From Cryobacterium algoricola (GTDB taxonomy: Bacteria; Actinomycetota; Actinomycetes; Actinomycetales; Microbacteriaceae), in assembly GCF_004402485.1 (NCBI RefSeq), contig NZ_SOFG01000004.1, forward strand, positions 558,001-622,000: DNA of 64,000 nucleotides, in the 5' to 3' direction. Below, in pieces: positions 1 through 64,000 of this stretch. The notes beneath the pieces were generated by a model. The model worked only from the letters and a program-made list of their open reading frames with translations. It was not told where the DNA came from and did no database searches. The stretch's first letter is position 1. Every line of letters starts with the position of its first letter. A program made the translations under genes and the position numbers.

Positions 1-1
1 C

Positions 2-349
2 CACGGCCACGGCCTCGACCTCGGCCGCGAACAACGCACCTTCAGCCCCGCCCAACGCGCGGCCCTCGCCATTCGCGACGGCGGCTGCATGTGGCCAGGC
101 TGCGACCGCCCACCCTCCTGGACCGAAACCCATCACATCGAGCACTGGAAAGACGACACCGGGCAGACCAACCTCGACCACGGCGTCCTGCTCTGCCGGG
201 CCGACCACCTCCGGCTTCACAACGAACACTGGCGCATCACTCGAGACCACACCGGCCGCTACTGGCTCACCCCACCACCCGGACTCGACCCCGAGCAGAC
301 ACCCATCCTCCTCGCCAGCAAGAACCCGATCCTGCGGGACACCGACTGA
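2..349 (+). CDS. HNH endonuclease, DUF222-type, C-terminal part (cut by window edge)
   Basis: Only the last 115 codons are in the window; the frame is open to the left edge. The visible part is the HNH nuclease domain: a CMWPGC knuckle, then the HHIEHW core carrying the two catalytic-site histidines, then CRADHLRLHN, whose Cys and His residues complete the metal site. This arrangement is typical of the DUF222-HNH proteins found in many copies in Microbacteriaceae and other actinobacteria. Their biological role is not established; many are thought to belong to mobile or decaying elements. The N-terminal DUF222 part would lie outside the window. Confidence 0.8.
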   Translation, partial: HGHGLDLGREQRTFSPAQRAALAIRDGGCMWPGCDRPPSWTETHHIEHWKDDTGQTNLDHGVLLCRADHLRLHNEHWRITRDHTGRYWLTPPPGLDPEQTPILLASKNPILRDTD

Positions 350-478
350 CCCAAGCGCCGGTGTGGAGGACCATTGATGGCCCTCACCGTCCGAATACCG
401 TCCAGACCTGAACAGGACAGCGCCCGAGGCCGAACACCGTCGGATCCGATCGGGCAGGCGCGCACGCACCCGCCCGTG

Positions 479-484
479 CAGAAT
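479..484 (+). promoter_or_regulatory. Possible leaderless -10 box for the chelatase gene
   Basis: CAGAAT sits six bases before the GTG at 491. The first base departs from the TANNNT pattern seen at other leaderless starts here, so this is the weakest of that set. Confidence 0.3.
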
Positions 485-490
485 AGAGGG

Positions 491-1222
491 GTGACGGCCT
501 CCACCTCTCCCGCCCTCGTCGGCATCGCCCACGGCACCTCGTCCGCGGCCGGGCAGGCGGCGGTCGCGGGGCTCATGGCCGCCGTGGCTCTCGCGGAACC
601 CACGCTCCACACCGCCCTCGGTTATGTCGATGTCCAGCAGCCGGACGCACCCTCGACGCTGGCCGCACTCCCGGCCGGTGTGCCAGCTGTGGTTGTTCCG
701 CTGCTTCTGTCCGCCGGCTACCACGTGTACGTCGACCTGACCGATGCCGTCGCCGGCGAAGCCGCGGCATCCGCGCGTTCGGTCACCATGACCGAGGCGC
801 TCGGACCAGACGACCGGCTCATCGAACTACTCCGAGAACGACTCGACGAGGTCCCACTCAACGCCGACGATTCCCTCGTGCTCGCGGTCGCCGGCTCAAG
901 CGACGCCCGTGCGGTCGCCGCGTGCCGCGTCGTCGCCGAGCGACTGTCCCTCGCCGCCGGACGCGACGTCGCGCTCGGCTTCCTCTCCGCGGCACGCCCT
1001 CGCCTCGCGTGCGCCGTCACGATCGAGCGCATCCAGCGGCCCGGCAGACGTGTCGTCGTGAGCAGCTACCTTCTGGCCCCGGGGTTCTTCCAGGGGCTGG
1101 TCGAGAAAGCGGGGGCGGATGCCGTCACCGCGCCCCTGCTCCTGCCCACGGAACCCGCAAGTCCGCTCCTCGTCGCCGTCGTCACCGACCGCTACCGCAA
1201 CGCCCTCACACCCACCGACTGA
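491..1222 (+). CDS. Sirohydrochlorin chelatase family protein (CbiX/SirB-like)
   Basis: 243 residues. The N-terminal GIAHGTSS motif carries the conserved metal-site histidine of the CbiX family. A second histidine sits in LLSAGYHVYVD about 75 residues later, and the downstream half repeats the alpha/beta fold as expected for a two-domain class II chelatase. It would insert ferrous iron (siroheme) or cobalt into sirohydrochlorin. Siroheme is the more likely product, because the sulfite reductase and cobA lie 3-10 kb downstream. The GTG at 491 was chosen because VTASTSPALVGIAHGTSS matches the family N-terminus; the frame stays open about 39 codons upstream. No good Shine-Dalgarno site precedes it, so leaderless translation is possible. 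Confidence 0.8.
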   Translation: MTASTSPALVGIAHGTSSAAGQAAVAGLMAAVALAEPTLHTALGYVDVQQPDAPSTLAALPAGVPAVVVPLLLSAGYHVYVDLTDAVAGEAAASARSVTMTEALGPDDRLIELLRERLDEVPLNADDSLVLAVAGSSDARAVAACRVVAERLSLAAGRDVALGFLSAARPRLACAVTIERIQRPGRRVVVSSYLLAPGFFQGLVEKAGADAVTAPLLLPTEPASPLLVAVVTDRYRNALTPTD

Positions 1223-1411
1223 CCGCCATAACGTCCGACCGCACGGGACGCGAATCCGCGGCGAGCGCCGACGGTATCCGGTCGGTGGACATCCGCTCGC
1301 CGCCATCGCGCCGGTTTCGGCAGGCTGCGCCCGCCGTTTCGGGAGCGGCCTCACGAAACCGCCGCGGTCACCCCCCGGAAATCCGCAAACGCACTCAAAT
1401 CGCACAAGACT

Positions 1412-1442
1412 TATTGCGCAATAGGTGTTGTGGAGATAGCGT
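1412..1442 (+). promoter_or_regulatory. arsR promoter with palindromic operator over the -35
   Basis: The perfect 12-bp palindrome TATTGCGCAATA (1412-1423) contains TTGCGC (1414-1419), which fits a -35. A 17-bp spacer leads to TAGCGT (1437-1442), a good -10, and the ATG follows six bases later at 1449. The layout fits an autoregulated leaderless promoter that the ArsR-type product would close by covering the -35. Binding is inferred. Confidence 0.6.
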
Positions 1443-1448
1443 GGTGGC

Positions 1449-2033
1449 ATGCCCTCTCCTGAATCCGGCGATACCGCACACCTCACGAGCGCAGCATCCA
1501 TGCGCGTCCTGGCGCACCCGACCCGGCTGCGCTTGCTCGGCCTGCTGCGCGAGCGCGGGCCCCAGACCGCCGCCCTGCTCGGCGACGTCGTCGACGAGGC
1601 CCCGGGCACGGTGAGCTACCACCTGGCCAAGCTCGCCTCCATCGGTCTGATCCAGGAGGCCGCAGACATGGGAACCGATCGTCGCGAACGCTGGTGGCGG
1701 TCGAGCCACGCGCTGACGTCCTGGGAACCGGCGGACCTTCTCGACGATCCCGCAGCGCTGGCGGCGTCAACGGCTCTCCAACGGGCGATCGTGCAGATCT
1801 ACGCCGCCAACTTCACGCAGTACCTCGACAACGTGCCCGCCCTGCCCGCGGACTGGGTGCGCGCAGCCCCGAGCTCCGACCGAGGTCTGCGCCTCACGGT
1901 GACCGAACTCGCCGAGCTGAGAAAGGAACTCGAGGTCGTCACCGAGAAGTTCCTGGCGATCAGCGCCACTCACACCGAAGCCGACGGCTCCGAGCGGGTC
2001 AGCCTCGTCTACCAGGCCTATCGCACCCCGTGA
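1449..2033 (+). CDS. ArsR-family winged-helix transcriptional regulator
   Basis: 194 residues. Residues 15-75 (VLAHPTRLRLLGLLRERGPQ, then TVSYHLAKLASIGLI) are a typical ArsR/HTH_20 winged helix with the recognition helix in VSYHLAKL. The C-terminal 110 residues resemble the HTH_20 subgroup that senses small molecules. No CXC-type metal site is visible, so a metalloregulator role is doubtful. The stop overlaps the GTG of the next gene, an MFS exporter, so the pair is translationally coupled and this protein most likely controls that exporter and itself. The palindrome at 1412-1423 is the likely operator. ATG at 1449 gives a leaderless start behind TAGCGT. Confidence 0.85.
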   Translation: MPSPESGDTAHLTSAASMRVLAHPTRLRLLGLLRERGPQTAALLGDVVDEAPGTVSYHLAKLASIGLIQEAADMGTDRRERWWRSSHALTSWEPADLLDDPAALAASTALQRAIVQIYAANFTQYLDNVPALPADWVRAAPSSDRGLRLTVTELAELRKELEVVTEKFLAISATHTEADGSERVSLVYQAYRTP

Positions 2034-3304
2034 CGAAGACCCTCGCGGCCACCCGCGCGCTGCGCTCTCTCACCGCCCTGCTCACGGCACACGTCGTCTC
2101 GCAGACCGGTAACGTCGTCACCCTGTTCGCCGTTCCGTTCTACGTGCTCTCGACCGGCGGGACGGGCATCGAGGTCGGCACCGCGGCATTCTTCGCGACA
2201 GCCCCGGTCATCATCGGCGGCCCCCTCGGCGGGGTCGTCGTCGACCGGATCGGCTACCGCCGTGCGAGCATCCTTGCGGACCTGATCAGCGGGGCGACCG
2301 TCCTCGCCATCCCGGTCGTCGCGCTCACGATCGGACTTCCGTTCTGGGGTCTGCTCGCCCTCGTCTTCCTCAGCGGCCTCCTCGACACCCCCGGGCAGAC
2401 CGCTCGGCGGGTGCTCCTGCCCGCGTTCTCTGCCGATGCGCACGTGCGTCTCGAACGCTCCGTCGGGTTCCTCGATGGAGCCGAGCGCCTCTCCCGCCTC
2501 CTCGGCGCACCGCTCGGCGGTCTCCTGATCGCCGGCGTCGGCCCCCTGAACGCCCTCTTCGTCAACGCGGGCACCTTCGCGCTCTCGGCGATCATCACCT
2601 GGTTGTTCGTCACACGTCCGGTCGTGGCCGAGCGGATGCCCGACGCGACCGACCCCCCGGCGCGCACTGGCTACTGGTCGGAACTCGCCGAGGGTTTCCG
2701 GTTCGTCACACGTGAGCCGCTCCTGCGTGCGGTCGTGCTCCTGGTTCTCGTCACGAACGTGTTCGATGCCGCCCGCGGTTCCTCCCTGCTTCCGCTCTAC
2801 GCCCACGATTCGCTGGGCGGGGCCGCGGCATTCGGCGTGCTCGTGGCAGTGATGGGCGGAGGCGCCCTGCTCGGAACCGTGGTCTTCGGATTCTTCGCGC
2901 ACCGGTTGCCCCGGCGGGTCACCTTCTCGGTCTGCTTCGCCCTTGCGGGAGGTCCGTCCCTCTTCGCGTTCGCGGCCGGACTCCCCTTTGTCTGGCTGAT
3001 CGCGGCGACCGCGCTCTCCGGCGTCGCCGCCGGCGCGATCAACCCCATCCTCGGCACGGTCGAGCTCGAACGGGTACCGGAGGGCATGCGCGCCCGGGTG
3101 TTCGGGCTGATCAACGCCGGGGCCTGGGCCGGCGTGCCCGCAGGGGCCCTGCTCGGCGGAATCGGTGCGGACACCGTCGGCCTGCAGACCTCCTTCTTCA
3201 TCATCGGCGTGCTCTACGTTGCGGTCACCCTTCTGCCGCTCGGCATTCCGGTTTTCCGGGAGATGGAACCGCCCCCGAATCCGCAGCCCGCGCCCGCCGT
3301 TTAG
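2030..3304 (+). CDS. MFS transporter (drug/metabolite efflux type)
   Basis: 424 residues, about 12 hydrophobic segments, with the MFS_3 / enterobactin-exporter-like look: VSQTGNVVTLFAVPFYVLS in helix 1 and GGPLGGVVVDRIGYRRASIL as the motif A loop between helices 2 and 3. GTG at 2030 overlaps the stop codon of the ArsR gene (GTGA), which fixes the start and shows coupling. As a member of an ArsR-MFS pair it probably exports a compound sensed by the regulator. The substrate cannot be read from sequence. Confidence 0.85.
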   Translation: MTKTLAATRALRSLTALLTAHVVSQTGNVVTLFAVPFYVLSTGGTGIEVGTAAFFATAPVIIGGPLGGVVVDRIGYRRASILADLISGATVLAIPVVALTIGLPFWGLLALVFLSGLLDTPGQTARRVLLPAFSADAHVRLERSVGFLDGAERLSRLLGAPLGGLLIAGVGPLNALFVNAGTFALSAIITWLFVTRPVVAERMPDATDPPARTGYWSELAEGFRFVTREPLLRAVVLLVLVTNVFDAARGSSLLPLYAHDSLGGAAAFGVLVAVMGGGALLGTVVFGFFAHRLPRRVTFSVCFALAGGPSLFAFAAGLPFVWLIAATALSGVAAGAINPILGTVELERVPEGMRARVFGLINAGAWAGVPAGALLGGIGADTVGLQTSFFIIGVLYVAVTLLPLGIPVFREMEPPPNPQPAPAV

Positions 3305-3412
3305 GGTGCGGCCTGCCGGAACAGGCGCGGCGGCAGACGGAACACCGGCAGTACCGCGGGGTGCAGTCAGCGGCACTGCCGGGCACACTCAGGGATGCAG
3401 CCGGGCGCGCAG

Positions 3413-3967
3413 TCAGGGGCGCACGCGATACGTGAGGATCGCGAACTGACCCTGGGCGGTCGCACTCAGCAGCTCGAGGTGGTCGGACTCGAGCCGACGC
3501 GGCAGCACCGGAGCCCCGCCGGGCAGGGCGACCGGCGCCACCGAGAGCATGATCGTGTCGAGGGCGCCGGCGTCGAGGAACTGGCCGGCCAGGTCGCCGC
3601 CGCCGACCACCCACACGTCCTTCTCCCCAGCTGCCGCGAGAATCGACGGCAGCGCGGCAGCGACGCTCCCGCTCACGAACCGCACGTCGGCCCCCTCGGG
3701 CGTCGGCAGCTCGCGATTGGTGAAGACGAACGTGGGCCGGTCGCCGTAGAACTCCCGCCACTTGTGCGGTTTGTCGAGCAGCTCCTCCTCGCGCAGGACC
3801 CATTCGTAGGTCGTGGAGCCCTCCACGAGAACACCGATGCCCGCCAGGAACTGGTCTTGGTCCTCGAGTCCCGCCGTGTCGACCGCGAAGAGCCAGGCCA
3901 GTGAATTGGACTCGTCAGCGATGAAGCCGGTGAACGAGGTCGCCGTGTTGTAGATCACCTGGGTCAT
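3413..3967 (-). CDS. Dihydrofolate reductase family protein (RibD C-terminal domain)
   Basis: 184 residues. The N-terminal MTQVIYNTATSFTGFIAD and the later KDVWVVGGGDLAGQFLDAGALD block match the RibD_C/DHFR-like fold, where the GGG loop contacts NADPH. Such stand-alone proteins are common in actinobacteria and mostly uncharacterised; they are probably NADPH-dependent reductases rather than true folate enzymes. It is a single gene, divergent from the sulfur operon. TAGTCT (3974-3979, minus strand) ends six bases before ATG, so the start appears leaderless. Confidence 0.8.
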   Translation of the reverse strand: MTQVIYNTATSFTGFIADESNSLAWLFAVDTAGLEDQDQFLAGIGVLVEGSTTYEWVLREEELLDKPHKWREFYGDRPTFVFTNRELPTPEGADVRFVSGSVAAALPSILAAAGEKDVWVVGGGDLAGQFLDAGALDTIMLSVAPVALPGGAPVLPRRLESDHLELLSATAQGQFAILTYRVRP

Positions 3968-3973
3968 GCGGCG

Positions 3974-3979
3974 AGACTA
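3974..3979 (-). promoter_or_regulatory. -10 box of the leaderless reductase gene
   Basis: On the minus strand TAGTCT is followed by CGCCGC and then ATG, so transcription would begin at or next to the start codon. Confidence 0.5.
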
Positions 3980-4168
3980 TGCCGAACGCCCGACAGCGAA
4001 CAGTGACCCTGGCCGGACAGGGGCCGGAACAGCGATGGGAACGACCGACACTATACGAGTGGATGCCGCCCGGCGCATCCGTGTGACGCTCTGCTACGGT
4101 GCGTGACTGGCCGTTACGACACACGCGAGTGATTGCTCCCCATTCTCGATAGATTCTTCCAACGCACC

Positions 4169-4198
4169 CCGGCTCACGCTGCACTCCGGCTCACGCTC
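4169..4198 (+). repeat. 12-bp direct repeat in the leader of the sulfur operon
   Basis: CCGGCTCACGCT occurs at 4169-4180 and again at 4187-4198, spaced 18 bp start to start, just ahead of the ribosome binding site AAGGAGG (4211-4217). It could be a regulator site or a repeat in the 5' leader. Two -10-like hexamers lie upstream (TACGGT 4095-4100, TAGATT 4150-4155), neither with a convincing -35. Confidence 0.4.
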
Positions 4199-4222
4199 TG
4201 GCCGGTGCCGAAGGAGGATCCC

Positions 4223-5932
4223 GTGTCACCCAACCAGACCGAAGCGGCCACGCCGGCCAGGCCCCACCGCCAGGCCGGCCGTCCCAACGGCCAGTGGAAG
4301 GTGGACGGCACCGCCCCCCTCAACGGCAACGAAGTCTGGAAGCAGGAGGACGGCGGCCTGAGCGTCCGCGAACGGGTCGAGAACATCTACTCGAAGCAGG
4401 GTTTCGACTCGATCGAGGGAACCGACCTGCACGGCCGGATGCGCTGGTGGGGCCTCTACACGCAGCGCAAGCCCGGCATCGACGGCGGCAAGACCGCGAC
4501 CCTCGAGCCGCACGAGCTCGAAGACAAGTACTTCATGCTGCGGGTACGCATCGACGGCGGCCAGCTCACGACGACCCAGCTGCGCGTCATCGGCGAGATC
4601 TCCCACGAATTCGGCCGTGACTCCGCCGACCTCACCGACCGGCAGAACATCCAGCTGCACTGGATCCGCATCGAGGACGTTCCCGAGATCTGGACCCGCC
4701 TCGAAGCCGTCGGGCTGCAGACCACGGAGGCCTGCGGCGACGTGCCCCGCGTCATCCTCGGCTCCCCCGTCGCCGGCATCGCCGCTGACGAACTGATCGA
4801 CCCGAGCGGGCTCATCACCGACATCACGGCCCGGTACATCGGCGACGAAAGCCTCGCCAACCTGCCGCGCAAGTTCAAGACCGCCATCACCGGCAGCCCG
4901 AGCCAGGACGTCGTGCACGAGATCAACGACATCTCCTACGTCGCGGTCGACCACCCCGAACTGGGCATCGGGTTCGACCTCTGGGTCGGCGGCGGCCTCT
5001 CCACCGCCCCGCGCCTCGCCGAACGCCTCGGCGTCTTCATCTCCCCCGACCGTGTCGCCGAGGTCTGGCACGGCGTCGCGAGTCTGTTCCGCGACTACGG
5101 CTACCGTCGCCTGCGCAACAAGGCCAGGCTCAAGTTCCTGCTCGCCGACTGGGGGCCGGAGAAGTTCCGGAAGGTCCTCGAGGACGAGTTCCTCGAGTCC
5201 CCGCTCCCCGACGGTCCCGCGGCCCCGCCGCCCACCCGGCCTGGCGACCACGTCGGCGTGCACAAGCAGACCGACGGCCGCTACTACATCGGCGTCACCC
5301 CCTTCGTCGGCCGCGTCTCCGGCCCGACGCTGCTGAGCCTCGCCGCCCTGCTCGAGGCGAACGGTTCGACGCGACTGCGCACGACCCCGCACCAGAAGCT
5401 CGTGCTCCTCGACATCCCCGAGGAGAACGTCGAATCCCTGATCGTTGCCCTCGACGAGATCGGCCTCGCCGCGCGCCCCAGCCTGTTCCGCCGGTCCACG
5501 ATCGCCTGCACCGGCATCGAATACTGCAAGCTCGCGATCGTCGAGACCAAGAAGTCCGCGACGGATGCGGTCCTCGAGCTCGAAAAGCGGCTCGCCTCGA
5601 TCGACGTCCCCCAGCCGATCAGCCTGCACGTCAACGGCTGCCCGAATTCCTGCGCCCGCATCCAGACTGCGGACATCGGGCTCAAGGGCCAGCTCCTCCC
5701 CGACGGGAACGGCGGCCAGGTCCCCGGCTTCCAGGTGCACCTCGGCGGCGGCCTCGCCTCGCATGAGCGCGAGGAGGCCGGCCTCGGTCGCACCGTCCGC
5801 GGTCTCAAGGTGACCGCGGACGACATCGCCGACTATGTCGAACGGATCGTGCTCCGCTTCCTTGCCGACCGCGGCGAGACCGAGACCTTCGCCGTCTGGG
5901 CACACCGCGCCGACGAGGAGGCCCTGCAATGA
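4223..5932 (+). CDS. sirA: Ferredoxin-dependent assimilatory sulfite reductase (SirA/NirA type)
   Basis: 569 residues. It reduces sulfite to sulfide with six electrons on a coupled siroheme/[4Fe-4S] centre. The four cluster cysteines are present as C-x5-C (429 and 435, in ACTGIEYC) and C-x3-C (473 and 477, in NGCPNSC). Two ferrodoxin-like half domains (about 110-180 and 350-415) flank them. The family includes nitrite reductases; sulfite is favoured because the gene heads a sulfate-activation operon ending in its own ferredoxin and ferredoxin reductase. GTG at 4223 follows AAGGAGG by five bases, the strongest ribosome binding site in the region; earlier in-frame starts lack one. Its stop overlaps cysH (ATGA). 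Confidence 0.93.
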   Translation: MSPNQTEAATPARPHRQAGRPNGQWKVDGTAPLNGNEVWKQEDGGLSVRERVENIYSKQGFDSIEGTDLHGRMRWWGLYTQRKPGIDGGKTATLEPHELEDKYFMLRVRIDGGQLTTTQLRVIGEISHEFGRDSADLTDRQNIQLHWIRIEDVPEIWTRLEAVGLQTTEACGDVPRVILGSPVAGIAADELIDPSGLITDITARYIGDESLANLPRKFKTAITGSPSQDVVHEINDISYVAVDHPELGIGFDLWVGGGLSTAPRLAERLGVFISPDRVAEVWHGVASLFRDYGYRRLRNKARLKFLLADWGPEKFRKVLEDEFLESPLPDGPAAPPPTRPGDHVGVHKQTDGRYYIGVTPFVGRVSGPTLLSLAALLEANGSTRLRTTPHQKLVLLDIPEENVESLIVALDEIGLAARPSLFRRSTIACTGIEYCKLAIVETKKSATDAVLELEKRLASIDVPQPISLHVNGCPNSCARIQTADIGLKGQLLPDGNGGQVPGFQVHLGGGLASHEREEAGLGRTVRGLKVTADDIADYVERIVLRFLADRGETETFAVWAHRADEEALQ

Positions 5933-6684
5933 GCGACGCCACAACCGGAACCGGACTCACGACGGCGGCCACGACGGCCGTCGCTCCCCGGCGCAACGCC
6001 GAGGAGCTCAAGGCTCTCGCCGTCCGTGGCGCCGCGGAACTCGGCGAGACCGGCTACGCCGAGGTCGTCGCGTGGGTGGCGGCCAACTTCCCCGTCGCAC
6101 ACGTCGCCGTCGCCTGCTCGATGGCCGACGCCGTGCTCCCGCACGTCGTTGCGGCACAGCTGCCCGGCGTCGACGTGCTCTTCCTCGACACCGGCTACCA
6201 TTTCGCCGAGACCTACGAAACCAGGGACACCGTCGCCCGGCTCCTCCCGGTGCGGATCGTCGACGTGCTGCCCGCGAAGACCGTCCCGGAGCAGGACGCC
6301 GAACACGGCGCGGAACTCTTCAGCCGCGACCCGAACCTGTGCTGCGCGATGCGCAAGGTCGAGCCCCTGCAGCGTTCGCTCACCGGCTACGAACTCTGGT
6401 TCACCGGCGTGCGCCGCGACGAGGCCCCGACCAGGGCGAACACCCCGCTTGTGACCTGGGACGAGCGCAACGGCCTCGTCAAGGTCAACCCGCTCGCGGC
6501 GTGGAGCTTCGACGACATCCTCGACTACGCCGGCTACCACCAGGTTCCGGTGAACCCGCTGCTCGAGCAGGGGTACCCCTCCATCGGCTGCGCGCCGTGC
6601 ACGAAGCCCGTCGCCGCCGGCGACGACCCCCGATCCGGACGCTGGGCGAACCTGGCCAAGACAGAATGCGGGCTCCACGAGTGA
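5929..6684 (+). CDS. cysH: Adenylylsulfate (APS) reductase, [4Fe-4S] type
   Basis: 251 residues. The protein has the paired cysteines Cys138-Cys139 and the CAPC pair (221, 224) that bind a [4Fe-4S] cluster in APS reductases; PAPS-specific CysH proteins lack these. The catalytic nucleophile is Cys247 in the C-terminal ECGLHE. It reduces APS directly to sulfite and AMP, so no APS kinase (CysC) is needed, consistent with no cysC here and no CysC fusion on CysN. It overlaps sirA by four bases and cysD by four (GTGA), so translation is coupled on both sides. Confidence 0.95.
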   Translation: MSDATTGTGLTTAATTAVAPRRNAEELKALAVRGAAELGETGYAEVVAWVAANFPVAHVAVACSMADAVLPHVVAAQLPGVDVLFLDTGYHFAETYETRDTVARLLPVRIVDVLPAKTVPEQDAEHGAELFSRDPNLCCAMRKVEPLQRSLTGYELWFTGVRRDEAPTRANTPLVTWDERNGLVKVNPLAAWSFDDILDYAGYHQVPVNPLLEQGYPSIGCAPCTKPVAAGDDPRSGRWANLAKTECGLHE

Positions 6685-7631
6685 ACGCCGTCACGACCGC
6701 CATCGCCACCGAGTCCTCCGTTCAGGCCGCGGGGAGCCACCGGCTCTCCCAGCTCGACGTGCTCGAGAGCGAGGCGATCCACATCATCCGTGAGGTCGTC
6801 GCCGAATTCGAGCGTCCCGTGCTGCTGTTCTCCGGCGGCAAGGACTCCGTCGTCGTGCTGCACCTCGCCGCGAAGGCCTTCTGGCCGGGCAAGGTCCCCT
6901 TCGGTCTGCTGCACGTCGACACCGGCCACAATTTCCCGGAGGTCCTCGCCTTCCGGGACGCGACGGTCGCCCGCCTCGGCCTCCGCCTCACCGTCGCGAA
7001 GGTGCAGGATTACATCGACGACGGCCGCCTGCGCGAGCGCGCCGACGGCACCCGCAACCCGTTGCAGACCCTCCCGCTCCTCGACGGGATCGCGGCCGGC
7101 CGCCACGACGCCGTCTTCGGCGGCGCCCGCCGCGACGAGGACAAGGCCCGCGCAAAAGAGCGCATCCTCTCCCTCCGCGACGAATTCGGCCAGTGGGACC
7201 CCCGCAACCAGCGCCCCGAACTCTGGAACCTCTACAACGGCCGCCACACCGTCGGCCAGCATGTGCGCGCGTTCCCGATCAGCAACTGGACCGAGTACAA
7301 CGTCTGGCGCTACATCGAACGGGAGGGCATCGAACTGCCCCCGCTCTATTACGCCCACGAGCGCGAGGTCTTCCGCCGCGACGGCATGTGGCGTGCGATC
7401 GGGCCCGTCTCCGAGCCCCGCCCGGGCGAGGCCGTCGAGACCAGGACCGTCCGGTATCGCACGGTCGGCGACATGAGCTGCACCGGCGCCGTCGACTCCG
7501 ACGCCGCATCCGTCTCCGCCGTCGTGCGCGAGGTCGCCCTCTCCACCATCACCGAACGCGGCGCGACGCGCGCCGACGACCGCATCTCCGAAGCGGCCAT
7601 GGAAGACCGCAAGAAGGACGGATACTTCTGA
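6681..7631 (+). CDS. cysD: Sulfate adenylyltransferase small subunit
   Basis: 316 residues. The SGGKDS PP-loop at 51-56 binds the ATP that is cleaved to adenylylate sulfate. RPELWNLYNGR and the C-terminal DRISEAAMEDRKKDGYF are diagnostic of CysD. It pairs with CysN, the GTPase subunit encoded next. GTG at 6681 overlaps the cysH stop (GTGA), and the cysD stop shares bases with the cysN ATG (TGATG), so cysH, cysD and cysN are translated in tight succession. Confidence 0.95.
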   Translation: MNAVTTAIATESSVQAAGSHRLSQLDVLESEAIHIIREVVAEFERPVLLFSGGKDSVVVLHLAAKAFWPGKVPFGLLHVDTGHNFPEVLAFRDATVARLGLRLTVAKVQDYIDDGRLRERADGTRNPLQTLPLLDGIAAGRHDAVFGGARRDEDKARAKERILSLRDEFGQWDPRNQRPELWNLYNGRHTVGQHVRAFPISNWTEYNVWRYIEREGIELPPLYYAHEREVFRRDGMWRAIGPVSEPRPGEAVETRTVRYRTVGDMSCTGAVDSDAASVSAVVREVALSTITERGATRADDRISEAAMEDRKKDGYF

Positions 7632-8989
7632 TGACTCAGGCACTCCTCACTCCGGCGGATGCCGGCACCACCTTCGCCGCAGACGCCCCGGGCACCCTGT
7701 TCCGGTTCGCAACCGCCGGCTCCGTCGACGACGGCAAGTCGACCCTCGTCGGCCGGCTCCTGCACGACTCGAAGGCGATCCTCGCCGACCAGCTCGAGTC
7801 CGTCACCCGCACGTCCACGGAGCGCGGCTTCGGCGGCGCCGACGGCGGCATCGACTTCGCGCTGCTCACCGACGGCCTCCGCGCCGAACGCGAGCAGGGC
7901 ATCACGATCGACGTCGCCTACCGCTATTTCGCGACCGCGCGCCGCTCCTTCATCCTCGCCGACTGCCCGGGGCACGTGCAGTACACCCGCAACATGGTCA
8001 CCGGCGCGACGACGGCAGACGCCGTGATCATGCTGATCGACGCGCGCAAGGGTGTGCTCGAGCAGACCAGGCGGCACCTCTCCGTCGTCTCCCTGCTGCG
8101 GGTGCCGCACGTGATCATCGCGGTCAACAAGATCGACCTCCTCGGCTACGACGAATCCGCGTTCGCCGCGGTCGCGGCATCCGTGCGCGCCGTCACGAGC
8201 GAGCTCGGCCTCGGCGCCGTGCACGTGCTGCCCGTCTCGGCGCTCGTCGGCGACAACGTCGTCGACCGCTCGCCGCGTACCCCGTGGTACGACGGGCCGA
8301 GCCTGCTCGAACTGCTCGAAAGCCTCCCGGTCGTCGACGAGGTCGAGACCGCCATCGAGGCGTTCCGGCTGCCCGTGCAGCTCGTGCTCCGGCCCCAGGG
8401 CGCCGTCGCCGTCGCGCTGGAGGACGCCGATGCGTTCCGCGACTACCGGGCGTACGCCGGGCAGGTTGCCTCGGGCACGGTACGGGTCGGCGACAGCGTG
8501 AGCGTCGCCCCCGGCGGGGCGACGACCATCGTCACCGGCATCGACTTCGCCGGCACCGAGCTCACCGAGGCGTTCGCCCCGATGTCGGTCGCGCTGCGCC
8601 TGGCCGACGACATCGACATCGCCCGCGGGGCGGTCATCGGCGCGGCGGGCACCCTGCCCGAATCGACGAGGGACCTCACGGCCGCGTTGTTCTGGCTCGA
8701 CCCCCGGGCCCTCACACCGGGCGACCGCACCCTGGTGAAGTTCGGCACGAACACGGTGCAGGCCATCGTCTCGACCGTCACCGGGCGCCTCAACCTCGAC
8801 ACCCTCGAGCTCGAACCCGCTGGCGGCCTCGAGGTCAACGACATCGGCGAGGTCGGCCTGCGGCTCGCCGCTCCGCTCCCGGTCGAGACCTTCACGGAGA
8901 ACCGCCGCTCGGGCGCCTTCCTCGTGATCAACGCCCAGGACGGTGCCACCCTCGCAGCAGGGATCGTCACCGGCTCGGGAGCGCGGTGA
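7631..8989 (+). CDS. cysN: Sulfate adenylyltransferase large subunit (GTPase)
   Basis: 452 residues. It is an EF-Tu-like GTPase whose hydrolysis drives APS formation by CysD. P-loop GSVDDGKST is at 30-38, the G3 motif DCPGH at about 115 and the G4 motif NKID at about 160, followed by two beta-barrel domains. The length ends where CysN ends; the APS kinase domain fused in mycobacterial CysNC is absent. This fits the APS-type CysH encoded just upstream. The stop overlaps the next start (GTGA). Confidence 0.95.
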   Translation: MTQALLTPADAGTTFAADAPGTLFRFATAGSVDDGKSTLVGRLLHDSKAILADQLESVTRTSTERGFGGADGGIDFALLTDGLRAEREQGITIDVAYRYFATARRSFILADCPGHVQYTRNMVTGATTADAVIMLIDARKGVLEQTRRHLSVVSLLRVPHVIIAVNKIDLLGYDESAFAAVAASVRAVTSELGLGAVHVLPVSALVGDNVVDRSPRTPWYDGPSLLELLESLPVVDEVETAIEAFRLPVQLVLRPQGAVAVALEDADAFRDYRAYAGQVASGTVRVGDSVSVAPGGATTIVTGIDFAGTELTEAFAPMSVALRLADDIDIARGAVIGAAGTLPESTRDLTAALFWLDPRALTPGDRTLVKFGTNTVQAIVSTVTGRLNLDTLELEPAGGLEVNDIGEVGLRLAAPLPVETFTENRRSGAFLVINAQDGATLAAGIVTGSGAR

Positions 8990-9834
8990 GCGCCGTGTCC
9001 GTGACAGAGCGCGACCGCACCGGATCGGGCAGCCACCGGCCGGGCATCAGCGTAAGCACCGACACCGCACCCGCTGCGGTGGTCGCAGCGGACGTCGAGA
9101 CGGCCATCAGGGTCGACGGGCTGTCCAAGCGCTTCGGCAAGGCCGGGCCCGTCGTGCTCGACAACATCAACCTCACGATCAGGCCGGGCGAATTCGTCTG
9201 CCTGCTCGGGGCCTCCGGGTGCGGCAAGTCGACCCTGCTCAACATCATCGCGGGCCTCGAGCACCCCTCGGAGGGCACCGTCACGGTGGCGAGCGGCAAG
9301 AGCGCCGTCATGTTCCAGGAATCCGCCCTGTTCCCCTGGCTGACCGCGAGCCGTAACGTGGAACTCGCCCTCAAACTGCGCGGGGTGCCGCACGGCCGGC
9401 GCCGCGGTGAGGCGCTCGAGCTCCTCGACCTCGTCAACCTCGCGGATGCCGCGAACAAGCGCCCGCACGAACTCTCCGGGGGCATGCGCCAGCGGGTCGC
9501 CCTCGCCAGGTCGCTCGCGCAGGACCGCAAGGTTCTGTTGATGGACGAGCCCTTCGCCGCCCTCGACGCGATCACCCGCGACCTGCTTCACGAGGAACTC
9601 GAGCGGGTCTGGCGCGAGACCGGCCGCACGATCGTGTTCGTCACGCACAACGTGCGCGAGGCCGCCCGGCTCGGTCAACGGGTGCTGCTCATGTCGAGCC
9701 GTCCCGGCCGCATCCGCAACGAGTGGCGCATCGTCGACGACGGTCCGCGCCGGATCGAGTCGCCGGAGGTTTCCCGCCTCTCCATCGAGATCACCAACCA
9801 CCTCCGAGAGGAGATCCGCCGCAATGCCGCCTGA
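8986..9834 (+). CDS. ABC transporter ATP-binding protein, SsuB/TauB-like
   Basis: 282 residues. It has Walker A GASGCGKST, signature LSGGMRQRVALARSLAQ, Walker B LLMDEPFAALD and the switch histidine in VFVTHN. The family serves nitrate, sulfonate and taurine importers. An N-terminal extension of about 40 residues, rich in Ser/Thr/Ala, precedes the first strand. GTG at 8986 overlaps the cysN stop; GTG codons four and six positions later are alternatives. Its place in the sulfur operon suggests uptake of sulfate or an organosulfonate. No periplasmic binding protein is encoded beside it. Confidence 0.85.
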   Translation: MSAVSVTERDRTGSGSHRPGISVSTDTAPAAVVAADVETAIRVDGLSKRFGKAGPVVLDNINLTIRPGEFVCLLGASGCGKSTLLNIIAGLEHPSEGTVTVASGKSAVMFQESALFPWLTASRNVELALKLRGVPHGRRRGEALELLDLVNLADAANKRPHELSGGMRQRVALARSLAQDRKVLLMDEPFAALDAITRDLLHEELERVWRETGRTIVFVTHNVREAARLGQRVLLMSSRPGRIRNEWRIVDDGPRRIESPEVSRLSIEITNHLREEIRRNAA

Positions 9835-10768
9835 GACATCCACCGACACCATCGTTCCCGGCTCCTTGGAGCCGGACACCACGACCGGCTCCACGACCGG
9901 CAGCCGCGCGGACTTCCGCACGCTCGAGGCCGGGCTCGACGCCCTGCAGACCTCGCCGCTCGTCGAGAAGGGCCCGTGGCGCCGGTTCGCCGACGGCGTC
10001 CTGCCGCCGGTCGTGCTGGTGCTCGCGCTCATCGCGGCGTGGCAGTTCTACATCGTGATCGCCAGGCCACGTCCCGACCTCACCCCCGGCCCGCTCGACG
10101 TGCTCACCTCGATCACCGACCTCTGGTCGACCGGGCACCTGCAGACGGCCGTGGTGACGAGCCTCTCCCGCGGCGGGATCGGGTTCCTGATCGCCGTCGC
10201 GATCGGTACCCCGCTCGGCCTCCTCCTCGCCGAGTGGCGTCTGCTCCGTCGCGCCCTCGGCCCGCTGCTCTCGGGGCTGCAGGTGCTTCCCTCCGTCGCC
10301 TGGGTCCCTGCCGCGATCCTCTGGTTCGGCCTCAGCGATGCGACCGTGTACTTCGTCGTGCTGATGGGCGCCGTACCGTCGATCGCGAACGGCCTCGTCG
10401 CCGGCGTGGACCAGATCCCGCCGCAGTTGCGCCGCGTGGGCACGGTGCTCGGCGCCAACCGCGTCGAGATGGCCACCCTCGTCGTGCTTCCCGCCGCGAT
10501 GCCTGGCTATCTCGCCGGCCTCAAGCAGGGCTGGGCATTCTCCTGGCGTTCCCTGATGGCCGCAGAGATCATCGCCGTCGGCGGGTCGATCGGCTTCGGG
10601 CTCGGCTCGATGCTCCAGCAGAGCCGCGAACTCGCGGACCTGCCCGGGGTGCTCGCGACGATCCTGGTGATCCTGTTCGTCGGCATCCTCGTCGAGCTCG
10701 TGCTCTTCGCACCCGCCGAACGCCGCCTGCTGCGCCGTCGCGGCCTCTACCTCACGGCAGGCCGATGA
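9824..10768 (+). CDS. ABC transporter permease, SsuC/TauC-like
   Basis: 314 residues with about six membrane segments, first near 60-80, and the inner-membrane EAA-type loop around PPQLRRVGTVLGANRVEMATLVVLPAAMPGYLAGLKQG that docks on the ATPase. A hydrophilic head of about 50 residues precedes the first helix. It overlaps the ATPase gene by 11 bases and cobA by four (ATGA). As half of an importer it needs a solute-binding protein that must be encoded elsewhere. Sulfonate or sulfate is the likely substrate from context. Confidence 0.85.
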   Translation: MPPETSTDTIVPGSLEPDTTTGSTTGSRADFRTLEAGLDALQTSPLVEKGPWRRFADGVLPPVVLVLALIAAWQFYIVIARPRPDLTPGPLDVLTSITDLWSTGHLQTAVVTSLSRGGIGFLIAVAIGTPLGLLLAEWRLLRRALGPLLSGLQVLPSVAWVPAAILWFGLSDATVYFVVLMGAVPSIANGLVAGVDQIPPQLRRVGTVLGANRVEMATLVVLPAAMPGYLAGLKQGWAFSWRSLMAAEIIAVGGSIGFGLGSMLQQSRELADLPGVLATILVILFVGILVELVLFAPAERRLLRRRGLYLTAGR

Positions 10769-11571
10769 GCGTGGCACGCGACCGTGTCGGTACCGTGCAC
10801 CTCGTCGGTGGCGGACCCGGCGATCCCGGCCTGATCACCGTGCTCGGCCGCCGCTTGCTCGACGAAGCGGATGTCGTCATCGCCGACCGGCTCGGCCCGC
10901 GGTCCCTGCTCGACGAGCTCGACCCCGGCGTGCTCGTGATCGACGTCGGCAAGCTTCCCGGCCACCACCCGGTGCCCCAGGACGAGATCAACGCGCTCCT
11001 CGTCGAACACGCCCGCGCCGGCCGCCGGGTCGTGCGCCTCAAGGGCGGCGACCCGTACGTGCTCGGTCGCGGCGGCGAGGAAGCAGCGTACTGCCGCAGC
11101 AACGGCATCCCCGTCGAGGTCATCCCCGGCGTCACGAGCGCCATCTCGGTGCCTGCTGCGGCCGGCATCCCGGTCACCCATCGCGGGGTGGCGAACGGGT
11201 TCACCGTCGTGACGGGCCACGAGCTGCTTCCGTCCCTGCCGGGCGGCAGTGACCACACCGTCCTGCTCCTGATGGGCATCTCCGGCCTCGCCGCCTCCGC
11301 GGCGATGCTCGCGGAGGGACCCCGCGGCGGGGACTGCCCGGTCGCCATCATCGAGGACGGCTACGGCCCGAACCAGCGCGTCACTTTCGGAAGTCTCGCA
11401 ACCATCGCCGGCCTCGCCGCCGAACGCGGCGTCCGCTCCCCCGCCGTTGTCGTTGTGGGGGACGTCGTCACCCTCAGCCCGCTCCACCCCCGGTACCGCA
11501 ACCAGCTCGCGTCCGACGAACCCCGTTCCGGCCGGCTCATTCCAGAACCATCCCGAAAGGCCCTTTCATGA
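10765..11571 (+). CDS. cobA: Uroporphyrinogen-III C-methyltransferase
   Basis: 268 residues. It methylates uroporphyrinogen III twice with SAM to give precorrin-2, the siroheme/cobalamin branch point. The N-terminal VHLVGGGPGDPGLIT is the SAM-binding P-loop-like motif. GGDPYVLGRGGEEA and GVTSAISVPAAAGIPVTHRG complete the family signatures. The precorrin-2 dehydrogenase/chelatase part of CysG is absent, so NAD-dependent oxidation must come from elsewhere; the chelatase at 491 could finish the pathway. ATG at 10765 overlaps the permease stop. Its job here is to feed siroheme to SirA. Confidence 0.92.
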   Translation: MSVARDRVGTVHLVGGGPGDPGLITVLGRRLLDEADVVIADRLGPRSLLDELDPGVLVIDVGKLPGHHPVPQDEINALLVEHARAGRRVVRLKGGDPYVLGRGGEEAAYCRSNGIPVEVIPGVTSAISVPAAAGIPVTHRGVANGFTVVTGHELLPSLPGGSDHTVLLLMGISGLAASAAMLAEGPRGGDCPVAIIEDGYGPNQRVTFGSLATIAGLAAERGVRSPAVVVVGDVVTLSPLHPRYRNQLASDEPRSGRLIPEPSRKALS

Positions 11572-12971
11572 CCACCCATACTCTCCGAGTCGCCATCATT
11601 GGCGCCGGACCCGCGGGAATCTATGCCGGCAACATCCTCGGCAAGGCTGTGCGCGATGCCGGCGGCACGGTCGGCATCGACCTCTTCGACACCCTCCCCG
11701 CGCCGTACGGCCTGATCCGCTACGGCGTCGCCCCCGACCACCCGCGGATCAAGGGCATCGTCACGAGCCTCCACGAGATGCTCGACGCCGGAAGCATCCG
11801 GTTCCTCGGCAACGTCGGCTACGGGAGCGATCTGAGCCTGGACGACCTGCGCGCCCACTACCACGCCGTCATCTTCGCGACCGGGGCGATCCGCGACGCG
11901 GTGCTGCCGATCCCCGGTACAGAGTTGCCCGGCTGCTTCGGCGCCGCCGACTTCGTTTCCTGGTTCGACGGACACCCCGACGCCCCCCGCGAGTGGCCGC
12001 TCGACGCCCGCGAGGTCGCCGTGATCGGCAACGGCAACGTAGCGCTCGACGTGGCCAGGATGCTCGCGAAGCACGCCGACGACCTGCTGCCCACGGACAT
12101 CCCGGAGAACGTCTACGCGGGCCTCGCGGCCTCGGCCGTCACCGACGTGCACATCTTCGGCCGTCGCGGGCCCGCCCAGGTGAAGTTCACCCCGATCGAA
12201 CTCCGGGAGCTCGGCGCGGTTCCTGACGTCGACGTGATCGTCTACGACGAGGACTTCCCGAGGGACGAGGCCTCAGAGCAGTTCCTCGCCGCGTCCAACA
12301 ACCAGGTCAAAGTGATGAGCCGCACCCTGAACGGCTGGCTCACGAAAGAACCGAGCGGGGCCTCGCGCCGCCTGCACCTGCACTTCCTGCACTCCCCCGT
12401 CGAGGTCTACGGCACGGACAGGGTCGAGGGCATGCGCTTCGAGCGCACCGCGCCCGATCCCGCCAACCCCGGCGGTGTCACCGGGACAGGTGAGATCCTC
12501 GACTACCCGCTCCAGGCGGTCTACCGTGCCGTCGGCTACCGCGGCAGCCCTCTCACCGGGGTGCCCTTCGACGAGGCACGCGGCGTGATCCCGAACGACG
12601 GCGGCCGGGTCCTCGACCCGGCCGCGCAGCCAGTTCCCGGCCTGTACGCGACCGGCTGGATCAAGCGCGGACCCGTCGGCCTGATCGGGCACACCAAAAG
12701 CGACGCGCTCGAGACAGTCACGCGGCTCGTCGCCGATCTCGATGACGGGCTCCTGCCGGAACCGGTCGAGGACGACGGAGACGCGATCCTGTCCGTGCTC
12801 GCCGCCCGCGGCATCCGCTTCACCGAGTGGGACGGCTGGCTCGTGCTCGACGCCCACGAACGCGCACTCGGGGCCGCGGATCCCTCGACGGTCGAGCGTG
12901 AACGGGTGAAGGTCGTCCCGCGGAACGAACAGGTCGGCATCAGCCGCTCCGTGGAACTCGTCTCCTCGTGA
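11568..12971 (+). CDS. fprA: Ferredoxin/flavodoxin-NADP+ reductase, adrenodoxin-reductase type
   Basis: 467 residues. FAD-binding motif GAGPAGIYA (12-20) lies at the N-terminus, then LFDTLPAPYGLIRYGVAPDHPRIK and the NADP domain motif VIGNGNVALDVARML, followed by GWIKRGPVGLIGHTK. This is the FprA (adrenodoxin-reductase-like) family known from mycobacteria. It would pass NADPH electrons to the ferredoxin encoded immediately after it, and so to the sulfite reductase. It overlaps cobA (ATGA) and fdxA (GTGA). Confidence 0.93.
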   Translation: MTTHTLRVAIIGAGPAGIYAGNILGKAVRDAGGTVGIDLFDTLPAPYGLIRYGVAPDHPRIKGIVTSLHEMLDAGSIRFLGNVGYGSDLSLDDLRAHYHAVIFATGAIRDAVLPIPGTELPGCFGAADFVSWFDGHPDAPREWPLDAREVAVIGNGNVALDVARMLAKHADDLLPTDIPENVYAGLAASAVTDVHIFGRRGPAQVKFTPIELRELGAVPDVDVIVYDEDFPRDEASEQFLAASNNQVKVMSRTLNGWLTKEPSGASRRLHLHFLHSPVEVYGTDRVEGMRFERTAPDPANPGGVTGTGEILDYPLQAVYRAVGYRGSPLTGVPFDEARGVIPNDGGRVLDPAAQPVPGLYATGWIKRGPVGLIGHTKSDALETVTRLVADLDDGLLPEPVEDDGDAILSVLAARGIRFTEWDGWLVLDAHERALGAADPSTVERERVKVVPRNEQVGISRSVELVSS

Positions 12972-13285
12972 CGTATGTCATCGCGCTGCCGTGCGTGGAC
13001 GTGAAGGACCGCGCCTGCGTCGACGAATGCCCGGTCGACTGCATCTACGAGGGCGAACGGTCACTGTATATTCACCCGGACGAATGTGTCGACTGCGGGG
13101 CCTGCGAGCCGGTCTGCCCGGTCGAAGCGATCTACTACGAGGACGACCTCCCCGAGCAGTGGGCCGGCTACTACCGTGCCAACGTGGACTTCTTCGAGGA
13201 GCTCGGGTCGCCGGGCGGCGCGGCGAAGACCGGCGTGCTGACCTTCGATCACCCGTTGATCGCTGCGCTGCCTCCGCAGGCCTGA
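12968..13285 (+). CDS. fdxA: Seven-iron ferredoxin [3Fe-4S][4Fe-4S]
   Basis: 105 residues. Cysteines 9, 17, 21 and 25 plus the CVDCGACEPVCP cluster-binding stretch match the FdxA family, in which one [3Fe-4S] and one [4Fe-4S] cluster are held. GTG at 12968 overlaps the fprA stop. As last gene of the operon it completes an electron path NADPH to FprA to FdxA to SirA. The DNA between its stop and the next gene holds a promoter-like TAGAGT rather than a clear terminator. Confidence 0.93.
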   Translation: MTYVIALPCVDVKDRACVDECPVDCIYEGERSLYIHPDECVDCGACEPVCPVEAIYYEDDLPEQWAGYYRANVDFFEELGSPGGAAKTGVLTFDHPLIAALPPQA

Positions 13286-13305
13286 CCGGACGTCGCCGAT
13301 AGGGC

Positions 13306-13311
13306 TAGAGT
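13306..13311 (+). promoter_or_regulatory. -10 box of the leaderless Cys-rich gene
   Basis: TAGAGT is followed by GTCGGC and ATG at 13318, giving a start codon at or next to the transcription start. It lies 20 bases past the fdxA stop, so the following gene probably has its own promoter. Confidence 0.5.
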
Positions 13312-13317
13312 GTCGGC

Positions 13318-13719
13318 ATGTCGGGTGCGGGGTACGATAGCGGGTTCGGTGCGAGCGAGTTCAACACGATCGCGGCGCGGACCGCCGCCTGCGTCGCCGC
13401 GTGCGACGCGCTCATCGCCGCGAGCGAGGACTGTGCGGATGCCTGCCTGGCCGAGTCCGGCGACGGCGACGTGACGGCGTGCTTCCTCGCCGACCTCGAC
13501 TGCATCGAGATCTGCACCTCGACGAGTCGGGTCCTGTCGTGGCACACCCGAACCGACGGGCCGACGGCCGCGTCAATGCTCGATACCTGCATCCAGGCCA
13601 GTCGCGCGTCCTCTGCCGCGTGCGAGCGGATGCTGCAGCACCGGCCGGACTGGACGAGTTGCGCGCCCGAGTGCCGGAGGGTCACCGACGCCTGCGCGGA
13701 GGTGCTCGCCCTGCTCTGA
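13318..13719 (+). CDS. Four-helix-bundle copper-storage-like protein (Csp/DUF326)
   Basis: 133 residues with 12 cysteines, at 25, 29, 39, 43, 55, 62, 66, 91, 102, 115, 119 and 126. Their CxxxC-type spacing along predicted helices is the hallmark of Csp proteins, which line the core of a four-helix bundle with thiols and store Cu(I). There is no signal peptide, so it would be cytosolic, like Csp3. It follows the iron-sulfur-rich sulfur operon but has its own leaderless promoter; protecting Fe-S enzymes from copper is a possible link. It ends 33 bp from the convergent smc gene. Confidence 0.78.
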   Translation: MSGAGYDSGFGASEFNTIAARTAACVAACDALIAASEDCADACLAESGDGDVTACFLADLDCIEICTSTSRVLSWHTRTDGPTAASMLDTCIQASRASSAACERMLQHRPDWTSCAPECRRVTDACAEVLALL

Positions 13720-13752
13720 GGCCGCCGCAGCCGTCCTGCTCGGGACCCCGGC

Positions 13753-16700
13753 TCAGGACGCCTGTTCCTCCTGGCGCACGATCCGCTGGCCGACGACCGC
13801 AGAGACACCGTCCTGGCGCATCGAGACGCCGTAAAGGGCGTCGGCGATCTCCATCGTGCGCTTCTGGTGCGTGATGATGATGAGCTGGCTGGCTTCGCGG
13901 AGGTCCTGGAAGATCGTGAGCAGCCGGCCGAGGTTGGCGTCGTCGAGTGCCGCCTCGACCTCGTCCATGATGTAGAACGGGCTCGGGCGGGCCTTGAAGA
14001 TCGCGATCAGCAGCGCGACGGCCGCGAGGGAACGCTCTCCGCCGGAAAGCAGCGAGAGCCGCTCAATCTTCTTTCCGGCCGGCTTCACGCTGATCTCGAT
14101 GCCGGTGGTGAGCAGGTCGTCCGGGTCGGTCAGGCGGATGCTGCCGGACCCGCCGGGGAACAGGACAGGGAAGACCTCGGCGAAGGCCAGCCGGGTGTCT
14201 TCGAAAGCGCTTCCGAAGATGGCGCCCATCGTGACGTCGAGGTCGTCGATGATCGTCAGAAGGTCGGCCCGGGTGTTGGTCAGGTCGGTGAGCTGCTCGG
14301 TCAGGAATTTGTGGCGCTGCTCGAGCGCGGCGAATTCCTCGAGCGCGAGCGGATTGATCCTGCCGAGCTGGGCGAAGCGGCGCTCTGCTGCGGCGTGGCG
14401 GCGCTGCTGCTGCTCCCGGTCAAAGGGCATCGCCTCACCGTCCGGGTCGTCGTCGGGCGGAACCGGCTGGTCCGGCCCGTATTCCGCAACGAGGATGTCT
14501 TCGACGAGGCCGAGTTCGCTGCCGGCGCGTTCGAGGAGGCCGGAGAGGTGCAGCTTCTTCTCGTAGATCTGCAGTTCGAGGCCGTGCACGCTCTCGGTCA
14601 CGGCCTGCAGGCGGCTGCGCAGGGCTCCGTCCTCGCGGCGCAGAGCCGCGAGTTCCTCGTTCTGGCTCAGGCGCTCGGCCTCGGCGGTCGCGAGGCGGAG
14701 CCGGGCTTCGCTGACGGAGACGTCGACGGCGGCGAGAACGGCGGGGAGCGCCTCGGCGACGTAGGTCGCGGCATCCACCTGGCGACGGCGGATGACCGCA
14801 CGCCGTGCGGCCGCCTCGGCTGCGGCCTGATCGCGTTCGAGCTGCCGCGCGAGGCCGGCAGCGCGGGCCTCGCCGGAGCGCACCCGCTCGCGGGCGGTCT
14901 CGACGCGGAGCCGCGCCTCGACCTCGTTCTCGCGCGCAGCTTCGAGCTCGGCGTGCAGGGCATCACGGACCGACACGTCGAGGATCGGACGTGGGCGGGA
15001 GAGCAGGGTGACGAGCCCGGCCTTGGTGCGCTCGGCCTCTGCCTCGGCGCCGGAGACGGCCTGCTCGGCGACGAGGACGCCGGCCGCGAGGCGCTCGAGC
15101 TCCGCAGTGGCGGCCTCGAGCCGCACCGTCGCCCGGTTCGTCTTCTCGGCCTGCGCGGCGAGGCGGGCGTCGAAGGCGCGGAGCGCGGCGAGGGCCGCGA
15201 CCGACTGTTCCTTGCCGAGGCGAAGCAGGCCGCGCTGCTCGGCGAGATCGCCGCTGACCTGCTCGATGCGGGAGCGGACCTCGCCGAGGCGGTCCGCCGC
15301 GGAGTCGCGGTCGGCGACGAGTTCGAGCTTGCTGCGTTGCGCGCCGGAGCCGCCGCGGAGCACGAACTCGCTCAGCACGTCGCCGGCCAGGGTGATGATC
15401 GTGAGCGAGGTGCCGGTGCTTCCGGAGACGCCGGAGGTGCCGGAGCCGGGGTTTGCGAGGCCGGAGGTGAGAAGGCCTGCTGCGAAACGGGCAGCGTCGA
15501 GGTCCTCGGCGATGACGGTGTTCTCGAGGAGTCCGAGGACACCGGCCGGTGCGTCGACGACCGAGCCTGCCCAGACCAGGCCTGGCCACTCGGCGAGGCT
15601 CGGGCGGGCGGGCGCGCCGGACCCGCGCCGGCCGGGGGTGCCGCCGGCGGCATCCGCTGGGGCGCTGCCCGTTCCGGAGGCTTCTGGCGTCGCGAGGATG
15701 AGCTCGACCCGGCCCAGGTCGTCTGCCCTGACCCGGTCGAGTGCCGCGAAACCGGCGGCGCGGTCGTCGGCCATCACGGCGTCGGCGAGGGAGCCGAGGG
15801 CCGCGGCGATCGACGCCTCGTAGCCGGGGTGCACGCGCACGTGTTCTGCGACGAGCCCGCGGATGCCGTCCAGCCGGGCCCCGAGGAGGGCCGAGGAGCC
15901 GTCCTTCTGGTCGAGGGCCAGGGACAGGGCGCTCGCGCGGGCGGCGAGGGCGTCGCGTTCGCGTTCGAGGAGGTGAAGTTCTTCGCGGAGACGCTCGACC
16001 TCGCCCTCCGCTGCGGATACGACGGCCTGAGCGGACGCGTAGTCCTCGGACAGCCGGGTGTTCCCGTCGGCTTCGCCGGTATCGGCAGGATCGCCGCCCA
16101 CAGTGCCGGTGCCCGCGTTCTCCGCGTTGGCCTGTTCGGTCTCCGCTTCCAGGGCCTCGAGGAGGGACTGTGCCTCCTGCACACGCCCGGCGGCGGCATC
16201 CCGGGCGTTCTGCTGACGGAGTACGTCGCCACGGACCGAGGCGAGACGGGAGGCTGCGGTTTCGGCCTGGCCGCGCAGTTTGGAAGCCTCGAGGTCGTGG
16301 CGGGAGATGAGCGCCGTCTGGGCGGAAATCTCCTCATCGACGGCGTCGAGCTCGCTCCGGGCGGTCGACGTGGCCGCGCGCGCGGCGGCCCAGGCGGCCT
16401 CGGCGACCGCGATGCGTTCGGTGAGGCGGACGATCTCCGCCGCGGCGTCCGTGAGCATCGCCGGGGTCACGCTCGGGCCGGCGTCGACCGATTCGGCCTG
16501 GGAACCGAGCAGGGCAAGCCGCTGGTTCGCGAGCGTGTAGAGGCCGCGGAGCCGTTCCTGAACCGATTCGAGGCCGAAGCTCGTGCGCCGGGCGACGTCG
16601 ACGGCATCGCCGATCTGGGCTTCCTCGAGGCGGTGCAGGCGCAGCTGCTTCTGGTCGAGCTGTTCCTGGAGCACGATGCGTTCGGAGTGCCGTTCGCTCT

Positions 16701-17442
16701 CGCTGCGGCCGTGGGCGTCGAGGGTCCGGCGCAGGCCGACGACGTCGTCGGCGAGCAGGCGGGCTCGCGCGTCGCGCACGACGGCGGCGATGGTCTGTGC
16801 CTCGCGGGCGATCTCGGCCTGGCGCCCGAGGGGTTTGAGCTGGCGGCGGATCTCCCCGGCGAGGTCGCTCAGCCGGGTCAGGTTGGCCTGCATCGCGTCG
16901 AGCTTCCGGAGGGTCTTCTCCTTGCGGCGGCGGTGCTTGAGGATCCCGGCCGCCTCCTCGATGAAACCGCGCCGGTCTTCCGGGCTCGCGCGCAGCACGG
17001 CGTCAAGCTGTCCCTGACCGACGATCACGTGCATTTCCCGGCCGAGGCCGGAGTCGCTCAGGAGTTCCTGCACGTCGAGCAGCCGGCAGCTCTGGCCGTT
17101 GATGGCGTACTCGCTGCCCCCGTTGCGGAAAAGGGTGCGCGAAATGGTGACCTCGGTGTAGTCGATCGGCAACGCGCCATCCGTGTTGTCGATCGTGAGC
17201 GTCACCTCGGCGCGGCCGAGCGGGCCCTTGGTCGAGGTGCCGGCGAAGATGACGTCCTCCATCTTGCCGCCGCGGAGCGTCTTGACGCCCTGCTCCCCCA
17301 TCACCCAGGCGAGCGCGTCGACGACGTTGGACTTGCCGGAGCCGTTCGGCCCGACGACGCACGTGACGCCGGGCTCGAAGGCGAAGGTCGTGGGTTGCGC
17401 GAACGACTTGAACCCCTTGAGGGTGAGGCTCTTCAAGTACAC
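13753..17442 (-). CDS. smc: Chromosome segregation ATPase SMC
   Basis: 1229 residues. The N-terminal MYLKSLTLKGFKSFA and Walker A GPNGSGKSN form one half of the head. Two long coiled coils flank a hinge near the middle. The C-terminal head has signature LLSGGERSLAAVAL and Walker B PFYIMDEVEAALDD. It forms a DNA-entrapping ring with ScpA/ScpB (not in the window). The hinge region carries a Gly/Ser/Thr-rich insert (around GSGTSGVSGS). GTG at 17442 was chosen over the ATG at 17481: it gives the usual MxLKSLTLKGF start and has GGAAGGG seven bases ahead. The gene lies downstream of mutM and rnc, with the GNAT gene and mutM divided between strands. Confidence 0.95.
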   Translation of the reverse strand: MYLKSLTLKGFKSFAQPTTFAFEPGVTCVVGPNGSGKSNVVDALAWVMGEQGVKTLRGGKMEDVIFAGTSTKGPLGRAEVTLTIDNTDGALPIDYTEVTISRTLFRNGGSEYAINGQSCRLLDVQELLSDSGLGREMHVIVGQGQLDAVLRASPEDRRGFIEEAAGILKHRRRKEKTLRKLDAMQANLTRLSDLAGEIRRQLKPLGRQAEIAREAQTIAAVVRDARARLLADDVVGLRRTLDAHGRSESERHSERIVLQEQLDQKQLRLHRLEEAQIGDAVDVARRTSFGLESVQERLRGLYTLANQRLALLGSQAESVDAGPSVTPAMLTDAAAEIVRLTERIAVAEAAWAAARAATSTARSELDAVDEEISAQTALISRHDLEASKLRGQAETAASRLASVRGDVLRQQNARDAAAGRVQEAQSLLEALEAETEQANAENAGTGTVGGDPADTGEADGNTRLSEDYASAQAVVSAAEGEVERLREELHLLERERDALAARASALSLALDQKDGSSALLGARLDGIRGLVAEHVRVHPGYEASIAAALGSLADAVMADDRAAGFAALDRVRADDLGRVELILATPEASGTGSAPADAAGGTPGRRGSGAPARPSLAEWPGLVWAGSVVDAPAGVLGLLENTVIAEDLDAARFAAGLLTSGLANPGSGTSGVSGSTGTSLTIITLAGDVLSEFVLRGGSGAQRSKLELVADRDSAADRLGEVRSRIEQVSGDLAEQRGLLRLGKEQSVAALAALRAFDARLAAQAEKTNRATVRLEAATAELERLAAGVLVAEQAVSGAEAEAERTKAGLVTLLSRPRPILDVSVRDALHAELEAARENEVEARLRVETARERVRSGEARAAGLARQLERDQAAAEAAARRAVIRRRQVDAATYVAEALPAVLAAVDVSVSEARLRLATAEAERLSQNEELAALRREDGALRSRLQAVTESVHGLELQIYEKKLHLSGLLERAGSELGLVEDILVAEYGPDQPVPPDDDPDGEAMPFDREQQQRRHAAAERRFAQLGRINPLALEEFAALEQRHKFLTEQLTDLTNTRADLLTIIDDLDVTMGAIFGSAFEDTRLAFAEVFPVLFPGGSGSIRLTDPDDLLTTGIEISVKPAGKKIERLSLLSGGERSLAAVALLIAIFKARPSPFYIMDEVEAALDDANLGRLLTIFQDLREASQLIIITHQKRTMEIADALYGVSMRQDGVSAVVGQRIVRQEEQAS

Positions 17443-17554
17443 CCGTGCGCCCTTCCCGTGAGTAGATATCGGCTCTCCCACGGTACCGGACGCATCCGCC
17501 CGGCCCGGGAGGCGCGGCGTCAGCGGCGGGGTTTCGACGCGAACGACCGTTGGC

Positions 17555-17560
17555 TACTGT
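17555..17560 (+). promoter_or_regulatory. -10 box of the leaderless GNAT gene
   Basis: TACTGT is followed by TCCTGC and ATG at 17567, a six-base gap that leaves no room for a ribosome binding site. Confidence 0.5.
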
Positions 17561-17566
17561 TCCTGC

Positions 17567-18688
17567 ATGGACGAGCTCAGGCGCAGGATCGAAGAACTGC
17601 CGATTCCCCGGCAGCCGGGAGCGGAAGGCTGGGACGACTTCGCCGCCGCCGCGGACGTTCACAATGCGGTCGAAGCGGATGCCTATGGGAACGGAGAGCT
17701 GTCCGTGACGGCGGAGGAGGCGCTCCCGGACTGGCTCAACCAGGACTGGGAGCCGAAGCGGCTGTTCGTTCTGCGGGCGGGCGACCATCTCGGTCCCGGT
17801 ACCGGGGCCGGTACCGGGGCCGGGGCCGGCCGCATCGTCGCGCGCGGCATCTACGAGCGGGAAGGATCCGACACCGAAACCGCCTGGCTCCGGGTCGACG
17901 TCCTTCCGGAGTTCCGCAACCGTGGCATCGGAACGGCGCTGGCCTCCCTGCTCGAGGCGACCTCCGAGGCGGACGGCTGCCGCAACCAGATCGTCTACGC
18001 GGCCTCGGCGGATGCGCCCGGCGAACGGCTGACGGCGCCGACCGGATTCGGCTCACTCCCGCTGCGGAACCCCGAGGTACGGTTCCTGCTCCGGCGCAGC
18101 TACCGGCTCGAGCAGGTCGAGCGCGGCAGCCGTCTGGCGCTGCCCGCCGCGCAGGAGCGGGTCGGCCGGCTCCTGCGCGAAGCAGAGGAGCACGCGGGCC
18201 GCGACTACGACATCGCGCAGTGGGAGGGCATCACACCGGCCCGGTGGCGCACCGACATGGCGTGGCTCTACGAGCGCATGAGCACGGATGCCCCGACCGC
18301 CGGCCTCGAGGAACCCCAGGAATTCTGGCACCCCGACCGTCTCCTCGAGACGCAGGCCCTCGCCGAGACCGGCCCGCGGACGATGTACACGACGGCCGTG
18401 GTCCACCGTGATTCTCGGAAGCTCGTGGGGTTCACCGGGCTCTCCGCCCCCGCGGAGACGGACCGGCCCGTGCACCAGGAGGACACCCTCGTGCTGCGGG
18501 AGCATCGCGGACACCGGCTGGGTCTGCTGCTCAAGGCCCGGAATCTGGAGAATCTTCAGCGCAATGACCCGGGACATCCGTCGGTGATCACCTTCAACGC
18601 GGAGGAGAACCGGCACATGCTCGCCATCAACGAGGCTCTGGGTTTCGAGCCGATCGGCTACGAGGGCGGCTGGCGCCGCCGCACCTGA
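17567..18688 (+). CDS. GNAT N-acetyltransferase with two GNAT domains
   Basis: 373 residues. Two GNAT folds are visible: the first with acetyl-CoA-binding motif RNRGIGTAL near 125-135, the second with EHRGHRLGLLLKARN near 310-325. The tandem form is typical of actinobacterial small-molecule acetyltransferases of the MshD/aminoglycoside-like class, but no specific substrate can be named. A glycine-rich segment around residue 80 is coded by a tandem GGTACCGGGGCC repeat (17798-17827) and may vary in length between strains. It is divergent from smc and convergent with mutM, and appears leaderless. Confidence 0.78.
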   Translation: MDELRRRIEELPIPRQPGAEGWDDFAAAADVHNAVEADAYGNGELSVTAEEALPDWLNQDWEPKRLFVLRAGDHLGPGTGAGTGAGAGRIVARGIYEREGSDTETAWLRVDVLPEFRNRGIGTALASLLEATSEADGCRNQIVYAASADAPGERLTAPTGFGSLPLRNPEVRFLLRRSYRLEQVERGSRLALPAAQERVGRLLREAEEHAGRDYDIAQWEGITPARWRTDMAWLYERMSTDAPTAGLEEPQEFWHPDRLLETQALAETGPRTMYTTAVVHRDSRKLVGFTGLSAPAETDRPVHQEDTLVLREHRGHRLGLLLKARNLENLQRNDPGHPSVITFNAEENRHMLAINEALGFEPIGYEGGWRRRT

Positions 18689-18699
18689 CCCGTTCCCCC

Positions 18700-18795
18700 A
18701 GGCATAACTCCTGCACATTCTGCCGACGCCGACCGGCGGCCGCGGGATTCCGCGGCTGTGGACCGCAGCACCCGGAATTTGCAGGAGTTATGCCT
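18700..18795. repeat. Long inverted repeat between converging GNAT and mutM genes
   Basis: Arms of 21 bp (18700-18720 and 18775-18795) match with one mismatch around a 54-bp GC-rich spacer. The outer 16 bp, ending in GGAGTTATGCCT on the right, are perfect. Lying between two converging genes, it can act as a two-way stem-loop terminator, but the arms are longer and less GC-rich than usual and there is no T-tract. Confidence 0.75.
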
Positions 18796-18821
18796 CCGCG
18801 CAGGGCGGGCGGGGTCGGAGG

Positions 18822-19727
18822 TCAGCGGAGGCGCTGGCAGACCGGGCAGAGGTGCGAGGACCGGTTCATGAACTGCTCGCGCACGATCGGCGTACCGCAG
18901 CGCGGGCACGGCTTGCCCTGCTGGCCGTAGGCGGCGAGGCTGTGCGAGAAGTAGCCGGACTGCCCGTTCACGTTCACGTACTGCGCGTCGAAGCTCGTCC
19001 CGCCCTCGGCGAGGGCGCGCTGCAGCACCGTCCGCACGGCATCGAGCAAGCGGATGACCTCGGCGCGCGACAGGGACGATGCCGGCTGGTCGTAGTGCAG
19101 TCCAGCCGCGAACAGGGCTTCGTCGGCGTAGATGTTCCCGATGCCGCTGACCCAGGTCTGGTCGAGCAGTACCCGCTTGATCCCGGAGCCGCGACGGGCC
19201 AAGGCGGACAGGGCCGCGTCCGTTCCGAAGTCCGGATCAAGCGGGTCGCGCGCGATGTGCGCGACCTGGCCGGGGATCAGCCCGCTCCAGGCGCCGACGC
19301 CCGCCCCGGCGAATCCGCCCGGCAGCCCGTCGGCCGTGGGCTGCATCCGGTCGACGGCCATGCTGCCGAAGATGCGCTGGTCGGCGAAGTTGAGCCAGAG
19401 TTCCCCGTGGTCGGGGTGATCGAGGTGCAGGCGGACGCGCAACTGGCGGTCTGCCGCCGAGCCCGGTTCCCTGAGCAGCACCTGCCCGCTCATCCCGAGG
19501 TGGATAACGAGGGCGCGACCGGTGTCGATCGGCAGCCAAAGGAACTTCCCGCGGCGGACGGCGCCGAGCAGCACGTGCCCCTCGAGTTGCTCGGCGAAGG
19601 GACCGGACAGCGGATCGTGGCGGCGCAGCGAGCGGGGCTCGAAGATCTCGACGGCGGTCACGGTGGCGCCGGTCACGGCGGGTTCGACGCCCGCGCGGAC
19701 GACCTCGACTTCAGGAAGCTCGGGCAT
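18822..19727 (-). CDS. mutM: Formamidopyrimidine-DNA glycosylase
   Basis: 301 residues. It removes oxidised purines such as 8-oxoguanine and nicks the abasic site. Pro2 and Glu3 of MPELPEVE are the catalytic residues. HLGMSG and the helix-two-turn-helix around SGIGNIYADEALF follow, and the C-terminal zinc finger (CPRCGTP then CPVCQ) is complete. It starts 12 bases after the rnc stop, so rnc and mutM are probably cotranscribed. Confidence 0.95.
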   Translation of the reverse strand: MPELPEVEVVRAGVEPAVTGATVTAVEIFEPRSLRRHDPLSGPFAEQLEGHVLLGAVRRGKFLWLPIDTGRALVIHLGMSGQVLLREPGSAADRQLRVRLHLDHPDHGELWLNFADQRIFGSMAVDRMQPTADGLPGGFAGAGVGAWSGLIPGQVAHIARDPLDPDFGTDAALSALARRGSGIKRVLLDQTWVSGIGNIYADEALFAAGLHYDQPASSLSRAEVIRLLDAVRTVLQRALAEGGTSFDAQYVNVNGQSGYFSHSLAAYGQQGKPCPRCGTPIVREQFMNRSSHLCPVCQRLR

Positions 19728-19739
19728 CGAATCGCCCGG

Positions 19740-20459
19740 TCAGCGCGGAACGAGCTGGTTCCACGCCTCGAGGGCTGCGGCCATCTCGGCGTGCTTCTTG
19801 CTGGTGCCTTCGCCCGTTGCGACGACGACGCCGACTGTGACGGTCGCGATGAACACCTTGGAGTGATCCGGTCCGCTCTCGGCGATCGCGTAAACGGGCA
19901 CGCCGGCATCGAGGCGAGCCGCCGCTTCCTGCAGGCTCGTCTTCGGATCCATGGACACACCGAAGTGACCAGGGTCGTTGAGCATCGGCGCGATCAGGCG
20001 CAGCACGAACGCCGTGGCCGCGTCGGCACCGGTGTCCAGATAGACGGCGCCGATCAGTGCCTCGACGGTGTCAGCGAGGATCGATGACTTGTCGCGGCCA
20101 CCGGTCAGGATCTCGCCTCGCCCGAGCCGGATGTACGCGCCGAGGCCGAGGCCCCGTGCGATTTCGGCAAGGGCGACGCTCGACACCAGGCTGGCCCGGC
20201 GCTTGGCAAGGTCACCCTCGTCGAGCAGCGGGTAGGTGCGATAGAGCATCACCGTGACGGCCTGGCCCAGGATCGAGTCGCCGAGGAATTCCAGGCGTTC
20301 GTTGGTGGGGACGCCGCCGTTTTCGTACGCGAAAGACCGGTGCGTGAGCGCCAGTGCAAGCAGGCCCTCATCGATCTGGACGCCGAGCGCGGCGACGAGG
20401 GCCGACGGGTCGGCCTCCGAACCGGTCATCGGCTGTCCGGATGCTCGGTTCCCGGTCAT
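19740..20459 (-). CDS. rnc: Ribonuclease III
   Basis: 239 residues. It cleaves double-stranded RNA in rRNA maturation and mRNA decay. The signature NERLEFLGDSILG holds acidic catalytic residues, and the second acidic pair is in DTVEALIGAVYLD. The C-terminal double-stranded-RNA-binding domain (SLQEAAARLDAGVPVY to KKHAEMAAALEAW) is intact. ATG at 20459 is used; an ATG ten codons later is an alternative. It lies between rpmF and mutM in the order common to actinobacteria. Confidence 0.93.
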   Translation of the reverse strand: MTGNRASGQPMTGSEADPSALVAALGVQIDEGLLALALTHRSFAYENGGVPTNERLEFLGDSILGQAVTVMLYRTYPLLDEGDLAKRRASLVSSVALAEIARGLGLGAYIRLGRGEILTGGRDKSSILADTVEALIGAVYLDTGADAATAFVLRLIAPMLNDPGHFGVSMDPKTSLQEAAARLDAGVPVYAIAESGPDHSKVFIATVTVGVVVATGEGTSKKHAEMAAALEAWNQLVPR

Positions 20460-20503
20460 ACGGCGACCGCCCCGGTGGTACCGCGACGCGCCGCGCGGAT
20501 GAT

Positions 20504-20521
20504 CCGGGTCAGAAGACCCGG
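20504..20521 (-). promoter_or_regulatory. Small hairpin between rpmF and rnc
   Basis: CCGGGTC and GACCCGG form a 7-bp stem with an AGAA loop in the 105-bp rpmF-rnc gap. It may be a weak terminator or a processing site for RNase III itself. There is no T-tract. Confidence 0.35.
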
Positions 20522-20564
20522 CATCCGTCGGAGGAGCGGTACCAGGGGCGTATGCATCGCCGAA

Positions 20565-20768
20565 TTAAATATCGGCGACCTTGCGGCCCTTGTACTCCAT
20601 GAACATCGCGGTTCCGGCGGTGTCGGTGACGACCTTGGCGCGGTGCGGGAGGCTGTAGACGACTTTGCCGTTTTCCATGGTCTTGACCAGGGTGGGGGCT
20701 TCGGCCTTCCAGCAGGAACGACGTGAGCGGGTGTTGGAGCGTGATTGCTTGCGCTTCGGGACTGCCAT
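20565..20768 (-). CDS. rpmF: 50S ribosomal protein L32
   Basis: 67 residues; starts [18 protein letters not shown], the L32 N-terminal signature. Only one cysteine is present, so this is a form without the four-cysteine zinc ribbon. It starts two bases after the yceD stop, forming the usual yceD-rpmF pair that couples an rRNA-processing factor with a ribosomal protein. Confidence 0.95.
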
Positions 20769-20770
20769 GA

Positions 20771-21346
20771 CTACTTCTCTTCTCTTCTATCCGTTTCAGC
20801 ACGGATGTCTTCATCCGTGCCGATGCTTTCGGAAGCCTGGAAATTCACAAGCGCTGCCCAGCGGGGATCGCGCATTACTTCTGGTTCGAATTCAGGGGAA
20901 ACGGCAAGCCGCTGCCCGGTCTCGGGGTCGAGACCCGGGCAATCCTGCCGGCAGACCGGCTGGAAAGGCAGTGACAGAACCACTGCATCCCTGATGAGCG
21001 GTTCAAGATCCACATGGTCCTCGACAACCGCACACTCATAAGCTTCATCAAGAGAGTACGCGAAAACCTCGTTAAACTCGACTCGGACAGGCAAGTCGAT
21101 GTCAATCAGGCATCTTCCGCACTCGCCGGAGGCGATTCCGGAGATCTGCGCGGACACCAGGAGGCTCTCGTGCAGGGTCTCGAGACGGATGTTGACGTCG
21201 AGCGTCGACCCGGCCTTGACGGCAACGAGTCCCTCGCCGAGGTCGTCGGGAACGATCAGGTCGATGTGGCGCTCACGCATGGTGCCGGGGCGGTTGATGA
21301 GGTCACGCACGTCGACCTTGTACGGGGTCTTCTGAAACTTGGTCAC
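20771..21346 (-). CDS. yceD: DUF177 / YceD family protein
   Basis: 191 residues. The family is linked to 23S rRNA biogenesis in plants and bacteria. Core motifs [14 protein letters not shown] and [14 protein letters not shown] hold conserved cysteines. GTG at 21346 ([16 protein letters not shown]) fits the family N-terminus, and TAGAAT eight bases ahead suggests a leaderless transcript starting inside the tail of the preceding transglutaminase gene. It forms an operon with rpmF. Confidence 0.9.
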
Positions 21347-21354
21347 GGGGGGAG

Positions 21355-21360
21355 ATTCTA
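21355..21360 (-). promoter_or_regulatory. -10 box of the yceD-rpmF transcript
   Basis: TAGAAT, a near-consensus -10, ends eight bases before the GTG of yceD and overlaps the last codon of the upstream gene. Confidence 0.5.
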
Positions 21361-23715
21361 CGCGTCTGTGACGGGTGCGCGCCCCCGCTCGCGGAGGAAG
21401 AGCCAGAGGGAGGCGGGAAGGAGGCGTGCACGCCACCGCGCGGCCGTGCTCGCACCCATGCTGATCCTCATCGAGACCGTGTCGAGGTCGCCGAGGAGTT
21501 CCGGCTGCGGCGCCCCAGCGGCAGGGCGCCCGTACCGGTGTCGCTCGGCCGCGGCGAGCAGCCGGCCGAGTGCCGCACCGGCTACGGCCCCACCGGTACC
21601 GGTGAGGCCGGGCAGGGCGCCGATCCGCGCCGCGAGTTCCCTCGGCGTCTCCGTCGCTCGCACGTCGACCCCGAAGTCGACGGCCGTGTCGACGAGCTCA
21701 CGCCACGCCTCGGCGCCCCCTGCCGTCCCTCTGGCGAGATCCCGGCGCCGTCGCCTGCGCCGCAGCAGGCGGATGCCCCCGGGCACGGCGAGCACGATGA
21801 CGAGCGCTCCGAGGATGAGCGCAACGCGTGCGGGCGTTCCGGTGTCGCTCCCGGGTGTCGTCGCGGACCCGCCTCCCGTCGGCAGGGCCTGCCCGGAGTC
21901 GTTGAACGGGCGCGGCGCGGTCGACGGCACCCCGGCCACCGCGCCGCCGAGCGGAATGGAGGGGCCGGTCGGCTGGGTGTAACTCGGAACGGTCCCCCGC
22001 CCGGGAGTCGGCTCGAACGGCAACCAGCCGATGCCGGTGAAGTACAGCTCCGGCCACGAGTGCAGGTCGTGGGCGTCGACATTGAAGCGGTCCCTGCCCT
22101 CGATCGGGTTCGAGGAGCGTGAGCCGGGGAGATAGCCGATCGCAATCCGGGCCGGAATGCCGAGCGACCTCGCCATCACCGCCATCGCGGAGGCGAAGTG
22201 CACGCAATAGCCGCGCTTGACCGCGAGGAACGTGCCGACGACGTCGACCCCGCCACCGTCGTAGCCGTCCGCGACCGGTGCCGTGGTGTCGTAGGTGAAC
22301 TCGTTCCCCCGCAGGTATTCCTGCAGGGCGACGGCGGCGTCATACGGCGTCGCCGTGCCCGACGTCACCGCGCGCGCGGTCTGCTCGATGATCAGGGGAC
22401 TGTTCCGGGGCAGCCGCAGACTCGAATCGACACTGACCGGGTACCGGCCCGTTGCTGCGCGCAGCTGCTCGGGAGTCGGCTGGAGGACGAGCGAGGTGAC
22501 GGTGTATTTCTGGCCGCGTGTGCTGCTGTTCGTGCTCGAAATCGTTCCGGTCGGGCCGTTCCAGTACCAGGCGCCGACGAGCCCTGACACCTTCGTCGCC
22601 GCGCCGGGGGTGGGCAGCCAGGCCGACGCGACCCCGTCGATGACGACCTGAGTGGACTCCTCCGTCGTGGCGACCTGGGCCGAGAGCCCCGGCGGCCGGT
22701 CGATGGCGTCGACGGTGTTCCCGGTGTTCGTCGGCTCGAGGCGCGCGGTCCAGCTCGGCCCGACGAAGCGGTCCAGGGTGAGCAGTTTGAGGTAGGGCGG
22801 CTGAGCGGCGCTCGTCCGGTAGTGCAACGCGGCGCCGGCCTGTGAGCTGCGGAGATCCTGGCCGAGGTTGACCATCGCGCTCACCCCGTCGCCGAAGAGC
22901 AGCGGTCCGGTGGCGCGGCCGCCGACCCGTCCGTCGCCGGGCAGGTTGGGGACCACGACGCTGAGCGAGAGTGCCGTCGCGATCGCGAGCCCACCGACCA
23001 GGACAGCCCCGGTGCCGGGCCGGGCAAGACCGAGCCTGCCCGCCGGGCGCCCGCCGCGCCGGCCGAGCACGTCGACCCGCAGCAGGAGCAGGAACGCCGC
23101 CGCCGTGAGCACGAGGGTGAGCTTGTCTGCGCCGTTGTCGAGGATGAGCCCCGGCACCCCGACGGGCACGAGCACGGGCAGCCCCGCGAGCGCCGGCACC
23201 CGCAGAGTCAGCGCGAGGGTATCCATCAGCACCGCGATCGCACCGGCCCCGACGCAGAGCAGAAACAGGATTCCGGTGACGGGATCGGCCGGGGTCCCCT
23301 GGGACTGCACTGAGGCGATCCCCGCGTCGACGAGCGTGCGGAACCGGTCGATCGTGTCGCCGGTCGGCACGAGCCAGAGCACCCCCGTTCCTCCGCCGAA
23401 GAGCAGGGTCACGCTCCCGACGACCACGCCGGCACCGGCGAGTGGTACGACCCAGGGTTGGGGGCCGAGCGAGCGGATGCCCGCGGAGACGACGAGCACG
23501 GCTCCCGCTTCGACCGCCATCAGCCACCACCACCCGGTGCCCTGCAGGAGGGGGCCGAGCGCGGTCATCCCGACGAGCAGGAGCACCGCGAGCGCACCGG
23601 TCACGGGCCAGCGGGAGCCGCTCCGCCGGCTGCCCGGGCGCCCCGGCGGCACCGGCGGCGGCGACGGCCGCACCGGCAGCGTTCGCTCGGGAAGCGTGCG
23701 TTCACGCAGGCTCAT
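21358..23715 (-). CDS. Transglutaminase-like membrane protein (TgpA family)
   Basis: 785 residues. About seven membrane helices in the first 230 residues are followed by an extracytoplasmic transglutaminase-like domain: Cys504 in RGYCVHFAS and His552 in DLHSWPELYF. The third position reads GWLPFEPTPG, a Glu where TgpA of Pseudomonas has Asp. One more membrane helix and a cytoplasmic DUF4129-like tail end the protein. The gene overlaps the DUF58 gene by 14 bases. The MoxR-DUF58-transglutaminase trio recurs in many bacteria and is thought to act in envelope or protein maturation; the substrate is unknown. Confidence 0.88.
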   Translation of the reverse strand: MSLRERTLPERTLPVRPSPPPVPPGRPGSRRSGSRWPVTGALAVLLLVGMTALGPLLQGTGWWWLMAVEAGAVLVVSAGIRSLGPQPWVVPLAGAGVVVGSVTLLFGGGTGVLWLVPTGDTIDRFRTLVDAGIASVQSQGTPADPVTGILFLLCVGAGAIAVLMDTLALTLRVPALAGLPVLVPVGVPGLILDNGADKLTLVLTAAAFLLLLRVDVLGRRGGRPAGRLGLARPGTGAVLVGGLAIATALSLSVVVPNLPGDGRVGGRATGPLLFGDGVSAMVNLGQDLRSSQAGAALHYRTSAAQPPYLKLLTLDRFVGPSWTARLEPTNTGNTVDAIDRPPGLSAQVATTEESTQVVIDGVASAWLPTPGAATKVSGLVGAWYWNGPTGTISSTNSSTRGQKYTVTSLVLQPTPEQLRAATGRYPVSVDSSLRLPRNSPLIIEQTARAVTSGTATPYDAAVALQEYLRGNEFTYDTTAPVADGYDGGGVDVVGTFLAVKRGYCVHFASAMAVMARSLGIPARIAIGYLPGSRSSNPIEGRDRFNVDAHDLHSWPELYFTGIGWLPFEPTPGRGTVPSYTQPTGPSIPLGGAVAGVPSTAPRPFNDSGQALPTGGGSATTPGSDTGTPARVALILGALVIVLAVPGGIRLLRRRRRRRDLARGTAGGAEAWRELVDTAVDFGVDVRATETPRELAARIGALPGLTGTGGAVAGAALGRLLAAAERHRYGRPAAGAPQPELLGDLDTVSMRISMGASTAARWRARLLPASLWLFLRERGRAPVTDA

Positions 23716-25207
23716 GGAGCGCCTCCCGGCCGCCGACGGCGTCGAGCCACGCTGCGGGCAGTGCGGACGCCGAACGCACCGGAACGCACCGCCAGCCGGC
23801 CTCCCGGAGCCGGTCAACGGCATCCGTCGGCACGACGTCGAGCACGAACGCGATCGCCGGCCGGGCATTGGCCGCGAGTGCGGCGAGAACGGCGAGGTCG
23901 AGGCCGCCCCCGGCGCCGAGCACGGCGAAGGTCGGGAGCGCCCCGCGCGGAGCGCGTGCCCGCGCGGGTGCGACGTTCCCGCCCGGTACTCCGGTGCCGG
24001 CGCGCTCGCCTTCGGCTGGGAGCTGGACGACGCCCGCGAGGTCTTCCAGAAGATGCGACACGCCACCCGCTCCGCGGTAGGAGACCGGGTCTCCGGACCT
24101 GACGGCACCCGTCTCAGCGATTCCTGGCCCTGGCGAGTCGCCGGGACCTGTCGCGCCGAACGGGGCGGCACCGGTCGTACCCACGGTGCCGTTCGAGGCA
24201 CGGTCGAGCGGGGTTCGGCCGAGCCCGGCGGTGCCGAGCTGGGCAGGGCCGAGCTCGACGACGTCCACCCGATAGCCGGCCGCGAGCAGATGCGTGCAGA
24301 CGGATGCCGCGACTTCGATTCCCAGCTCGAACGCTCGTGCACGCCGTCCGCGCTCGTCCTCACGGGTGCCCGTGTCGCCCGGCGCGAGCGTGTCGAGCAC
24401 GAACCGCACCCCTGAATCGCTCCGGTGTTCCTCCTGCCGCACCATGATCTCGCCGTGGCGTGCGGTGGCCGGCCAATTGACCCGGCGCAACGAGTCCCCC
24501 GGCCGGTACTCACGAGCGATCAGCTCGTCCGAATTCTGGTTGAGCAAGCGCTGGCGTTCGAGGGCTTCTCCGCCGCCGAGCATGCTCGCGAGTCCCCGGC
24601 CTGGCAGGGGGGTGACTCGCGGAGTGACGACGAGTTCGTTCCGGCCGCCGACCGCCCAGCGGCCCGTGACGAGTCCGAACGGGTCAGACTGGCCGAGGAC
24701 GATGGGCCCGTATTCGTACCGTCCCCGCGCGTGCGGGGACAGCGGGAGCTCGAGGCGCACGGTCCGGGCGGTCGCGTCGGGGGCATCGCCGAAGCCGTCG
24801 CGGCCGCCGCGCCGGCCCCAGGCGCCGCCGAGTCCGGCGAGCGGCGGGAGCGGGAGGTCCCTGGGCATCGGCGTCATGCCCATCGGGCCGGTTTCCCGCC
24901 AGTGCGCCCCCGACAGCGGGTGCACCCCCAGGTTTTCAAGGGTCAGCAGCTCGGTCGTCTCACCGCCCGCGGACACCAGGTTCGGGCGGAAGTCCCGACC
25001 GACGCGCATCCGGACGGGCCGGAGTGCCACCGACAGTCCGGCGGCGAGCGGCACCGCGATCAGCAGGAGGGCGATGAACAGCAGGTCCCGCCGGTTCTCG
25101 GAGAACGACACGAACGTCAGCACCGCTCCCCCGCAGAGGAAGGCGCCGCCCCGGAGGGTGAGCCGGGGAAAACGAACCGGCCGTGAGGGAGGTCGCCGCG
25201 CGGACAT
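23702..25207 (-). CDS. DUF58 domain protein
   Basis: 501 residues. Two hydrophobic segments lie at about 20-60; the DUF58 core (NQNSDELIAREYRPGDSLRRVNWPATARHGEIMVRQ) is at about 220-260 and precedes a vWA-like fold. A low-complexity Gly/Thr/Pro insert follows at about 330-400. DUF58 proteins are usual partners of MoxR ATPases, which may load or remodel the vWA-like domain. It starts five bases after the MoxR stop and overlaps the transglutaminase gene. Confidence 0.88.
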   Translation of the reverse strand: MSARRPPSRPVRFPRLTLRGGAFLCGGAVLTFVSFSENRRDLLFIALLLIAVPLAAGLSVALRPVRMRVGRDFRPNLVSAGGETTELLTLENLGVHPLSGAHWRETGPMGMTPMPRDLPLPPLAGLGGAWGRRGGRDGFGDAPDATARTVRLELPLSPHARGRYEYGPIVLGQSDPFGLVTGRWAVGGRNELVVTPRVTPLPGRGLASMLGGGEALERQRLLNQNSDELIAREYRPGDSLRRVNWPATARHGEIMVRQEEHRSDSGVRFVLDTLAPGDTGTREDERGRRARAFELGIEVAASVCTHLLAAGYRVDVVELGPAQLGTAGLGRTPLDRASNGTVGTTGAAPFGATGPGDSPGPGIAETGAVRSGDPVSYRGAGGVSHLLEDLAGVVQLPAEGERAGTGVPGGNVAPARARAPRGALPTFAVLGAGGGLDLAVLAALAANARPAIAFVLDVVPTDAVDRLREAGWRCVPVRSASALPAAWLDAVGGREALHEPA

Positions 25208-25212
25208 GGCGG

Positions 25213-26322
25213 CTAGGGGCGGCCGGAGACGCCGAGCGGCACCGGGGTCGCCGCGAGGATCCGGCGCACGATGTCCTCGAGCAGCGGGCTCGAATCCTGG
25301 TGCTGGTGCCCGAGCACCCGGCTGCTCGCCACCAACCGGTGGCCCAACACGGCGACGGCCAGCGCATCGATGTCGTCGGGGAGCACGAAGTCACGGCCCT
25401 GCAGCGCGGACTGCGCCTTGGCCGCGCGGATGAGCTGCAGGGTCGCCCGGGGGCTCGCACCGAGGCGGAGGTCCTTGTCCGAGCGGGTGGCCCGCACGAT
25501 GTCGACGGCGTATTGCTTGACGGCGCTGGAGGCGAAGACACCGCGGGCGGCGGTCATCATGGCACGCAGCTGCACGCCGGTGACGACGGCGTCGATTCCG
25601 GCGAGCGGACTCGACGTGTCGCGGGAGTCGAGCATCGCGAGTTCGGACGTGGTGTCTGGGTAGCCCATCGAGATCCGGGCCATGAAACGGTCCCGCTGGG
25701 CCTCTGGGAGGGCATAGGTGCCTTCCATCTCGATCGGATTCTGGGTGGCGACGACAGTGAACGGCAGTGGCAGGAGGTACGTGGCGCCGTCGACGGTGAC
25801 CTGGCGTTCCTCCATGCATTCGAGGAGAGCCGACTGGGTCTTCGGACTCGCCCGGTTGATCTCGTCGCCGATCACGATGTTCGCGAAGATGGCACCCGGC
25901 TTGAACTCGAACCTGCGGTCGACCTGGTTGAAGACGCTCACGCCCGTGACGTCGGAGGGAAGCAGGTCCGGTGTGAACTGGATGCGACTGACGGAGCAGT
26001 CGACGGAGCGGGCGAGGGCCTTGGCGAGCATGGTCTTGCCGACGCCGGGCACGTCCTCGATGAGGAGGTGGCCCTCGGCGAGGAGCACGGTCAGCGCGGT
26101 GACGACGGCAGGGTGTTTGCCGGCGATGACCGTTTCAACGTTGCGGACGATGGCCCGGCCGGCCTCCGCGACCAGGTCGAGACCGAGTGCGAGGTCAGGC
26201 TCGACGTCGGGTCCGGCGTCGGTCCCTGGCCCGGTTTCCGGTGCCGAGTGGATGCCCGTGGCGCGCTGCGTCGGGACGCCCGATGGGGCATCCGTTGTCG
26301 CGCCAGCAGGCGGGACGCTCAC
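25213..26322 (-). CDS. MoxR-family AAA+ ATPase
   Basis: 369 residues. Walker [12 protein letters not shown], Walker [25 protein letters not shown], sensor-1 [14 protein letters not shown] and the C-terminal lid typify MoxR, a chaperone-like ATPase paired with vWA or DUF58 proteins. About 60 residues of Pro/Gly/Thr-rich sequence precede the core. GTG at 26322 overlaps the coaD stop (GTGA), so this block is translationally tied to coaD. Confidence 0.9.
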
Positions 26323-26807
26323 ACGGGCGCCTTCTGCAGGTACTCCGCGACGACGCGGGGCACGTACGGGGAGATGTCGCCGCCGAGCGCGGCGACCTGG
26401 CGCACGAGGGAGCTGGAAACGTGGGCATTCGCCGGGTCAGGCAGCATGAAGATGGTTTCGACGCCCGCGAGGTTGCGGTTCACGATCGCCATCGGAGTCT
26501 CGTATGCGACGTCGACCTGGGAGCGGATGCCCTTGATAAGCACGCTCGCACCGACTTCGAGGCAGTAGTCGACGAGCAGTCCCATGCTCCAGGACGCGAC
26601 GGTGATCGTGTCCGGCAGGCCGGCGTCGGCGATGGCGCGCTGCAGCAGGGAGACCCGCTGGCTGATCGGCAGGAGTGCCGTCTTGCCTGGATTGTGCACG
26701 ACGAGCACGTGCACTTCGTCGAAGAGGCCCGCCGCCCGTTCGATGACGTCGAGGTGACCCAGTGTGACGGGGTCGAATGATCCAGGGACAACGGCGATCC
26801 TGCGCAT
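26319..26807 (-). CDS. coaD: Phosphopantetheine adenylyltransferase
   Basis: 162 residues. It catalyses the penultimate step of coenzyme A synthesis. [17 protein letters not shown] contains the T/HxGH nucleotidyltransferase motif; [12 protein letters not shown] and [14 protein letters not shown] are CoaD signatures. ATG at 26807 gives the usual [13 protein letters not shown] start. TAGGGT seven bases ahead suggests a leaderless start. It heads the block coaD-moxR-DUF58-transglutaminase. Confidence 0.95.
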
Positions 26808-26814
26808 ACGCAAT

Positions 26815-26820
26815 ACCCTA
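26815..26820 (-). promoter_or_regulatory. -10 box of leaderless coaD
   Basis: TAGGGT is followed by ATTGCGT and ATG. Confidence 0.5.
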
Positions 26821-26912
26821 ACGCGCGAGCACGCCTCGCGCCTCCCCGAGCGGAACACTCTCGGCATTCGCCCTGCTGGGAGGCCATATCCGTCGGCCGA
26901 CAGCGCGCGCGA

Positions 26913-26942
26913 AAGGCCGGGCGGGGTCTCCCGCCCGGCCTT
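26913..26942 (-). terminator. Stem-loop terminator after the deacetylase gene
   Basis: A 13-bp perfect stem (AAGGCCGGGCGGG with CCCGCCCGGCCTT) and a four-base loop lies 11 bases past the stop at 26953. It would separate that gene from coaD. Confidence 0.85.
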
Positions 26943-26952
26943 CGTACGCGCT

Positions 26953-27552
26953 CTAGCCGACGAGGGCCAGCGACTGGGCCATGACCGCGTCGGAAACCGC
27001 GAGGTTTCCGCCGAGGATGACGATCCGGGCCGGCTTCAACCGGGCGAGTTCCGCCGCGATGACGCCCGGAATACCGTTGGGCTGGACGAGGAGCACCGGA
27101 CCCTGGTTCACGCCGGCAGCACCGGCCCCGGACAACGCGTCCTGGTACGTCGCCCCGGTCGCGAGATAGACCACCGGGACACCCGGCGTCGGGAACGTGC
27201 CCGCGGAGATCGCGGCCGACGTGCCGTAGGCATCCTGGCCCCACAACCGCGTCGTCGGAGCAACCCCGGAGAGGCTCGCGAAGACACCGTCCGAGACAGC
27301 CAGATTGCCGCCGAGCACCACGATCCGAGCCGGCTTCAACCGCGCCAGCTCCGCCGCGATGACACCTGGAATGCCGTTGGGCTGAACGAGGAGCACCGGA
27401 CCCTTGTTCACCCCGGCAGCACCGGCACCGGAGAGAGCGTCCTGGTAGGTCTCACCCGTCGCGACGTACGCGACCGGGACACCCGGCGTCGGGAACGTGC
27501 CCGCGGAGATCGCGGCCGACGTGCCATAGGCATCCTGGCCCCACAACCGCGT
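26953..27552 (-). repeat. Two tandem near-identical cell-wall-binding repeats
   Basis: The 3' end of the deacetylase gene carries two units with a period of exactly 300 bp. They code for about 100 residues each and differ at only a few positions (for example [10 protein letters not shown] versus [10 protein letters not shown]). Such identity at DNA level points to recent duplication or ongoing gene conversion. Confidence 0.85.
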
Positions 27553-29295
27553 CGCCGTCGCTGCGGCGGGTGCGGCTATTGCCGCACTCGCCACGCTCGT
27601 CGCGGAGACGGCCGGAAGGCCGGCCGCCGTGCCGGTGACGGTCACGGTGACGGTCTTCCCCTGGTCCGCGAGCGCGGGTGTGTACGTCTCTGCGGTTGCA
27701 CCGGGAACGGCGACACCTCCGACCGACCACTGGTAGGTGAAGACGATCGGGACCGGAGTCCAGGCTCCTGGGACGGCGGTGAGCACCTGGCGGACCGCGG
27801 CAACGCCGGTGATGGTCGGGACGGCCGGCGTCACCAGGGTCGCAGGGGCCCCGACGGTGTCGTACAGGGCATAGTCATCGGTCACCAGCGTGCCGTTGCT
27901 GATCAGGTTGAGTCCGAAGCTGATCCCGGTGACGCCGGCAGGCACGACCGGAGTCGTCCAGGCCACCTGGGTGTACGCGGTCGCCGCGTTGTACAACGGG
28001 CCCGATGTCTGGTAGATCCAGCCACCGTCCGCATTGCGGAAGTAGAGGTCGAATTGGGTGGGCACGGTCGATTTGTACCAGGCTCTCAGGGAGTAGGTGT
28101 GACCGGGGGTCGCCGTCGGTGCACATGTGCCGAGGTCCTGCATCAGGGCGAGTTTCGCATCGCCGCTCGTCAGGCCCGTCACCACGAGCTGTTCTGCTTT
28201 TGTACCGGTATGCGCCTCTGCGGCTGTGGTGAGCGTCGTGAAGGTCGCGGTACTCACTCCGAACCCGCCCTGCTGCCAGCACTCCGGTGGCAGCGTGGTC
28301 CCGGCCGGCGGCACAACCGTGCTCGCCGTCTCGAGGCTGGGGTTCAGCACGCCGTTCTCACCGGCGGCCGGAGCCGCCCGGAAGCTGTTCGTGGACGCGA
28401 CCAACGGCTTTCCTGTTCCGCCCAGGACATCCTGAACAGTCTTGACGATCGTGTTGGTGCTCGATCCTGCGGATGTGGGCGTGCGGACCTTGAGCCAGTC
28501 GACGAACTGCTGGAAGAGAGTGGGCGTGATGGTCAGGTTCAGCGGGTCGCACACCCCCGGCGCGGTGTCGCACACGTGATGGAAGGTCAGCTGGACCCAG
28601 CCGCCGCCGTGGGTCTCGGCATCCGTCACGGTCTTCTGCAGGGTGGGGAGGGTCCAGGTCGAGTCGACTTCCTCGGGAGCCCGGGTCTGGAGCGCGTTGG
28701 CCGGCGGAATCGTCTCGGCGAACACGCCGGTGGTGCCGCCGACGTCTCCGAGCATGCGGCCGCTGTTGAAGCCGCACGCACTCACAGCCGCCGCGACGGC
28801 GGGAGTCGCCGCCGCGAAGGGATACGCGAAGTTCGTCGCCGTCTTGAATCCCCAGGCGTCGAGGGTATTCCGGCCCTGGCAGATCTGCTTGGTCACCTCG
28901 GCGGCGGGCAGGGTGGTCAGGTCGGGGTGGCTCACGGTGTGGCCCCCGATCTCGTGTCCGCTTGCTGCCATCGCCGTCAGTTGCGGGACGGTCAGATATT
29001 TGGATGCGCCGATCCAGCCGGTCGTGATGAAGAAGGTTCCCTTGAGTCCGGCTGCGTCGAGGATCGACACGGCGTCACTCTGGTCGGCGTTGCCGTCGTC
29101 GAAGGTGAGGCTGACGACCGTCACGGGGTCGGTCGTCGCGGCCTGGGACGGGAAGGCCGTTCCGAGAACCGATCCCAGCGACAGGAGCATGACAGACACG
29201 GTGCCGAAGGCGCGCCACCTCAGCTTCCGCCACCGGGGATTGCGCGTGGCGACTCGCAGTGTGTCGCTCGGGTATGCGGGATCGGACTGGGTCAT
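26953..29295 (-). CDS. Secreted NodB-type polysaccharide deacetylase with cell-wall-binding repeats
   Basis: 780 residues. Order: twin-basic head and signal peptide ending near SQAATT; a NodB deacetylase domain with the metal ligands of TFDDGN and HTVSHPDL; a jelly-roll-like carbohydrate-binding segment (about 320-480); an Ig-like domain (about 480-575); then two cell-wall-binding repeat 2 (CWB2) units at the C-terminus. It would be exported, held on the wall and deacetylate a GlcNAc-containing polymer. ATG at 29295 follows GGAAG by five bases; a longer frame upstream has no such support. It is monocistronic and separates recG from coaD. Confidence 0.88.
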
Positions 29296-29623
29296 GTCAA
29301 CTTCCGTTCGGGCGTCGGGAATCGAATGGTGGGCGAGTGCGCGCGCCGGGCGCGTTCCAGTGCCGTGTGGCCGACGATTCCCGGCGGACGGCATTCTTGT
29401 AGCTGAAGCGGTTCTCCGAGCTCGGATTGACACCCAAACTGTTTCCGATCGCACGGGTGCGGCGGCCGGGGGAAGGACCTGTTGGATTGTTGAGGCACCG
29501 TAGCACCGCGCTCGCGGCTCGGGATAGGTCGGCATTCACCCCCACTTCGCGGGTCGCCAGGCGTCCGAAGGCACGCCGACGAGTCACGATTCCGCTGGTC
29601 GGGCGCTCGTTCGCCGAGGCCGT
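29296..29623. other. 328-bp non-coding gap between the deacetylase gene and recG
   Basis: Holds the ribosome binding site GGAAG of the deacetylase gene and presumably its promoter. No -35/-10 pair stands out on the minus strand. No gene, tRNA or strong terminator hairpin is seen. Confidence 0.5.
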
Positions 29624-31861
29624 TCAGCCCTTGGTGAGCGAGGCACGCTCCGCGTCGTCGAGACGTCTGCGCACCGCATCCCGCAGGGCCGGCACGCTCT
29701 CAAGCAGGGGGTCCTGCGCCGCGAGCTCCTGTGCGTGGGTGCGCGCCTCCAGGATGAGCTCACCATCGGTCGCGACCCGCAGCAGACGCAGCGACGAGCG
29801 CCCGCCGGACTGTGTGCTGCCGAGCACATCTCCCTCCCTGCGCAGCTCGAGGTCGATTTCGGCGAGCTCGAAGCCGTCGAGGGTTGCGGCAACGGCCTCG
29901 ACCCGCGACCGTGCGAGCGAGTCGATTTCCGCGCGAGTGACGAGCAGGCAGAGTCCAGGGACTCCGCCGCGGCCGACGCGGCCGCGCAACTGGTGCAGCT
30001 GCGAGACCCCGAACCTGTCGGCGTCGAGCACCACCATCACCGAGGCGTTCGGTACGTCGACGCCGACCTCGATCACCGTCGTCGCGACGAGCACGTCGAT
30101 CTCCCCCGCGGCGAAGGCGACCATCGTCTGGTCTTTCTGGTCCGCGGTCATCCGGCCGTGCAGCGGCTCGATCCTGGCCCCATCGAGCTCCGGCCGGGCT
30201 CGCAGCCTCTCGAGCACGACCTCGACGGATTCCGGGGGTGTGGCCAGCGTCGGGTCGGACGCGCCGGCATCCGTCGCCTGATCGATCTCCTCGCCCTCTT
30301 CGAGTTCTTTCGGCGCGATCGCAGGGCACACGACAAAACCCTGACGGCCGAGAGCGAGCTCCTCGGCCAGCCTGGTCCAGACGCGCGAGAAGGTCTGCGG
30401 CTTTTCGGCGAGTGCCACCACGTAGGTCTGGATGCCCTGCCTGCCGGCCGGGAGCATGGCGATCGTCGACACGTCGAGGTCGCCGAAGACCGTCATAGCG
30501 ACCGTGCGCGGGATCGGCGTCGCGGTCAGCACCAGGAGGTGCGGGGGCACCGCGCCCTTGAGGCGAAGGGCCTCCCTCTGGTCGACGCCGAAGCGGTGCT
30601 GTTCGTCGATGACGACGAGTCCGAGGTCGAAGAATGACACCGATTCGGCCAGCAGGGCATGCGTGCCGATCACGATCCTGGCCTGGCCGGACACCGCCCG
30701 CAGCAGCGCCTTCCTGCGGAGGGCGACGGGTAGTTTGCCGGTCAGCAGCACGGGCACCAGTTCGGCGGCCAGGTCGGGGCCGAGGATCTGCACGATCGAC
30801 CGCAGGTGCTGGGCGGCGAGCACCTCGGTCGGAGCGAGCAGGGCGGCCTGTCCCCCGGTATCGGCCACGGCGAGCATCGCCCGCAGCGCGACGAGCGTCT
30901 TGCCGGAGCCGACCTCGCCCTGCAGGAGCCGGTTCATCGGAGCGGTGTCGGCAAGGTCCCTCGCGATCTCGGCCCCGACCGTCTGTTGATCAGCCGTGAG
31001 GGTGAACGGCAGTCGGGCGTCGAAGCGCTCGAGGTACCCGCCGGAGACGGGCACACGGGCGGTCGACTGGGTCGCCCTGGCGGCGTTGCGCGACTGCACG
31101 AGCGCGCTCTGCAGAACGAACGCCTCGGTGAAGCGGAGGGTGTCGCGGGACCTGATCCAGTCGGCGTCGACGACGGGTTGATGGATGAGCTCGAGCGCCG
31201 TGCGGTGCGGGAGCAGGCCGCGTTCGGCGCGGAGCGCGGGCGGGAGCGGGTCCTCGACAGGGCCGAGATGCTTGAGTACCTTTCCGACGATCGTCTGGAA
31301 GTCCCAGCTCGTGACCGCGGCGGTCGCCGGGTAGACCGGGACGGGCTCGACGAGCCAGGCCTCGCCTTCCGTGGGGATCTCATGTTCCTGTTCCTCGTCA
31401 CTCCCGGCGACGAAGAGCTTGTAGTGCGGATGCGCCAGCTGCAGCTGGCTCTTGAACGAGGTCACTTTGCCGGTGAACATGCCGCGGGTGCCCGGTACGA
31501 GCAACTTCTCGCGCCAGGCCTGGTTGAAGAACGTGAGGGTGAGGATGCCGCGGCCGTCGGAGATCTTGACGGTCGTGATCGAGCCCTTACGGGTCTTCAT
31601 CTCGTGGGTGGAGACCGAGCGCACCTCGGCGAAGATCGTGACCTGCTCGTCGAGCGGCAGTTCGCTGATCGCGCTGAGCTCGCCGCGCCTGGCGTAGCGG
31701 CGGGGGTAATGGCTGAGCAGGTCGCCGACCGTACGCATGTCGAACGCTTTGGCGAGCGATTTCGCCTCGGCAGGCGTCACGGGGCGGATTGCCGTGAGTG
31801 GGGTATCCAGGGTCAGGGCACCGATGAACTTCACACCGGCCGCCGCGGTCGCATCCGTCAT
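29624..31861 (-). CDS. recG: ATP-dependent DNA helicase RecG
   Basis: 745 residues. It remodels stalled forks and branch migrates Holliday junctions. An N-terminal wedge/OB domain (about 40-190) is followed by helicase motif I LLQGEVGSGKTLVAL, DEQHRFGV (motif II, DEQH), TATPIPRTVAM (III) and the C-terminal motif VI region QLRGRVGRGG. ATG at 31861 lies six bases after TACGAT, so the start looks leaderless. It is divergent from rsmD. Confidence 0.95.
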   Translation of the reverse strand: MTDATAAAGVKFIGALTLDTPLTAIRPVTPAEAKSLAKAFDMRTVGDLLSHYPRRYARRGELSAISELPLDEQVTIFAEVRSVSTHEMKTRKGSITTVKISDGRGILTLTFFNQAWREKLLVPGTRGMFTGKVTSFKSQLQLAHPHYKLFVAGSDEEQEHEIPTEGEAWLVEPVPVYPATAAVTSWDFQTIVGKVLKHLGPVEDPLPPALRAERGLLPHRTALELIHQPVVDADWIRSRDTLRFTEAFVLQSALVQSRNAARATQSTARVPVSGGYLERFDARLPFTLTADQQTVGAEIARDLADTAPMNRLLQGEVGSGKTLVALRAMLAVADTGGQAALLAPTEVLAAQHLRSIVQILGPDLAAELVPVLLTGKLPVALRRKALLRAVSGQARIVIGTHALLAESVSFFDLGLVVIDEQHRFGVDQREALRLKGAVPPHLLVLTATPIPRTVAMTVFGDLDVSTIAMLPAGRQGIQTYVVALAEKPQTFSRVWTRLAEELALGRQGFVVCPAIAPKELEEGEEIDQATDAGASDPTLATPPESVEVVLERLRARPELDGARIEPLHGRMTADQKDQTMVAFAAGEIDVLVATTVIEVGVDVPNASVMVVLDADRFGVSQLHQLRGRVGRGGVPGLCLLVTRAEIDSLARSRVEAVAATLDGFELAEIDLELRREGDVLGSTQSGGRSSLRLLRVATDGELILEARTHAQELAAQDPLLESVPALRDAVRRRLDDAERASLTKG

Positions 31862-31867
31862 GCTTCG

Positions 31868-31873
31868 ATCGTA
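31868..31873 (-). promoter_or_regulatory. -10 box of leaderless recG
   Basis: On the minus strand TACGAT is followed by CGAAGC and ATG. Confidence 0.45.
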
Positions 31874-31901
31874 GGCGCGGCCGCCGACACTCCGGTCCGG
31901 C

Positions 31902-31907
31902 TAGGCT
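31902..31907 (+). promoter_or_regulatory. -10 box of leaderless rsmD
   Basis: TAGGCT ends nine bases before ATG at 31917. Together with the recG -10 it places two divergent promoters within 55 bp. Confidence 0.45.
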
Positions 31908-31916
31908 CGAACGGAC

Positions 31917-32495
31917 ATGACGCGCATCATCTCCGGGTTCGCCGGTTCCCAGCCCCTCGCCGTTCCCAAGTCAGGCACGCGGCCCACGAGCGACCGGGTG
32001 CGGGAGGCGATCTTCTCCGCCCTCGACGCCCGCGATGTCATCATGGGCGCCCGGGTGCTCGACCTCTACGCGGGCTCCGGTTCTCTCGGGCTCGAAGCCG
32101 CGAGTCGGGGTGCCCGGATCGTGACTCTCGTCGAGAACAGCTACGGGGCCGCGCAGATGTGCCGGAAGAACACCGACGCGGTGCTCAAGGCCGCCCCGAA
32201 GAAGGACGGTCCCTCGATCCGCGTTTCCGCGCAGGCCGTGCAGTCCTTTCTCGCGGCGACGGGCGAGGGGTTCGAGCTCGTCTTCCTCGACCCGCCGTAT
32301 GAGCTCTCCGACGTCGAACTCGGGCACAACCTGCTCGCGCTGACCCCCCTGCTCGACCCGGACGCGCTCGTCGTCGTCGAGCGCAGCTCCCGCTCCCCCG
32401 AGCCGTTCTGGGGCCCGGGTCTCGCCGCCGAGCGCCGCAAGGACTACGGAGACACGACCGTCTGGTACGCCGCCCCGGTGCTCGCCGACAACTAG
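31917..32495 (+). CDS. rsmD: 16S rRNA (guanine-966-N2)-methyltransferase
   Basis: 192 residues. SAM motif I VLDLYAGSGSLGLEAASRGA and catalytic motif LVFLDPPYEL (the DPPY of N2-guanine methyltransferases) are clear. The N-terminal RIISGFAGSQPLAVP and TRPTSDRVREAIFSAL are RsmD signatures. It modifies the small subunit head. Confidence 0.93.
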   Translation: MTRIISGFAGSQPLAVPKSGTRPTSDRVREAIFSALDARDVIMGARVLDLYAGSGSLGLEAASRGARIVTLVENSYGAAQMCRKNTDAVLKAAPKKDGPSIRVSAQAVQSFLAATGEGFELVFLDPPYELSDVELGHNLLALTPLLDPDALVVVERSSRSPEPFWGPGLAAERRKDYGDTTVWYAAPVLADN

Positions 32496-32522
32496 CCGCC
32501 GCCCTACCGCCGCAGCCGCGTG

Positions 32523-32569
32523 GAGTGTCGCCGTTCGCGCCGACCGTCGCCGTTCGAGCGGCGACACTC
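32523..32569. repeat. Inverted repeat between converging rsmD and thiL
   Basis: GAGTGTCGCCGTTCG (32523-32537) pairs with CGAGCGGCGACACTC (32555-32569) with one mismatch. The 11-mer GTCGCCGTTCG is also repeated directly inside the loop (32547-32557), so two alternative stems are possible. Likely a two-way terminator for rsmD and thiL. Confidence 0.6.
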
Positions 32570-32611
32570 GGCGTCAGGGGCGAGTCTCGGGCGTCCAGCC
32601 CCTGTGCAGCA

Positions 32612-33733
32612 TCAGCCGAGGGCCCCGTCCCAGCCCCGGTACGGGTCCCAGCCGCCCTGCTCATGCGTGCGGCCGTCCACGAGGACCGCGCCCGCGGCAT
32701 CCGTCGCCGTGCCGATGACCCGGAAGCCCTCCGGCACCACAGCGTCGGCCGGGAAGGTCGCGAGGAGGCCGTGGTCCTCACCGCCGCCGAGCGCGAGGCC
32801 GATACTGTCGCCGAGAGCGTCGGCGGCGAAGTCGATACCGACGCCGCTCGCCTTCGCCAGACGCCCGGCGTCGATGAAGAGACCGTCGGAGAGGTCCATC
32901 ATCGCAGTCGCCCCCGCTATGGCGGCGGCAGGGCCGAGGTCGATCGGCGGTGACGGCGCCAGCTGGGCACCCACCTCGACCGGGTATTGTTCCCGGACCG
33001 CCGACGCGAGAGCGGCATCGGGAACGCCGTTCGCGTCGACGCCGTGACGGAAGAGTAGTTCGAGGCCGGCTCCGGCCTCACCGAGCCCCCCGGCAAGGGC
33101 CACGACGTCGCCTGGGCGCGCTCCGGAGCGCAAGACGGGTTCCCGGCCCTCGAGGTCGCCGAAGGCCGTCACGGCCAGCGTGAGGGCGTCCGAGGCGGAC
33201 AGGTCGCCACCGACGACGCCGCAGCCGGGCGCAAGGGCCTCGCAGCAGTCCCGCAGTCCGTCGGCGATGCCCTCGATCACCGAGATCGGGGTCGAGGGCG
33301 GGGCCGCGATCGCGACCACGAGTGCGGTCGGGCGGGCGCCCATCGCGGCGACGTCGGACAGGTTGGTCGCCGCGGCCTTCCAGCCGAGGTCGTGCGGGGT
33401 CGACCAGGCCATCCGGAAGTCCGGGCCCTGGATCATCATGTCGGTCGTGACGACGAACCGTCCGTCGGGAGCGCGCAGCACGGCCGCGTCGTCGCCGGGT
33501 CCGAGTAGCTGGGTCGCGGCGTCGGGCAGCCGCGGGAAGATCCGGGCGAGCACCTGGCCCTCGCTCAGCTCGGCGAGGGTCTGCACCGGCGCGGCGCCCG
33601 TCGACCCCGGGTCCGTCGAGGCGGTGGCCGCAGCACCTGCACCGACACCGACATCGACACCGTGCTCAGTGCGCGATTCCCCCGCAGTGGCCGTCGGTGA
33701 GTTCGCGGCAGGGGTCTTCGCAGCAGTGGTCAT
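32612..33733 (-). CDS. thiL: Thiamine-monophosphate kinase
   Basis: 373 residues. It phosphorylates thiamine monophosphate to the active diphosphate. LLGPGDDAAVL, TTDMMIQGPDF and MMDLSDGLFIDAGRLA are ThiL motifs that bind Mg-ATP. A 55-residue Ala/Thr/Gly-rich N-terminal tail precedes the core. The usual length is about 320-340, so the true start may be internal; ATG at 33733 is preferred because TACCGT lies six bases ahead of it. It is divergent from the DUF3515 gene with overlapping promoters. Confidence 0.92.
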   Translation of the reverse strand: MTTAAKTPAANSPTATAGESRTEHGVDVGVGAGAAATASTDPGSTGAAPVQTLAELSEGQVLARIFPRLPDAATQLLGPGDDAAVLRAPDGRFVVTTDMMIQGPDFRMAWSTPHDLGWKAAATNLSDVAAMGARPTALVVAIAAPPSTPISVIEGIADGLRDCCEALAPGCGVVGGDLSASDALTLAVTAFGDLEGREPVLRSGARPGDVVALAGGLGEAGAGLELLFRHGVDANGVPDAALASAVREQYPVEVGAQLAPSPPIDLGPAAAIAGATAMMDLSDGLFIDAGRLAKASGVGIDFAADALGDSIGLALGGGEDHGLLATFPADAVVPEGFRVIGTATDAAGAVLVDGRTHEQGGWDPYRGWDGALG

Positions 33734-33739
33734 CTTCAA

Positions 33740-33749
33740 ACGGTAGCCT
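33740..33749. promoter_or_regulatory. Overlapping divergent -10 boxes of thiL and the DUF3515 gene
   Basis: TACCGT for thiL (minus, 33745-33740) and TAGCCT for the lipoprotein gene (plus, 33744-33749) share two bases. Each is six or seven bases from its start codon. The two polymerases cannot bind at once, so the promoters should exclude each other. Confidence 0.5.
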
Positions 33750-33756
33750 GAATGCG

Positions 33757-34287
33757 ATGACTGCCCGCCGTACCTCCCGCCGCACCCCGGCCACCGTGGC
33801 ACTCGCCCTGGCCGGCGTCGTGCTCCTGAGCGGATGCACGGCGAGCGTCGCCCTCGAGCCCGCGGCCGATGCGGTGAACCCCGGATGCGCGGACATCGTC
33901 GTGCACCTGCCGACCCTCGTCGCAGACCAGGCCGAACGTGAGACGAACGCGCAAGCGACGGGTGCGTGGGGCAGCCCGGCCGCCGTGCTGCTGCACTGCG
34001 GTGTTGCCGTGCCCGCCCCGACGACGCTGCCGTGCCTCAACGTGAACGGCATCGACTGGATCGAAGACGACTCCGCCGCTCCGCTCTACCGGTACACGAC
34101 CTACGGGCGCACGCCCGCGAGCGAGGTCGTCATCGATTCCGGCGTCGTCAGTGGATCGACCGTGCTCGTCGACCTGGCCGCCGTGATGGCGGTCATCCCG
34201 GCGACGGCCAAGTGCCTGGGCGCGGCCGACCTGACCCTGCCCACCGACGGCGGAACCCTCGCGCCGACGGCAACGCCCGCGCCGTAG
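33757..34287 (+). CDS. DUF3515 family lipoprotein
   Basis: 176 residues. An N-terminal basic stretch, hydrophobic core and lipobox LLSGC (LAGVVLLSGCTAS) mark a lipid-anchored exported protein. The rest, with paired cysteines that may form disulfides, matches DUF3515, an actinobacterial family of unknown function usually found between ddl and thiL. ATG at 33757 is used, since it lies seven bases after TAGCCT. Confidence 0.82.
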   Translation: MTARRTSRRTPATVALALAGVVLLSGCTASVALEPAADAVNPGCADIVVHLPTLVADQAERETNAQATGAWGSPAAVLLHCGVAVPAPTTLPCLNVNGIDWIEDDSAAPLYRYTTYGRTPASEVVIDSGVVSGSTVLVDLAAVMAVIPATAKCLGAADLTLPTDGGTLAPTATPAP

Positions 34288-34315
34288 TCCCGGCGGTTTC
34301 CTCGCCCGGCTGAAC

Positions 34316-34394
34316 CGCAAGGTCGGAGTTTTTCGCGAACCACGGCATCCGCCGCCGGATGGCACGGCGTGTCGCGAAAATCTCCGACCTTGCG
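34316..34394. repeat. Long inverted repeat B downstream of the DUF3515 gene
   Basis: Arms of 23 bp (34316-34338 and 34372-34394) pair with one T-T mismatch around a 33-bp loop; they read CGCAAGGTCGGAG then TTTTTCGCGA on the left. The core GGAGTTTTT / AAAATCTCC, including the mismatch position, is the same as in the element at 34455-34544, while the outer arm sequence is different. Confidence 0.8.
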
Positions 34395-34454
34395 TAGGCC
34401 GGCAGCCCTCGCCCTGACGCACGCGGGCCGGCGATCCGTGCCCCACCCCCGATC

Positions 34455-34544
34455 CGAACCAATTCGACGGAGTTTTTGCCGAGAAGAGGACGCGGGAGAC
34501 CGGATTCGGGCCGGTTAGACCAAAATCTCCGTCGAATTGGTTCG
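34455..34544. repeat. Long inverted repeat C, overlapping the 3' end of ddl
   Basis: Arms of 24 bp (34455-34478 and 34521-34544) pair with one mismatch around a 42-bp loop. The right arm is the coding end of ddl (codons for TNSTEIL); the left arm is its inverted copy just past the stop. The core GGAGTTTTT / AAAATCTCC is shared with the neighbour at 34316-34394. Confidence 0.8.
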
Positions 34545-35648
34545 AACACCGCGGCGAGCGAGGGCGACCGAGATCAGTTCGTCGATGAGCGCCGGGTAGG
34601 TGTAGCCGCTCTGCAGCCAGCAGGTCGGGAACATCGAGATCGGCGTGAAGCCGGGCATGGTGTTGATCTCGTTGATCACCCAGCCCGTGTCGGTGAGGAA
34701 GAAGTCGACCCGCGCCAGTCCGGCGCCGTCGATCGCGTCGAACGCCCGGATCGCCATCCGCTGCATCTCGACGAGTTCCGCCGGTTCCAGGGCTGCGGGA
34801 CAGACCAGTTCGATGCCCGCCGCTCCCAGATACTTGGCGTCGAAGTCGTAGAAGTCGCGCCCGGTGACGAGCACCTCTCCGGCGACGGATGCCCGCGACG
34901 GCTCCCCCGGACGGCCTTGCAGCACCGCCACCTCGAGTTCACGCCCCACGAGACCGGCCTCGATCAGTACCTTGTCGTCCTCCGCGAGGGCGGTCTCCAT
35001 GGCACGGACCAGCTCGGCGGGGTCGGTGACCCGGCTCACACCGACGCTCGACCCGGCGCGGGCCGGCTTGACGAACGCCGGCAGCCCCAGTTCAGCGAGC
35101 GCCGCATACGCCATCCCCGGCGCCTCCGCCCAGTCGGCCGCGGTGATCGTGCGCCACGGTGCCACCGGGAGCGATGCCTGCTGGAAGACGGTCTTGGTGA
35201 AGTGCTTGTCCATGCCGAGGGCCGAGGCGAGCACGCCGGAGCCGACGAACGGCAGCCCGAGTAGCTCCAGCAGGCCCTGGATGGTGCCGTCTTCGCCGTA
35301 GGGGCCGTGCAGGATCGGGAAGACGAGGTCGACAGTGCCGAGGGAGCGGGCGGGGCCGCCGGGAACGTCGACGACGCGGAGCGTGCGGTCCAGCGCCGAT
35401 TCCGGCCACTGCACCCGGGTGCCGTTGTCGGTGACGACGGGCAGTTCGGCAGCCGAGGATCCGAGCGCGAAGTGCGCTGGGTCATCCGCTTCGAGCACGA
35501 ACGCCCCGTCGCGGGTGATCCCGATCGGGATCACGTCGTAGCGCGACCGGTCAATTGCCGCCAGGACTCCGCCGGCCGTGGCGCAGCTGATCGAGTGTTC
35601 GCTTGACCGACCCCCAAAGAGCAGCGCTACCGTGAGCTTGTCCGTCAT
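34515..35648 (-). CDS. ddl: D-alanine-D-alanine ligase
   Basis: 377 residues. It makes the D-Ala-D-Ala dipeptide for peptidoglycan. LLFGGRSSEHSIS (N-domain), HGPYGEDGTIQGLLELLGLPFVGS (serine loop region), KPARAGSSVGVS and the C-terminal metal site DFFLTDTGWVINEINTMPGFT are all present. ATG at 35648 follows AAAGGA by seven bases; a TTG one codon earlier is also possible. The gpsA frame runs 98 bp into this gene. Its last codons form one arm of inverted repeat C. Confidence 0.93.
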   Translation of the reverse strand: MTDKLTVALLFGGRSSEHSISCATAGGVLAAIDRSRYDVIPIGITRDGAFVLEADDPAHFALGSSAAELPVVTDNGTRVQWPESALDRTLRVVDVPGGPARSLGTVDLVFPILHGPYGEDGTIQGLLELLGLPFVGSGVLASALGMDKHFTKTVFQQASLPVAPWRTITAADWAEAPGMAYAALAELGLPAFVKPARAGSSVGVSRVTDPAELVRAMETALAEDDKVLIEAGLVGRELEVAVLQGRPGEPSRASVAGEVLVTGRDFYDFDAKYLGAAGIELVCPAALEPAELVEMQRMAIRAFDAIDGAGLARVDFFLTDTGWVINEINTMPGFTPISMFPTCWLQSGYTYPALIDELISVALARRGVRTNSTEILV

Positions 35649-36690
35649 CAATTGTCCTTTCGCCCTGCGGTTCCGCCGAATCCGTCGTGAGGTGTGGGGC
35701 GATATCCCGCGGTTTCAGCGTACCGGCCAGCACCTGCCGCACCTGTTCGACGATGGGCATGTCGACCCCCTTCGCCCGGGCGAGGTCGAGGATCGGGCCG
35801 ACGGATGCGAGGCCTTCCGTGGTCTGCTGCATCTGCTTGACGACGTCCGCGATGCTGTAGCCCTGGCCGAGGAGTCGCCCGGCCGTGTTGTTGCGGGAGA
35901 GCGGGGACTGGCAGGTGGCGATGAGGTCACCGAGGCCGGCGAGGCCGGCGAGCGTCTCCGGCTGGGCGCCGTATGCCACGGCGAAGTCGGTCATCTCGAC
36001 GAGGCCGCGGGTGATGATCGAGGCCTTGGTGTTCTCGCCGTAGCCGACACCGTCGACGATGCCGATCGCGACGGCGATGAGGTTCTTCAGCACACCGCCG
36101 AATTCGGTGCCGATCACGTCGGTGTTGACGTAGGAGCGGAAGTAGCTGTTGGTCGCGAGGATCGCGACGGCCTGGGCGGTTTCGAGGCTCGTGGAGGACA
36201 CGACGGCGGCCGTCGGCTGTTCCCTCGCGATTTCGAGTGCGAGGTTGGGTCCGGAGATCGCGGCGATGTGGTGCGGGTCGATGGGCAGCATCTCTTCGAT
36301 GATCTGGCTCATCCGCTGGCCGGAGCCGCGTTCGACGCCCTTCATGAGCGACACCAGGATCGCGTCGGGCTCGAGGAACGGCTCCATCAGGACCAGGTTC
36401 TCCCGCAGCGACTGGCTCGGCACCGAGATGAAGACCTGTTCGGCTCCGGCGAGGGCCTGGTCGAGGTGCGGGGTCGCGCGCAGTCCGATCGGGAGATTGA
36501 TTCCCGGAAGGTAGTCGCTGTTCCTCCGGCCCTCAGTGATCTCGCGGGCGAGTTCCGGCCGACGCGCCCAGAGCACGACGTCGGCGCCGCCGTCGCTCAG
36601 GATCTTGGCGAAGGTCGTGCCCCAGCTTCCGGCTCCGAGCACGGCGACGCGCGTTCCGGCAGGGACACCCTGCCGTTGTTTAGCCTTCAA
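35551..36690 (-). CDS. gpsA: Glycerol-3-phosphate dehydrogenase [NAD(P)+]
   Basis: 379 residues. It makes sn-glycerol 3-phosphate for phospholipids. Rossmann motif VAVLGAGSWGTTFA, then GVLKNLIAVAIGIVDGVGYGENTKASIITRG and GLGDLIATC are family signatures. The start is a TTG at 36690 overlapping the plsC stop, with AGAAGGAG ten bases ahead. The last roughly 45 residues (from TTDSAEPQGERTID) are hydrophilic, go beyond the usual GpsA end and are coded largely inside ddl in another frame. Confidence 0.9.
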   Translation of the reverse strand: MKAKQRQGVPAGTRVAVLGAGSWGTTFAKILSDGGADVVLWARRPELAREITEGRRNSDYLPGINLPIGLRATPHLDQALAGAEQVFISVPSQSLRENLVLMEPFLEPDAILVSLMKGVERGSGQRMSQIIEEMLPIDPHHIAAISGPNLALEIAREQPTAAVVSSTSLETAQAVAILATNSYFRSYVNTDVIGTEFGGVLKNLIAVAIGIVDGVGYGENTKASIITRGLVEMTDFAVAYGAQPETLAGLAGLGDLIATCQSPLSRNNTAGRLLGQGYSIADVVKQMQQTTEGLASVGPILDLARAKGVDMPIVEQVRQVLAGTLKPRDIAPHLTTDSAEPQGERTIDDGQAHGSAALWGSVKRTLDQLRHGRRSPGGN

Positions 36691-37492
36691 AACGGCCGGT
36701 CTCCTTCTGGTCGTGCTCGGAGGGGTTCCAGCGCTTCGCCGGGGCCTTCTCGCCGCGGAGGTCCTCGAGGAGCCCGGTGATGGCATCCATCAGGATGGCC
36801 GTCGCCTCGTTCAGGGTCGCCGTGTCGAGGCCGCGTCCCTTGAACTCGTCGAAGGACAGCGGATCGCCGATCTTCACGTGGATGGTCTTTCGGGGAAACG
36901 GGCTGATCCGTTTCGAATACCGCGGCATCAGGTCCTGGGTGCCCCAGTGGGCGATCGGCACGATCGGGATGCCCTGCTCGAGCGCGATCCGCACGGCACC
37001 GGTCTTCCCGCGCATCGGCCAGAGCTCGGGGTCGCGGGTGAGCGACCCTTCCGGGTACACGATGACCATCTGGCCGCGTTCGACGAGCCGTCTGGCGGCC
37101 TTGACGGGCTCGTTGCCGCGCGCGACTCCACCGCGTTCGACGGGGATCTGGCCGGACTTGCGCAGCAGCCAGCCGAGTACCGGGATCTTGAAGACGGATG
37201 CCTTCGCCATGAACCGGGGGGCACGCCCGAGCTTCCACGCGAGTGCACCGACGACGATCGGGTCGATCTCGCTGAAGTGATTAGGAGACAGCACGAATGC
37301 CCCGGTCTGCGGGAGCTTGCGGGCGTCCGTCACTCGATAGCGCACCGCAAGGTTGACCGCGGGTAGCACGATCGTCGCGAGGATCCAGAACACGGAGGGT
37401 TGCAAGGTCTCCTTGCGCACCCTCACCGCTTTCGCTGACTGATCAGGTTCGACGGACGGTTCGGATGACGGGCTTGCTCCGTTGACTGGCAC
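36680..37492 (-). CDS. plsC: 1-acyl-sn-glycerol-3-phosphate acyltransferase
   Basis: 270 residues. It adds the second acyl chain in phosphatidic acid synthesis. The HX4D motif is in SPNHFSEIDP, the phosphate-binding motif is YPEGSLTRDP, and a membrane-associated N-terminal helix (SVFWILATIVLPAVNLAV) is present. GTG at 37492 is chosen because GAAGGA in the murA end lies ten bases ahead. It sits between murA and gpsA, so both steps from glycerol phosphate to phosphatidate are near each other. Confidence 0.9.
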   Translation of the reverse strand: MPVNGASPSSEPSVEPDQSAKAVRVRKETLQPSVFWILATIVLPAVNLAVRYRVTDARKLPQTGAFVLSPNHFSEIDPIVVGALAWKLGRAPRFMAKASVFKIPVLGWLLRKSGQIPVERGGVARGNEPVKAARRLVERGQMVIVYPEGSLTRDPELWPMRGKTGAVRIALEQGIPIVPIAHWGTQDLMPRYSKRISPFPRKTIHVKIGDPLSFDEFKGRGLDTATLNEATAILMDAITGLLEDLRGEKAPAKRWNPSEHDQKETGRFEG

Positions 37493-37499
37493 AGAGCCA

Positions 37500-38936
37500 T
37501 TATCCTTCGAGATCGAAGTCCGCCCCCAACAGCCGCAGCTTGGTGATGAAGTTTTCGTAGCCGCGGCTGATGATTCCGACATTGCTGACCGTCGAGGTGC
37601 CCTCGGCGGTGAGCGCCGCGATCAGGTGGCTGAAGCCGCCGCGCAGGTCGGGAACCTCGATGTCGGCGCCGTGCAGCTTCGTCGGGCCCGCGATGACAGC
37701 GGAGTGGTTGAAGTTGCGCTGCCCGAAGCGGCACGGGTGGCCGCCGAGGCACTCGCGGTGGATCTGGATCGTCGCGCCCATCTCCACGAGGGCGTCGACG
37801 AAGCCGAACCGCTGCTCGTAGACGGTCTCGTGCACGATCGACACGCCATGGGCGTGAGTGAGGGCGATCACGAGCGGCTGCTGCCAGTCGGTCATGAAGC
37901 CGGGGTGCACATCGGTTTCGATGACGACGGGCTTGAGGTCACCTCCCGGGTGATAGAAGCGGATGCCGTCGTCGTGGATCTCGAAGGCGCCTCCGACCTT
38001 GCGGAACACGTTGAGGAAGGTCAGCATCTCGGACTGGCGGGCGCCGCCGACGAAGATGTCTCCGTCGGTCGCGAGCGCAGCGGCCGCCCAGCTCGCGGCC
38101 TCGTTCCGGTCGAAGAGGGCCCGGTGATTGAAGCCCTCGAGGCGTTCGACGCCCTCGATGCGGATCACCCGGTCGGTGTCGACCGTGATGATCGCACCCA
38201 TCTTCTGCAGGATGTTGATCAGGTCCATGATCTCGGGCTCGATCGCCGCGCCCTTGAGCTCGGTGATGCCCTCCGCGCGCACGGCCGTGAGCAGGACCTG
38301 CTCGGTCGCGCCGACGCTCGGGTACGGAAGGGAGACCTTGGCGCCGTGCAGCCCGTTCGGGGCGGACATCCGGATGCCGTTGGGCTGCTTGTCGACGACG
38401 GCGCCGAACTTGCGCAGCACCTCGAGGTGGAAGTCGATCGGCCGGTCGCCGATGCGGCATCCGCCGAGGTCGGGGATGAACGCCTCGCCGAGGCGGTGCA
38501 GGAGAGGCCCGCAGAAGAGGATCGGGATGCGGGAGGACCCGGCGTGCGCGTCGATCGCGGCGAAGTGCGCGCTCTCGACGTCGACGGGGTCGAGCAGCAG
38601 TTCGCCGGGCTCAGGGCCGTCCGTGACCTTGACCCCGTGCACCGCGAGCAGCTCGCGCACGATGCGCACGTCGCTGATGTTAGGCACGTTCTTCAGGATG
38701 CTCGGGCTCTCGCCGAGCAGGGAGGCGACCATGGCCTTGGTGACCAGGTTCTTCGCGCCCTTGAGTTCGATCCTGCCGATCAGCGGGATTCCGCCGCGAA
38801 TCGTGATCTTGTCGCCTTGCAGCCCCACAGCGGCCCCCCAGCTCTGCGCGTTCTCACGGTTTTGTTCGTCTTCGAGAAGCTGCGCCTTCACGGCTGCGTC
38901 TTCACGGTTCTGGGCGATCTCGCTGATGGTGCTCAC
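37500..38936 (-). CDS. murA: UDP-N-acetylglucosamine 1-carboxyvinyltransferase
   Basis: 478 residues. It is the first committed enzyme of peptidoglycan synthesis. [17 protein letters not shown] holds the conserved Lys and Asn. The active-site loop reads [11 protein letters not shown], so the catalytic position is Cys (fosfomycin-sensitive type) rather than the Asp found in mycobacteria. A polar N-terminal extension of about 45 residues rich in Glu/Gln/Asn is unusual. GTG at 38936 overlaps the leuD stop (GTGA), which supports this longer start. Confidence 0.93.
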
Positions 38937-39541
38937 AAACTTACCTGCCTTGCTGGAAGAGTACGGGGCCGCCACGGCTCCCGATGGGATTCGAATTCTG
39001 CGATCCGCGCTTCATCACGCAGGGTCAGGCCAATGTCGTCGAGGCCTTCGAGCAGGCGCCAACGGGTGTAGTCGTCGACCTGGAACGGGACGGTGAAATC
39101 GCCGACGCGTGCTGTACGCGCAACCAGATCGACGGTGAGTTCTATTCCCGGGTCGGCCTCGATGATGCTCCAGAGCCTCTGCGCGTCGTCCTCGGTGATC
39201 TGTGCGGCCAGCAGACCCTGCTTGCCGGCATTGCCGCGGAAGATGTCGCCGAACCGGGGGCAGAGCACGACGTCGAAGCCGTAGTCGCGCAGCGCCCAGA
39301 CGGCGTGTTCGCGGGAGGAACCCGTGCCGAAGTCCGCACCGGCGACGAGGATCCTGGCCTGTGCGTACTCCGGACGGTTCAGGACGAACTCGGGGTCGGT
39401 CCGCCACGCCGCGAAGAGGGCGTCTTCGAAACCGGTCTTGGTGACGCGCTTGAGGTAGACGGCGGGGATGATCTGGTCGGTGTCGACGTTGGAGCGGCGC
39501 AACGGCAGCGCGACGCCCGTGACGGTCATGAACTTGTCCAT
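38933..39541 (-). CDS. leuD: 3-isopropylmalate dehydratase small subunit
   Basis: 202 residues. Swivel-domain motifs [17 protein letters not shown] and [21 protein letters not shown] are diagnostic. With LeuC it isomerises 2- to 3-isopropylmalate in leucine synthesis. ATG at 39541 lies two bases after the leuC stop. Its stop overlaps murA. Confidence 0.95.
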
Positions 39542-39543
39542 GG

Positions 39544-41052
39544 TCAGAGTGCTCCATCCAGTGCCGGTGCCGCAGCAGGGGCCAGTTCGGCGGGGATCGC
39601 GTCGGCCGTGACGAGGCCGGCGGCGACCAGGTCCCAGGGGCTCGAGAGGGTGCCGCGGATCGCCGTTGCCGCCGCGACGAGCGGGGAGACCAGGTGGGTG
39701 CGCCCACCCTTGCCCTGGCGACCCTCGAAGTTGCGGTTGCTCGTCGAGGCGCACCGCTCGCCGGGGGCGAGCTGGTCGGGGTTCATGCCGAGGCACATCG
39801 AGCAGCCGGCGAAGCGCCATTCGGCGCCGAAGTCGGTGAAGATCTTGTCCAGGCCTTCGGCCTCGGCCTCGATCCGCACGCGTGCGGACCCGGGCACGAC
39901 CAGCATCCGCAGGCCCGGCGCCATGGTCTGGCCCTTGACGATTTCAGCGGCCGCACGCAGGTCTTCGACGCGGCTGTTGGTGCAGGAACCGAGGAAGACG
40001 GTGTCGACCCGGATGTCCTTCATGGGCGTGCCCGCCGCGAGGTCCATGTATTCGAGGGCGCGCTCGGCGGCGGCCCGCTCGTTGGCGTCGGCGACTCCGG
40101 CCGGATCGGGCACGGTCTCGCTCAGCGAGACGCCCTGGCCGGGGTTGGTGCCCCAGGTCACGAAGGGTTCGAGCGTGTCGGCGTCGAGAACGACCTCGGC
40201 GTCGAAGACGGCGCCCTCGTCGGTCGCGAGGGTCTCCCAGTACGCGACCGCGTCGTCCCAGTCCTGACCGGCCGGCGAGTGCGCGCGACCCTTCAGGTAG
40301 GCGTACGTCGTCGCATCCGGTGCGACCATGCCCGCGCGGGCACCGGCCTCGATCGACATGTTGCAGATGGTCATGCGGCCCTCCATCGAGAGGGCACGGA
40401 TGGCGCTGCCGCGGTATTCGAGCACATAGCCCTGGCCGCCGCCGGTACCGATCTTCGCGATCACGGCGAGGATCACGTCCTTGGCGGTCACGCCGGGGCG
40501 CAGGGTGCCGTCGACCGTGATGGCCATGGTCTTGAACGGCTGCAGCGGCAGGGTCTGGGTGGCCATGACGTGTTCGACCTCGCTCGTGCCGATGCCGAGG
40601 GCCATCGCCCCGAAGGCGCCATGCGTCGAGGTGTGCGAGTCACCGCAGACGACGGTGATGCCCGGCTGGGTGAGTCCGAGCTGCGGCCCAACGACGTGCA
40701 CGATGCCCTGCTCGATGTCGCCGAGCGAGTGGAGACGCACCCCGAATTCCTCGCAGTTGCGGCGGAGGGTCTCGATCTGGGTGCGGCTCGTCAGGTCCTT
40801 GATCGGCCGGTCGATGGCGAGCGTCGGAGTGTTGTGGTCCTCGGTCGCGATCGTCAGGTCCGGTCGGCGCAGCCGGCGCCCGGCGAGGCGCAGGCCGTCG
40901 AACGCCTGCGGGCTCGTGACCTCGTGCACGAGGTGCAGGTCGATGTAGATCAGGTCCGGGGTTCCATCGGAACCCTTGCTGACCAGGTGTTTGTCCCAGA
41001 CCTTCTCGGCCAGGGTGCGCGGGCGTTCGCCCGACATCGATGCGTTAGTCAT
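39544..41052 (-). CDS. leuC: 3-isopropylmalate dehydratase large subunit
   Basis: 502 residues. It is an aconitase-family [4Fe-4S] enzyme; cluster cysteines are in FLGSCTNSR and [19 protein letters not shown] and [13 protein letters not shown] are substrate-site motifs. ATG at 41052 follows GAGGAAG by ten bases; an ATG five codons later is possible. The upstream 115 nt contain a small leucine-rich frame and a hairpin (41098-41165) that look like an attenuator. Confidence 0.95.
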
Positions 41053-41097
41053 GTGTGTGCGTCTTCCTCAAGATTTGATGGCAGCCAACGACAGTCT

Positions 41098-41136
41098 CCG
41101 CGACGAGGGAGGCCTCAGAATTGGGACTCGTCGCGG
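41098..41136 (-). promoter_or_regulatory. Leader hairpin in the leuC 5' region
   Basis: On the minus strand CCGCGACGAG (41136-41127) and CTCGTCGCGG (41107-41098) form a perfect 10-bp stem. The 5' arm lies within the end of the leader peptide frame, directly after its leucine run. Ribosome position on the leader would thus decide whether the stem forms. Confidence 0.7.
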
Positions 41137-41165
41137 CAGAGAAGAAGGAGTCGACCGTACAGCAC
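41115..41165 (-). CDS. Candidate leucine leader peptide (attenuator) of leuC
   Basis: A 16-codon frame starting GTG at 41165 reads (V/M)LYGRLLLLCRDESQF and stops at TGA. Five of 16 codons are leucine, four of them in a row (CTC CTT CTT CTC), including two CTT codons, which are rare in this GC-rich genome. TAGCCT with a TG extension ends seven bases before the GTG, so it would be the first thing translated, without a leader. The leucine codon run is also complementary to the leuC ribosome binding region GAGGAAG (seven pairs, one G-U). This is the expected form of a leucine-responsive leader in front of leucine synthesis genes. Translation is not proven. Confidence 0.72.
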   Translation of the reverse strand: MLYGRLLLLCRDESQF

Positions 41166-41172
41166 TCGGACA

Positions 41173-41178
41173 GGCTAA
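41173..41178 (-). promoter_or_regulatory. Extended -10 of the leuC leader transcript
   Basis: TGTTAGCCT on the minus strand gives a TGn-extended -10. Seven bases separate it from the leader GTG. No good -35 is seen, as is usual for extended -10 promoters. Confidence 0.55.
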
Positions 41179-41205
41179 CACTTCGCGCCGAGTCTTCGCC
41201 GGAGG

Positions 41206-41973
41206 TCACGACGGTGACACGACCGATTCGACGAAGACGACCGTGACGTTGTCGTGCCCGCCGCGCGCGAGCGCCTCGTCGACGAGGGCGTCCACGACGG
41301 CCTGCTGGCCGTTGGGCTGCTGCTCGGTGAGGAGCCTCGAGATGTCGTCCGGCTCGAGCTCCTTGGTGAGGCCGTCGGAGCAGATCAGAAAGGCACGGTG
41401 ACCGGATGCCGGCACGAGCCAGACATCCGCGTCGACGAATTCATCGGTCCCGATCGCCCTCGTGATGATGTTCCGCTCGGGATGGAGTTCGGCTGACCGC
41501 GCCGTGATCAGCCCCGCGTCGACGAGTTCCTGCACCGCGGAGTGATCGACGGACAGCTGGGCCAGGTACACCCCATCCCAGGTGTAGATGCGGGAGTCGC
41601 CCACATTGAATGCCATCCAGTGCAGGCCGATATCCGCTCCGGCGTCGACGAAGGCCACGCCGGCCAGCGTCGTCCCGCTCACCGCGGCTCCGAAATCGTC
41701 TGCGCCGCTCAGGTCGCGCACCGCGTCGTTGGACGAGTGGATCGCGTCGAGGATACGTTCGGGCGTCGAGGGACGGCCGGACTCGATGTGTTCTTCGAAC
41801 ACCCGGAGGACGGTCTGGCTCGCCTCGTCGCCGTTGGCGTGCCCCCCCATCCCGTCGGCCACGAGGAAGACCGGAGAGTGAGCCATGAAGCTGTCCTCGT
41901 TGAGCTGCCGGACCCGGCCGACCTCGCTGCGCGCGCCCACACCGAACGAGATCGTCACCGTGGGGAGGGTCAT
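41206..41973 (-). CDS. PP2C-type Ser/Thr protein phosphatase
   Basis: 255 residues. Metal-binding motifs of the PPM family are present: VRQLNEDSF, VADGMGGHANGDEAS, NVGDSRIY and CSDGLTKEL, then HDNVTVVFVE. There are no extra domains, so it resembles the soluble PstP-like catalytic module without the membrane helix. It would dephosphorylate targets of Ser/Thr kinases. ATG at 41973 is preferred; a TTG seven codons earlier would add MVQSADT. Confidence 0.9.
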   Translation of the reverse strand: MTLPTVTISFGVGARSEVGRVRQLNEDSFMAHSPVFLVADGMGGHANGDEASQTVLRVFEEHIESGRPSTPERILDAIHSSNDAVRDLSGADDFGAAVSGTTLAGVAFVDAGADIGLHWMAFNVGDSRIYTWDGVYLAQLSVDHSAVQELVDAGLITARSAELHPERNIITRAIGTDEFVDADVWLVPASGHRAFLICSDGLTKELEPDDISRLLTEQQPNGQQAVVDALVDEALARGGHDNVTVVFVESVVSPS

Positions 41974-42119
41974 CGTGTCCGCGCTCTGGACCAAACCGGT
42001 GCTCCCTCGTCCTGCGGCGCGTGTTCCGAGCCGGCCCGATCGCGCCTCGACGAGGCGTCAGAGATCCACGGTACCAATTCGGGGGGCTTTTCGCGTCGCC
42101 CCGGCACGGTGCGACCGCG

Positions 42120-43145
42120 TTACTCCTTCTCGGTGAGCGACAGCTCCTCGCCGAGACTGTGGCCGCGTGCGCGGGCGTCGCGGTTCGCCTTGATCAGGCT
42201 CGCGATCGTGGCGACGGCCATCGAGACGACGATCACGCCGAGCGACGTCCAGGTGTCGATCTCCGGAGCCCAGCCCACACCGTGGCCGCCGTTGATGAAG
42301 GGGACCTCGTTGGTGTGGAGCGCATGTGAGACGAGCTTGACGCCGATGAAGAACAGGATGAAAGCGATGCCGTACTTGAGGTACACCAGTCGTTCGAGCA
42401 ACCCGCCGAGCAGGAAGTAGAGCTGCCGCAGTCCCATCAGGGCGAACACGTTGGCCGTGAACACGATGAACGGGCTCGTCGTGATTCCGAAGATGGCGGG
42501 GATCGAGTCGAGGGCGAACACGAGGTCCGTCGTGCCGATGGCGATGAACACGATCAGCATCGGGGTGAAGACCCGGCGGCCCATGACGGTGGTGCGGATC
42601 TTCGACCCGTCGAAGGTCGGGGAGATCCTGAGGCGGCGGCGGATCATCTTCACGAAGGCGTTGTCGGCCTCGTTCGCATCCGGTTCCTTGGCTACGGCCT
42701 GATGCACGGCCGTGTACAGGAGGAAGGCGCCGAAGATATAGAAGATCCAACTGAAGTTCTCGATCAGCGAGGCGCCGAGAAGAATGAAGATCAGGCGGAG
42801 GACGAGCGCGATGATGATGCCCACCATGAGCACCTCCTGCTGGTATTTCCGCGGCACGGAGAATCTCGCCATTATGATCACGAAGACGAAGAGATTGTCG
42901 ATGCTGAGGCTGTACTCGGTGAGCCAGCCGGCGAGGAACTGTCCGGCGTGCTCGGCATCGGCCAGGAGCAGCATCGCGAGCGCGAACAGCAGCGCGAGCA
43001 CGACGTAGAAGACGACCCACAGGCTGGCCTCGCGCATCGAGGGAACGTGCGGTCGCTTGTACACGATCAGCAGGTCGCCGACCAGGACGAGGGTCAGGAG
43101 GACCAGGGAACCGATTTCGAACCAGAGGGGCAGGGCAAGATCCAC
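42120..43145 (-). CDS. terC: TerC-family membrane protein (probable metal exporter)
   Basis: 341 residues with about nine membrane helices. Conserved acidic residues sit in SLSIDNLFVFVIIM and TTDLVFALDSIPAIFGITTSPFIVFTAN. TerC/Alx/MeeF-type proteins take part in manganese efflux or metal loading during secretion. GTG at 43145 has AAAGG eight bases ahead. A yybP-ykoY-like RNA precedes it, which supports control by manganese. Confidence 0.9.
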   Translation of the reverse strand: MDLALPLWFEIGSLVLLTLVLVGDLLIVYKRPHVPSMREASLWVVFYVVLALLFALAMLLLADAEHAGQFLAGWLTEYSLSIDNLFVFVIIMARFSVPRKYQQEVLMVGIIIALVLRLIFILLGASLIENFSWIFYIFGAFLLYTAVHQAVAKEPDANEADNAFVKMIRRRLRISPTFDGSKIRTTVMGRRVFTPMLIVFIAIGTTDLVFALDSIPAIFGITTSPFIVFTANVFALMGLRQLYFLLGGLLERLVYLKYGIAFILFFIGVKLVSHALHTNEVPFINGGHGVGWAPEIDTWTSLGVIVVSMAVATIASLIKANRDARARGHSLGEELSLTEKE

Positions 43146-43179
43146 GGAGGGGCCTTTCGAGGGAAGGAGGGCAGGCAGG

Positions 43180-43305
43180 AAACCTGAAAGTCTCTCCCGC
43201 GACGAATGCACGCCGCCGATCCGACCGGAACCCCTGCGCCGCGGTCCGTGTTGACGATCAGATCATCAGACCCAGTGGGTCCTGAGGGATACTCCCCTTC
43301 ACGGG
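43180..43305 (-). ncRNA. yybP-ykoY-type (manganese) riboswitch
   Basis: On the minus strand the leader begins AAGGGGAGTATCCC just after the predicted transcription start and ends with GGGAGAGACTTTCAGG, the 5' and 3' landmarks of actinobacterial yybP-ykoY RNAs. The middle has GATCGTCAACACGG. It lies between a -10 (43310-43315) and terC, a standard target gene. The class senses Mn2+; the match was made by eye. Confidence 0.7.
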
Positions 43306-43309
43306 GGCC

Positions 43310-43315
43310 AGTCTA
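43310..43315 (-). promoter_or_regulatory. -10 box of the riboswitch-terC transcript
   Basis: TAGACT lies seven bases before the AAGGGGAGT start of the riboswitch. Confidence 0.55.
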
Positions 43316-43401
43316 GCGGATTTCCGGGCCGAATCCCACAGACCGAGCCATAATGGGCCTGCGCGGGAGAGCGCCGCGCACTCTCGAGAGGCAGGGACCC
43401 G

Positions 43402-44742
43402 ATGGCGCAGATCGAAACCCCCGAGCAACAGGTCGAACGGCTTTCCGCCCAGGTCGCCCAGCTGCAGGCCCGGCTGGAGACCGCACCGCCCGGCACTCCC
43501 GCAGGGTACGAACCCACCAGGGCCTCGCTCCGGCTCCGCGCATTCTGCGCCGCACTCCTGATCGCCATCGGCGTCATTCTCGCCCCGGTCGCCGTCGTCG
43601 CGACGTGGACCAAAACCGAAGTCACCGACACCGGCCGATTCGTGGCCACCCTCTCGCCTCTTGTGGATGACCCGGCATTCCAAGCGTTCCTCGTTGACCA
43701 GATCACGACGGTGATCGACGACCAGGTCAACTTCGAGTCGATTGCCACGGACCTCTTCGATGGGATCGCCCAGCTCAACCTGGCGCCGAGGGCGCAGGCC
43801 GCCCTGGGCCTGCTCAAACAACCGGCGATTGAGGGTGCGCGCTCCCTGGTCCGCACGGCGACCCAGCGACTGATCGCGTCAGACGCCTTCGCAAACATCT
43901 GGGAGCAGACCCTGCGGGTCAGCCATTCCCAGTTCATGGCGGCCCTTCAGGGCGACACGAGCGGGCCGCTCACCATCGGAGCCCAGGGCGAGGTCGGCAT
44001 CCAGCTGGCACCGCTCATCGCAGCGGTGAAGAGCGCCCTCGTCTCCCAGGGCTTCGCACTCGCCGATCGGATCCCGGAAATCAACCGCACGGTGCAGGTC
44101 GCCCAGTCCGACTCCCTCGTCCAGGCCCGGGTCGCGTACCAGATCCTGGATATCCTGGGTTTCGTTCTGCCCTGGGCGAGCCTGTTGTTCCTGGCGGCCG
44201 GCGTCGTCGTGGCCAGGCTGAAGGCGCGTGCGCTGATCTGGGCGGGTCTTCTGCTCGCGCTCTCGATGGCGGTGCTGGCGGCGGGGATCACCGTCGGGCG
44301 CATCATCTTCGCGGGCTCGGTCTCGCCGCAGTACATGCCGCGGGATGCCGCACTGGCCACCTACGAGGCGATCGTGCCGTTCATCACCGCGACCGCACTC
44401 GCTGTCGGGACAGCAGGCGTGACGGTGGCTGTGGTGGCCTATCTCGCCGGTCCCTTCCGCGGCGCGATCGTGGTCCGCCGGCTGACCGTGGACTCCGCCA
44501 GGAGCATCCGCTCGTCGGCGGAACGACGCGGCGGGACCACGGGAGCCTTCGGCGTCTGGCTCTATTCCGTGCGGCGATACGCGCGGGTCGCGGTTGCGCT
44601 GGTTGCTGCGGCCGTCGTGGTGTTCGTCCGTCCGCTGACGACTGGTGTGATCATCGGCACCGCCGTCACCGCCCTCGTCGCGATCCTGCTGATCGAGCTC
44701 CTCCAGCGCCCGCCCACGGAAGGCGCCGCTGCCACGCTGTAG
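43402..44742 (+). CDS. Conserved actinobacterial membrane protein, function unknown
   Basis: 446 residues. A short N-terminal coiled coil (EQQVERLSAQVAQLQARLE) precedes one membrane helix at about 48-70. A roughly 170-residue likely extracytoplasmic domain follows, then four or five more helices (about 255-275, 280-305, 330-355, 395-430). No catalytic motif is recognised. It lies divergent from the terC riboswitch and its TAG stop forms part of the -10 of the next gene. Confidence 0.75.
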   Translation: MAQIETPEQQVERLSAQVAQLQARLETAPPGTPAGYEPTRASLRLRAFCAALLIAIGVILAPVAVVATWTKTEVTDTGRFVATLSPLVDDPAFQAFLVDQITTVIDDQVNFESIATDLFDGIAQLNLAPRAQAALGLLKQPAIEGARSLVRTATQRLIASDAFANIWEQTLRVSHSQFMAALQGDTSGPLTIGAQGEVGIQLAPLIAAVKSALVSQGFALADRIPEINRTVQVAQSDSLVQARVAYQILDILGFVLPWASLLFLAAGVVVARLKARALIWAGLLLALSMAVLAAGITVGRIIFAGSVSPQYMPRDAALATYEAIVPFITATALAVGTAGVTVAVVAYLAGPFRGAIVVRRLTVDSARSIRSSAERRGGTTGAFGVWLYSVRRYARVAVALVAAAVVVFVRPLTTGVIIGTAVTALVAILLIELLQRPPTEGAAATL

Positions 44743-44745
44743 CCT
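44740..44745 (+). promoter_or_regulatory. -10 box made from the stop codon of the upstream gene
   Basis: TAGCCT (44740-44745) is six bases from the GTG at 44752. Its TAG is the stop of the preceding membrane protein gene. Confidence 0.5.
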
Positions 44746-44751
44746 TCGACC

Positions 44752-46029
44752 GTGAACGTTGAGAGCACGGATGAGAGCACGGGTGCGACCGAGGATTCTG
44801 GCGGCTCTGCCCCGGCCTCGGTGTCGCGGCCCCCGGTCGCGGCACGCCGGGCCCGCGTTGCGGTCGGCGTGCTCTTCTTCACGAACGGCGCGATCTTCGC
44901 GAACCTCCTGCCGCGCTATCCCGAGATCAAGGCCGACCTCGGCCTCACGAACGCGGAATTCGGCTTCGCGGTCGCCGCCTACCCGCTCGGTGCGCTCCTC
45001 GCCGGGTTGACCGCCGGGATGCTCGTGCGCCGCTTCCGCTCGTCTCGCGTGGCGATCGTCGCAACGGTGTTCACGGCGATCGGCATCCTACTTGCCGGGG
45101 TGGCCCCCAGCTGGCTTCCGCTCGCGGCTGGGCTGTTCCTGGCCGGCGCAATGGACTCGATCACCGACGTCGCCCAGAATTCGCACGCGCTTCGGGTGCA
45201 GCGGCTGTACAAACGCTCGATCCTCAACTCGTTCCACGCGGTCTGGAGCATCGGTGCTGTATCCGGCGGCGCGCTCGGCGCCCTCGCCGCAGGGCTCGGC
45301 ATTCCCCTTGCCATCCACCTCACCCTCTCCGCCGTGCTGTTCAGCCTCCTGGCCATGCTGTCCTACCGCATGCTCCTGCCCGGACCCGAACCCGCTGAGG
45401 TGCGAGCGAACCCCGTCCCGTCCGGAGTTCAGACCCGCGCCGGGCGAGCGGCGGGCGTCCTGACGAAATACGCGGTACTCCTCGCCCTCGTGCTCATCGC
45501 CGCGTCCGGGGCACTCGTCGAGGACGCCGGCAGCTCCTGGTCGGCCATCTACCTCTCCGTGGACCTCGGCGCATCGGCCTTCGTCGCCGGCCTGGGCTTC
45601 ATCGCGCTCCAGGGCATGCAGTTCATCGGGCGGATGCTCGGCGACCGGCTCGTGGACAGGTTCGGCCAGCGCTATGTCGCGAGAACGGGCGGCGTGATCG
45701 TCTGCGTCGGTATGGGGAGCGCCCTCCTGGTCCCGTCGATCCCGGGAACCGTGGTCGGATTCGGCCTCGCCGGACTCGGGGTGGCAACCCTGATCCCCGC
45801 GGCCATGCACGCGGCAGACGAACTGCCCGGATTCCGCCCCGGCTCCGGACTGACGATCCTCGCCTGGCTGCTCAGGGTCGGTTTCCTCGTCTCGCCGCCC
45901 GTCGTCGGCGCAATTGCGGACGCATCCTCACTCCGGCTCGGCCTGGTCGTCGTCCCCCTGGCCGGTGTGCTCGCCGTTGTGTTCGCCGGGGTCCTGTCCG
46001 GACGGGCGACGCGAGACCCGGGCCGCTGA
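44752..46029 (+). CDS. MFS transporter, FucP/YbjJ-like
   Basis: 425 residues, 12 predicted helices. VLFFTNGAIFANLLPRYPEIKADLGLTNAEFG and GMLVRRFRSSRVAI resemble the YbjJ/inner-membrane MFS group. The substrate is unknown. GTG at 44752 appears leaderless. The gene is convergent with the PBP gene; the 40-bp gap holds GCTGAG/CTCAGC and a small TCGCT-GCGA-AGCGA hairpin that may end both transcripts. Confidence 0.82.
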   Translation: MNVESTDESTGATEDSGGSAPASVSRPPVAARRARVAVGVLFFTNGAIFANLLPRYPEIKADLGLTNAEFGFAVAAYPLGALLAGLTAGMLVRRFRSSRVAIVATVFTAIGILLAGVAPSWLPLAAGLFLAGAMDSITDVAQNSHALRVQRLYKRSILNSFHAVWSIGAVSGGALGALAAGLGIPLAIHLTLSAVLFSLLAMLSYRMLLPGPEPAEVRANPVPSGVQTRAGRAAGVLTKYAVLLALVLIAASGALVEDAGSSWSAIYLSVDLGASAFVAGLGFIALQGMQFIGRMLGDRLVDRFGQRYVARTGGVIVCVGMGSALLVPSIPGTVVGFGLAGLGVATLIPAAMHAADELPGFRPGSGLTILAWLLRVGFLVSPPVVGAIADASSLRLGLVVVPLAGVLAVVFAGVLSGRATRDPGR

Positions 46030-46069
46030 GTCTCGCCTCGCTGCGAAGCGACCGCGGGTCCTGCGCGGC

Positions 46070-48622
46070 TCAGCCTGCCGCAGTGGCGAGGCGTCCGACC
46101 ACGATCGTGACCGCGTCGCCCGGTCGGGCTCCGCTCCCTGCCGCCGGCGAGGTCGTGATGACCGTGCCGACCAGGGCGGGGTCGCTCACGATGGTCTCGT
46201 TCTTCACCACGGCGAAGTTCGACAAGGCCGCCCGGGCTTCGGCCTCACGTTTTCCGACGACGTCCGGCACCACCACGAGCGCCGCGTTGCTCGTGCGCAC
46301 CGTCACCGCGGAGCCGCGCGAGGCGCTTGTGCCCCCGGCGGGGTCGGTGTTCGCGACAACGCCGGCAGGCAGTTCGGAGTCGGTGACTCCGCCGTTCACG
46401 AAGAGGAATCCTGCGGACTCGAGCGTCGACTGCGCCTGGGCGATGCTCTTGCCGCGGAGGTCGGGGATCGGGACCTGCACGGCGTTGACGATCGCGCCGG
46501 ACGCGACCGGGAAGGCGTCTCCGCCGTACTTGGCGTTGGCGACGCTCATCACGACGGGCCACATCCGGTGCCGGGCCGTGGCCGCGGGACCGCTGTCGAA
46601 CCGGGTGGTGCGCTGGTCTCGGTCTCCGGTGACGCTCATCACGCCGACCACAGTGGCGACCTTGGTCGAGGCACCGCTCATCCAGGTGTCCTTGTTGCCG
46701 TCCGTGGTTCCGGTCTTACCGATCATCGAGACTTTCGGACTCGTCGAGACATAGGAAGCATGCGCGGTTCCATTACCGCTGGTCATGACCTGCTGCATCG
46801 CGGTCGTCATGCCCGCTGCGACGGCCGGATCGACGGACTGGGTGCACGTGCTCGCGGGCACCGGGATCGCGGCTCCGTCCGTGCCGGTAATGCGGTCGAT
46901 CACGATGGGGCTGCAGGTAGTGCCCTTGTTGGCGATGCCGGCGAAGGCGACCGCCATGCTCAGCGGCGCGACCTCGTTGGTGCCAAGCACCGCGGAGGCA
47001 CCCTCCTGCAGGGGGTCACCGTCGGCTCGGGTCACACCGAAGGCCTCTGCGGTCTTGCGGATGCCGCACAGGTCGAGTTTCTTAGCCATGCCGATGAAGC
47101 CGGTGTTGATCGACCCGATCGTGGACTCGAGGGCACTGTAGTTGGCGCCGGCCTCGCCGGAGTCATTCTTGGGGTTGAAGACGAAGCTCTGGTTTCCGAG
47201 GCAACTGTCCCGAAAGGTGCCCCAATTCGACTTTCGTTTGGAGTCCACGCGTTCGTTGAGCGAGTGACCCTCGGTGAGCCACTCGGCGAGCGTGAAGACC
47301 TTGTACGTCGATCCCGGCTGAAAGCCATGCGAGCCGCCCTGGTCGACGTTGGTGTTGTAGTTGATGCCGGTCAGGTTCGAACCCGTGATCGGCACATTCG
47401 GGTCCTGGCTGTACTCTTTGTTCTGCGTCATCGCGAGCACCTTGCCGGTGCCGACGCCGACGGAGACGATCACGCCACCCACGTCCCAGCCGGGGTAGGT
47501 GTCGGGAACGTTGGCCTTCATCGTGGTCTCGGCGGCGTTCTGGAGGTCCAGGTCGAGGGTCGTGTACACGTTGTAGCCGCCGCGACGGAAGTTCGCGAGG
47601 CGCGTGGCCTCATCCGCTCCGAAGGTCGTGTTGGTCTGCAGGATGTTCACAACGAGGTCGCAGAAGAACGCACTGCCGGCGGCGGTCTGGCAGCCGGTCG
47701 ACGGCACATGGATGCTCGGCTCAATGAGCGAGGCGATTGCGGCATCGTGGTCGGCCTGATTGATCTTGCCGTACTTGAGCATCTGATCGAGGACGTAGTC
47801 GCGGCGGTCCTTGTTCGCGGCGTAGCCGTTCGCGGCGCCGTTGGTCACGCTGTCCGGCTGGTCGAGCTGGAACTTGACCGGGTTATTCACGATCGCGACG
47901 AGGCTCGCCGCCTGCGGGAGCGTCAGCGTGAGCGCGGTCGCGCCGAAGTAGTACTCCGCGGCCGATTCGATGCCGTAAACGGTGCCGCCGAAACCGGTGA
48001 TGTTCAGGTACGAGCGGAGGATGTCGTCCTTCCCGTACTTCTTCTCCACGCCGATCGCGAGCCGCATCTCCTTGAGCTTGCGGTCGGGAGACTTTGCGAT
48101 CGCCGCGTCATAACAATCCGACTTCTTCACCTCATCGGTGAGCACTTCACACTTCTGCACGAGGACGTTCTTCACATACTGCTGCGTAATCGAGGAACCA
48201 CCGCGCACGTCTCCCGTGGCTACGGTCGTGACTATCCCGGTGAGCGTGCCCTGCAGGTCGATGCCGCCGTGTTCGTAGAAGCGCGGGTCCTCGGCGGAGG
48301 TCGCGGCGTCCTTGACGAACTGGTTGATCGCGTCGGACCCGACCTCGACACGGTTCTGGTCGTAGAAGGAGGCCAGAAGAGCCTCGGATCCGTCGGAGCG
48401 GGTCGCGTAGATGTTGCTCTTCTGCGAGAGCTGGTCGATCTTCAGATAGTCCGGCAGGTTCTCGAAGACATTGATCGCGTTCGTCGCGGCGAGACCGGAG
48501 AGGCCCAGGGCGGGCGTCACGGCTGCCGCCACCAGAACGCCGGCAACGGCACTCATCGCGACAAAACCCAGTAATCCGCCGAGAGCGTCGAAATGTCGAC
48601 GTGTGTTCGGCTTTGTATTCAC
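46070..48622 (-). CDS. Class A penicillin-binding protein with two PASTA domains
   Basis: 850 residues. One membrane helix is at about 15-40. A GT51 glycosyltransferase (SAEDPRFYEHGGIDLQG, GGSSITQQYVKN) is followed by a transpeptidase with Ser438 in PGSTYKVF, the SxN-type motif in SINTGF and KTGTT. Two PASTA repeats end the protein (VPIPDLRGKSIAQAQSTL and VVPDVVGKREAEARAAL). It polymerises and crosslinks peptidoglycan; PASTA domains may sense muropeptides or lipid II. GTG at 48622 follows GGGGGA. A TATAAA -10-like box lies at 48635-48640. Confidence 0.94.
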   Translation of the reverse strand: MNTKPNTRRHFDALGGLLGFVAMSAVAGVLVAAAVTPALGLSGLAATNAINVFENLPDYLKIDQLSQKSNIYATRSDGSEALLASFYDQNRVEVGSDAINQFVKDAATSAEDPRFYEHGGIDLQGTLTGIVTTVATGDVRGGSSITQQYVKNVLVQKCEVLTDEVKKSDCYDAAIAKSPDRKLKEMRLAIGVEKKYGKDDILRSYLNITGFGGTVYGIESAAEYYFGATALTLTLPQAASLVAIVNNPVKFQLDQPDSVTNGAANGYAANKDRRDYVLDQMLKYGKINQADHDAAIASLIEPSIHVPSTGCQTAAGSAFFCDLVVNILQTNTTFGADEATRLANFRRGGYNVYTTLDLDLQNAAETTMKANVPDTYPGWDVGGVIVSVGVGTGKVLAMTQNKEYSQDPNVPITGSNLTGINYNTNVDQGGSHGFQPGSTYKVFTLAEWLTEGHSLNERVDSKRKSNWGTFRDSCLGNQSFVFNPKNDSGEAGANYSALESTIGSINTGFIGMAKKLDLCGIRKTAEAFGVTRADGDPLQEGASAVLGTNEVAPLSMAVAFAGIANKGTTCSPIVIDRITGTDGAAIPVPASTCTQSVDPAVAAGMTTAMQQVMTSGNGTAHASYVSTSPKVSMIGKTGTTDGNKDTWMSGASTKVATVVGVMSVTGDRDQRTTRFDSGPAATARHRMWPVVMSVANAKYGGDAFPVASGAIVNAVQVPIPDLRGKSIAQAQSTLESAGFLFVNGGVTDSELPAGVVANTDPAGGTSASRGSAVTVRTSNAALVVVPDVVGKREAEARAALSNFAVVKNETIVSDPALVGTVITTSPAAGSGARPGDAVTIVVGRLATAAG

Positions 48623-48634
48623 GTGTCCCCCATT

Positions 48635-48640
48635 TTTATA
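48635..48640 (-). promoter_or_regulatory. Candidate -10 (TATAAA) of the PBP gene
   Basis: Near-consensus TATAAA on the minus strand, 12 bases ahead of the GTG. TTGATT lies 15 bp upstream as a possible -35. Confidence 0.45.
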
Positions 48641-48646
48641 CCCGGC

Positions 48647-48709
48647 CGTGCGGCAAATCAATCGCCGCTCTGGCTCCCCCGGGATCAATCTATATCGAGA
48701 TGCCGCACG
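48647..48709. repeat. 9-bp inverted repeat in the PBP/GGDEF-EAL divergent region
   Basis: CGTGCGGCA (48647-48655) and TGCCGCACG (48701-48709) are perfect inverted copies, one inside the PBP promoter spacer and the other nearer the GGDEF-EAL gene. They could be two sites for one dimeric regulator. Confidence 0.4.
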
Positions 48710-48764
48710 TTGGGGTTTATTTCGGACGAGACCGACGCAGCTAGGTTTATCGAGAGGGAGAACT

Positions 48765-51053
48765 ATGCCAGCCGAGATCAGCACCGAGCGCGTCAGCGCG
48801 ACTCGACGAACGGGCCGATTCGGCCGATGGCCGAACTGGGCCCTCGGGCTGCTTGTGGCCGCATTCGCGGTCGCCACGATCTTCGGGACCGCGGGCGACG
48901 TGAGTTCGCTCGTGCTCGGATTCTTCGCGTTGTGGATTCCCGCTGTCGTGTGCTGGGTTGCGATCGCACAGGGGCGATCCCGGCGCAGGGACCTGTACCT
49001 GATGTCCGCTGCCGTGACGGTGCTCGCGGCCGGGGACACGTACTTCGCACTGGCGACGACCGGGGGTGTGTCCCTGCCGCATCCGTCCTGGGCGGATGTC
49101 GGTTTCCTCGGTTTCTACCCGCTCATGTTCGCCGCGCTCGTCGTTCTCGCGAGGCGCAACATCCGGGGTCTCGCGTCTCCGATCGTGCTGGACAGCGCCG
49201 TCGGCTCTCTCGGCGCGGCGGCCCTGCTCGCCGTGCTGCTCGATCCGATCCTCAAGGCGGCCGTCGCGGCCCCTGGATCGTTCTCCACGACGGTCGCATT
49301 CGCATATCCCCTCGGCGATGTCCTGCTCGTCGCCTTCTTCGTCGGGATTGCGGCCTCCCACGGCACCGCCATCGGCCCAGGCTGGACCCTCCTCGTCCTC
49401 GGACTCGCTATCTTCACCGCCGCCGATATCATCAGCGTGTCCCTGCACCTGAACGGCCTCTACGTCATCGGAAGCCCCCTCGACATCGGCTGGCCGCTGA
49501 GCCTCGCGTTGATCGCGTCTTCGGTCGACAGGGAGGCGCGCCTCGGCTCGCAGCCACCCCGTTCGACCAGGGCGCTCCCCGAACAGACGGTTCCCGCGAT
49601 CGCCACGGCCGCCGGGCTCATTGTCCTGATCCTGGGAACGCAGCTGAAGATCTCCCCGCTCGCCGTCGTCCTGGCGGCCCTGACCCTCGCCCTGGCGGCA
49701 GTGCCCCTGGTCTTTCGCCAGCGCATCCGCATTGCGGACGCCCATCGCCAGGCACGGACCGACGAACTCACCGGGTTGCCCAACCGCCGTGCCCTCTACG
49801 CCGATGTGCCCGCACTGCTGTCCGCGAATCCGCACCGGACCAGCGCGCTCCTCTTGCTCGATCTCGACAAGTTCAAGGAGGTCAACGACAGCCTCGGTCA
49901 CGATGTCGGCGACCTGCTGCTGTTCCAGGTCGCCGGCCGGATCTCGGGTCAGCTGCGCACCGAGGACCTCTTCGCGCGCGTCGGTGGTGACGAGTTCGTC
50001 ATCTTTCTCGATGGCTCGGATTCGGTCAGGGCGGAAGCGGTGGCCCTGAAACTGCGCGCGACACTGGCCCAGCCGTTCATCCTCGCGGGCATCTCGGTGC
50101 AGGCCAGTGCCAGCATCGGCATCGCCGGCTACCCCGACCAGGGGGAAGACCTGACCATGCTCCTCCGCAAGGCGGACATGGCGATGTACACGGCGAAGGC
50201 GACCCACAGCGGCCATCACGTCTACCGGGGCACCGACGACACTCACGGGGAGGATCGGTTGCACCTGCTCGAGGAGTTGCGCCTCGCACTTGTCGACGAC
50301 CAGTTGGTGATGCACTACCAGCCCAAGATCGACCTCAAAACGGGCGACGTCTGCGGGGTCGAGGCCCTCGTCCGCTGGAACCATCCGACGCGCGGCTTGC
50401 TGCAGCCGGACGATTTCCTCGGTCTCGTCGAGGAGTCCGGGCTCATGCACGCGATGACCGAGATCGTCCTGCGCAAGGCCCTGGACCAGGCCGCGACGTG
50501 GACGGGTCAGGGCAGGACCCTCACGATGGCCGTGAACATGTCCCCGAGCTCCTTGATCGATACGGTGCTGCCGGAACGGATCAGCGCGATGCTGGCCTCC
50601 CGAGGCCTGTCCCCCGCACTCTTGGTTCTGGAGATCACCGAGGATTTCCTCCTCTCCGACCGGGAACGCGCGCGCAGCATCCTCACCCGGCTGCAGGCAA
50701 CGGGCATTCGCATCTCCATCGATGACTTCGGGACCGGATACAGCTCCCTGGCCTACCTGCGCGACCTGCCGATCGACGAGCTGAAGCTCGACAAGTCCTT
50801 CATCATCCCGATGAAGGACGATCCGCGCGCGACCGCCCTCGTAGTCTCGACAATCGACATGGCCCACAGCCTCGGTCTGCGTATGGTCGCAGAGGGGGTC
50901 GAGGACACCACGGCATACTCGGAGCTCATCGGCTTCGGCTGCGATGTCGCTCAAGGGTTCCTGATGTCCCACCCGGTCCCGGCGGCCGAGCTGGAGGACT
51001 GGTTCGCCACTCGGGCGCTGGATGGAAGCGCTCTGGGCCAGGTATCAGGCTAA
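48765..51053 (+). CDS. Membrane GGDEF-EAL protein (c-di-GMP synthesis/breakdown)
   Basis: 762 residues. About nine N-terminal membrane helices (25-320) precede a GGDEF domain with intact GGDEF at 407-411 and an RTED inhibitory I-site at 398-401. An EAL domain follows with EALVRW (533), the DDFGTGYSS loop and DKSFI. Both halves keep their key residues, so it may be bifunctional. ATG at 48765 follows AGGGAG. The stop overlaps that of the converging glycosyltransferase gene by nine bases. It lies divergent from the PBP gene. Confidence 0.93.
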   Translation: MPAEISTERVSATRRTGRFGRWPNWALGLLVAAFAVATIFGTAGDVSSLVLGFFALWIPAVVCWVAIAQGRSRRRDLYLMSAAVTVLAAGDTYFALATTGGVSLPHPSWADVGFLGFYPLMFAALVVLARRNIRGLASPIVLDSAVGSLGAAALLAVLLDPILKAAVAAPGSFSTTVAFAYPLGDVLLVAFFVGIAASHGTAIGPGWTLLVLGLAIFTAADIISVSLHLNGLYVIGSPLDIGWPLSLALIASSVDREARLGSQPPRSTRALPEQTVPAIATAAGLIVLILGTQLKISPLAVVLAALTLALAAVPLVFRQRIRIADAHRQARTDELTGLPNRRALYADVPALLSANPHRTSALLLLDLDKFKEVNDSLGHDVGDLLLFQVAGRISGQLRTEDLFARVGGDEFVIFLDGSDSVRAEAVALKLRATLAQPFILAGISVQASASIGIAGYPDQGEDLTMLLRKADMAMYTAKATHSGHHVYRGTDDTHGEDRLHLLEELRLALVDDQLVMHYQPKIDLKTGDVCGVEALVRWNHPTRGLLQPDDFLGLVEESGLMHAMTEIVLRKALDQAATWTGQGRTLTMAVNMSPSSLIDTVLPERISAMLASRGLSPALLVLEITEDFLLSDRERARSILTRLQATGIRISIDDFGTGYSSLAYLRDLPIDELKLDKSFIIPMKDDPRATALVVSTIDMAHSLGLRMVAEGVEDTTAYSELIGFGCDVAQGFLMSHPVPAAELEDWFATRALDGSALGQVSG

Positions 51054-51830
51054 TCGGTTCGCTCCGGGGAGGGTGCCGGCCGCGTCGATCGCCTCCACCT
51101 CCGTCTCCCCGAGCACGCGGAGGCGAGCGGCCTGCACGCGCAGGTAGCCGGCGAAGCCGCCGGGAGTGCGCCCGACAAGGCGCCCGCTCGTACGAACGGG
51201 GATGCGTGCCGTACGAATCTCACACACCCGCAGTCCCCGAAGCGCCGCGACGAGTGCGATGTCCTCATCGGAGTCGATCCCGGGAAACTCCCCGGCAGCG
51301 AGGTACCGGTCGGCCCGCACACCGAGATTCGCCCCGTGCACGTGCGGATGTCCCTCAACGAGCCGCTGCTCCATCGCCCAGCGATCGCGTATTTCGCCGT
51401 CGAGGCAGTCATCCGGCTCCACGGTACCGAGCACCAGATGCACGTCGTTCCTGGCGAAGGCAAGCTGGCTCGTCAGCCAATTCACCGGGACGGCTGAATC
51501 GGCATCCGTCGACGCGATCCAGGTGCGACCCGTGAAGTCCCCCGCCGATTTCAGGATGCCGCGGACCCCCGCACGCCGCGCCGCGCCGACGGCTCCCGTG
51601 TCGCTGCGGACCAGGTGCACACCGGGGAAGCCCGCGGCAATCGACTCGGTCCCGTCAGTACAGCGGTCCAGCACGATCACGACCGATACGGTCGGGGGCA
51701 CCGGATCGAGGATCGCGAGCACGGACTCGATTGCGGCTCCCAGCGCAGCGAGGCACCGGGGAAGCAGGTCCTCCTCATTGTGCGCCGGGATGACGATAAC
51801 CACATGGTCGATTTCACCGGGCCCGATCAC
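51045..51830 (-). CDS. Family 2 glycosyltransferase
   Basis: 261 residues, GT-A fold. VVIVIPAHNEEDLLPRCL is the nucleotide-sugar site, WIASTDADSAVP holds the DXD-type acidic motif, and GIDSDEDIALV is the later ED motif. There are no membrane helices, so it acts on a soluble or membrane-surface acceptor. GTG at 51830 overlaps the stop of the PIG-L/methyltransferase gene (GTGA). It is the last gene of a three-gene overlapping operon with unknown product. Confidence 0.87.
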   Translation of the reverse strand: MIGPGEIDHVVIVIPAHNEEDLLPRCLAALGAAIESVLAILDPVPPTVSVVIVLDRCTDGTESIAAGFPGVHLVRSDTGAVGAARRAGVRGILKSAGDFTGRTWIASTDADSAVPVNWLTSQLAFARNDVHLVLGTVEPDDCLDGEIRDRWAMEQRLVEGHPHVHGANLGVRADRYLAAGEFPGIDSDEDIALVAALRGLRVCEIRTARIPVRTSGRLVGRTPGGFAGYLRVQAARLRVLGETEVEAIDAAGTLPGANRLA

Positions 51831-53248
51831 GGAACGAGTCCCTCGTCCTGGGCCACGGACCGTGCTGGCTCGGGTTGCCAGACCTCGAGCAGGAAGTCGG
51901 ATTCTCGATGCGCCACGGTGCGCACGAGTCCGGGCACAGTCGCGAGTATTTCGTGGACCCGGTCGCCGCTGAGTGGATACTCCGGAACCGGATGTCTCCA
52001 ATGACAGGCGATGAGGACGCCCCCAGGAGCGAGGCTGTCCCTGCACCGTTGGAAGAACCGTTCAAGGTCGACGGTCGCCAGGTAGTAGCCGACTTCGGAG
52101 ACCACGATGAGATCGAAGAGACCGGTGGGCCATTCACCGGGCAGGGTCATCCGTGCGAAGCTGACGCCGGAGCGACCGCCGAGCCGTTCGCGCGCAATCG
52201 ACAGCGGTTGCTCCGCGATGTCGACGGCCGTCACCGTGTCACACCGGTCGGCGAGGTCGGCCGTCAGTACTCCGATCGAGCAGCCCAGTTCCAGGGCGGT
52301 GCCGAATCGTTCGCGCGGCAGTGCAGCGAGGGTCAGCGCGCGTTTGCGACGTTCGTACCAGCGCGTCTCGAAACCCCACGGGTCGCGCGCCTCCCGGTAG
52401 AACCCGTCGAAGAACGATTTCGTCAGGGTTGCCATCCCTGGTACATCCGGGGGCGGCGCCTCGGCCGCGGTACGGTCGACGAAGATCTCGAAGCCCCTCG
52501 CGAAATGGGCGGCCATCTCCGGAGGTACGACGGCCTCGTCTCCGGGCCGGTCGGACAGTGGCCGTACCTGGCTGCGGTGCAGCGCGAGGGCCTGCGACTT
52601 CCGCACGTGATCCTCGGAGCTGAGCTCGAACCTGCGGATCAGGTCCAGCGGCCACTCCCCGTCCGGTGTCGACCAGTGCCAGGCCCAGATCGGGTACTCG
52701 AGCAGGCGGGCGTCCGCCCACGCTGCGCCCGCGGCAGCCACATCGCCGGCGAGAGTGTGGTCGGGATGCCCATCGTCACGCCACGGTGCCACGATCCAGA
52801 TGCCGGTGGCTGCTCCTCCCGTTTCTGCCTCCGCGCCGGAAGGCGGCGCTCCGAGCACCGACGCCAGCGCCCGCGCCGCCGCCTCCCGGTTTTCGGCAAG
52901 GTCGCCGTCGGGCAGTCCGGCGAAGTGCAGGCGAGCTGATGGCGCCAGGTGCGCGACGGCATCCGTCACCTCGGTCCTGCGCACACGCGACAGGCGTTCC
53001 CGGGTATGTGTCTGGGACGCGGGGTGGGACGCTTCGCCGTCACTCAGGACGAGCACGTCGACCGGGATCCCGCGTCGTGTCGCACCGGCGATCAGGCCGC
53101 CTGCACCGAGGGTCTCGTCGTCGGGGTGCGCTGCGACGACGATCAGCCGGGCGAGATCATCGAGTTCGAGTCGTACCGCGTTCGTGATCCAGGGTGTGTC
53201 CGCCCAGGCCTGCTCAGCGGTGCCGGGGTCCCGGTGGCTGAAGGTCAC
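51827..53248 (-). CDS. Fused PIG-L deacetylase / NodS-like methyltransferase
   Basis: 473 residues. The N-terminal half (about 1-250) is a PIG-L/LmbE N-deacetylase with the zinc motif VAAHPDDETLGAGG and the later histidine motif DDGHPDHTLAG. The C-terminal half (about 265-470) is a class I SAM methyltransferase with motif I ALELGCSIGVLTADLA and VTAVDIAE, resembling NodS. A sugar N-acetyl group could be removed and the freed amine methylated by one protein. GTG at 53248 overlaps the flavoprotein stop (GTGA). The substrate is unknown. Confidence 0.85.
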   Translation of the reverse strand: MTFSHRDPGTAEQAWADTPWITNAVRLELDDLARLIVVAAHPDDETLGAGGLIAGATRRGIPVDVLVLSDGEASHPASQTHTRERLSRVRRTEVTDAVAHLAPSARLHFAGLPDGDLAENREAAARALASVLGAPPSGAEAETGGAATGIWIVAPWRDDGHPDHTLAGDVAAAGAAWADARLLEYPIWAWHWSTPDGEWPLDLIRRFELSSEDHVRKSQALALHRSQVRPLSDRPGDEAVVPPEMAAHFARGFEIFVDRTAAEAPPPDVPGMATLTKSFFDGFYREARDPWGFETRWYERRKRALTLAALPRERFGTALELGCSIGVLTADLADRCDTVTAVDIAEQPLSIARERLGGRSGVSFARMTLPGEWPTGLFDLIVVSEVGYYLATVDLERFFQRCRDSLAPGGVLIACHWRHPVPEYPLSGDRVHEILATVPGLVRTVAHRESDFLLEVWQPEPARSVAQDEGLVP

Positions 53249-54342
53249 CACGGTGCGTTTGCCCGTGCGCCATCGAGCAGCAGGACTCCCAGCCTGGCCT
53301 CGTCGCGCTCGGCGTGGTGCTGTCGGATGTACAACTGCAGGTCGGCGACACGCTGCGCGTGGCGGCTGTCGAAGGCGAGGGGGGAGGGCCCCAGGGCATG
53401 CCCGGCCCGCTCGATCACGCTCTCTGCAGTGCCGGCGACGAGCCCTCGCACGCGGGCCGCACGCACGGCCCCGCGTGTTCCGGTCGCGGTCCCGTCGTCG
53501 ATCGACGTCGCGGCGGCCGCAAGTGCCTGCCCCGATGCCGTCAGCAGTATGTCGATCGCGCCGAGGTGAGCAAGACCGATCTGATCCGGCGTGCGCTCCT
53601 CTGCGTCCCGGTAGACGCGTCTGGCGACGCCGACGGCGCCGCCCCACCAGCAGGCCGCGACCCCGATCCCTCCCCACGCGAAGCCCGGCCGGTCGAGGTA
53701 CCAGCCGTCGACGCCGATCGGCTCCGCGGGAACGCCGCGAAAGTCCACCGGGCCACTCGGAAGCGCTGCGAGTCCCCTGGCCACCCAGGTGCCGTCCGAC
53801 ACCGTGATTCCCGGCACGCGCAGGTCGACAGCGAACAAGCGACGGGTGGTCTCCGAGGTATGCGCGGTGACGAGCGCGTGGCTGAGGGAGCCGGCGAGCG
53901 AGCACCAGGGCTTGACGCCGTCGAGCCGCCAGCCCGATTCGGTCTGGCGCGCCTCGAGGCGCGTGCCGCGTCCTTCGGCTGCGAACACGCCCCACGTTCG
54001 TCCGTCCCCGGATTCGACGTGGCTTCCAGCGCCGGAGTCGGCGGCCTGCTCGAGAATCGAAAGCGCGTCCAGGTGCGCCTCGACGACGCGGGCAGCGGTC
54101 AGGTCTGCTGCCGCGACCGTGGCGAGCGTGTCGAAGAGTCGCTCGGTTCTCCCGGAGCCGGGTCCCGCTCCGTCGAGCCGAACGCCGAGCGACACCGCCA
54201 GTCGCAGCGCCGACTGGCTGTTCCCGTTCACCTGAAAAGCGTTGTCGGCCACTGCCTGCAGGCACTCGTCACCCGCGTCCAGCACCGACCTGACCAGCCG
54301 AACCGGCCCGCTCGTGTTCTGGAAATTCGACTCGCTCACCAT
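53245..54342 (-). CDS. Acyl-CoA-dehydrogenase-like flavoprotein
   Basis: 365 residues. It has the acyl-CoA dehydrogenase fold: VKPWCSLAGSLSHALV in the middle beta domain and the C-terminal helical domain. The end that normally carries the YEGT-type catalytic Glu reads LQLYIRQHHAERDEARLG, so ordinary dehydrogenase chemistry is doubtful. Related flavoproteins of this fold (nitrososynthases, DszC-like) oxidise amines or rings. First gene of the operon with the PIG-L/methyltransferase and GT2 genes, all with four-base overlaps. Confidence 0.75.
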   Translation of the reverse strand: MVSESNFQNTSGPVRLVRSVLDAGDECLQAVADNAFQVNGNSQSALRLAVSLGVRLDGAGPGSGRTERLFDTLATVAAADLTAARVVEAHLDALSILEQAADSGAGSHVESGDGRTWGVFAAEGRGTRLEARQTESGWRLDGVKPWCSLAGSLSHALVTAHTSETTRRLFAVDLRVPGITVSDGTWVARGLAALPSGPVDFRGVPAEPIGVDGWYLDRPGFAWGGIGVAACWWGGAVGVARRVYRDAEERTPDQIGLAHLGAIDILLTASGQALAAAATSIDDGTATGTRGAVRAARVRGLVAGTAESVIERAGHALGPSPLAFDSRHAQRVADLQLYIRQHHAERDEARLGVLLLDGARANAPW

Positions 54343-54552
54343 CTCGCACCGAACCCATCCAAGGCCATCACCTGTCCCCCTTCCCGTAACCGTTGATGGT
54401 ACGGAACGGCTGGTCAGCTCCTCAGTCGCTCGCGTACCGGCAGCACAATATCAGGAACCGGGTAAACAAAAGAGCCCCTGACGAGGAACACGCCCTTCCT
54501 GACCCGCAGGAATGTCTCCGCCTGAACCACACCCATTTCGGGTGGGACGCGC

Positions 54553-55026
54553 TCACAGCCCCAGGGTCAGCAGATCCGCGGCCTGGGGCTCCCCTGCAGC
54601 ATCCGCGAATGCTTGCAGTGCGTGCTGAAGCGAGCTCTGTTGATCCGGCGTCATTGTCGACAGAATGGCGGAGATGTCCGCCCGGCGGTGTTCGGTGACG
54701 TCGTCTACGAGTCGCCGTCCACTCGCGGTGAGCTCGAGGAGAACCTCGCGCCGGCTGTCTGGGCTGGCCGCCCGCTCCACCCAGCCTCCGGCGACCATGC
54801 GATCGATGAAGCGGCTGAACGTCGAGGGGATGACCCCCATTCGCTCTGCCACAGTACCCATCCGGGTGGGGCCGGCCGAACTGAGCACGACCAGGACCCG
54901 GAACTGCGGCAGGGAAACTACATCCAGCGTGGCGACAACAGATCGGGCAACGACGCCGAGCAAGGCCCGGGAGGCTGCAAGGGTCGCATCAGCCGCTCGT
55001 GCGTCGGCTGCAGTGAGGACGTCCAT
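54553..55026 (-). CDS. MarR-family transcriptional regulator
   Basis: 157 residues. The winged helix is at about 40-105 (SLPQFRVLVVLSSAGPTRMGTVAERMGVIPSTFSRFIDRMVAGGWVERAASPDSRREVLLELT), flanked by dimerisation helices. It is divergent from a ClC chloride channel gene with an 83-bp gap holding the palindrome ACAATTGT, so it probably controls that gene and itself. A CACCC/GGGTG hairpin just past its stop may terminate it. Confidence 0.88.
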   Translation of the reverse strand: MDVLTAADARAADATLAASRALLGVVARSVVATLDVVSLPQFRVLVVLSSAGPTRMGTVAERMGVIPSTFSRFIDRMVAGGWVERAASPDSRREVLLELTASGRRLVDDVTEHRRADISAILSTMTPDQQSSLQHALQAFADAAGEPQAADLLTLGL

Positions 55027-55077
55027 CGGTCAAACCCCGTTCCAGGCAAGTGATACCGTGATTATTGCACACATACA

Positions 55078-55085
55078 ACAATTGT
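55078..55085. promoter_or_regulatory. Candidate MarR operator
   Basis: ACAATTGT, a perfect palindrome in an AT-rich stretch (55060-55100) between marR and the ClC gene, fits MarR site preference. Confidence 0.4.
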
Positions 55086-55109
55086 CTAAGTACACATTAC
55101 GGAGCCCTG

Positions 55110-56897
55110 ATGGCACAGCCCACTCTGAGCCTGCGGGGACGAATGGGGCCTCTGTCGTTAGAGCCCATGCGCACATGGTTCAACCGCATCCTCACCGGCT
55201 CCGCACGACTCACGTTCATGTCTGTCGTGGTCGGCGCGGGTGTCGGTTTCGGCGCAGTCGCGTTTCGTTGGCTGGTGGCCACCGCGACTCTGATCTTCAC
55301 GGGAACGGTCGACTACTCAGCCTCCGTCGGCCATCCGGCCAATCCCTGGGTTCCGTGGTTGGGGGGCGCATTCGTGATCGTCGCGCCGGCCATTGGCGGT
55401 CTCCTCTACGGCCCCTTGGTGAACAAATTCGCACCGGAAGCCCGGGGGCATGGCGTCCCAGAGGTCATGTACGCCATCACCAAACGGGGTGGCCGGATTC
55501 CCGGCAAGGTTGCGATCGTCAAGTCGCTCGCTTCGGCCATCACCATAGGTTCCGGTGGGTCGGTGGGGCGCGAGGGCCCTATCGTCCAGATCGGGTCTGC
55601 GTTGGGGTCCACATTGGGGCGGGCAGTCCGGCTGCCCGAGTCCCAGTTGAGGACCCTGGTCGCGTGCGGTGCTGCCGGCGCGATCGCGGCCACGTTCAAT
55701 GCTCCGATCGCGGGAGTCTTTTTCGCCCTCGAACTGCTGCTCAGGGATTTCGCCGCCCGTTCCTTCGGCGTGGTCGTCCTGGCCTCAGTGACCGCATCGA
55801 TCGTCGGCCGCTCGATCCTCGGCGATCACCCCTTCCTGAGCCTGCCGACGTTCACCATCGTCAACCCGTCGGAATTCACGCTCTTCGCCGTGCTCGGACT
55901 CGCCGCAGGCCTGACCGGAGTCGGGTTCACGAAGGTCCTGTACGCCGTGGAAGACCTCTGCGACTGGGCCTGGCGGGGCAAACCGGAGTGGCTGAGGCCG
56001 GTCGCCGGCGGGCTCGTGCTTGGCCTGGTGCTTTTTGCCCTGCCCCAGATGTACGGGGTCGGTTACCCGGTGCTCGAAAAGGGCGTCCAGGGCGGCTATG
56101 CACTCGGGTTCGTGGCGCTGCTTCTTGTCGGCAAGGTCCTGGCGACGAGCCTGACCATCGGCATCGGCGGTTCCGGTGGCGTCTTCGCGCCGTCCCTTTT
56201 CATCGGCGCGATGCTGGGTGCCGGATTCGGCGACGTCGCCGGCATGGTATTTCCCGTATTCGCTGGGCAAACCGGAACGTTCGCCTTGGTCGGCATGGGG
56301 GCGGTCTTCGCCGGAGCCACGCGCGCCCCGATCACGGCAGCCATTATCCTGTTCGAACTGACCGGGGAATATTCGATAATCCTTCCTTTGCTGCTCGCGA
56401 TCGTGATCGCGACGGGCGTGTCCCGATTGCTCAGCAGGGACACGATCTACACCCTCAAACTTCGTCGCCGCGGCGTGAGCGTCGATGGGGGTCCCGGCGG
56501 CATCCTGCTGCATTCCACGCTCGTGCGTGAAGTCATGACGGATGCTCCCGATCCGGTGAGTTCCCGGCTCACCCCTGCCGCAGGAGCGCGGATACTCATC
56601 GATTCAGGCAAACGCGCCCTGCCGGTTCTTCATAGCGACGGAACGTTCATCGGAATCGTGACCGTCGCCGCCATCTCTGACTCCCTGGGCAACGATGACG
56701 ACAGCAGCGCCATCACTCTCAGTGCCCTGATCGAGACGCCCCCGGCCGCGAGCCCCGATGACACCCTGGACAGCGTGCTGGATCGGGTGCTGGCGGCCAG
56801 TGAGAGCGATGGCCTGCCCGTCGTCGACTCGACCGGAATGCTCCGCGGCTGGCTCACACTCACTGCCGTCCTCCGCACGGTGACGGCCAGGCCCTGA
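55110..56897 (+). CDS. ClC-type chloride channel/antiporter with CBS pair
   Basis: 595 residues. About ten membrane helices hold the ClC filter motifs: RGHGVPEV (His at the position of the E. coli filter serine), GSVGREGPIVQIG (gating Glu kept) and GSGGVFAPSLFIG. A cytoplasmic tail with two CBS domains (about 480-595) may bind nucleotides. ATG at 55110 follows GGAG by seven bases; an earlier frame extension is unsupported. Divergent from marR. Confidence 0.9.
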   Translation: MAQPTLSLRGRMGPLSLEPMRTWFNRILTGSARLTFMSVVVGAGVGFGAVAFRWLVATATLIFTGTVDYSASVGHPANPWVPWLGGAFVIVAPAIGGLLYGPLVNKFAPEARGHGVPEVMYAITKRGGRIPGKVAIVKSLASAITIGSGGSVGREGPIVQIGSALGSTLGRAVRLPESQLRTLVACGAAGAIAATFNAPIAGVFFALELLLRDFAARSFGVVVLASVTASIVGRSILGDHPFLSLPTFTIVNPSEFTLFAVLGLAAGLTGVGFTKVLYAVEDLCDWAWRGKPEWLRPVAGGLVLGLVLFALPQMYGVGYPVLEKGVQGGYALGFVALLLVGKVLATSLTIGIGGSGGVFAPSLFIGAMLGAGFGDVAGMVFPVFAGQTGTFALVGMGAVFAGATRAPITAAIILFELTGEYSIILPLLLAIVIATGVSRLLSRDTIYTLKLRRRGVSVDGGPGGILLHSTLVREVMTDAPDPVSSRLTPAAGARILIDSGKRALPVLHSDGTFIGIVTVAAISDSLGNDDDSSAITLSALIETPPAASPDDTLDSVLDRVLAASESDGLPVVDSTGMLRGWLTLTAVLRTVTARP

Positions 56898-56923
56898 CAA
56901 TGCGGGTGACGATGCCCGAACGC

Positions 56924-56957
56924 ACGAACGGCCCGTGCCGGAGCACGGGCCGTTCGT
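56924..56957. terminator. Two-way terminator between the ClC and proX genes
   Basis: A perfect 15-bp stem (ACGAACGGCCCGTGC with its complement) and four-base loop lies 27 bp past the ClC stop and 13 bp past the proX stop. Confidence 0.85.
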
Positions 56958-56969
56958 CACAACAGTGGC

Positions 56970-57863
56970 TTACTTGGTGAGCGAGTCCACGTAGTCCTGG
57001 TTGTCCGCGATCCACTTCGTAACGATGGGGCCGTAGTCCTGGCCGTCATAGTCGACGAACATGGCGGTCTCGAGCGAGTACAGCTGATCGAGGTCCATCT
57101 TGTACCCGGCGAGCCACTTGGCTGCCTGCGGGAAGTCAGTGCCGAAGTCCTTCTTGCCGTAGGCGTGGATGGTCTCTACCGCTCCCAGGGTCCCCTCGGG
57201 GTCCTCGAGGTTCTTCAGATCGAAGGAGCCATACGCCCAGTGCGGCTCCCAGAGGGTGACGGCGATGTTCTCGCCTGACTTGGCGGCTGCGGTCAACTCG
57301 GTGAGCATCGCGGCCGTTGACGAGGTCTGGTAGTCCATTTTCTCCAGGCCGTAGGTCGGAATCGTCTTGTTCGTGACCGCCTCGGTCAGGCCGGCTCCCG
57401 GCTCGATTCCCACGATCTTGTTTCCGAACAGGTCCGCGTTCGCGGCCAGTTCGGCAATCGAGTTGATCGGAGCATCCGCATTCACGGCAATGGTGTTCTT
57501 GGCCTCGGTGTTCCACGCCGCCAGATCGGTGATCTTGTCGCCGTATTCCTTCAAATAGGAGGCGTGCGTGTTGGGCAGCCAGACGTCGAGGTTCAGGTCG
57601 TAGTCACCGGTGGACAGCCCGGCGTAGACCGGCGCGACGTCGGCGTATTCGAGCTTGACGTTGTAGCCCTTGTCGTCGAGGATGGCCTTCCATAACTCGG
57701 ACGCCGCCACACCCTCGTCCCAGCCGTTGAACACGGCGATCGTGAGGTCTTTGTTGTCGGAGTTGCCGTTGCCGACGGGCTTTGCCTCGGCTGCTGCGCA
57801 GCCCGTGAGGGCGAGGAGTCCGGCGGCTCCGAGGGCGATGATGCTGAGGGAACGGTGATTCAT
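56970..57863 (-). CDS. proX: Glycine betaine/proline-type substrate-binding lipoprotein
   Basis: 297 residues. The lipobox LLALTGCAAAE marks a lipid-anchored protein. The OpuAC fold (LTIAVFNGWDEGVAASELW to VTLWEPHWAYGSF) supplies aromatic residues of a betaine-type cage. It works with the permease and ATPase encoded upstream. ATG at 57863 follows AAGGAAG. A GGTCACC/GGTGAC hairpin lies in the 179-bp gap before it and may stabilise this part of the message. Confidence 0.9.
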   Translation of the reverse strand: MNHRSLSIIALGAAGLLALTGCAAAEAKPVGNGNSDNKDLTIAVFNGWDEGVAASELWKAILDDKGYNVKLEYADVAPVYAGLSTGDYDLNLDVWLPNTHASYLKEYGDKITDLAAWNTEAKNTIAVNADAPINSIAELAANADLFGNKIVGIEPGAGLTEAVTNKTIPTYGLEKMDYQTSSTAAMLTELTAAAKSGENIAVTLWEPHWAYGSFDLKNLEDPEGTLGAVETIHAYGKKDFGTDFPQAAKWLAGYKMDLDQLYSLETAMFVDYDGQDYGPIVTKWIADNQDYVDSLTK

Positions 57864-58042
57864 GTGTCTTCCTTTCTTGTCACCTGCTGTGGGTGACCGG
57901 GTAGACGGTTGCGTCCGCTGCCGAGGCAGCCGGACTGGACACGGGGACAGATATCTCCGTGAGGTTCTAGTGCGGGGCAGAACGAAACGATGTCCTGGCT
58001 TCCGTGGTGTCGGCGACGTGACGCCCGTTGCGAGGTCGTCGC

Positions 58043-58987
58043 TCAGACGCCGGCAAACTGGGGAGTCTTCATGTCGGCGTCGGCTTCACTGATCGCGCTC
58101 GCGGCGGCCACCGATGCCTGTCGACGGCGCTTGCGGCCGGCAAGAAGCTGACCGATCGGAGTGTGGCCCGTGCCCAGCGCCGCGGTGATGCGATCGAGGA
58201 AGATCGCGAGGATCACGACAGCGAGCCCCGCCTCAAATCCCAGCGACACGTCGATACGATTCAGAGCTGCGACGACCTGCTGTCCAAGACCGCCCGCACC
58301 GACCATTCCCGCGATGACGACCATCGACAGCGAGAGCATGATGACCTGGTTGACACCGGCCATGATGGTGGGCATCGCCAAGGGCAGCTGGATCTGGCGC
58401 AGTATCCTCGTGGGCGACGCACCGAATGCCTCGCCCGCCTCGACGACCTCACGATCTACACTGCGGATACCCAGCTCGGTCAGCCGGACGCCCGGAGCCA
58501 TCGCGAAGATGATCGTCGCCACGATGCCGGGAACCACTCCCACTCGGAAGAGGATCAGCGCGGGAATCAGATAGACGAAGGCCGGCATGGTCTGCATGAA
58601 GTCGAGAATCGGCCGGATGATCTTGGAAGCCAGATCGGACTTGGCGGCCAGGATTCCGAGGGGAATGCTGAAGACGATAGCCAGGACGCTCGCGACGAGG
58701 ATCAGGGCGAGCGAGTCCATCGCGTTCTCCCACTGGTCGACGCCGACGATGACCAGCAAGCCGACGAGGGTACCCACGGCGAACTTCCAACCGCGGATCA
58801 TCATCCCCAGGACCACGGCCACAATGATGATCACCCAGAATGGCGGAGCGGCGAGCACCAGATCGACGACATCGTAGGCTCCGCTGAAGATGGCCCGCAC
58901 GAAATCGAAGATAAAGCTGAGATTCTCGGTGATGAATTCGACAAAGGCTTTGGCCCAGCTGCCGAGCGGGATACGGAAGTCGTTCAC
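58043..58987 (-). CDS. proW: Osmoprotectant ABC transporter permease
   Basis: 314 residues, about six or seven helices. The ATPase-docking loop reads VEAGEAFGASPTRILRQIQLPLAMPTIMAGVNQ, as in ProW/OpuAB. Its ATG overlaps the proV stop (ATGA). The C-terminal basic tail (AGRKRRRQAS) is cytoplasmic. Confidence 0.9.
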   Translation of the reverse strand: MNDFRIPLGSWAKAFVEFITENLSFIFDFVRAIFSGAYDVVDLVLAAPPFWVIIIVAVVLGMMIRGWKFAVGTLVGLLVIVGVDQWENAMDSLALILVASVLAIVFSIPLGILAAKSDLASKIIRPILDFMQTMPAFVYLIPALILFRVGVVPGIVATIIFAMAPGVRLTELGIRSVDREVVEAGEAFGASPTRILRQIQLPLAMPTIMAGVNQVIMLSLSMVVIAGMVGAGGLGQQVVAALNRIDVSLGFEAGLAVVILAIFLDRITAALGTGHTPIGQLLAGRKRRRQASVAAASAISEADADMKTPQFAGV

Positions 58988-60336
58988 AGCGGCGCTCCTT
59001 CCGACGCGGTTTCGCGAAGGGTTTCGCTGATCACGCTCAACGAGATCGTGGACGGCGGTTCGGTGACCGGTAGCTCCCCCGTCGCGGTGGTGACATTCCC
59101 GAGAGCGGCAAGGAGGGTCACCCGAGGGATGACGCCGAGCAGCCTGTTGCGCTCGTCGACGACGGCAATCGGCAGGTCGCTCTCGACCGCGAGTTCGACA
59201 AGGTCCACCAACGCCGTGTCGGCAGAGACGGCCGTTGCCTCGTTGATGATGGCGCGCAGGTCGCTGTGTCCGGACTTGACCTGCTTGAGCACGTCGCGGT
59301 CGCGCACGACCCCTGCGAAGCTGAGGTCACGACGCAGCACGAACGTCGCAGAGGTCTGCAGGTCACGCATGGTGCGCAGGGCAGCCCGCGGGCCGGCCGT
59401 CACGGTGACAACAGACCGCACCGGCTCCATCACGCTGCCGGCGGTGAGCACCCTCGCCCGGTCGACATCCTGAACGAACTGGGCAACGTAATCGTTGGCC
59501 GGGTCTGTGAGTATCTCCTCCGGGGTGCCGATCTGCACGATGCGACCGTCGCGCATCACCGCGATCCGGTCCCCCAGGAACATGGCCTCGTTGAGGTCGT
59601 GGGTGATGAAGATGATGGTCTTGCCGAGCTCGGCCTGCAGCTCGATGAGCTGTTCCTGCATCTCGCGGCGGATCAGGGGGTCGAGGGCAGAGAACGCCTC
59701 GTCCATCAGGAGCACATCGGTGTCGGCGGCCAGAGCGCGTCCGAGGCCGACGCGCTGCTGCATCCCGCCGGAGAGTTCGGACGGCAGGTTGTCGGCCCAG
59801 CCGTCGAGGCCCACGAGGCGGATGATGGTGCGGGCCTTGGCAAGCCGTTCGTTGCGGGGCATGCCCTGCACTTCCAGACCGTACGCGACATTGTCGATGA
59901 CTGTGCGGTGCGGCAGCAGGGCGAAATGCTGGAAGACCATGGAGATGCTCTGGCGACGTACCTCACGCAGTTTGGCGGCCGGGATGCCCGTTATCCGAGT
60001 GTCGCCGACGGTCACGGTTCCGGAGGTCGCGTCCAGGAGGCCGTTGAGCATCCGGATCAGAGTGGACTTGCCCGAACCGGACAGGCCCATCACCACGAAG
60101 ATCTCGCCGCGCCGCACCTCGAAGGAGGCGTCGATCACGGCGGCTGTTCCGAGATGGGCAAGGTCTTCGCGGCTCGCGCCTGCTTCGAGTTTCTTGACGA
60201 TGTCATGTGGTCGACGACCGAATACCTTGTACAGGTGGTCGGCCTTGACGGCGATTTCAGGTGCTCGGGATGTCGAGGCTGTGCGCTCCGCCGAGGCGGC
60301 GGATTCCTGCGCGTATTCGGCAACGATCTGGGTCAC
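58984..60336 (-). CDS. proV: Osmoprotectant ABC transporter ATPase with CBS domains
   Basis: 450 residues. Walker A MGLSGSGKST, signature LSGGMQQRVGLGRALA and Walker B VLLMDEAFSALDP are clear. Two CBS domains at the C-terminus (about 310-430) are typical of ProV/OpuAA and may tune activity to ionic strength. GTG at 60336 has GGAG six bases ahead; an ATG 12 codons earlier is less supported. First gene of proVWX, preceded by a long leader with hairpins. Confidence 0.92.
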   Translation of the reverse strand: MTQIVAEYAQESAASAERTASTSRAPEIAVKADHLYKVFGRRPHDIVKKLEAGASREDLAHLGTAAVIDASFEVRRGEIFVVMGLSGSGKSTLIRMLNGLLDATSGTVTVGDTRITGIPAAKLREVRRQSISMVFQHFALLPHRTVIDNVAYGLEVQGMPRNERLAKARTIIRLVGLDGWADNLPSELSGGMQQRVGLGRALAADTDVLLMDEAFSALDPLIRREMQEQLIELQAELGKTIIFITHDLNEAMFLGDRIAVMRDGRIVQIGTPEEILTDPANDYVAQFVQDVDRARVLTAGSVMEPVRSVVTVTAGPRAALRTMRDLQTSATFVLRRDLSFAGVVRDRDVLKQVKSGHSDLRAIINEATAVSADTALVDLVELAVESDLPIAVVDERNRLLGVIPRVTLLAALGNVTTATGELPVTEPPSTISLSVISETLRETASEGAPL

Positions 60337-60457
60337 GGATTCTCCGGAGCACGACGACAAGATCGGCTTCACAGCCGACTGGACGGGGCTCGCTGTATCG
60401 GGCGGGTAGGCCTAGACCGGCCCTGACACCGTTAAGCGGCGTGAGCTGGAGCGACCA

Positions 60458-60514
60458 TGGGGTCACATCCGTCTGGCCCCACCATACGACCGCGGCCCTC
60501 CCAGTCTCGCTGGG
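60458..60514 (-). promoter_or_regulatory. Hairpins in the long proV leader
   Basis: CCCAG-CGAGA-CTGGG (60500-60514) and TGGGG with CCCCA (60458-60462 with 60477-60481) fold in a leader of about 215 nt that would begin near 60553 after TGTTAGGCT. No known riboswitch class was recognised. Confidence 0.35.
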
Positions 60515-60585
60515 GGCTGCGCGTTCGCGTCCTGATGAGGGTTCGTAAGAACGTTCAGCAGCCTAACACCCTTGAGCCGGATGCC

Positions 60586-61299
60586 TCAGATCACCAGGGT
60601 TTGTTCGACAAGACCTTGGGCCACTCGCGACAGCAGCAAGCGGTTAGTGCGGGCGTACGTCCGGAGCACGGTGAATGCCTCCTCCATCGAGATGCCGCGA
60701 GAGTGCGCAAGCACGCCTTTGGCCTGTTCGATCACCACCCGGGACGTCAATGCGTTGGTGAGCTGTTCGCGGACGGACATGCTTTCCCGGAGCGTGCGTT
60801 CCTGAAGGATTCCGATCGTCGCGACATCGGCCAGGGCCTGCGCGGCACGAACGTCCTGGGGCGGCAAGGCGCCGGGAACGCTGGACAGCAGGTTGAGTGC
60901 ACCGATTGTCGTCTCGCGCAACCGCAGCGGGATAGCGAAGACGGCGGCGAAACCCTGCTCGCGTGCACTGTCCCGAAAACGTTGCCACTCGGGCGGGCTG
61001 TCCTCGACGTCCGGCAGAGAAACGACAGAGCCGGTCGTGAAGGATTCCACGCAGGGGCCCGCCCGGGCGCTCAATTGCATGACCTCGACCAGCCTGCTCG
61101 CCTCACTTGTCGAGGCGATCACCTCCAGCTCACCGTCGGCGTCGGCCAGGAGAATTCCCGCCGCCGCGATGTCGAAAACATCCGCGCACCTTTCAACCAG
61201 TGTCTGCAAGAGATCGACCACGTCATAGTCGGCGACGAGGGTATCGGCGAGGGTCGCGAACGTGTCGATCAAGCGATCTTCTCGGGTGCTGTCAATCAT
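60586..61299 (-). CDS. GAF-ANTAR regulator
   Basis: 237 residues. The GAF domain (about 15-170) is a sensor fold; the C-terminal ANTAR three-helix domain (VVIEQAKGVLAHSRGISMEEAFTVLRTYARTNR) binds RNA hairpins and prevents termination. Its start overlaps the stop of another GAF-ANTAR gene by eight bases. Targets are unknown. No dual-hexaloop ANTAR site was found near proV. Confidence 0.88.
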   Translation of the reverse strand: MIDSTREDRLIDTFATLADTLVADYDVVDLLQTLVERCADVFDIAAAGILLADADGELEVIASTSEASRLVEVMQLSARAGPCVESFTTGSVVSLPDVEDSPPEWQRFRDSAREQGFAAVFAIPLRLRETTIGALNLLSSVPGALPPQDVRAAQALADVATIGILQERTLRESMSVREQLTNALTSRVVIEQAKGVLAHSRGISMEEAFTVLRTYARTNRLLLSRVAQGLVEQTLVI

Positions 61300-62023
61300 G
61301 AGACCCTTCGATCTGCTGTTCGTTCACGGCAAAGCTCAATCGCCGGTCGATGATCTCGCTTGAGATGTCGAGCATGGATCGTCCGGCGGCGAATGCATGG
61401 CCTTGGATCACAAGGAAGGCATCCGCTGCGGGGATGCCCAGTTGCGCCAGGACCATACCCGTTGCTTGATGGATTTCCCGGCGAGAGAATGCCCGCCGGG
61501 TGGCCGTGTCGGCCTCGCCCACGAGGTCGCTCTCGGACAGTCGGAGTGCTCGATTGAGAACCATCCGGCTGACCACGGTTGCGAGGATCTCGACGTGCTG
61601 GATGTCTTGCTCGCCGAGTCGATAGGGCTGATTCGTGTAGAGGTCGATCGCCCCGATGCGCAGCGGGCCCAGCATCAAGGGAAAGGCGAAGAGCGCACCG
61701 AAGTTTTCGGCGATGATTGCTTCCGAAAAGGCCGGCCACACGTGGTTGGGCCGTTCACGAATGTCCGGCTCCAGGACGGGCTTCGCGGTCTCCAGCGCGT
61801 CCCAGCACGGGCCCTCACCAAGATCGAATTGCAGTTCGTCGAGCCGGAATGATTGCGCGTCGCTCGCGGAAATTGTTTCAGCGGCGAGAATGTGGCCGAA
61901 CGTGGAGATGGACAGCCCATCGACGGGCAACAGAGCTAGGAGGGGCTCAAACAGGCGCGATTCGTGCCCCGTCAGAGCGTTCAACGAGTCCTCTGTCGCG
62001 GCTAATCGGTCAGGCATTGACAT
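61292..62023 (-). CDS. GAF-ANTAR regulator (second copy)
   Basis: 243 residues, same architecture as its neighbour but clearly diverged. A GAF fold (about 20-165) is followed by ANTAR (REIHQATGMVLAQLGIPAADAFLVIQG). ATG at 62023 has GAGGG close ahead. Two overlapping GAF-ANTAR genes suggest a hetero-pair or stepwise signalling. Confidence 0.87.
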   Translation of the reverse strand: MSMPDRLAATEDSLNALTGHESRLFEPLLALLPVDGLSISTFGHILAAETISASDAQSFRLDELQFDLGEGPCWDALETAKPVLEPDIRERPNHVWPAFSEAIIAENFGALFAFPLMLGPLRIGAIDLYTNQPYRLGEQDIQHVEILATVVSRMVLNRALRLSESDLVGEADTATRRAFSRREIHQATGMVLAQLGIPAADAFLVIQGHAFAAGRSMLDISSEIIDRRLSFAVNEQQIEGSHD

Positions 62024-62205
62024 CGCACCCTCGATTCCTGCTGCCTACCTGATTCACACGCCTCCGCTGCATATCCGCAAGGTACTCCATCGACGTCGGA
62101 ATAGCATCCATCGGTACAACCGGATTCGCATCGTCACGATCCCGATATCCGTTGGCTACCTCAGGGAGACAGACCGTTTGCGTTCGGGCACCCAATTCGG
62201 CATCG

Positions 62206-62556
62206 TCAGAGATCGTTCAGGTCCGGGTCACTCCATTCGTAGTCCGGGACTGCGATCGTTTCCAGGTACTCGGTCTGGCTCGGAGCGGAAGCCAGCACTT
62301 CGAGATTCGCGAGGTGCGTGACGGTTTCCGACGCATCGGGTTCAGGCCACGCTGACTCTTCTGGAATGGACATGAAAGGGCTGGCCGGTGCGAGGAGCAA
62401 TGTCGCAGTTACGCTCGTGCCGTCGATGAGCACGACCGGGATGCGCGCGACCGCGGCGCTGTTCTTGACGTTGAGGACGACCAAGAGGGCAACGAGCGCG
62501 TCACCGATTAGATCTGCCGTCAAGAACGAGGCGCCACCGAACGTAATTCGTCTCAT
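62206..62556 (-). CDS. Small hypothetical protein, possibly DUF7882-like
   Basis: 116 residues. MRRITFGGASFLTADLIGDALVALLVVLN followed by a beta-rich middle and an acidic C-terminus (VPDYEWSDPDLNDL) recalls DUF7882 proteins of Microbacteriaceae, also labelled 'ATP-dependent DNA ligase' without support. ATG at 62556 was chosen to match that N-terminus; a GTG at 62589 is possible. Function unknown. It lies 200 bp from the tRNA-Glu scar. Confidence 0.5.
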   Translation of the reverse strand: MRRITFGGASFLTADLIGDALVALLVVLNVKNSAAVARIPVVLIDGTSVTATLLLAPASPFMSIPEESAWPEPDASETVTHLANLEVLASAPSQTEYLETIAVPDYEWSDPDLNDL

Positions 62557-62730
62557 GCGTCCACGCTGGACTCGTTCCCCGTCGGGCACAAGGACCTTGC
62601 GCGCCCGTGCTGCACTGGTGGCACCGGACAGTATTGCGACGGCTCTCGATCAGATGGCCCGTAAATCGGATGCTGCCGAGATGTTGCCAAAACCCGAAAA
62701 CGGGCCTTCTCGGGCGCTTAAACAAGAAGG

Positions 62731-62761
62731 CCCGGTTCCCCTTATTTTCACGGGAACCGGG
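62731..62761 (-). terminator. Terminator downstream of the tRNA-Glu fragment
   Basis: CCCGGTTCCC and GGGAACCGGG form a 10-bp stem with an AT-rich loop seven bases past the tRNA end. A weaker GCCTTCT/AGAAGGC stem follows on the same strand. It looks like the original tRNA terminator. Confidence 0.75.
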
Positions 62762-62767
62762 CAATTG

Positions 62768-62812
62768 TGACCCCAGCGGGATTCGAACCCGCGTTACCGC
62801 CGTGAGAGGGCG
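62768..62812 (-). tRNA. 3' fragment of tRNA-Glu(CTC), probable attachment site
   Basis: 45 nt match the 3' side of a tRNA-Glu: most of the anticodon stem and the CTCTCAC loop (anticodon CTC), GGCGG, the variable loop, the T arm CGGGTTCGAATCCCG and the acceptor strand TGGGGTC with A as discriminator. The acceptor 5' strand, D arm and first anticodon stem bases are absent; upstream sequence does not match. CCA is not encoded. The usual origin is integration into a tRNA gene, where the displaced 3' end remains at one junction. Confidence 0.8.
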
Positions 62813-62996
62813 ATTCTTGCCGCCTTCATGCCAAAAGTAAAAATTCAAATGCCTGATCATTGGCGTCTTCATGATCATAGAGATTCGGCTTGGTCCACGT
62901 TGTTCTCAAAAGAGTGTTGCCAAAATTTTGCCATTTTGGCTGTGCGCCCATTTCGCGCCCATTTTTCAACCTTGCTCTGCGACCCGCAGTGAGCGC
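62813..62996. other. AT-richer junction DNA beside the tRNA fragment
   Basis: About 180 bp with much lower GC than the rest. No intact gene is seen. A short minus-strand frame reads MGAKWAHSQNGKILATLF; it might be the decayed end of a recombinase gene, but this is a guess. Confidence 0.35.
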
Positions 62997-63176
62997 TCAC
63001 ACCGGATCGTCTCCGCGGCCATCGATGACGGTCGACGCCGACGGGTCGGCCAGGCCGGCCGCGAACACCCAGTGCCCGCCGGCGACCAGCTTCTCGTTGA
63101 ACGCGTCGATCGCGGCCGCCTCCTCCACGGTGCCGGACTCGCTTCGGTCGTCGATGACATTGATCAAGTACTGCAT
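62997..63176 (-). pseudogene. YCII-related protein, cut short at 59 residues
   Basis: Reads MQYLINVIDDRSESGTVEEA and continues to HWVFAAGLADPSASTVIDGRGDDPV before a stop. The YCII/DGPF fold is normally about 100-130 residues; the second half (the TDGPF region onward) is missing. It starts 17 bases after the stop of the DHFR-fold gene, a common partner of YCII proteins. The break lies at the AT-rich junction near the tRNA fragment. Confidence 0.6.
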
Positions 63177-63193
63177 AGTGTCGGCCCTCTCGC

Positions 63194-63790
63194 TCAGGCG
63201 TACACGGGGCGGCCGCCCACGCGGTAGGTGAGCGCAACGATACCGGTGCCGAACACCACCGAATCCTCCAAGTGCAGTCCGAAGTCCAAGCCGTTCTGCG
63301 GGAAGAGCCGCTCGCCCTGCCCGACGATCACCGGGAACTGGACGAGGTTCAACTCATCCACAAGTTCGTTCTCGAGGAGCCAGCGGGCGAGCGCCGCACT
63401 CCCGACCACGAGGAGCTCACCAGTCGGCTGGGCCGTGAGCTCGCGAATCTCGGCGGCGACGTCACCCGAGATCACCGTCGTGTGCTCCCAGGCCGGATTG
63501 GTCAGGGTGTTCGAGACCACGTACTTCGGCTTCGAGCTGATCGCCTCCCCGAACCCACCATCGTTGCTTCGGGTGCCCCAGTACGTCTCGAACAGGCCGA
63601 ATGTCCTTCGGCCAAGCAAGAACGCATCCGGGCGCCGCCAGGTATCGAGGATGTATTGCGCGGCATCCGTATCACCGAACGCACGCGCCCAGCCGCCGCG
63701 AGTGAATCCGGGGTCCATCTCCTCGTTGTTCCCGCCGTTCGCCTGAGCGACGCCATCCAGGGTGACTTGCAGGCTGATGGTGAGTTTCAT
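63194..63790 (-). CDS. Dihydrofolate reductase family protein (RibD_C-like)
   Basis: 198 residues. MKLTISLQVTLDGVAQANGG, FLLGRRTFGLFETYWG and GELLVVGSAALARWLLENELVDELNL are typical of the DHFR-fold/RibD_C family; probably an NADPH-dependent reductase. ATG at 63790 follows AAGGGAG by seven bases. It heads a two-gene unit with the shortened YCII gene and lies on the presumed element side of the tRNA scar. Confidence 0.82.
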   Translation of the reverse strand: MKLTISLQVTLDGVAQANGGNNEEMDPGFTRGGWARAFGDTDAAQYILDTWRRPDAFLLGRRTFGLFETYWGTRSNDGGFGEAISSKPKYVVSNTLTNPAWEHTTVISGDVAAEIRELTAQPTGELLVVGSAALARWLLENELVDELNLVQFPVIVGQGERLFPQNGLDFGLHLEDSVVFGTGIVALTYRVGGRPVYA

Positions 63791-63842
63791 GGTGCTACTC
63801 CCTTCGCGCCACCCCTGGTGGGCGGCCTCACTACTGCAACGA

Positions 63843-64000
63843 ATGCGTCCGATCCAATTCGACAGTTCTGCTTGGAATTCTCCGGAAGTACCAATCTTGA
63901 TGGGAAGCGTCGGCTCCGCCTCGATCCAGGTGAATGTACTCGAAAAACTCGAGGGGAGCGCGCCGAAGCTGTATCAGAAGGGAACGGCTTGCGGGACTCT
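63843..64000 (+). CDS. Possible gene start running off the window (low support)
   Basis: An open frame from ATG at 63843 starts MRPIQFDSSAWNSPEVPILM and stays open for 52 codons to the edge. There is no ribosome binding site and no recognised domain. GC at third positions is only moderate. It may be the beginning of a real gene or chance. Confidence 0.25.
   Translation, partial: MRPIQFDSSAWNSPEVPILMGSVGSASIQVNVLEKLEGSAPKLYQKGTACGT

What the first reader, a model, noticed from the sequence alone, without database searches (positions are those of the whole stretch)
41098..41178. Leucine-codon leader peptide with hairpin in front of leuC
Directly upstream of leuC a 16-codon frame contains a run CTC CTT CTT CTC plus one more Leu codon, begins seven bases after an extended -10, and ends inside a perfect 10-bp stem. 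The leucine run is also complementary to the leuC ribosome binding region GAGGAAG (seven pairs, one G-U). This suggests that a ribosome stalled for lack of charged tRNA-Leu both opens the stem and frees the binding site, so control could act on translation as well as termination. The leader itself looks leaderless, which is an unusual way to start an attenuator. Frame, codons and stem are seen; the mechanism is inferred from classic attenuators.
Basis: partly seen in the sequence, partly recalled or inferred. Interest (0 to 1): 0.78.

Follow-up and report, generated by a model that had tools for sequence, protein, structure and literature searches.

The report
Leucine-sensing leader switch before leuC
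Just before leuC, a leucine-making gene, this bacterium has a 16-codon leucine-rich leader with a hairpin that matches one in front of its own leuA gene, and it likely lets leuC be translated when leucine runs short.

Summary
On the minus strand, 16 codons (GTG 41165 to TGA 41115) with CTC-CTT-CTT-CTC precede leuC. TAGCCT begins 12 nt before the GTG, the stop lies in the loop of a perfect 10-bp stem, and the Leu run can pair with the leuC ribosome-binding site. It is a LEU element, described in 2005 upstream of leuA in Actinobacteria; this genome has two strong copies, before leuC and leuA. Among the best 80 leuC loci the leuC copy occurs in 18 of 25 Microbacteriaceae and 0 of 55 others; my literature searches listed no report of it. 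Across 201 fetched elements, stem and pseudoknot co-vary and the Leu run co-varies with the downstream Shine-Dalgarno. Start codons sit 12-13 nt after TAnnnT in 175 of 199 leaders (background 0.3%). Related elements precede a second leuA and, with Val/Ile/Leu codons, leuB. No terminator was found, so translational control is favoured. Against: folding predicts little effect in this copy, and published leuA mutants did not fit attenuation. New member of a known kind; mechanism inferred.

The parts
41172..41180 (-). extended -10 (TGT TAGCCT); its TA begins 12 nt before the GTG
   Evidence: sequence; TAnnnT at 12 or 13 nt in 54 of 54 leuC leaders and 175 of 199 leaders of all classes vs 50 of 16066 other ATG/GTG
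41115..41165 (-). leader ORF, GTG start, MLYGRLLLLCRDESQF then TGA; predicted leaderless
   Evidence: leaders found in 199 of 201 elements, 54 of them leuC
41139..41150 (-). leucine run CTC CTT CTT CTC
   Evidence: CTT is 49% of leader Leu codons but 2% of Leu codons in the downstream genes
41127..41136 (-). 5' arm of the 10-bp stem CCGCGACGAG
   Evidence: 5 of 10 pairs with double changes in A3
41098..41107 (-). 3' arm of the 10-bp stem CTCGTCGCGG
41111..41114 (-). predicted pseudoknot arm in the loop, GGCC
   Evidence: loop/downstream co-variation in 201 elements
41083..41086 (-). predicted pseudoknot partner GGCT downstream of the stem (4 pairs, one G-U)
   Evidence: the shortest helix class, seen in 47 of 201 elements
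41062..41069 (-). leuC Shine-Dalgarno region GAGGAAGA, complementary to the Leu run (8 pairs, one G-U)
   Evidence: Leu-run/SD co-variation, n 184
39544..41052 (-). leuC, 3-isopropylmalate dehydratase large subunit
   Evidence: NCBIfam NF004016 785.8 bits, TIGR00170 732.9 bits
38933..39565 (-). leuD, small subunit, next gene after leuC (its start codon was not fixed)
   Evidence: NCBIfam NF002458 263 bits

Best explanation
This is a LEU element in front of leuC: a leader ORF with a leucine run, placed where transcription is predicted to start, followed by a 10-bp stem and a predicted pseudoknot, whose leucine codons are complementary to the leuC Shine-Dalgarno and so likely act both as leucine sensor and as lid on that site. 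When charged tRNA-Leu is plentiful, ribosomes are expected to run through to the stop codon in the stem's loop and leave; the leader then would refold with the Leu run on the Shine-Dalgarno, and leuC would stay low. When it is scarce, a ribosome stalled on the run would hide the lid, the stem and pseudoknot would form ahead of it, and the exposed Shine-Dalgarno would let leuC, and likely leuD with it, be translated. Shown directly: the frame, the codons, the stem, the complementarity, the second copy at leuA, the conservation and the co-variation. Inferred: the start site, translation of the leader, stalling, and the direction of the response.
For: Same element before leuA in this genome. At least one in 191 of 199 family genomes and 275 of 295 class genomes of completeness at least 95%. 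leuC copy in 18 of 25 Microbacteriaceae leuC loci, 0 of 55 others, of the best 80. In 201 elements a best-pair search gives 10 of 10 stem pairs in 191 and 9 of 10 in 10; 5 of 10 pairs carry double changes in 77 rows, 0 of 500 shuffles. Pseudoknot arms match their own partner better than others' (z -8.0; controls +0.7, -1.9), and so do Leu run and SD (z -6.5, n 184; controls -1.6, -0.2, +0.2, +2.1). Thinned to 50 and 42: z -4.8 and -3.5. Leaderless geometry in 175 of 199 leaders, 54 of 54 for leuC. Where an extended -10 is found (122 of 201), its distance to the stem is in one phase in 103. leuB elements keep stem, pseudoknot and leader but carry Val/Ile/Leu codons. With the Leu run masked, the predicted open fraction of the SD rises in 156 of 179 elements.
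Against: In the window's own copy the folding model gives no clear switch: SD unpaired 0.54 free, 0.43 with the run masked; with stem and pseudoknot imposed, 0.32 and 0.39, and swapped Leu segments close the site better (0.19) than the natural one. In the family, natural segments close the SD hardly more than swapped ones (leuA 0.22 vs 0.25, leuC 0.27 vs 0.27, leuA2 0.23 vs 0.27). By class, the pseudoknot test is weaker in leuC (16 of 300 shuffles as good) and leuA2 (13 of 300), and the SD test fails in leuA2 (41 of 300). For leuC alone after thinning (n 10) SD co-variation is not seen (z -0.4) and the pseudoknot is weak (z -2.1); at the strictest thinning (n 10 and 9) neither is seen. 7 of 25 Microbacteriaceae leuC loci lack the element. 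In S. coelicolor, leuA leader mutations did not behave as classical attenuation (Craster 1999, as reported in PMC1262725). Permutation values overstate significance because the sequences are related; one SD control also drifts (z -1.9).
Confidence: 0.6

Rival explanations
1. [quoted passage not shown] the leader ORF is not the sensor. This was the preferred view of the paper that named it.
For: PMC1262725 (text read in full) reports that Leu codon changes in S. coelicolor leuA did not fit attenuation, and proposes a helicase-domain protein as binder. The stem is highly conserved (5 of 10 pairs never vary in A3).
Against: Leaders keep 3-4 Leu codons in a run in 181 of 185 leuA/leuA2/leuC elements, stay in one phase with the extended -10 (103 of 122), and carry Val/Ile/Leu codons before leuB while stem and pseudoknot stay. 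The pseudoknot sequence varies with compensation.
Confidence: 0.15
2. Transcription control: stalling on, or completion of, the leader decides whether the transcript ends before leuC, by Rho or otherwise.
For: Leader peptides with terminators are reported upstream of ilvB and leuS in the same phylum (PMC1262725; PMC8079986, passages). In the 7 of 14 leuB-type elements measured, leuB starts 165-513 nt after the stem (rough starts), too far for the close SD pairing.
Against: No terminator-like site at this locus; at least 5 T in the 8 nt after the stem in only 16 of 201 elements. The stem-to-start spacing is tight for leuC (quartiles 44-47 nt) and the run co-varies with the SD. Rho was not testable.
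Confidence: 0.17
3. Conserved RNA of another role, such as mRNA stability or plain translation start efficiency, with a leader that is translated but does not sense leucine.
For: Much of the conserved sequence is structural; rare CTT codons could be kept only for pairing.
Against: The 201 counted copies all precede genes of leucine synthesis (leuA 113, leuC 54, leuA2 20, leuB 14; three weak hits with no such gene were dropped beforehand), with codons for branched-chain amino acids.
Confidence: 0.08

Closest known systems
LEU element upstream of leuA in Actinobacteria (Seliverstov et al. 2005, PMC1262725)
   Same: Leader ORF with Leu run, pseudoknot, and a base stem of Leu run with the Shine-Dalgarno of the next gene. 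One model finds leuC and leuA copies.
   Different: Here the gene is leuC. The paper describes leuA, plus one transposase gene.
Leaderless leader peptides of Streptomyces lividans (leuL1, leuL2, ilvL and others; PMC8079986, passages)
   Same: Start codon at the 5' end of the transcript, Leu codons, and no typical terminator for leuL1.
   Different: None of the eight listed is before leuC. There the starts come from RNA-seq; here the start is predicted from the -10.
Polycysteine leaderless attenuators of mycobacteria (Canestrari 2020; title seen in reference lists only)
   Same: By its title, leaderless short ORFs with a codon run for the pathway's amino acid.
   Different: Cysteine, not leucine. 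I did not read the paper.
Classical leu and trp attenuators of enterobacteria (recalled)
   Same: A ribosome stalled on a codon run changes the RNA fold downstream.
   Different: Those act through an intrinsic terminator, which is not seen here.

Membership tests
LEU element | upstream ORF with a run of Leu codons | tested here: met
   window 41165-41115, CTC CTT CTT CTC
LEU element | hairpin plus pseudoknot | tested here: met
   10-bp stem; GGCC/GGCT pseudoknot of only 4 pairs here; co-variation in the family
LEU element | base stem between the Leu run and the Shine-Dalgarno of the next gene | tested here: met
   8 complementary pairs with one G-U at 41069-41062; co-variation n 184. Folding does not clearly favour it in this copy
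[quoted passage not shown]
   the figures of the paper are not held; other folds appear but were not compared
LEU element | homology to the published leuA copies | tested here: met
   one model finds leuC and leuA copies; L297 encodes the published S. lividans leuL1 peptide. The paper's own alignment could not be compared
classical transcription attenuator | intrinsic terminator competing with an antiterminator | tested here: not met
   no terminator-like site in 40900-41400
leaderless leader peptide | start codon at the 5' end of the transcript | tested here: inconclusive
   -10 placed for a start at the GTG (54 of 54 leuC leaders); no 5' end data
known Rfam riboswitch, T-box or leader | match to a family model | tested here: not met
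   no match in the window at gathering score, nor up to E 1 in 40990-41240; in 8 other loci only a tRNA in L097, away from the element

The most novel reading that the evidence does not exclude
The LEU element is a portable codon-reading pseudoknot: one leaderless module found in front of leuA, a second leuA, leuC and leuB, with the sensed codons swapped (Leu run, or Val/Ile/Leu before leuB). In the leuA and leuC types the rare CTT-rich Leu codons are at once the sensor and the lid on the Shine-Dalgarno, giving a terminator-free leucine switch over the whole pathway.
Probability: 0.4. Interest if true: 0.72.

Novelty: new member of a known kind. Interest (0 to 1): 0.5.

Why it matters
How the LEU element works has been open since 1999-2005, when leuA leader mutants did not fit attenuation and a protein-binding role was proposed. 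Copies before leuC and leuB give a natural codon-swap experiment, and pairing of the sensor codons with the Shine-Dalgarno could explain why codon mutants mislead: changing the codons would also change the lid. It also would extend a leuA element to a leucine regulon in a large bacterial family.

Tried and rejected
Terminator-based control was set aside for lack of a terminator. A recent within-genome copy from leuA was rejected: same-genome leuA/leuC identity 70.5% against 68.8% between genomes, and the own-genome leuA is the best leuA match for 1 of 30 leuC copies. A folding argument for the window's own switch failed, and swapped Leu segments did not separate from natural ones. A first pattern search upstream of leuC missed two Agromyces copies that the model found. 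A first choice of downstream start codons was wrong for some loci and was redone. Three weak hits (L239, L313, L317), with no leucine gene seen downstream, were dropped before the counts of 201; L239 is still in alignment A3. Four extra own-genome hits at 20-23 bits were not followed. The 201 elements are the ones fetched, not all hits, and lean to high scores and to genomes with two or more copies. The 16 seed elements from relatives were picked with a TAnnnT upstream, and a leader with TAnnnT was preferred where several starts fitted (1.35 in-frame starts per leader on average). Literature searches listed no paper that I recognised as reporting a leuC element; only the open library was searched and most listed papers were not opened.

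Full report
What is there. On the minus strand, upstream of leuC (ATG 41052), the sequence reads TGT-TAGCCT (41180-41172), six bases, then a GTG frame of 16 codons, MLYGRLLLLCRDESQF, ending with TGA at 41117-41115. Codons 6-9 are CTC CTT CTT CTC. A 10-bp stem without mismatch (41136-41127 with 41107-41098) encloses the stop codon in its loop. GAGGAAGA (41069-41062), the Shine-Dalgarno region of leuC, is complementary to UUCUUCUC of the run (8 pairs, one G-U). leuC, leuD and murA follow one another on this strand. No terminator-like site lies in 40900-41400 and no Rfam family matches.

A second copy. A DNA search of the same genome found one other place, 83% identical over the leader region. 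It lies directly before leuA (2-isopropylmalate synthase), with the leader VLFGQLLLRCRDES. A covariance model from 18 elements (17 upstream of leuC including this one, and this genome's leuA copy) gives these two hits in the genome and nothing else above 22.6 bits (94.4 and 86.9 bits). Both are in the model, so their scores are not independent; the gap to the next hit and the DNA search are.

What it is. The architecture is the LEU element of Seliverstov et al. 2005 (PMC1262725; text read in full; figures not held): leader ORF with Leu codons, pseudoknot, and a base stem of the Leu run with the Shine-Dalgarno, described before leuA.

Distribution. 191 of 199 family genomes have at least one element; by my hand count of that listing 125 have two or more. 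In the order, 224 of 297, and in the class, 275 of 295 genomes have one (completeness at least 95%, drawn from wider groups, overlapping). One search kept the best 80 leuC loci of a longer, capped list: the element is upstream in 18 of 25 Microbacteriaceae (Cryobacterium, Glaciibacter, Agromyces, Leifsonia, Microbacterium, Terrimesophilobacter, Leucobacter, Rathayibacter and a MAG; not found in Curtobacterium, Salinibacterium, Rhodoluna, two Agrococcus and two uncultured members) and in 0 of 55 others. Among 79 fetched elements from outside the family, none is before leuC (leuA 54, leuB 14, leuA2 11). The leuC copy is thus likely an old duplication inside the family: same-genome leuA and leuC copies are hardly closer than copies of different genomes (70.5 vs 68.8%, 30 genomes).

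Other genes. All 87 elements of the first set lie before leuA or leuC by tblastn to this genome's proteins. In 8 of the 11 genomes with three copies the third was fetched, and it precedes a leuA-like gene about 54-56% identical, one of which was checked and is 2-isopropylmalate synthase. I call genes under 57.5% identity leuA2; there are 20. In the wider sets 14 elements precede leuB (one checked), with leaders such as MAQRFVILTRRGEFR or MRSVFVLIDCRGEA: on average 1.5 Leu but 4.4 branched-chain codons, against 3.9-4.0 Leu in the other classes.

Tests on 201 elements. Stem: a best-pair search gives 10 of 10 pairs in 191 and 9 of 10 in 10. In A3 (77 distinct rows, one of them the dropped L239; aligned to this structure, so leaning to it) 5 pairs have double changes (0 of 500 shuffles); pairing is 99.6%, and sliding the partner gives 28.7-36.4% at one column, 43.8-49.8% at two, 60.2-69.1% at three. 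Pseudoknot: the loop pairs better with its own downstream partner than with that of others in the same gene class (z -8.0; controls +0.7, -1.9), with helices as different as GGCC/GGCT, CTAAGCC/GGCTTAG, GACCGGC/GCCGGTC and GTCAGCC/GGCTGAC. By class in a first version the count of shuffles as good was leuA 0, leuC 16, leuA2 13, leuB 0 of 300. Leu run and Shine-Dalgarno: z -6.5 (n 184), four controls between -1.6 and +2.1; by class in the first version leuA 0, leuC 0, leuA2 41 of 300. After thinning to less than 75% identity the effects remain (z -4.8, n 50; z -3.5, n 42; controls -0.1 and -1.9), but for leuC alone (n 10) the Shine-Dalgarno effect is gone (z -0.4) and the pseudoknot weak (z -2.1); at 68% (n 10 and 9) neither is seen.

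Leaderless start. TAnnnT begins 12 or 13 nt before the start codon in 175 of 199 leaders (54 of 54 for leuC), against 50 of 16066 other ATG/GTG in the same loci. Independent of the ORF call, an extended -10 is found in 122 of 201 elements and its distance to the stem falls in one phase in 103 of them. The stop lies 13 nt after the stem's first base in 141 of 199, 16 nt in 27 and 19 nt in 27, the window among the last.

Codons. CTT makes 355 of 729 leader Leu codons (49%) but 124 of 5364 (2%) in 183 downstream genes, and the last Leu of the run is CTT in 167 of 185. This fits pairing with the Shine-Dalgarno, or slow or special decoding; the two are not separated here.

Mechanism. With the leader up to the stem masked as if by a stalled ribosome, the predicted open fraction of the Shine-Dalgarno rises from 0.20 to 0.49 (leuA, 109), 0.24 to 0.48 (leuC, 52) and 0.32 to 0.54 (leuA2, 18), in 156 of 179 elements. 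With stem and pseudoknot imposed it rises in 150 of 170. The window's own copy does not show it (0.54 to 0.43, or 0.32 to 0.39), and swapped Leu segments close the site about as well as natural ones in the family and better in this copy (0.19 against 0.32). The proposed switch therefore rests on the family, not on this copy's calculated fold. The leuB type lacks the close run/Shine-Dalgarno geometry (165-513 nt from stem to leuB in the 7 measured of 14, rough starts) and may act in another way.

Against known work. PMC1262725 preferred a protein-binding role because of the S. coelicolor mutants (Craster 1999, known to me only through that text). Conserved reading phase, the codon swap before leuB and the start codon at the predicted 5' end speak for a translated sensor. 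My searches of the open library listed no paper that I recognised as reporting a leuC element. Other papers (PMC5784534, PMC4046766, PMC3890552, PMC13236596, PMC9094748) were seen in passages only; the three on Corynebacterium mention a leuA leader.

Verdict. Observation confirmed; interpretation partly supported; new member of a known kind.

Noticed in passing
L230-L232, L234-L237 (elements at about 1501-1600): LEU-like elements upstream of leuB with branched-chain leaders such as MAQRFVILTRRGEFR; in all seven a related small ORF (for example MSEEAQKARQALQESMDLREQGHSDD) lies between element and leuB; this one matches no NCBIfam family.
   Followed up: partly
L287, L295, L305, L306, L309, L311, L315: Further leuB-type elements elsewhere in the class, 165-513 nt from stem to leuB (rough starts), with leaders such as MRSVFVLIDCRGEA; their output cannot be the close Shine-Dalgarno pairing.
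   Followed up: partly
L137, L138, L141-L146; also L225, L227-L229, L238 and seven in A4: A second leuA-like gene (about 52-57% identical to leuA) carries its own element, often with a different stem and a longer pseudoknot (GACCGGC/GCCGGTC).
   Followed up: partly
leader Leu codons in 185 elements: CTT, rare in the downstream genes (2%), is nearly half of the leader Leu codons and 90% of the last ones; pairing and decoding explanations are not separated.
   Followed up: partly
window 37500-41052: leuC, leuD and murA lie in a row on one strand, so a leucine switch might also touch a cell-wall gene if they share a transcript.
   Followed up: no
window 41206-41994: A PP2C-type phosphatase gene ends 25 bases before the extended -10 of the leader; its match to Stp1 (192.9 bits) is under the curated cut-off of 230.
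   Followed up: no
window 42120-43211: TerC/Alx-family membrane protein gene (TIGR03718, 369.6 bits) upstream of the phosphatase gene.
   Followed up: no
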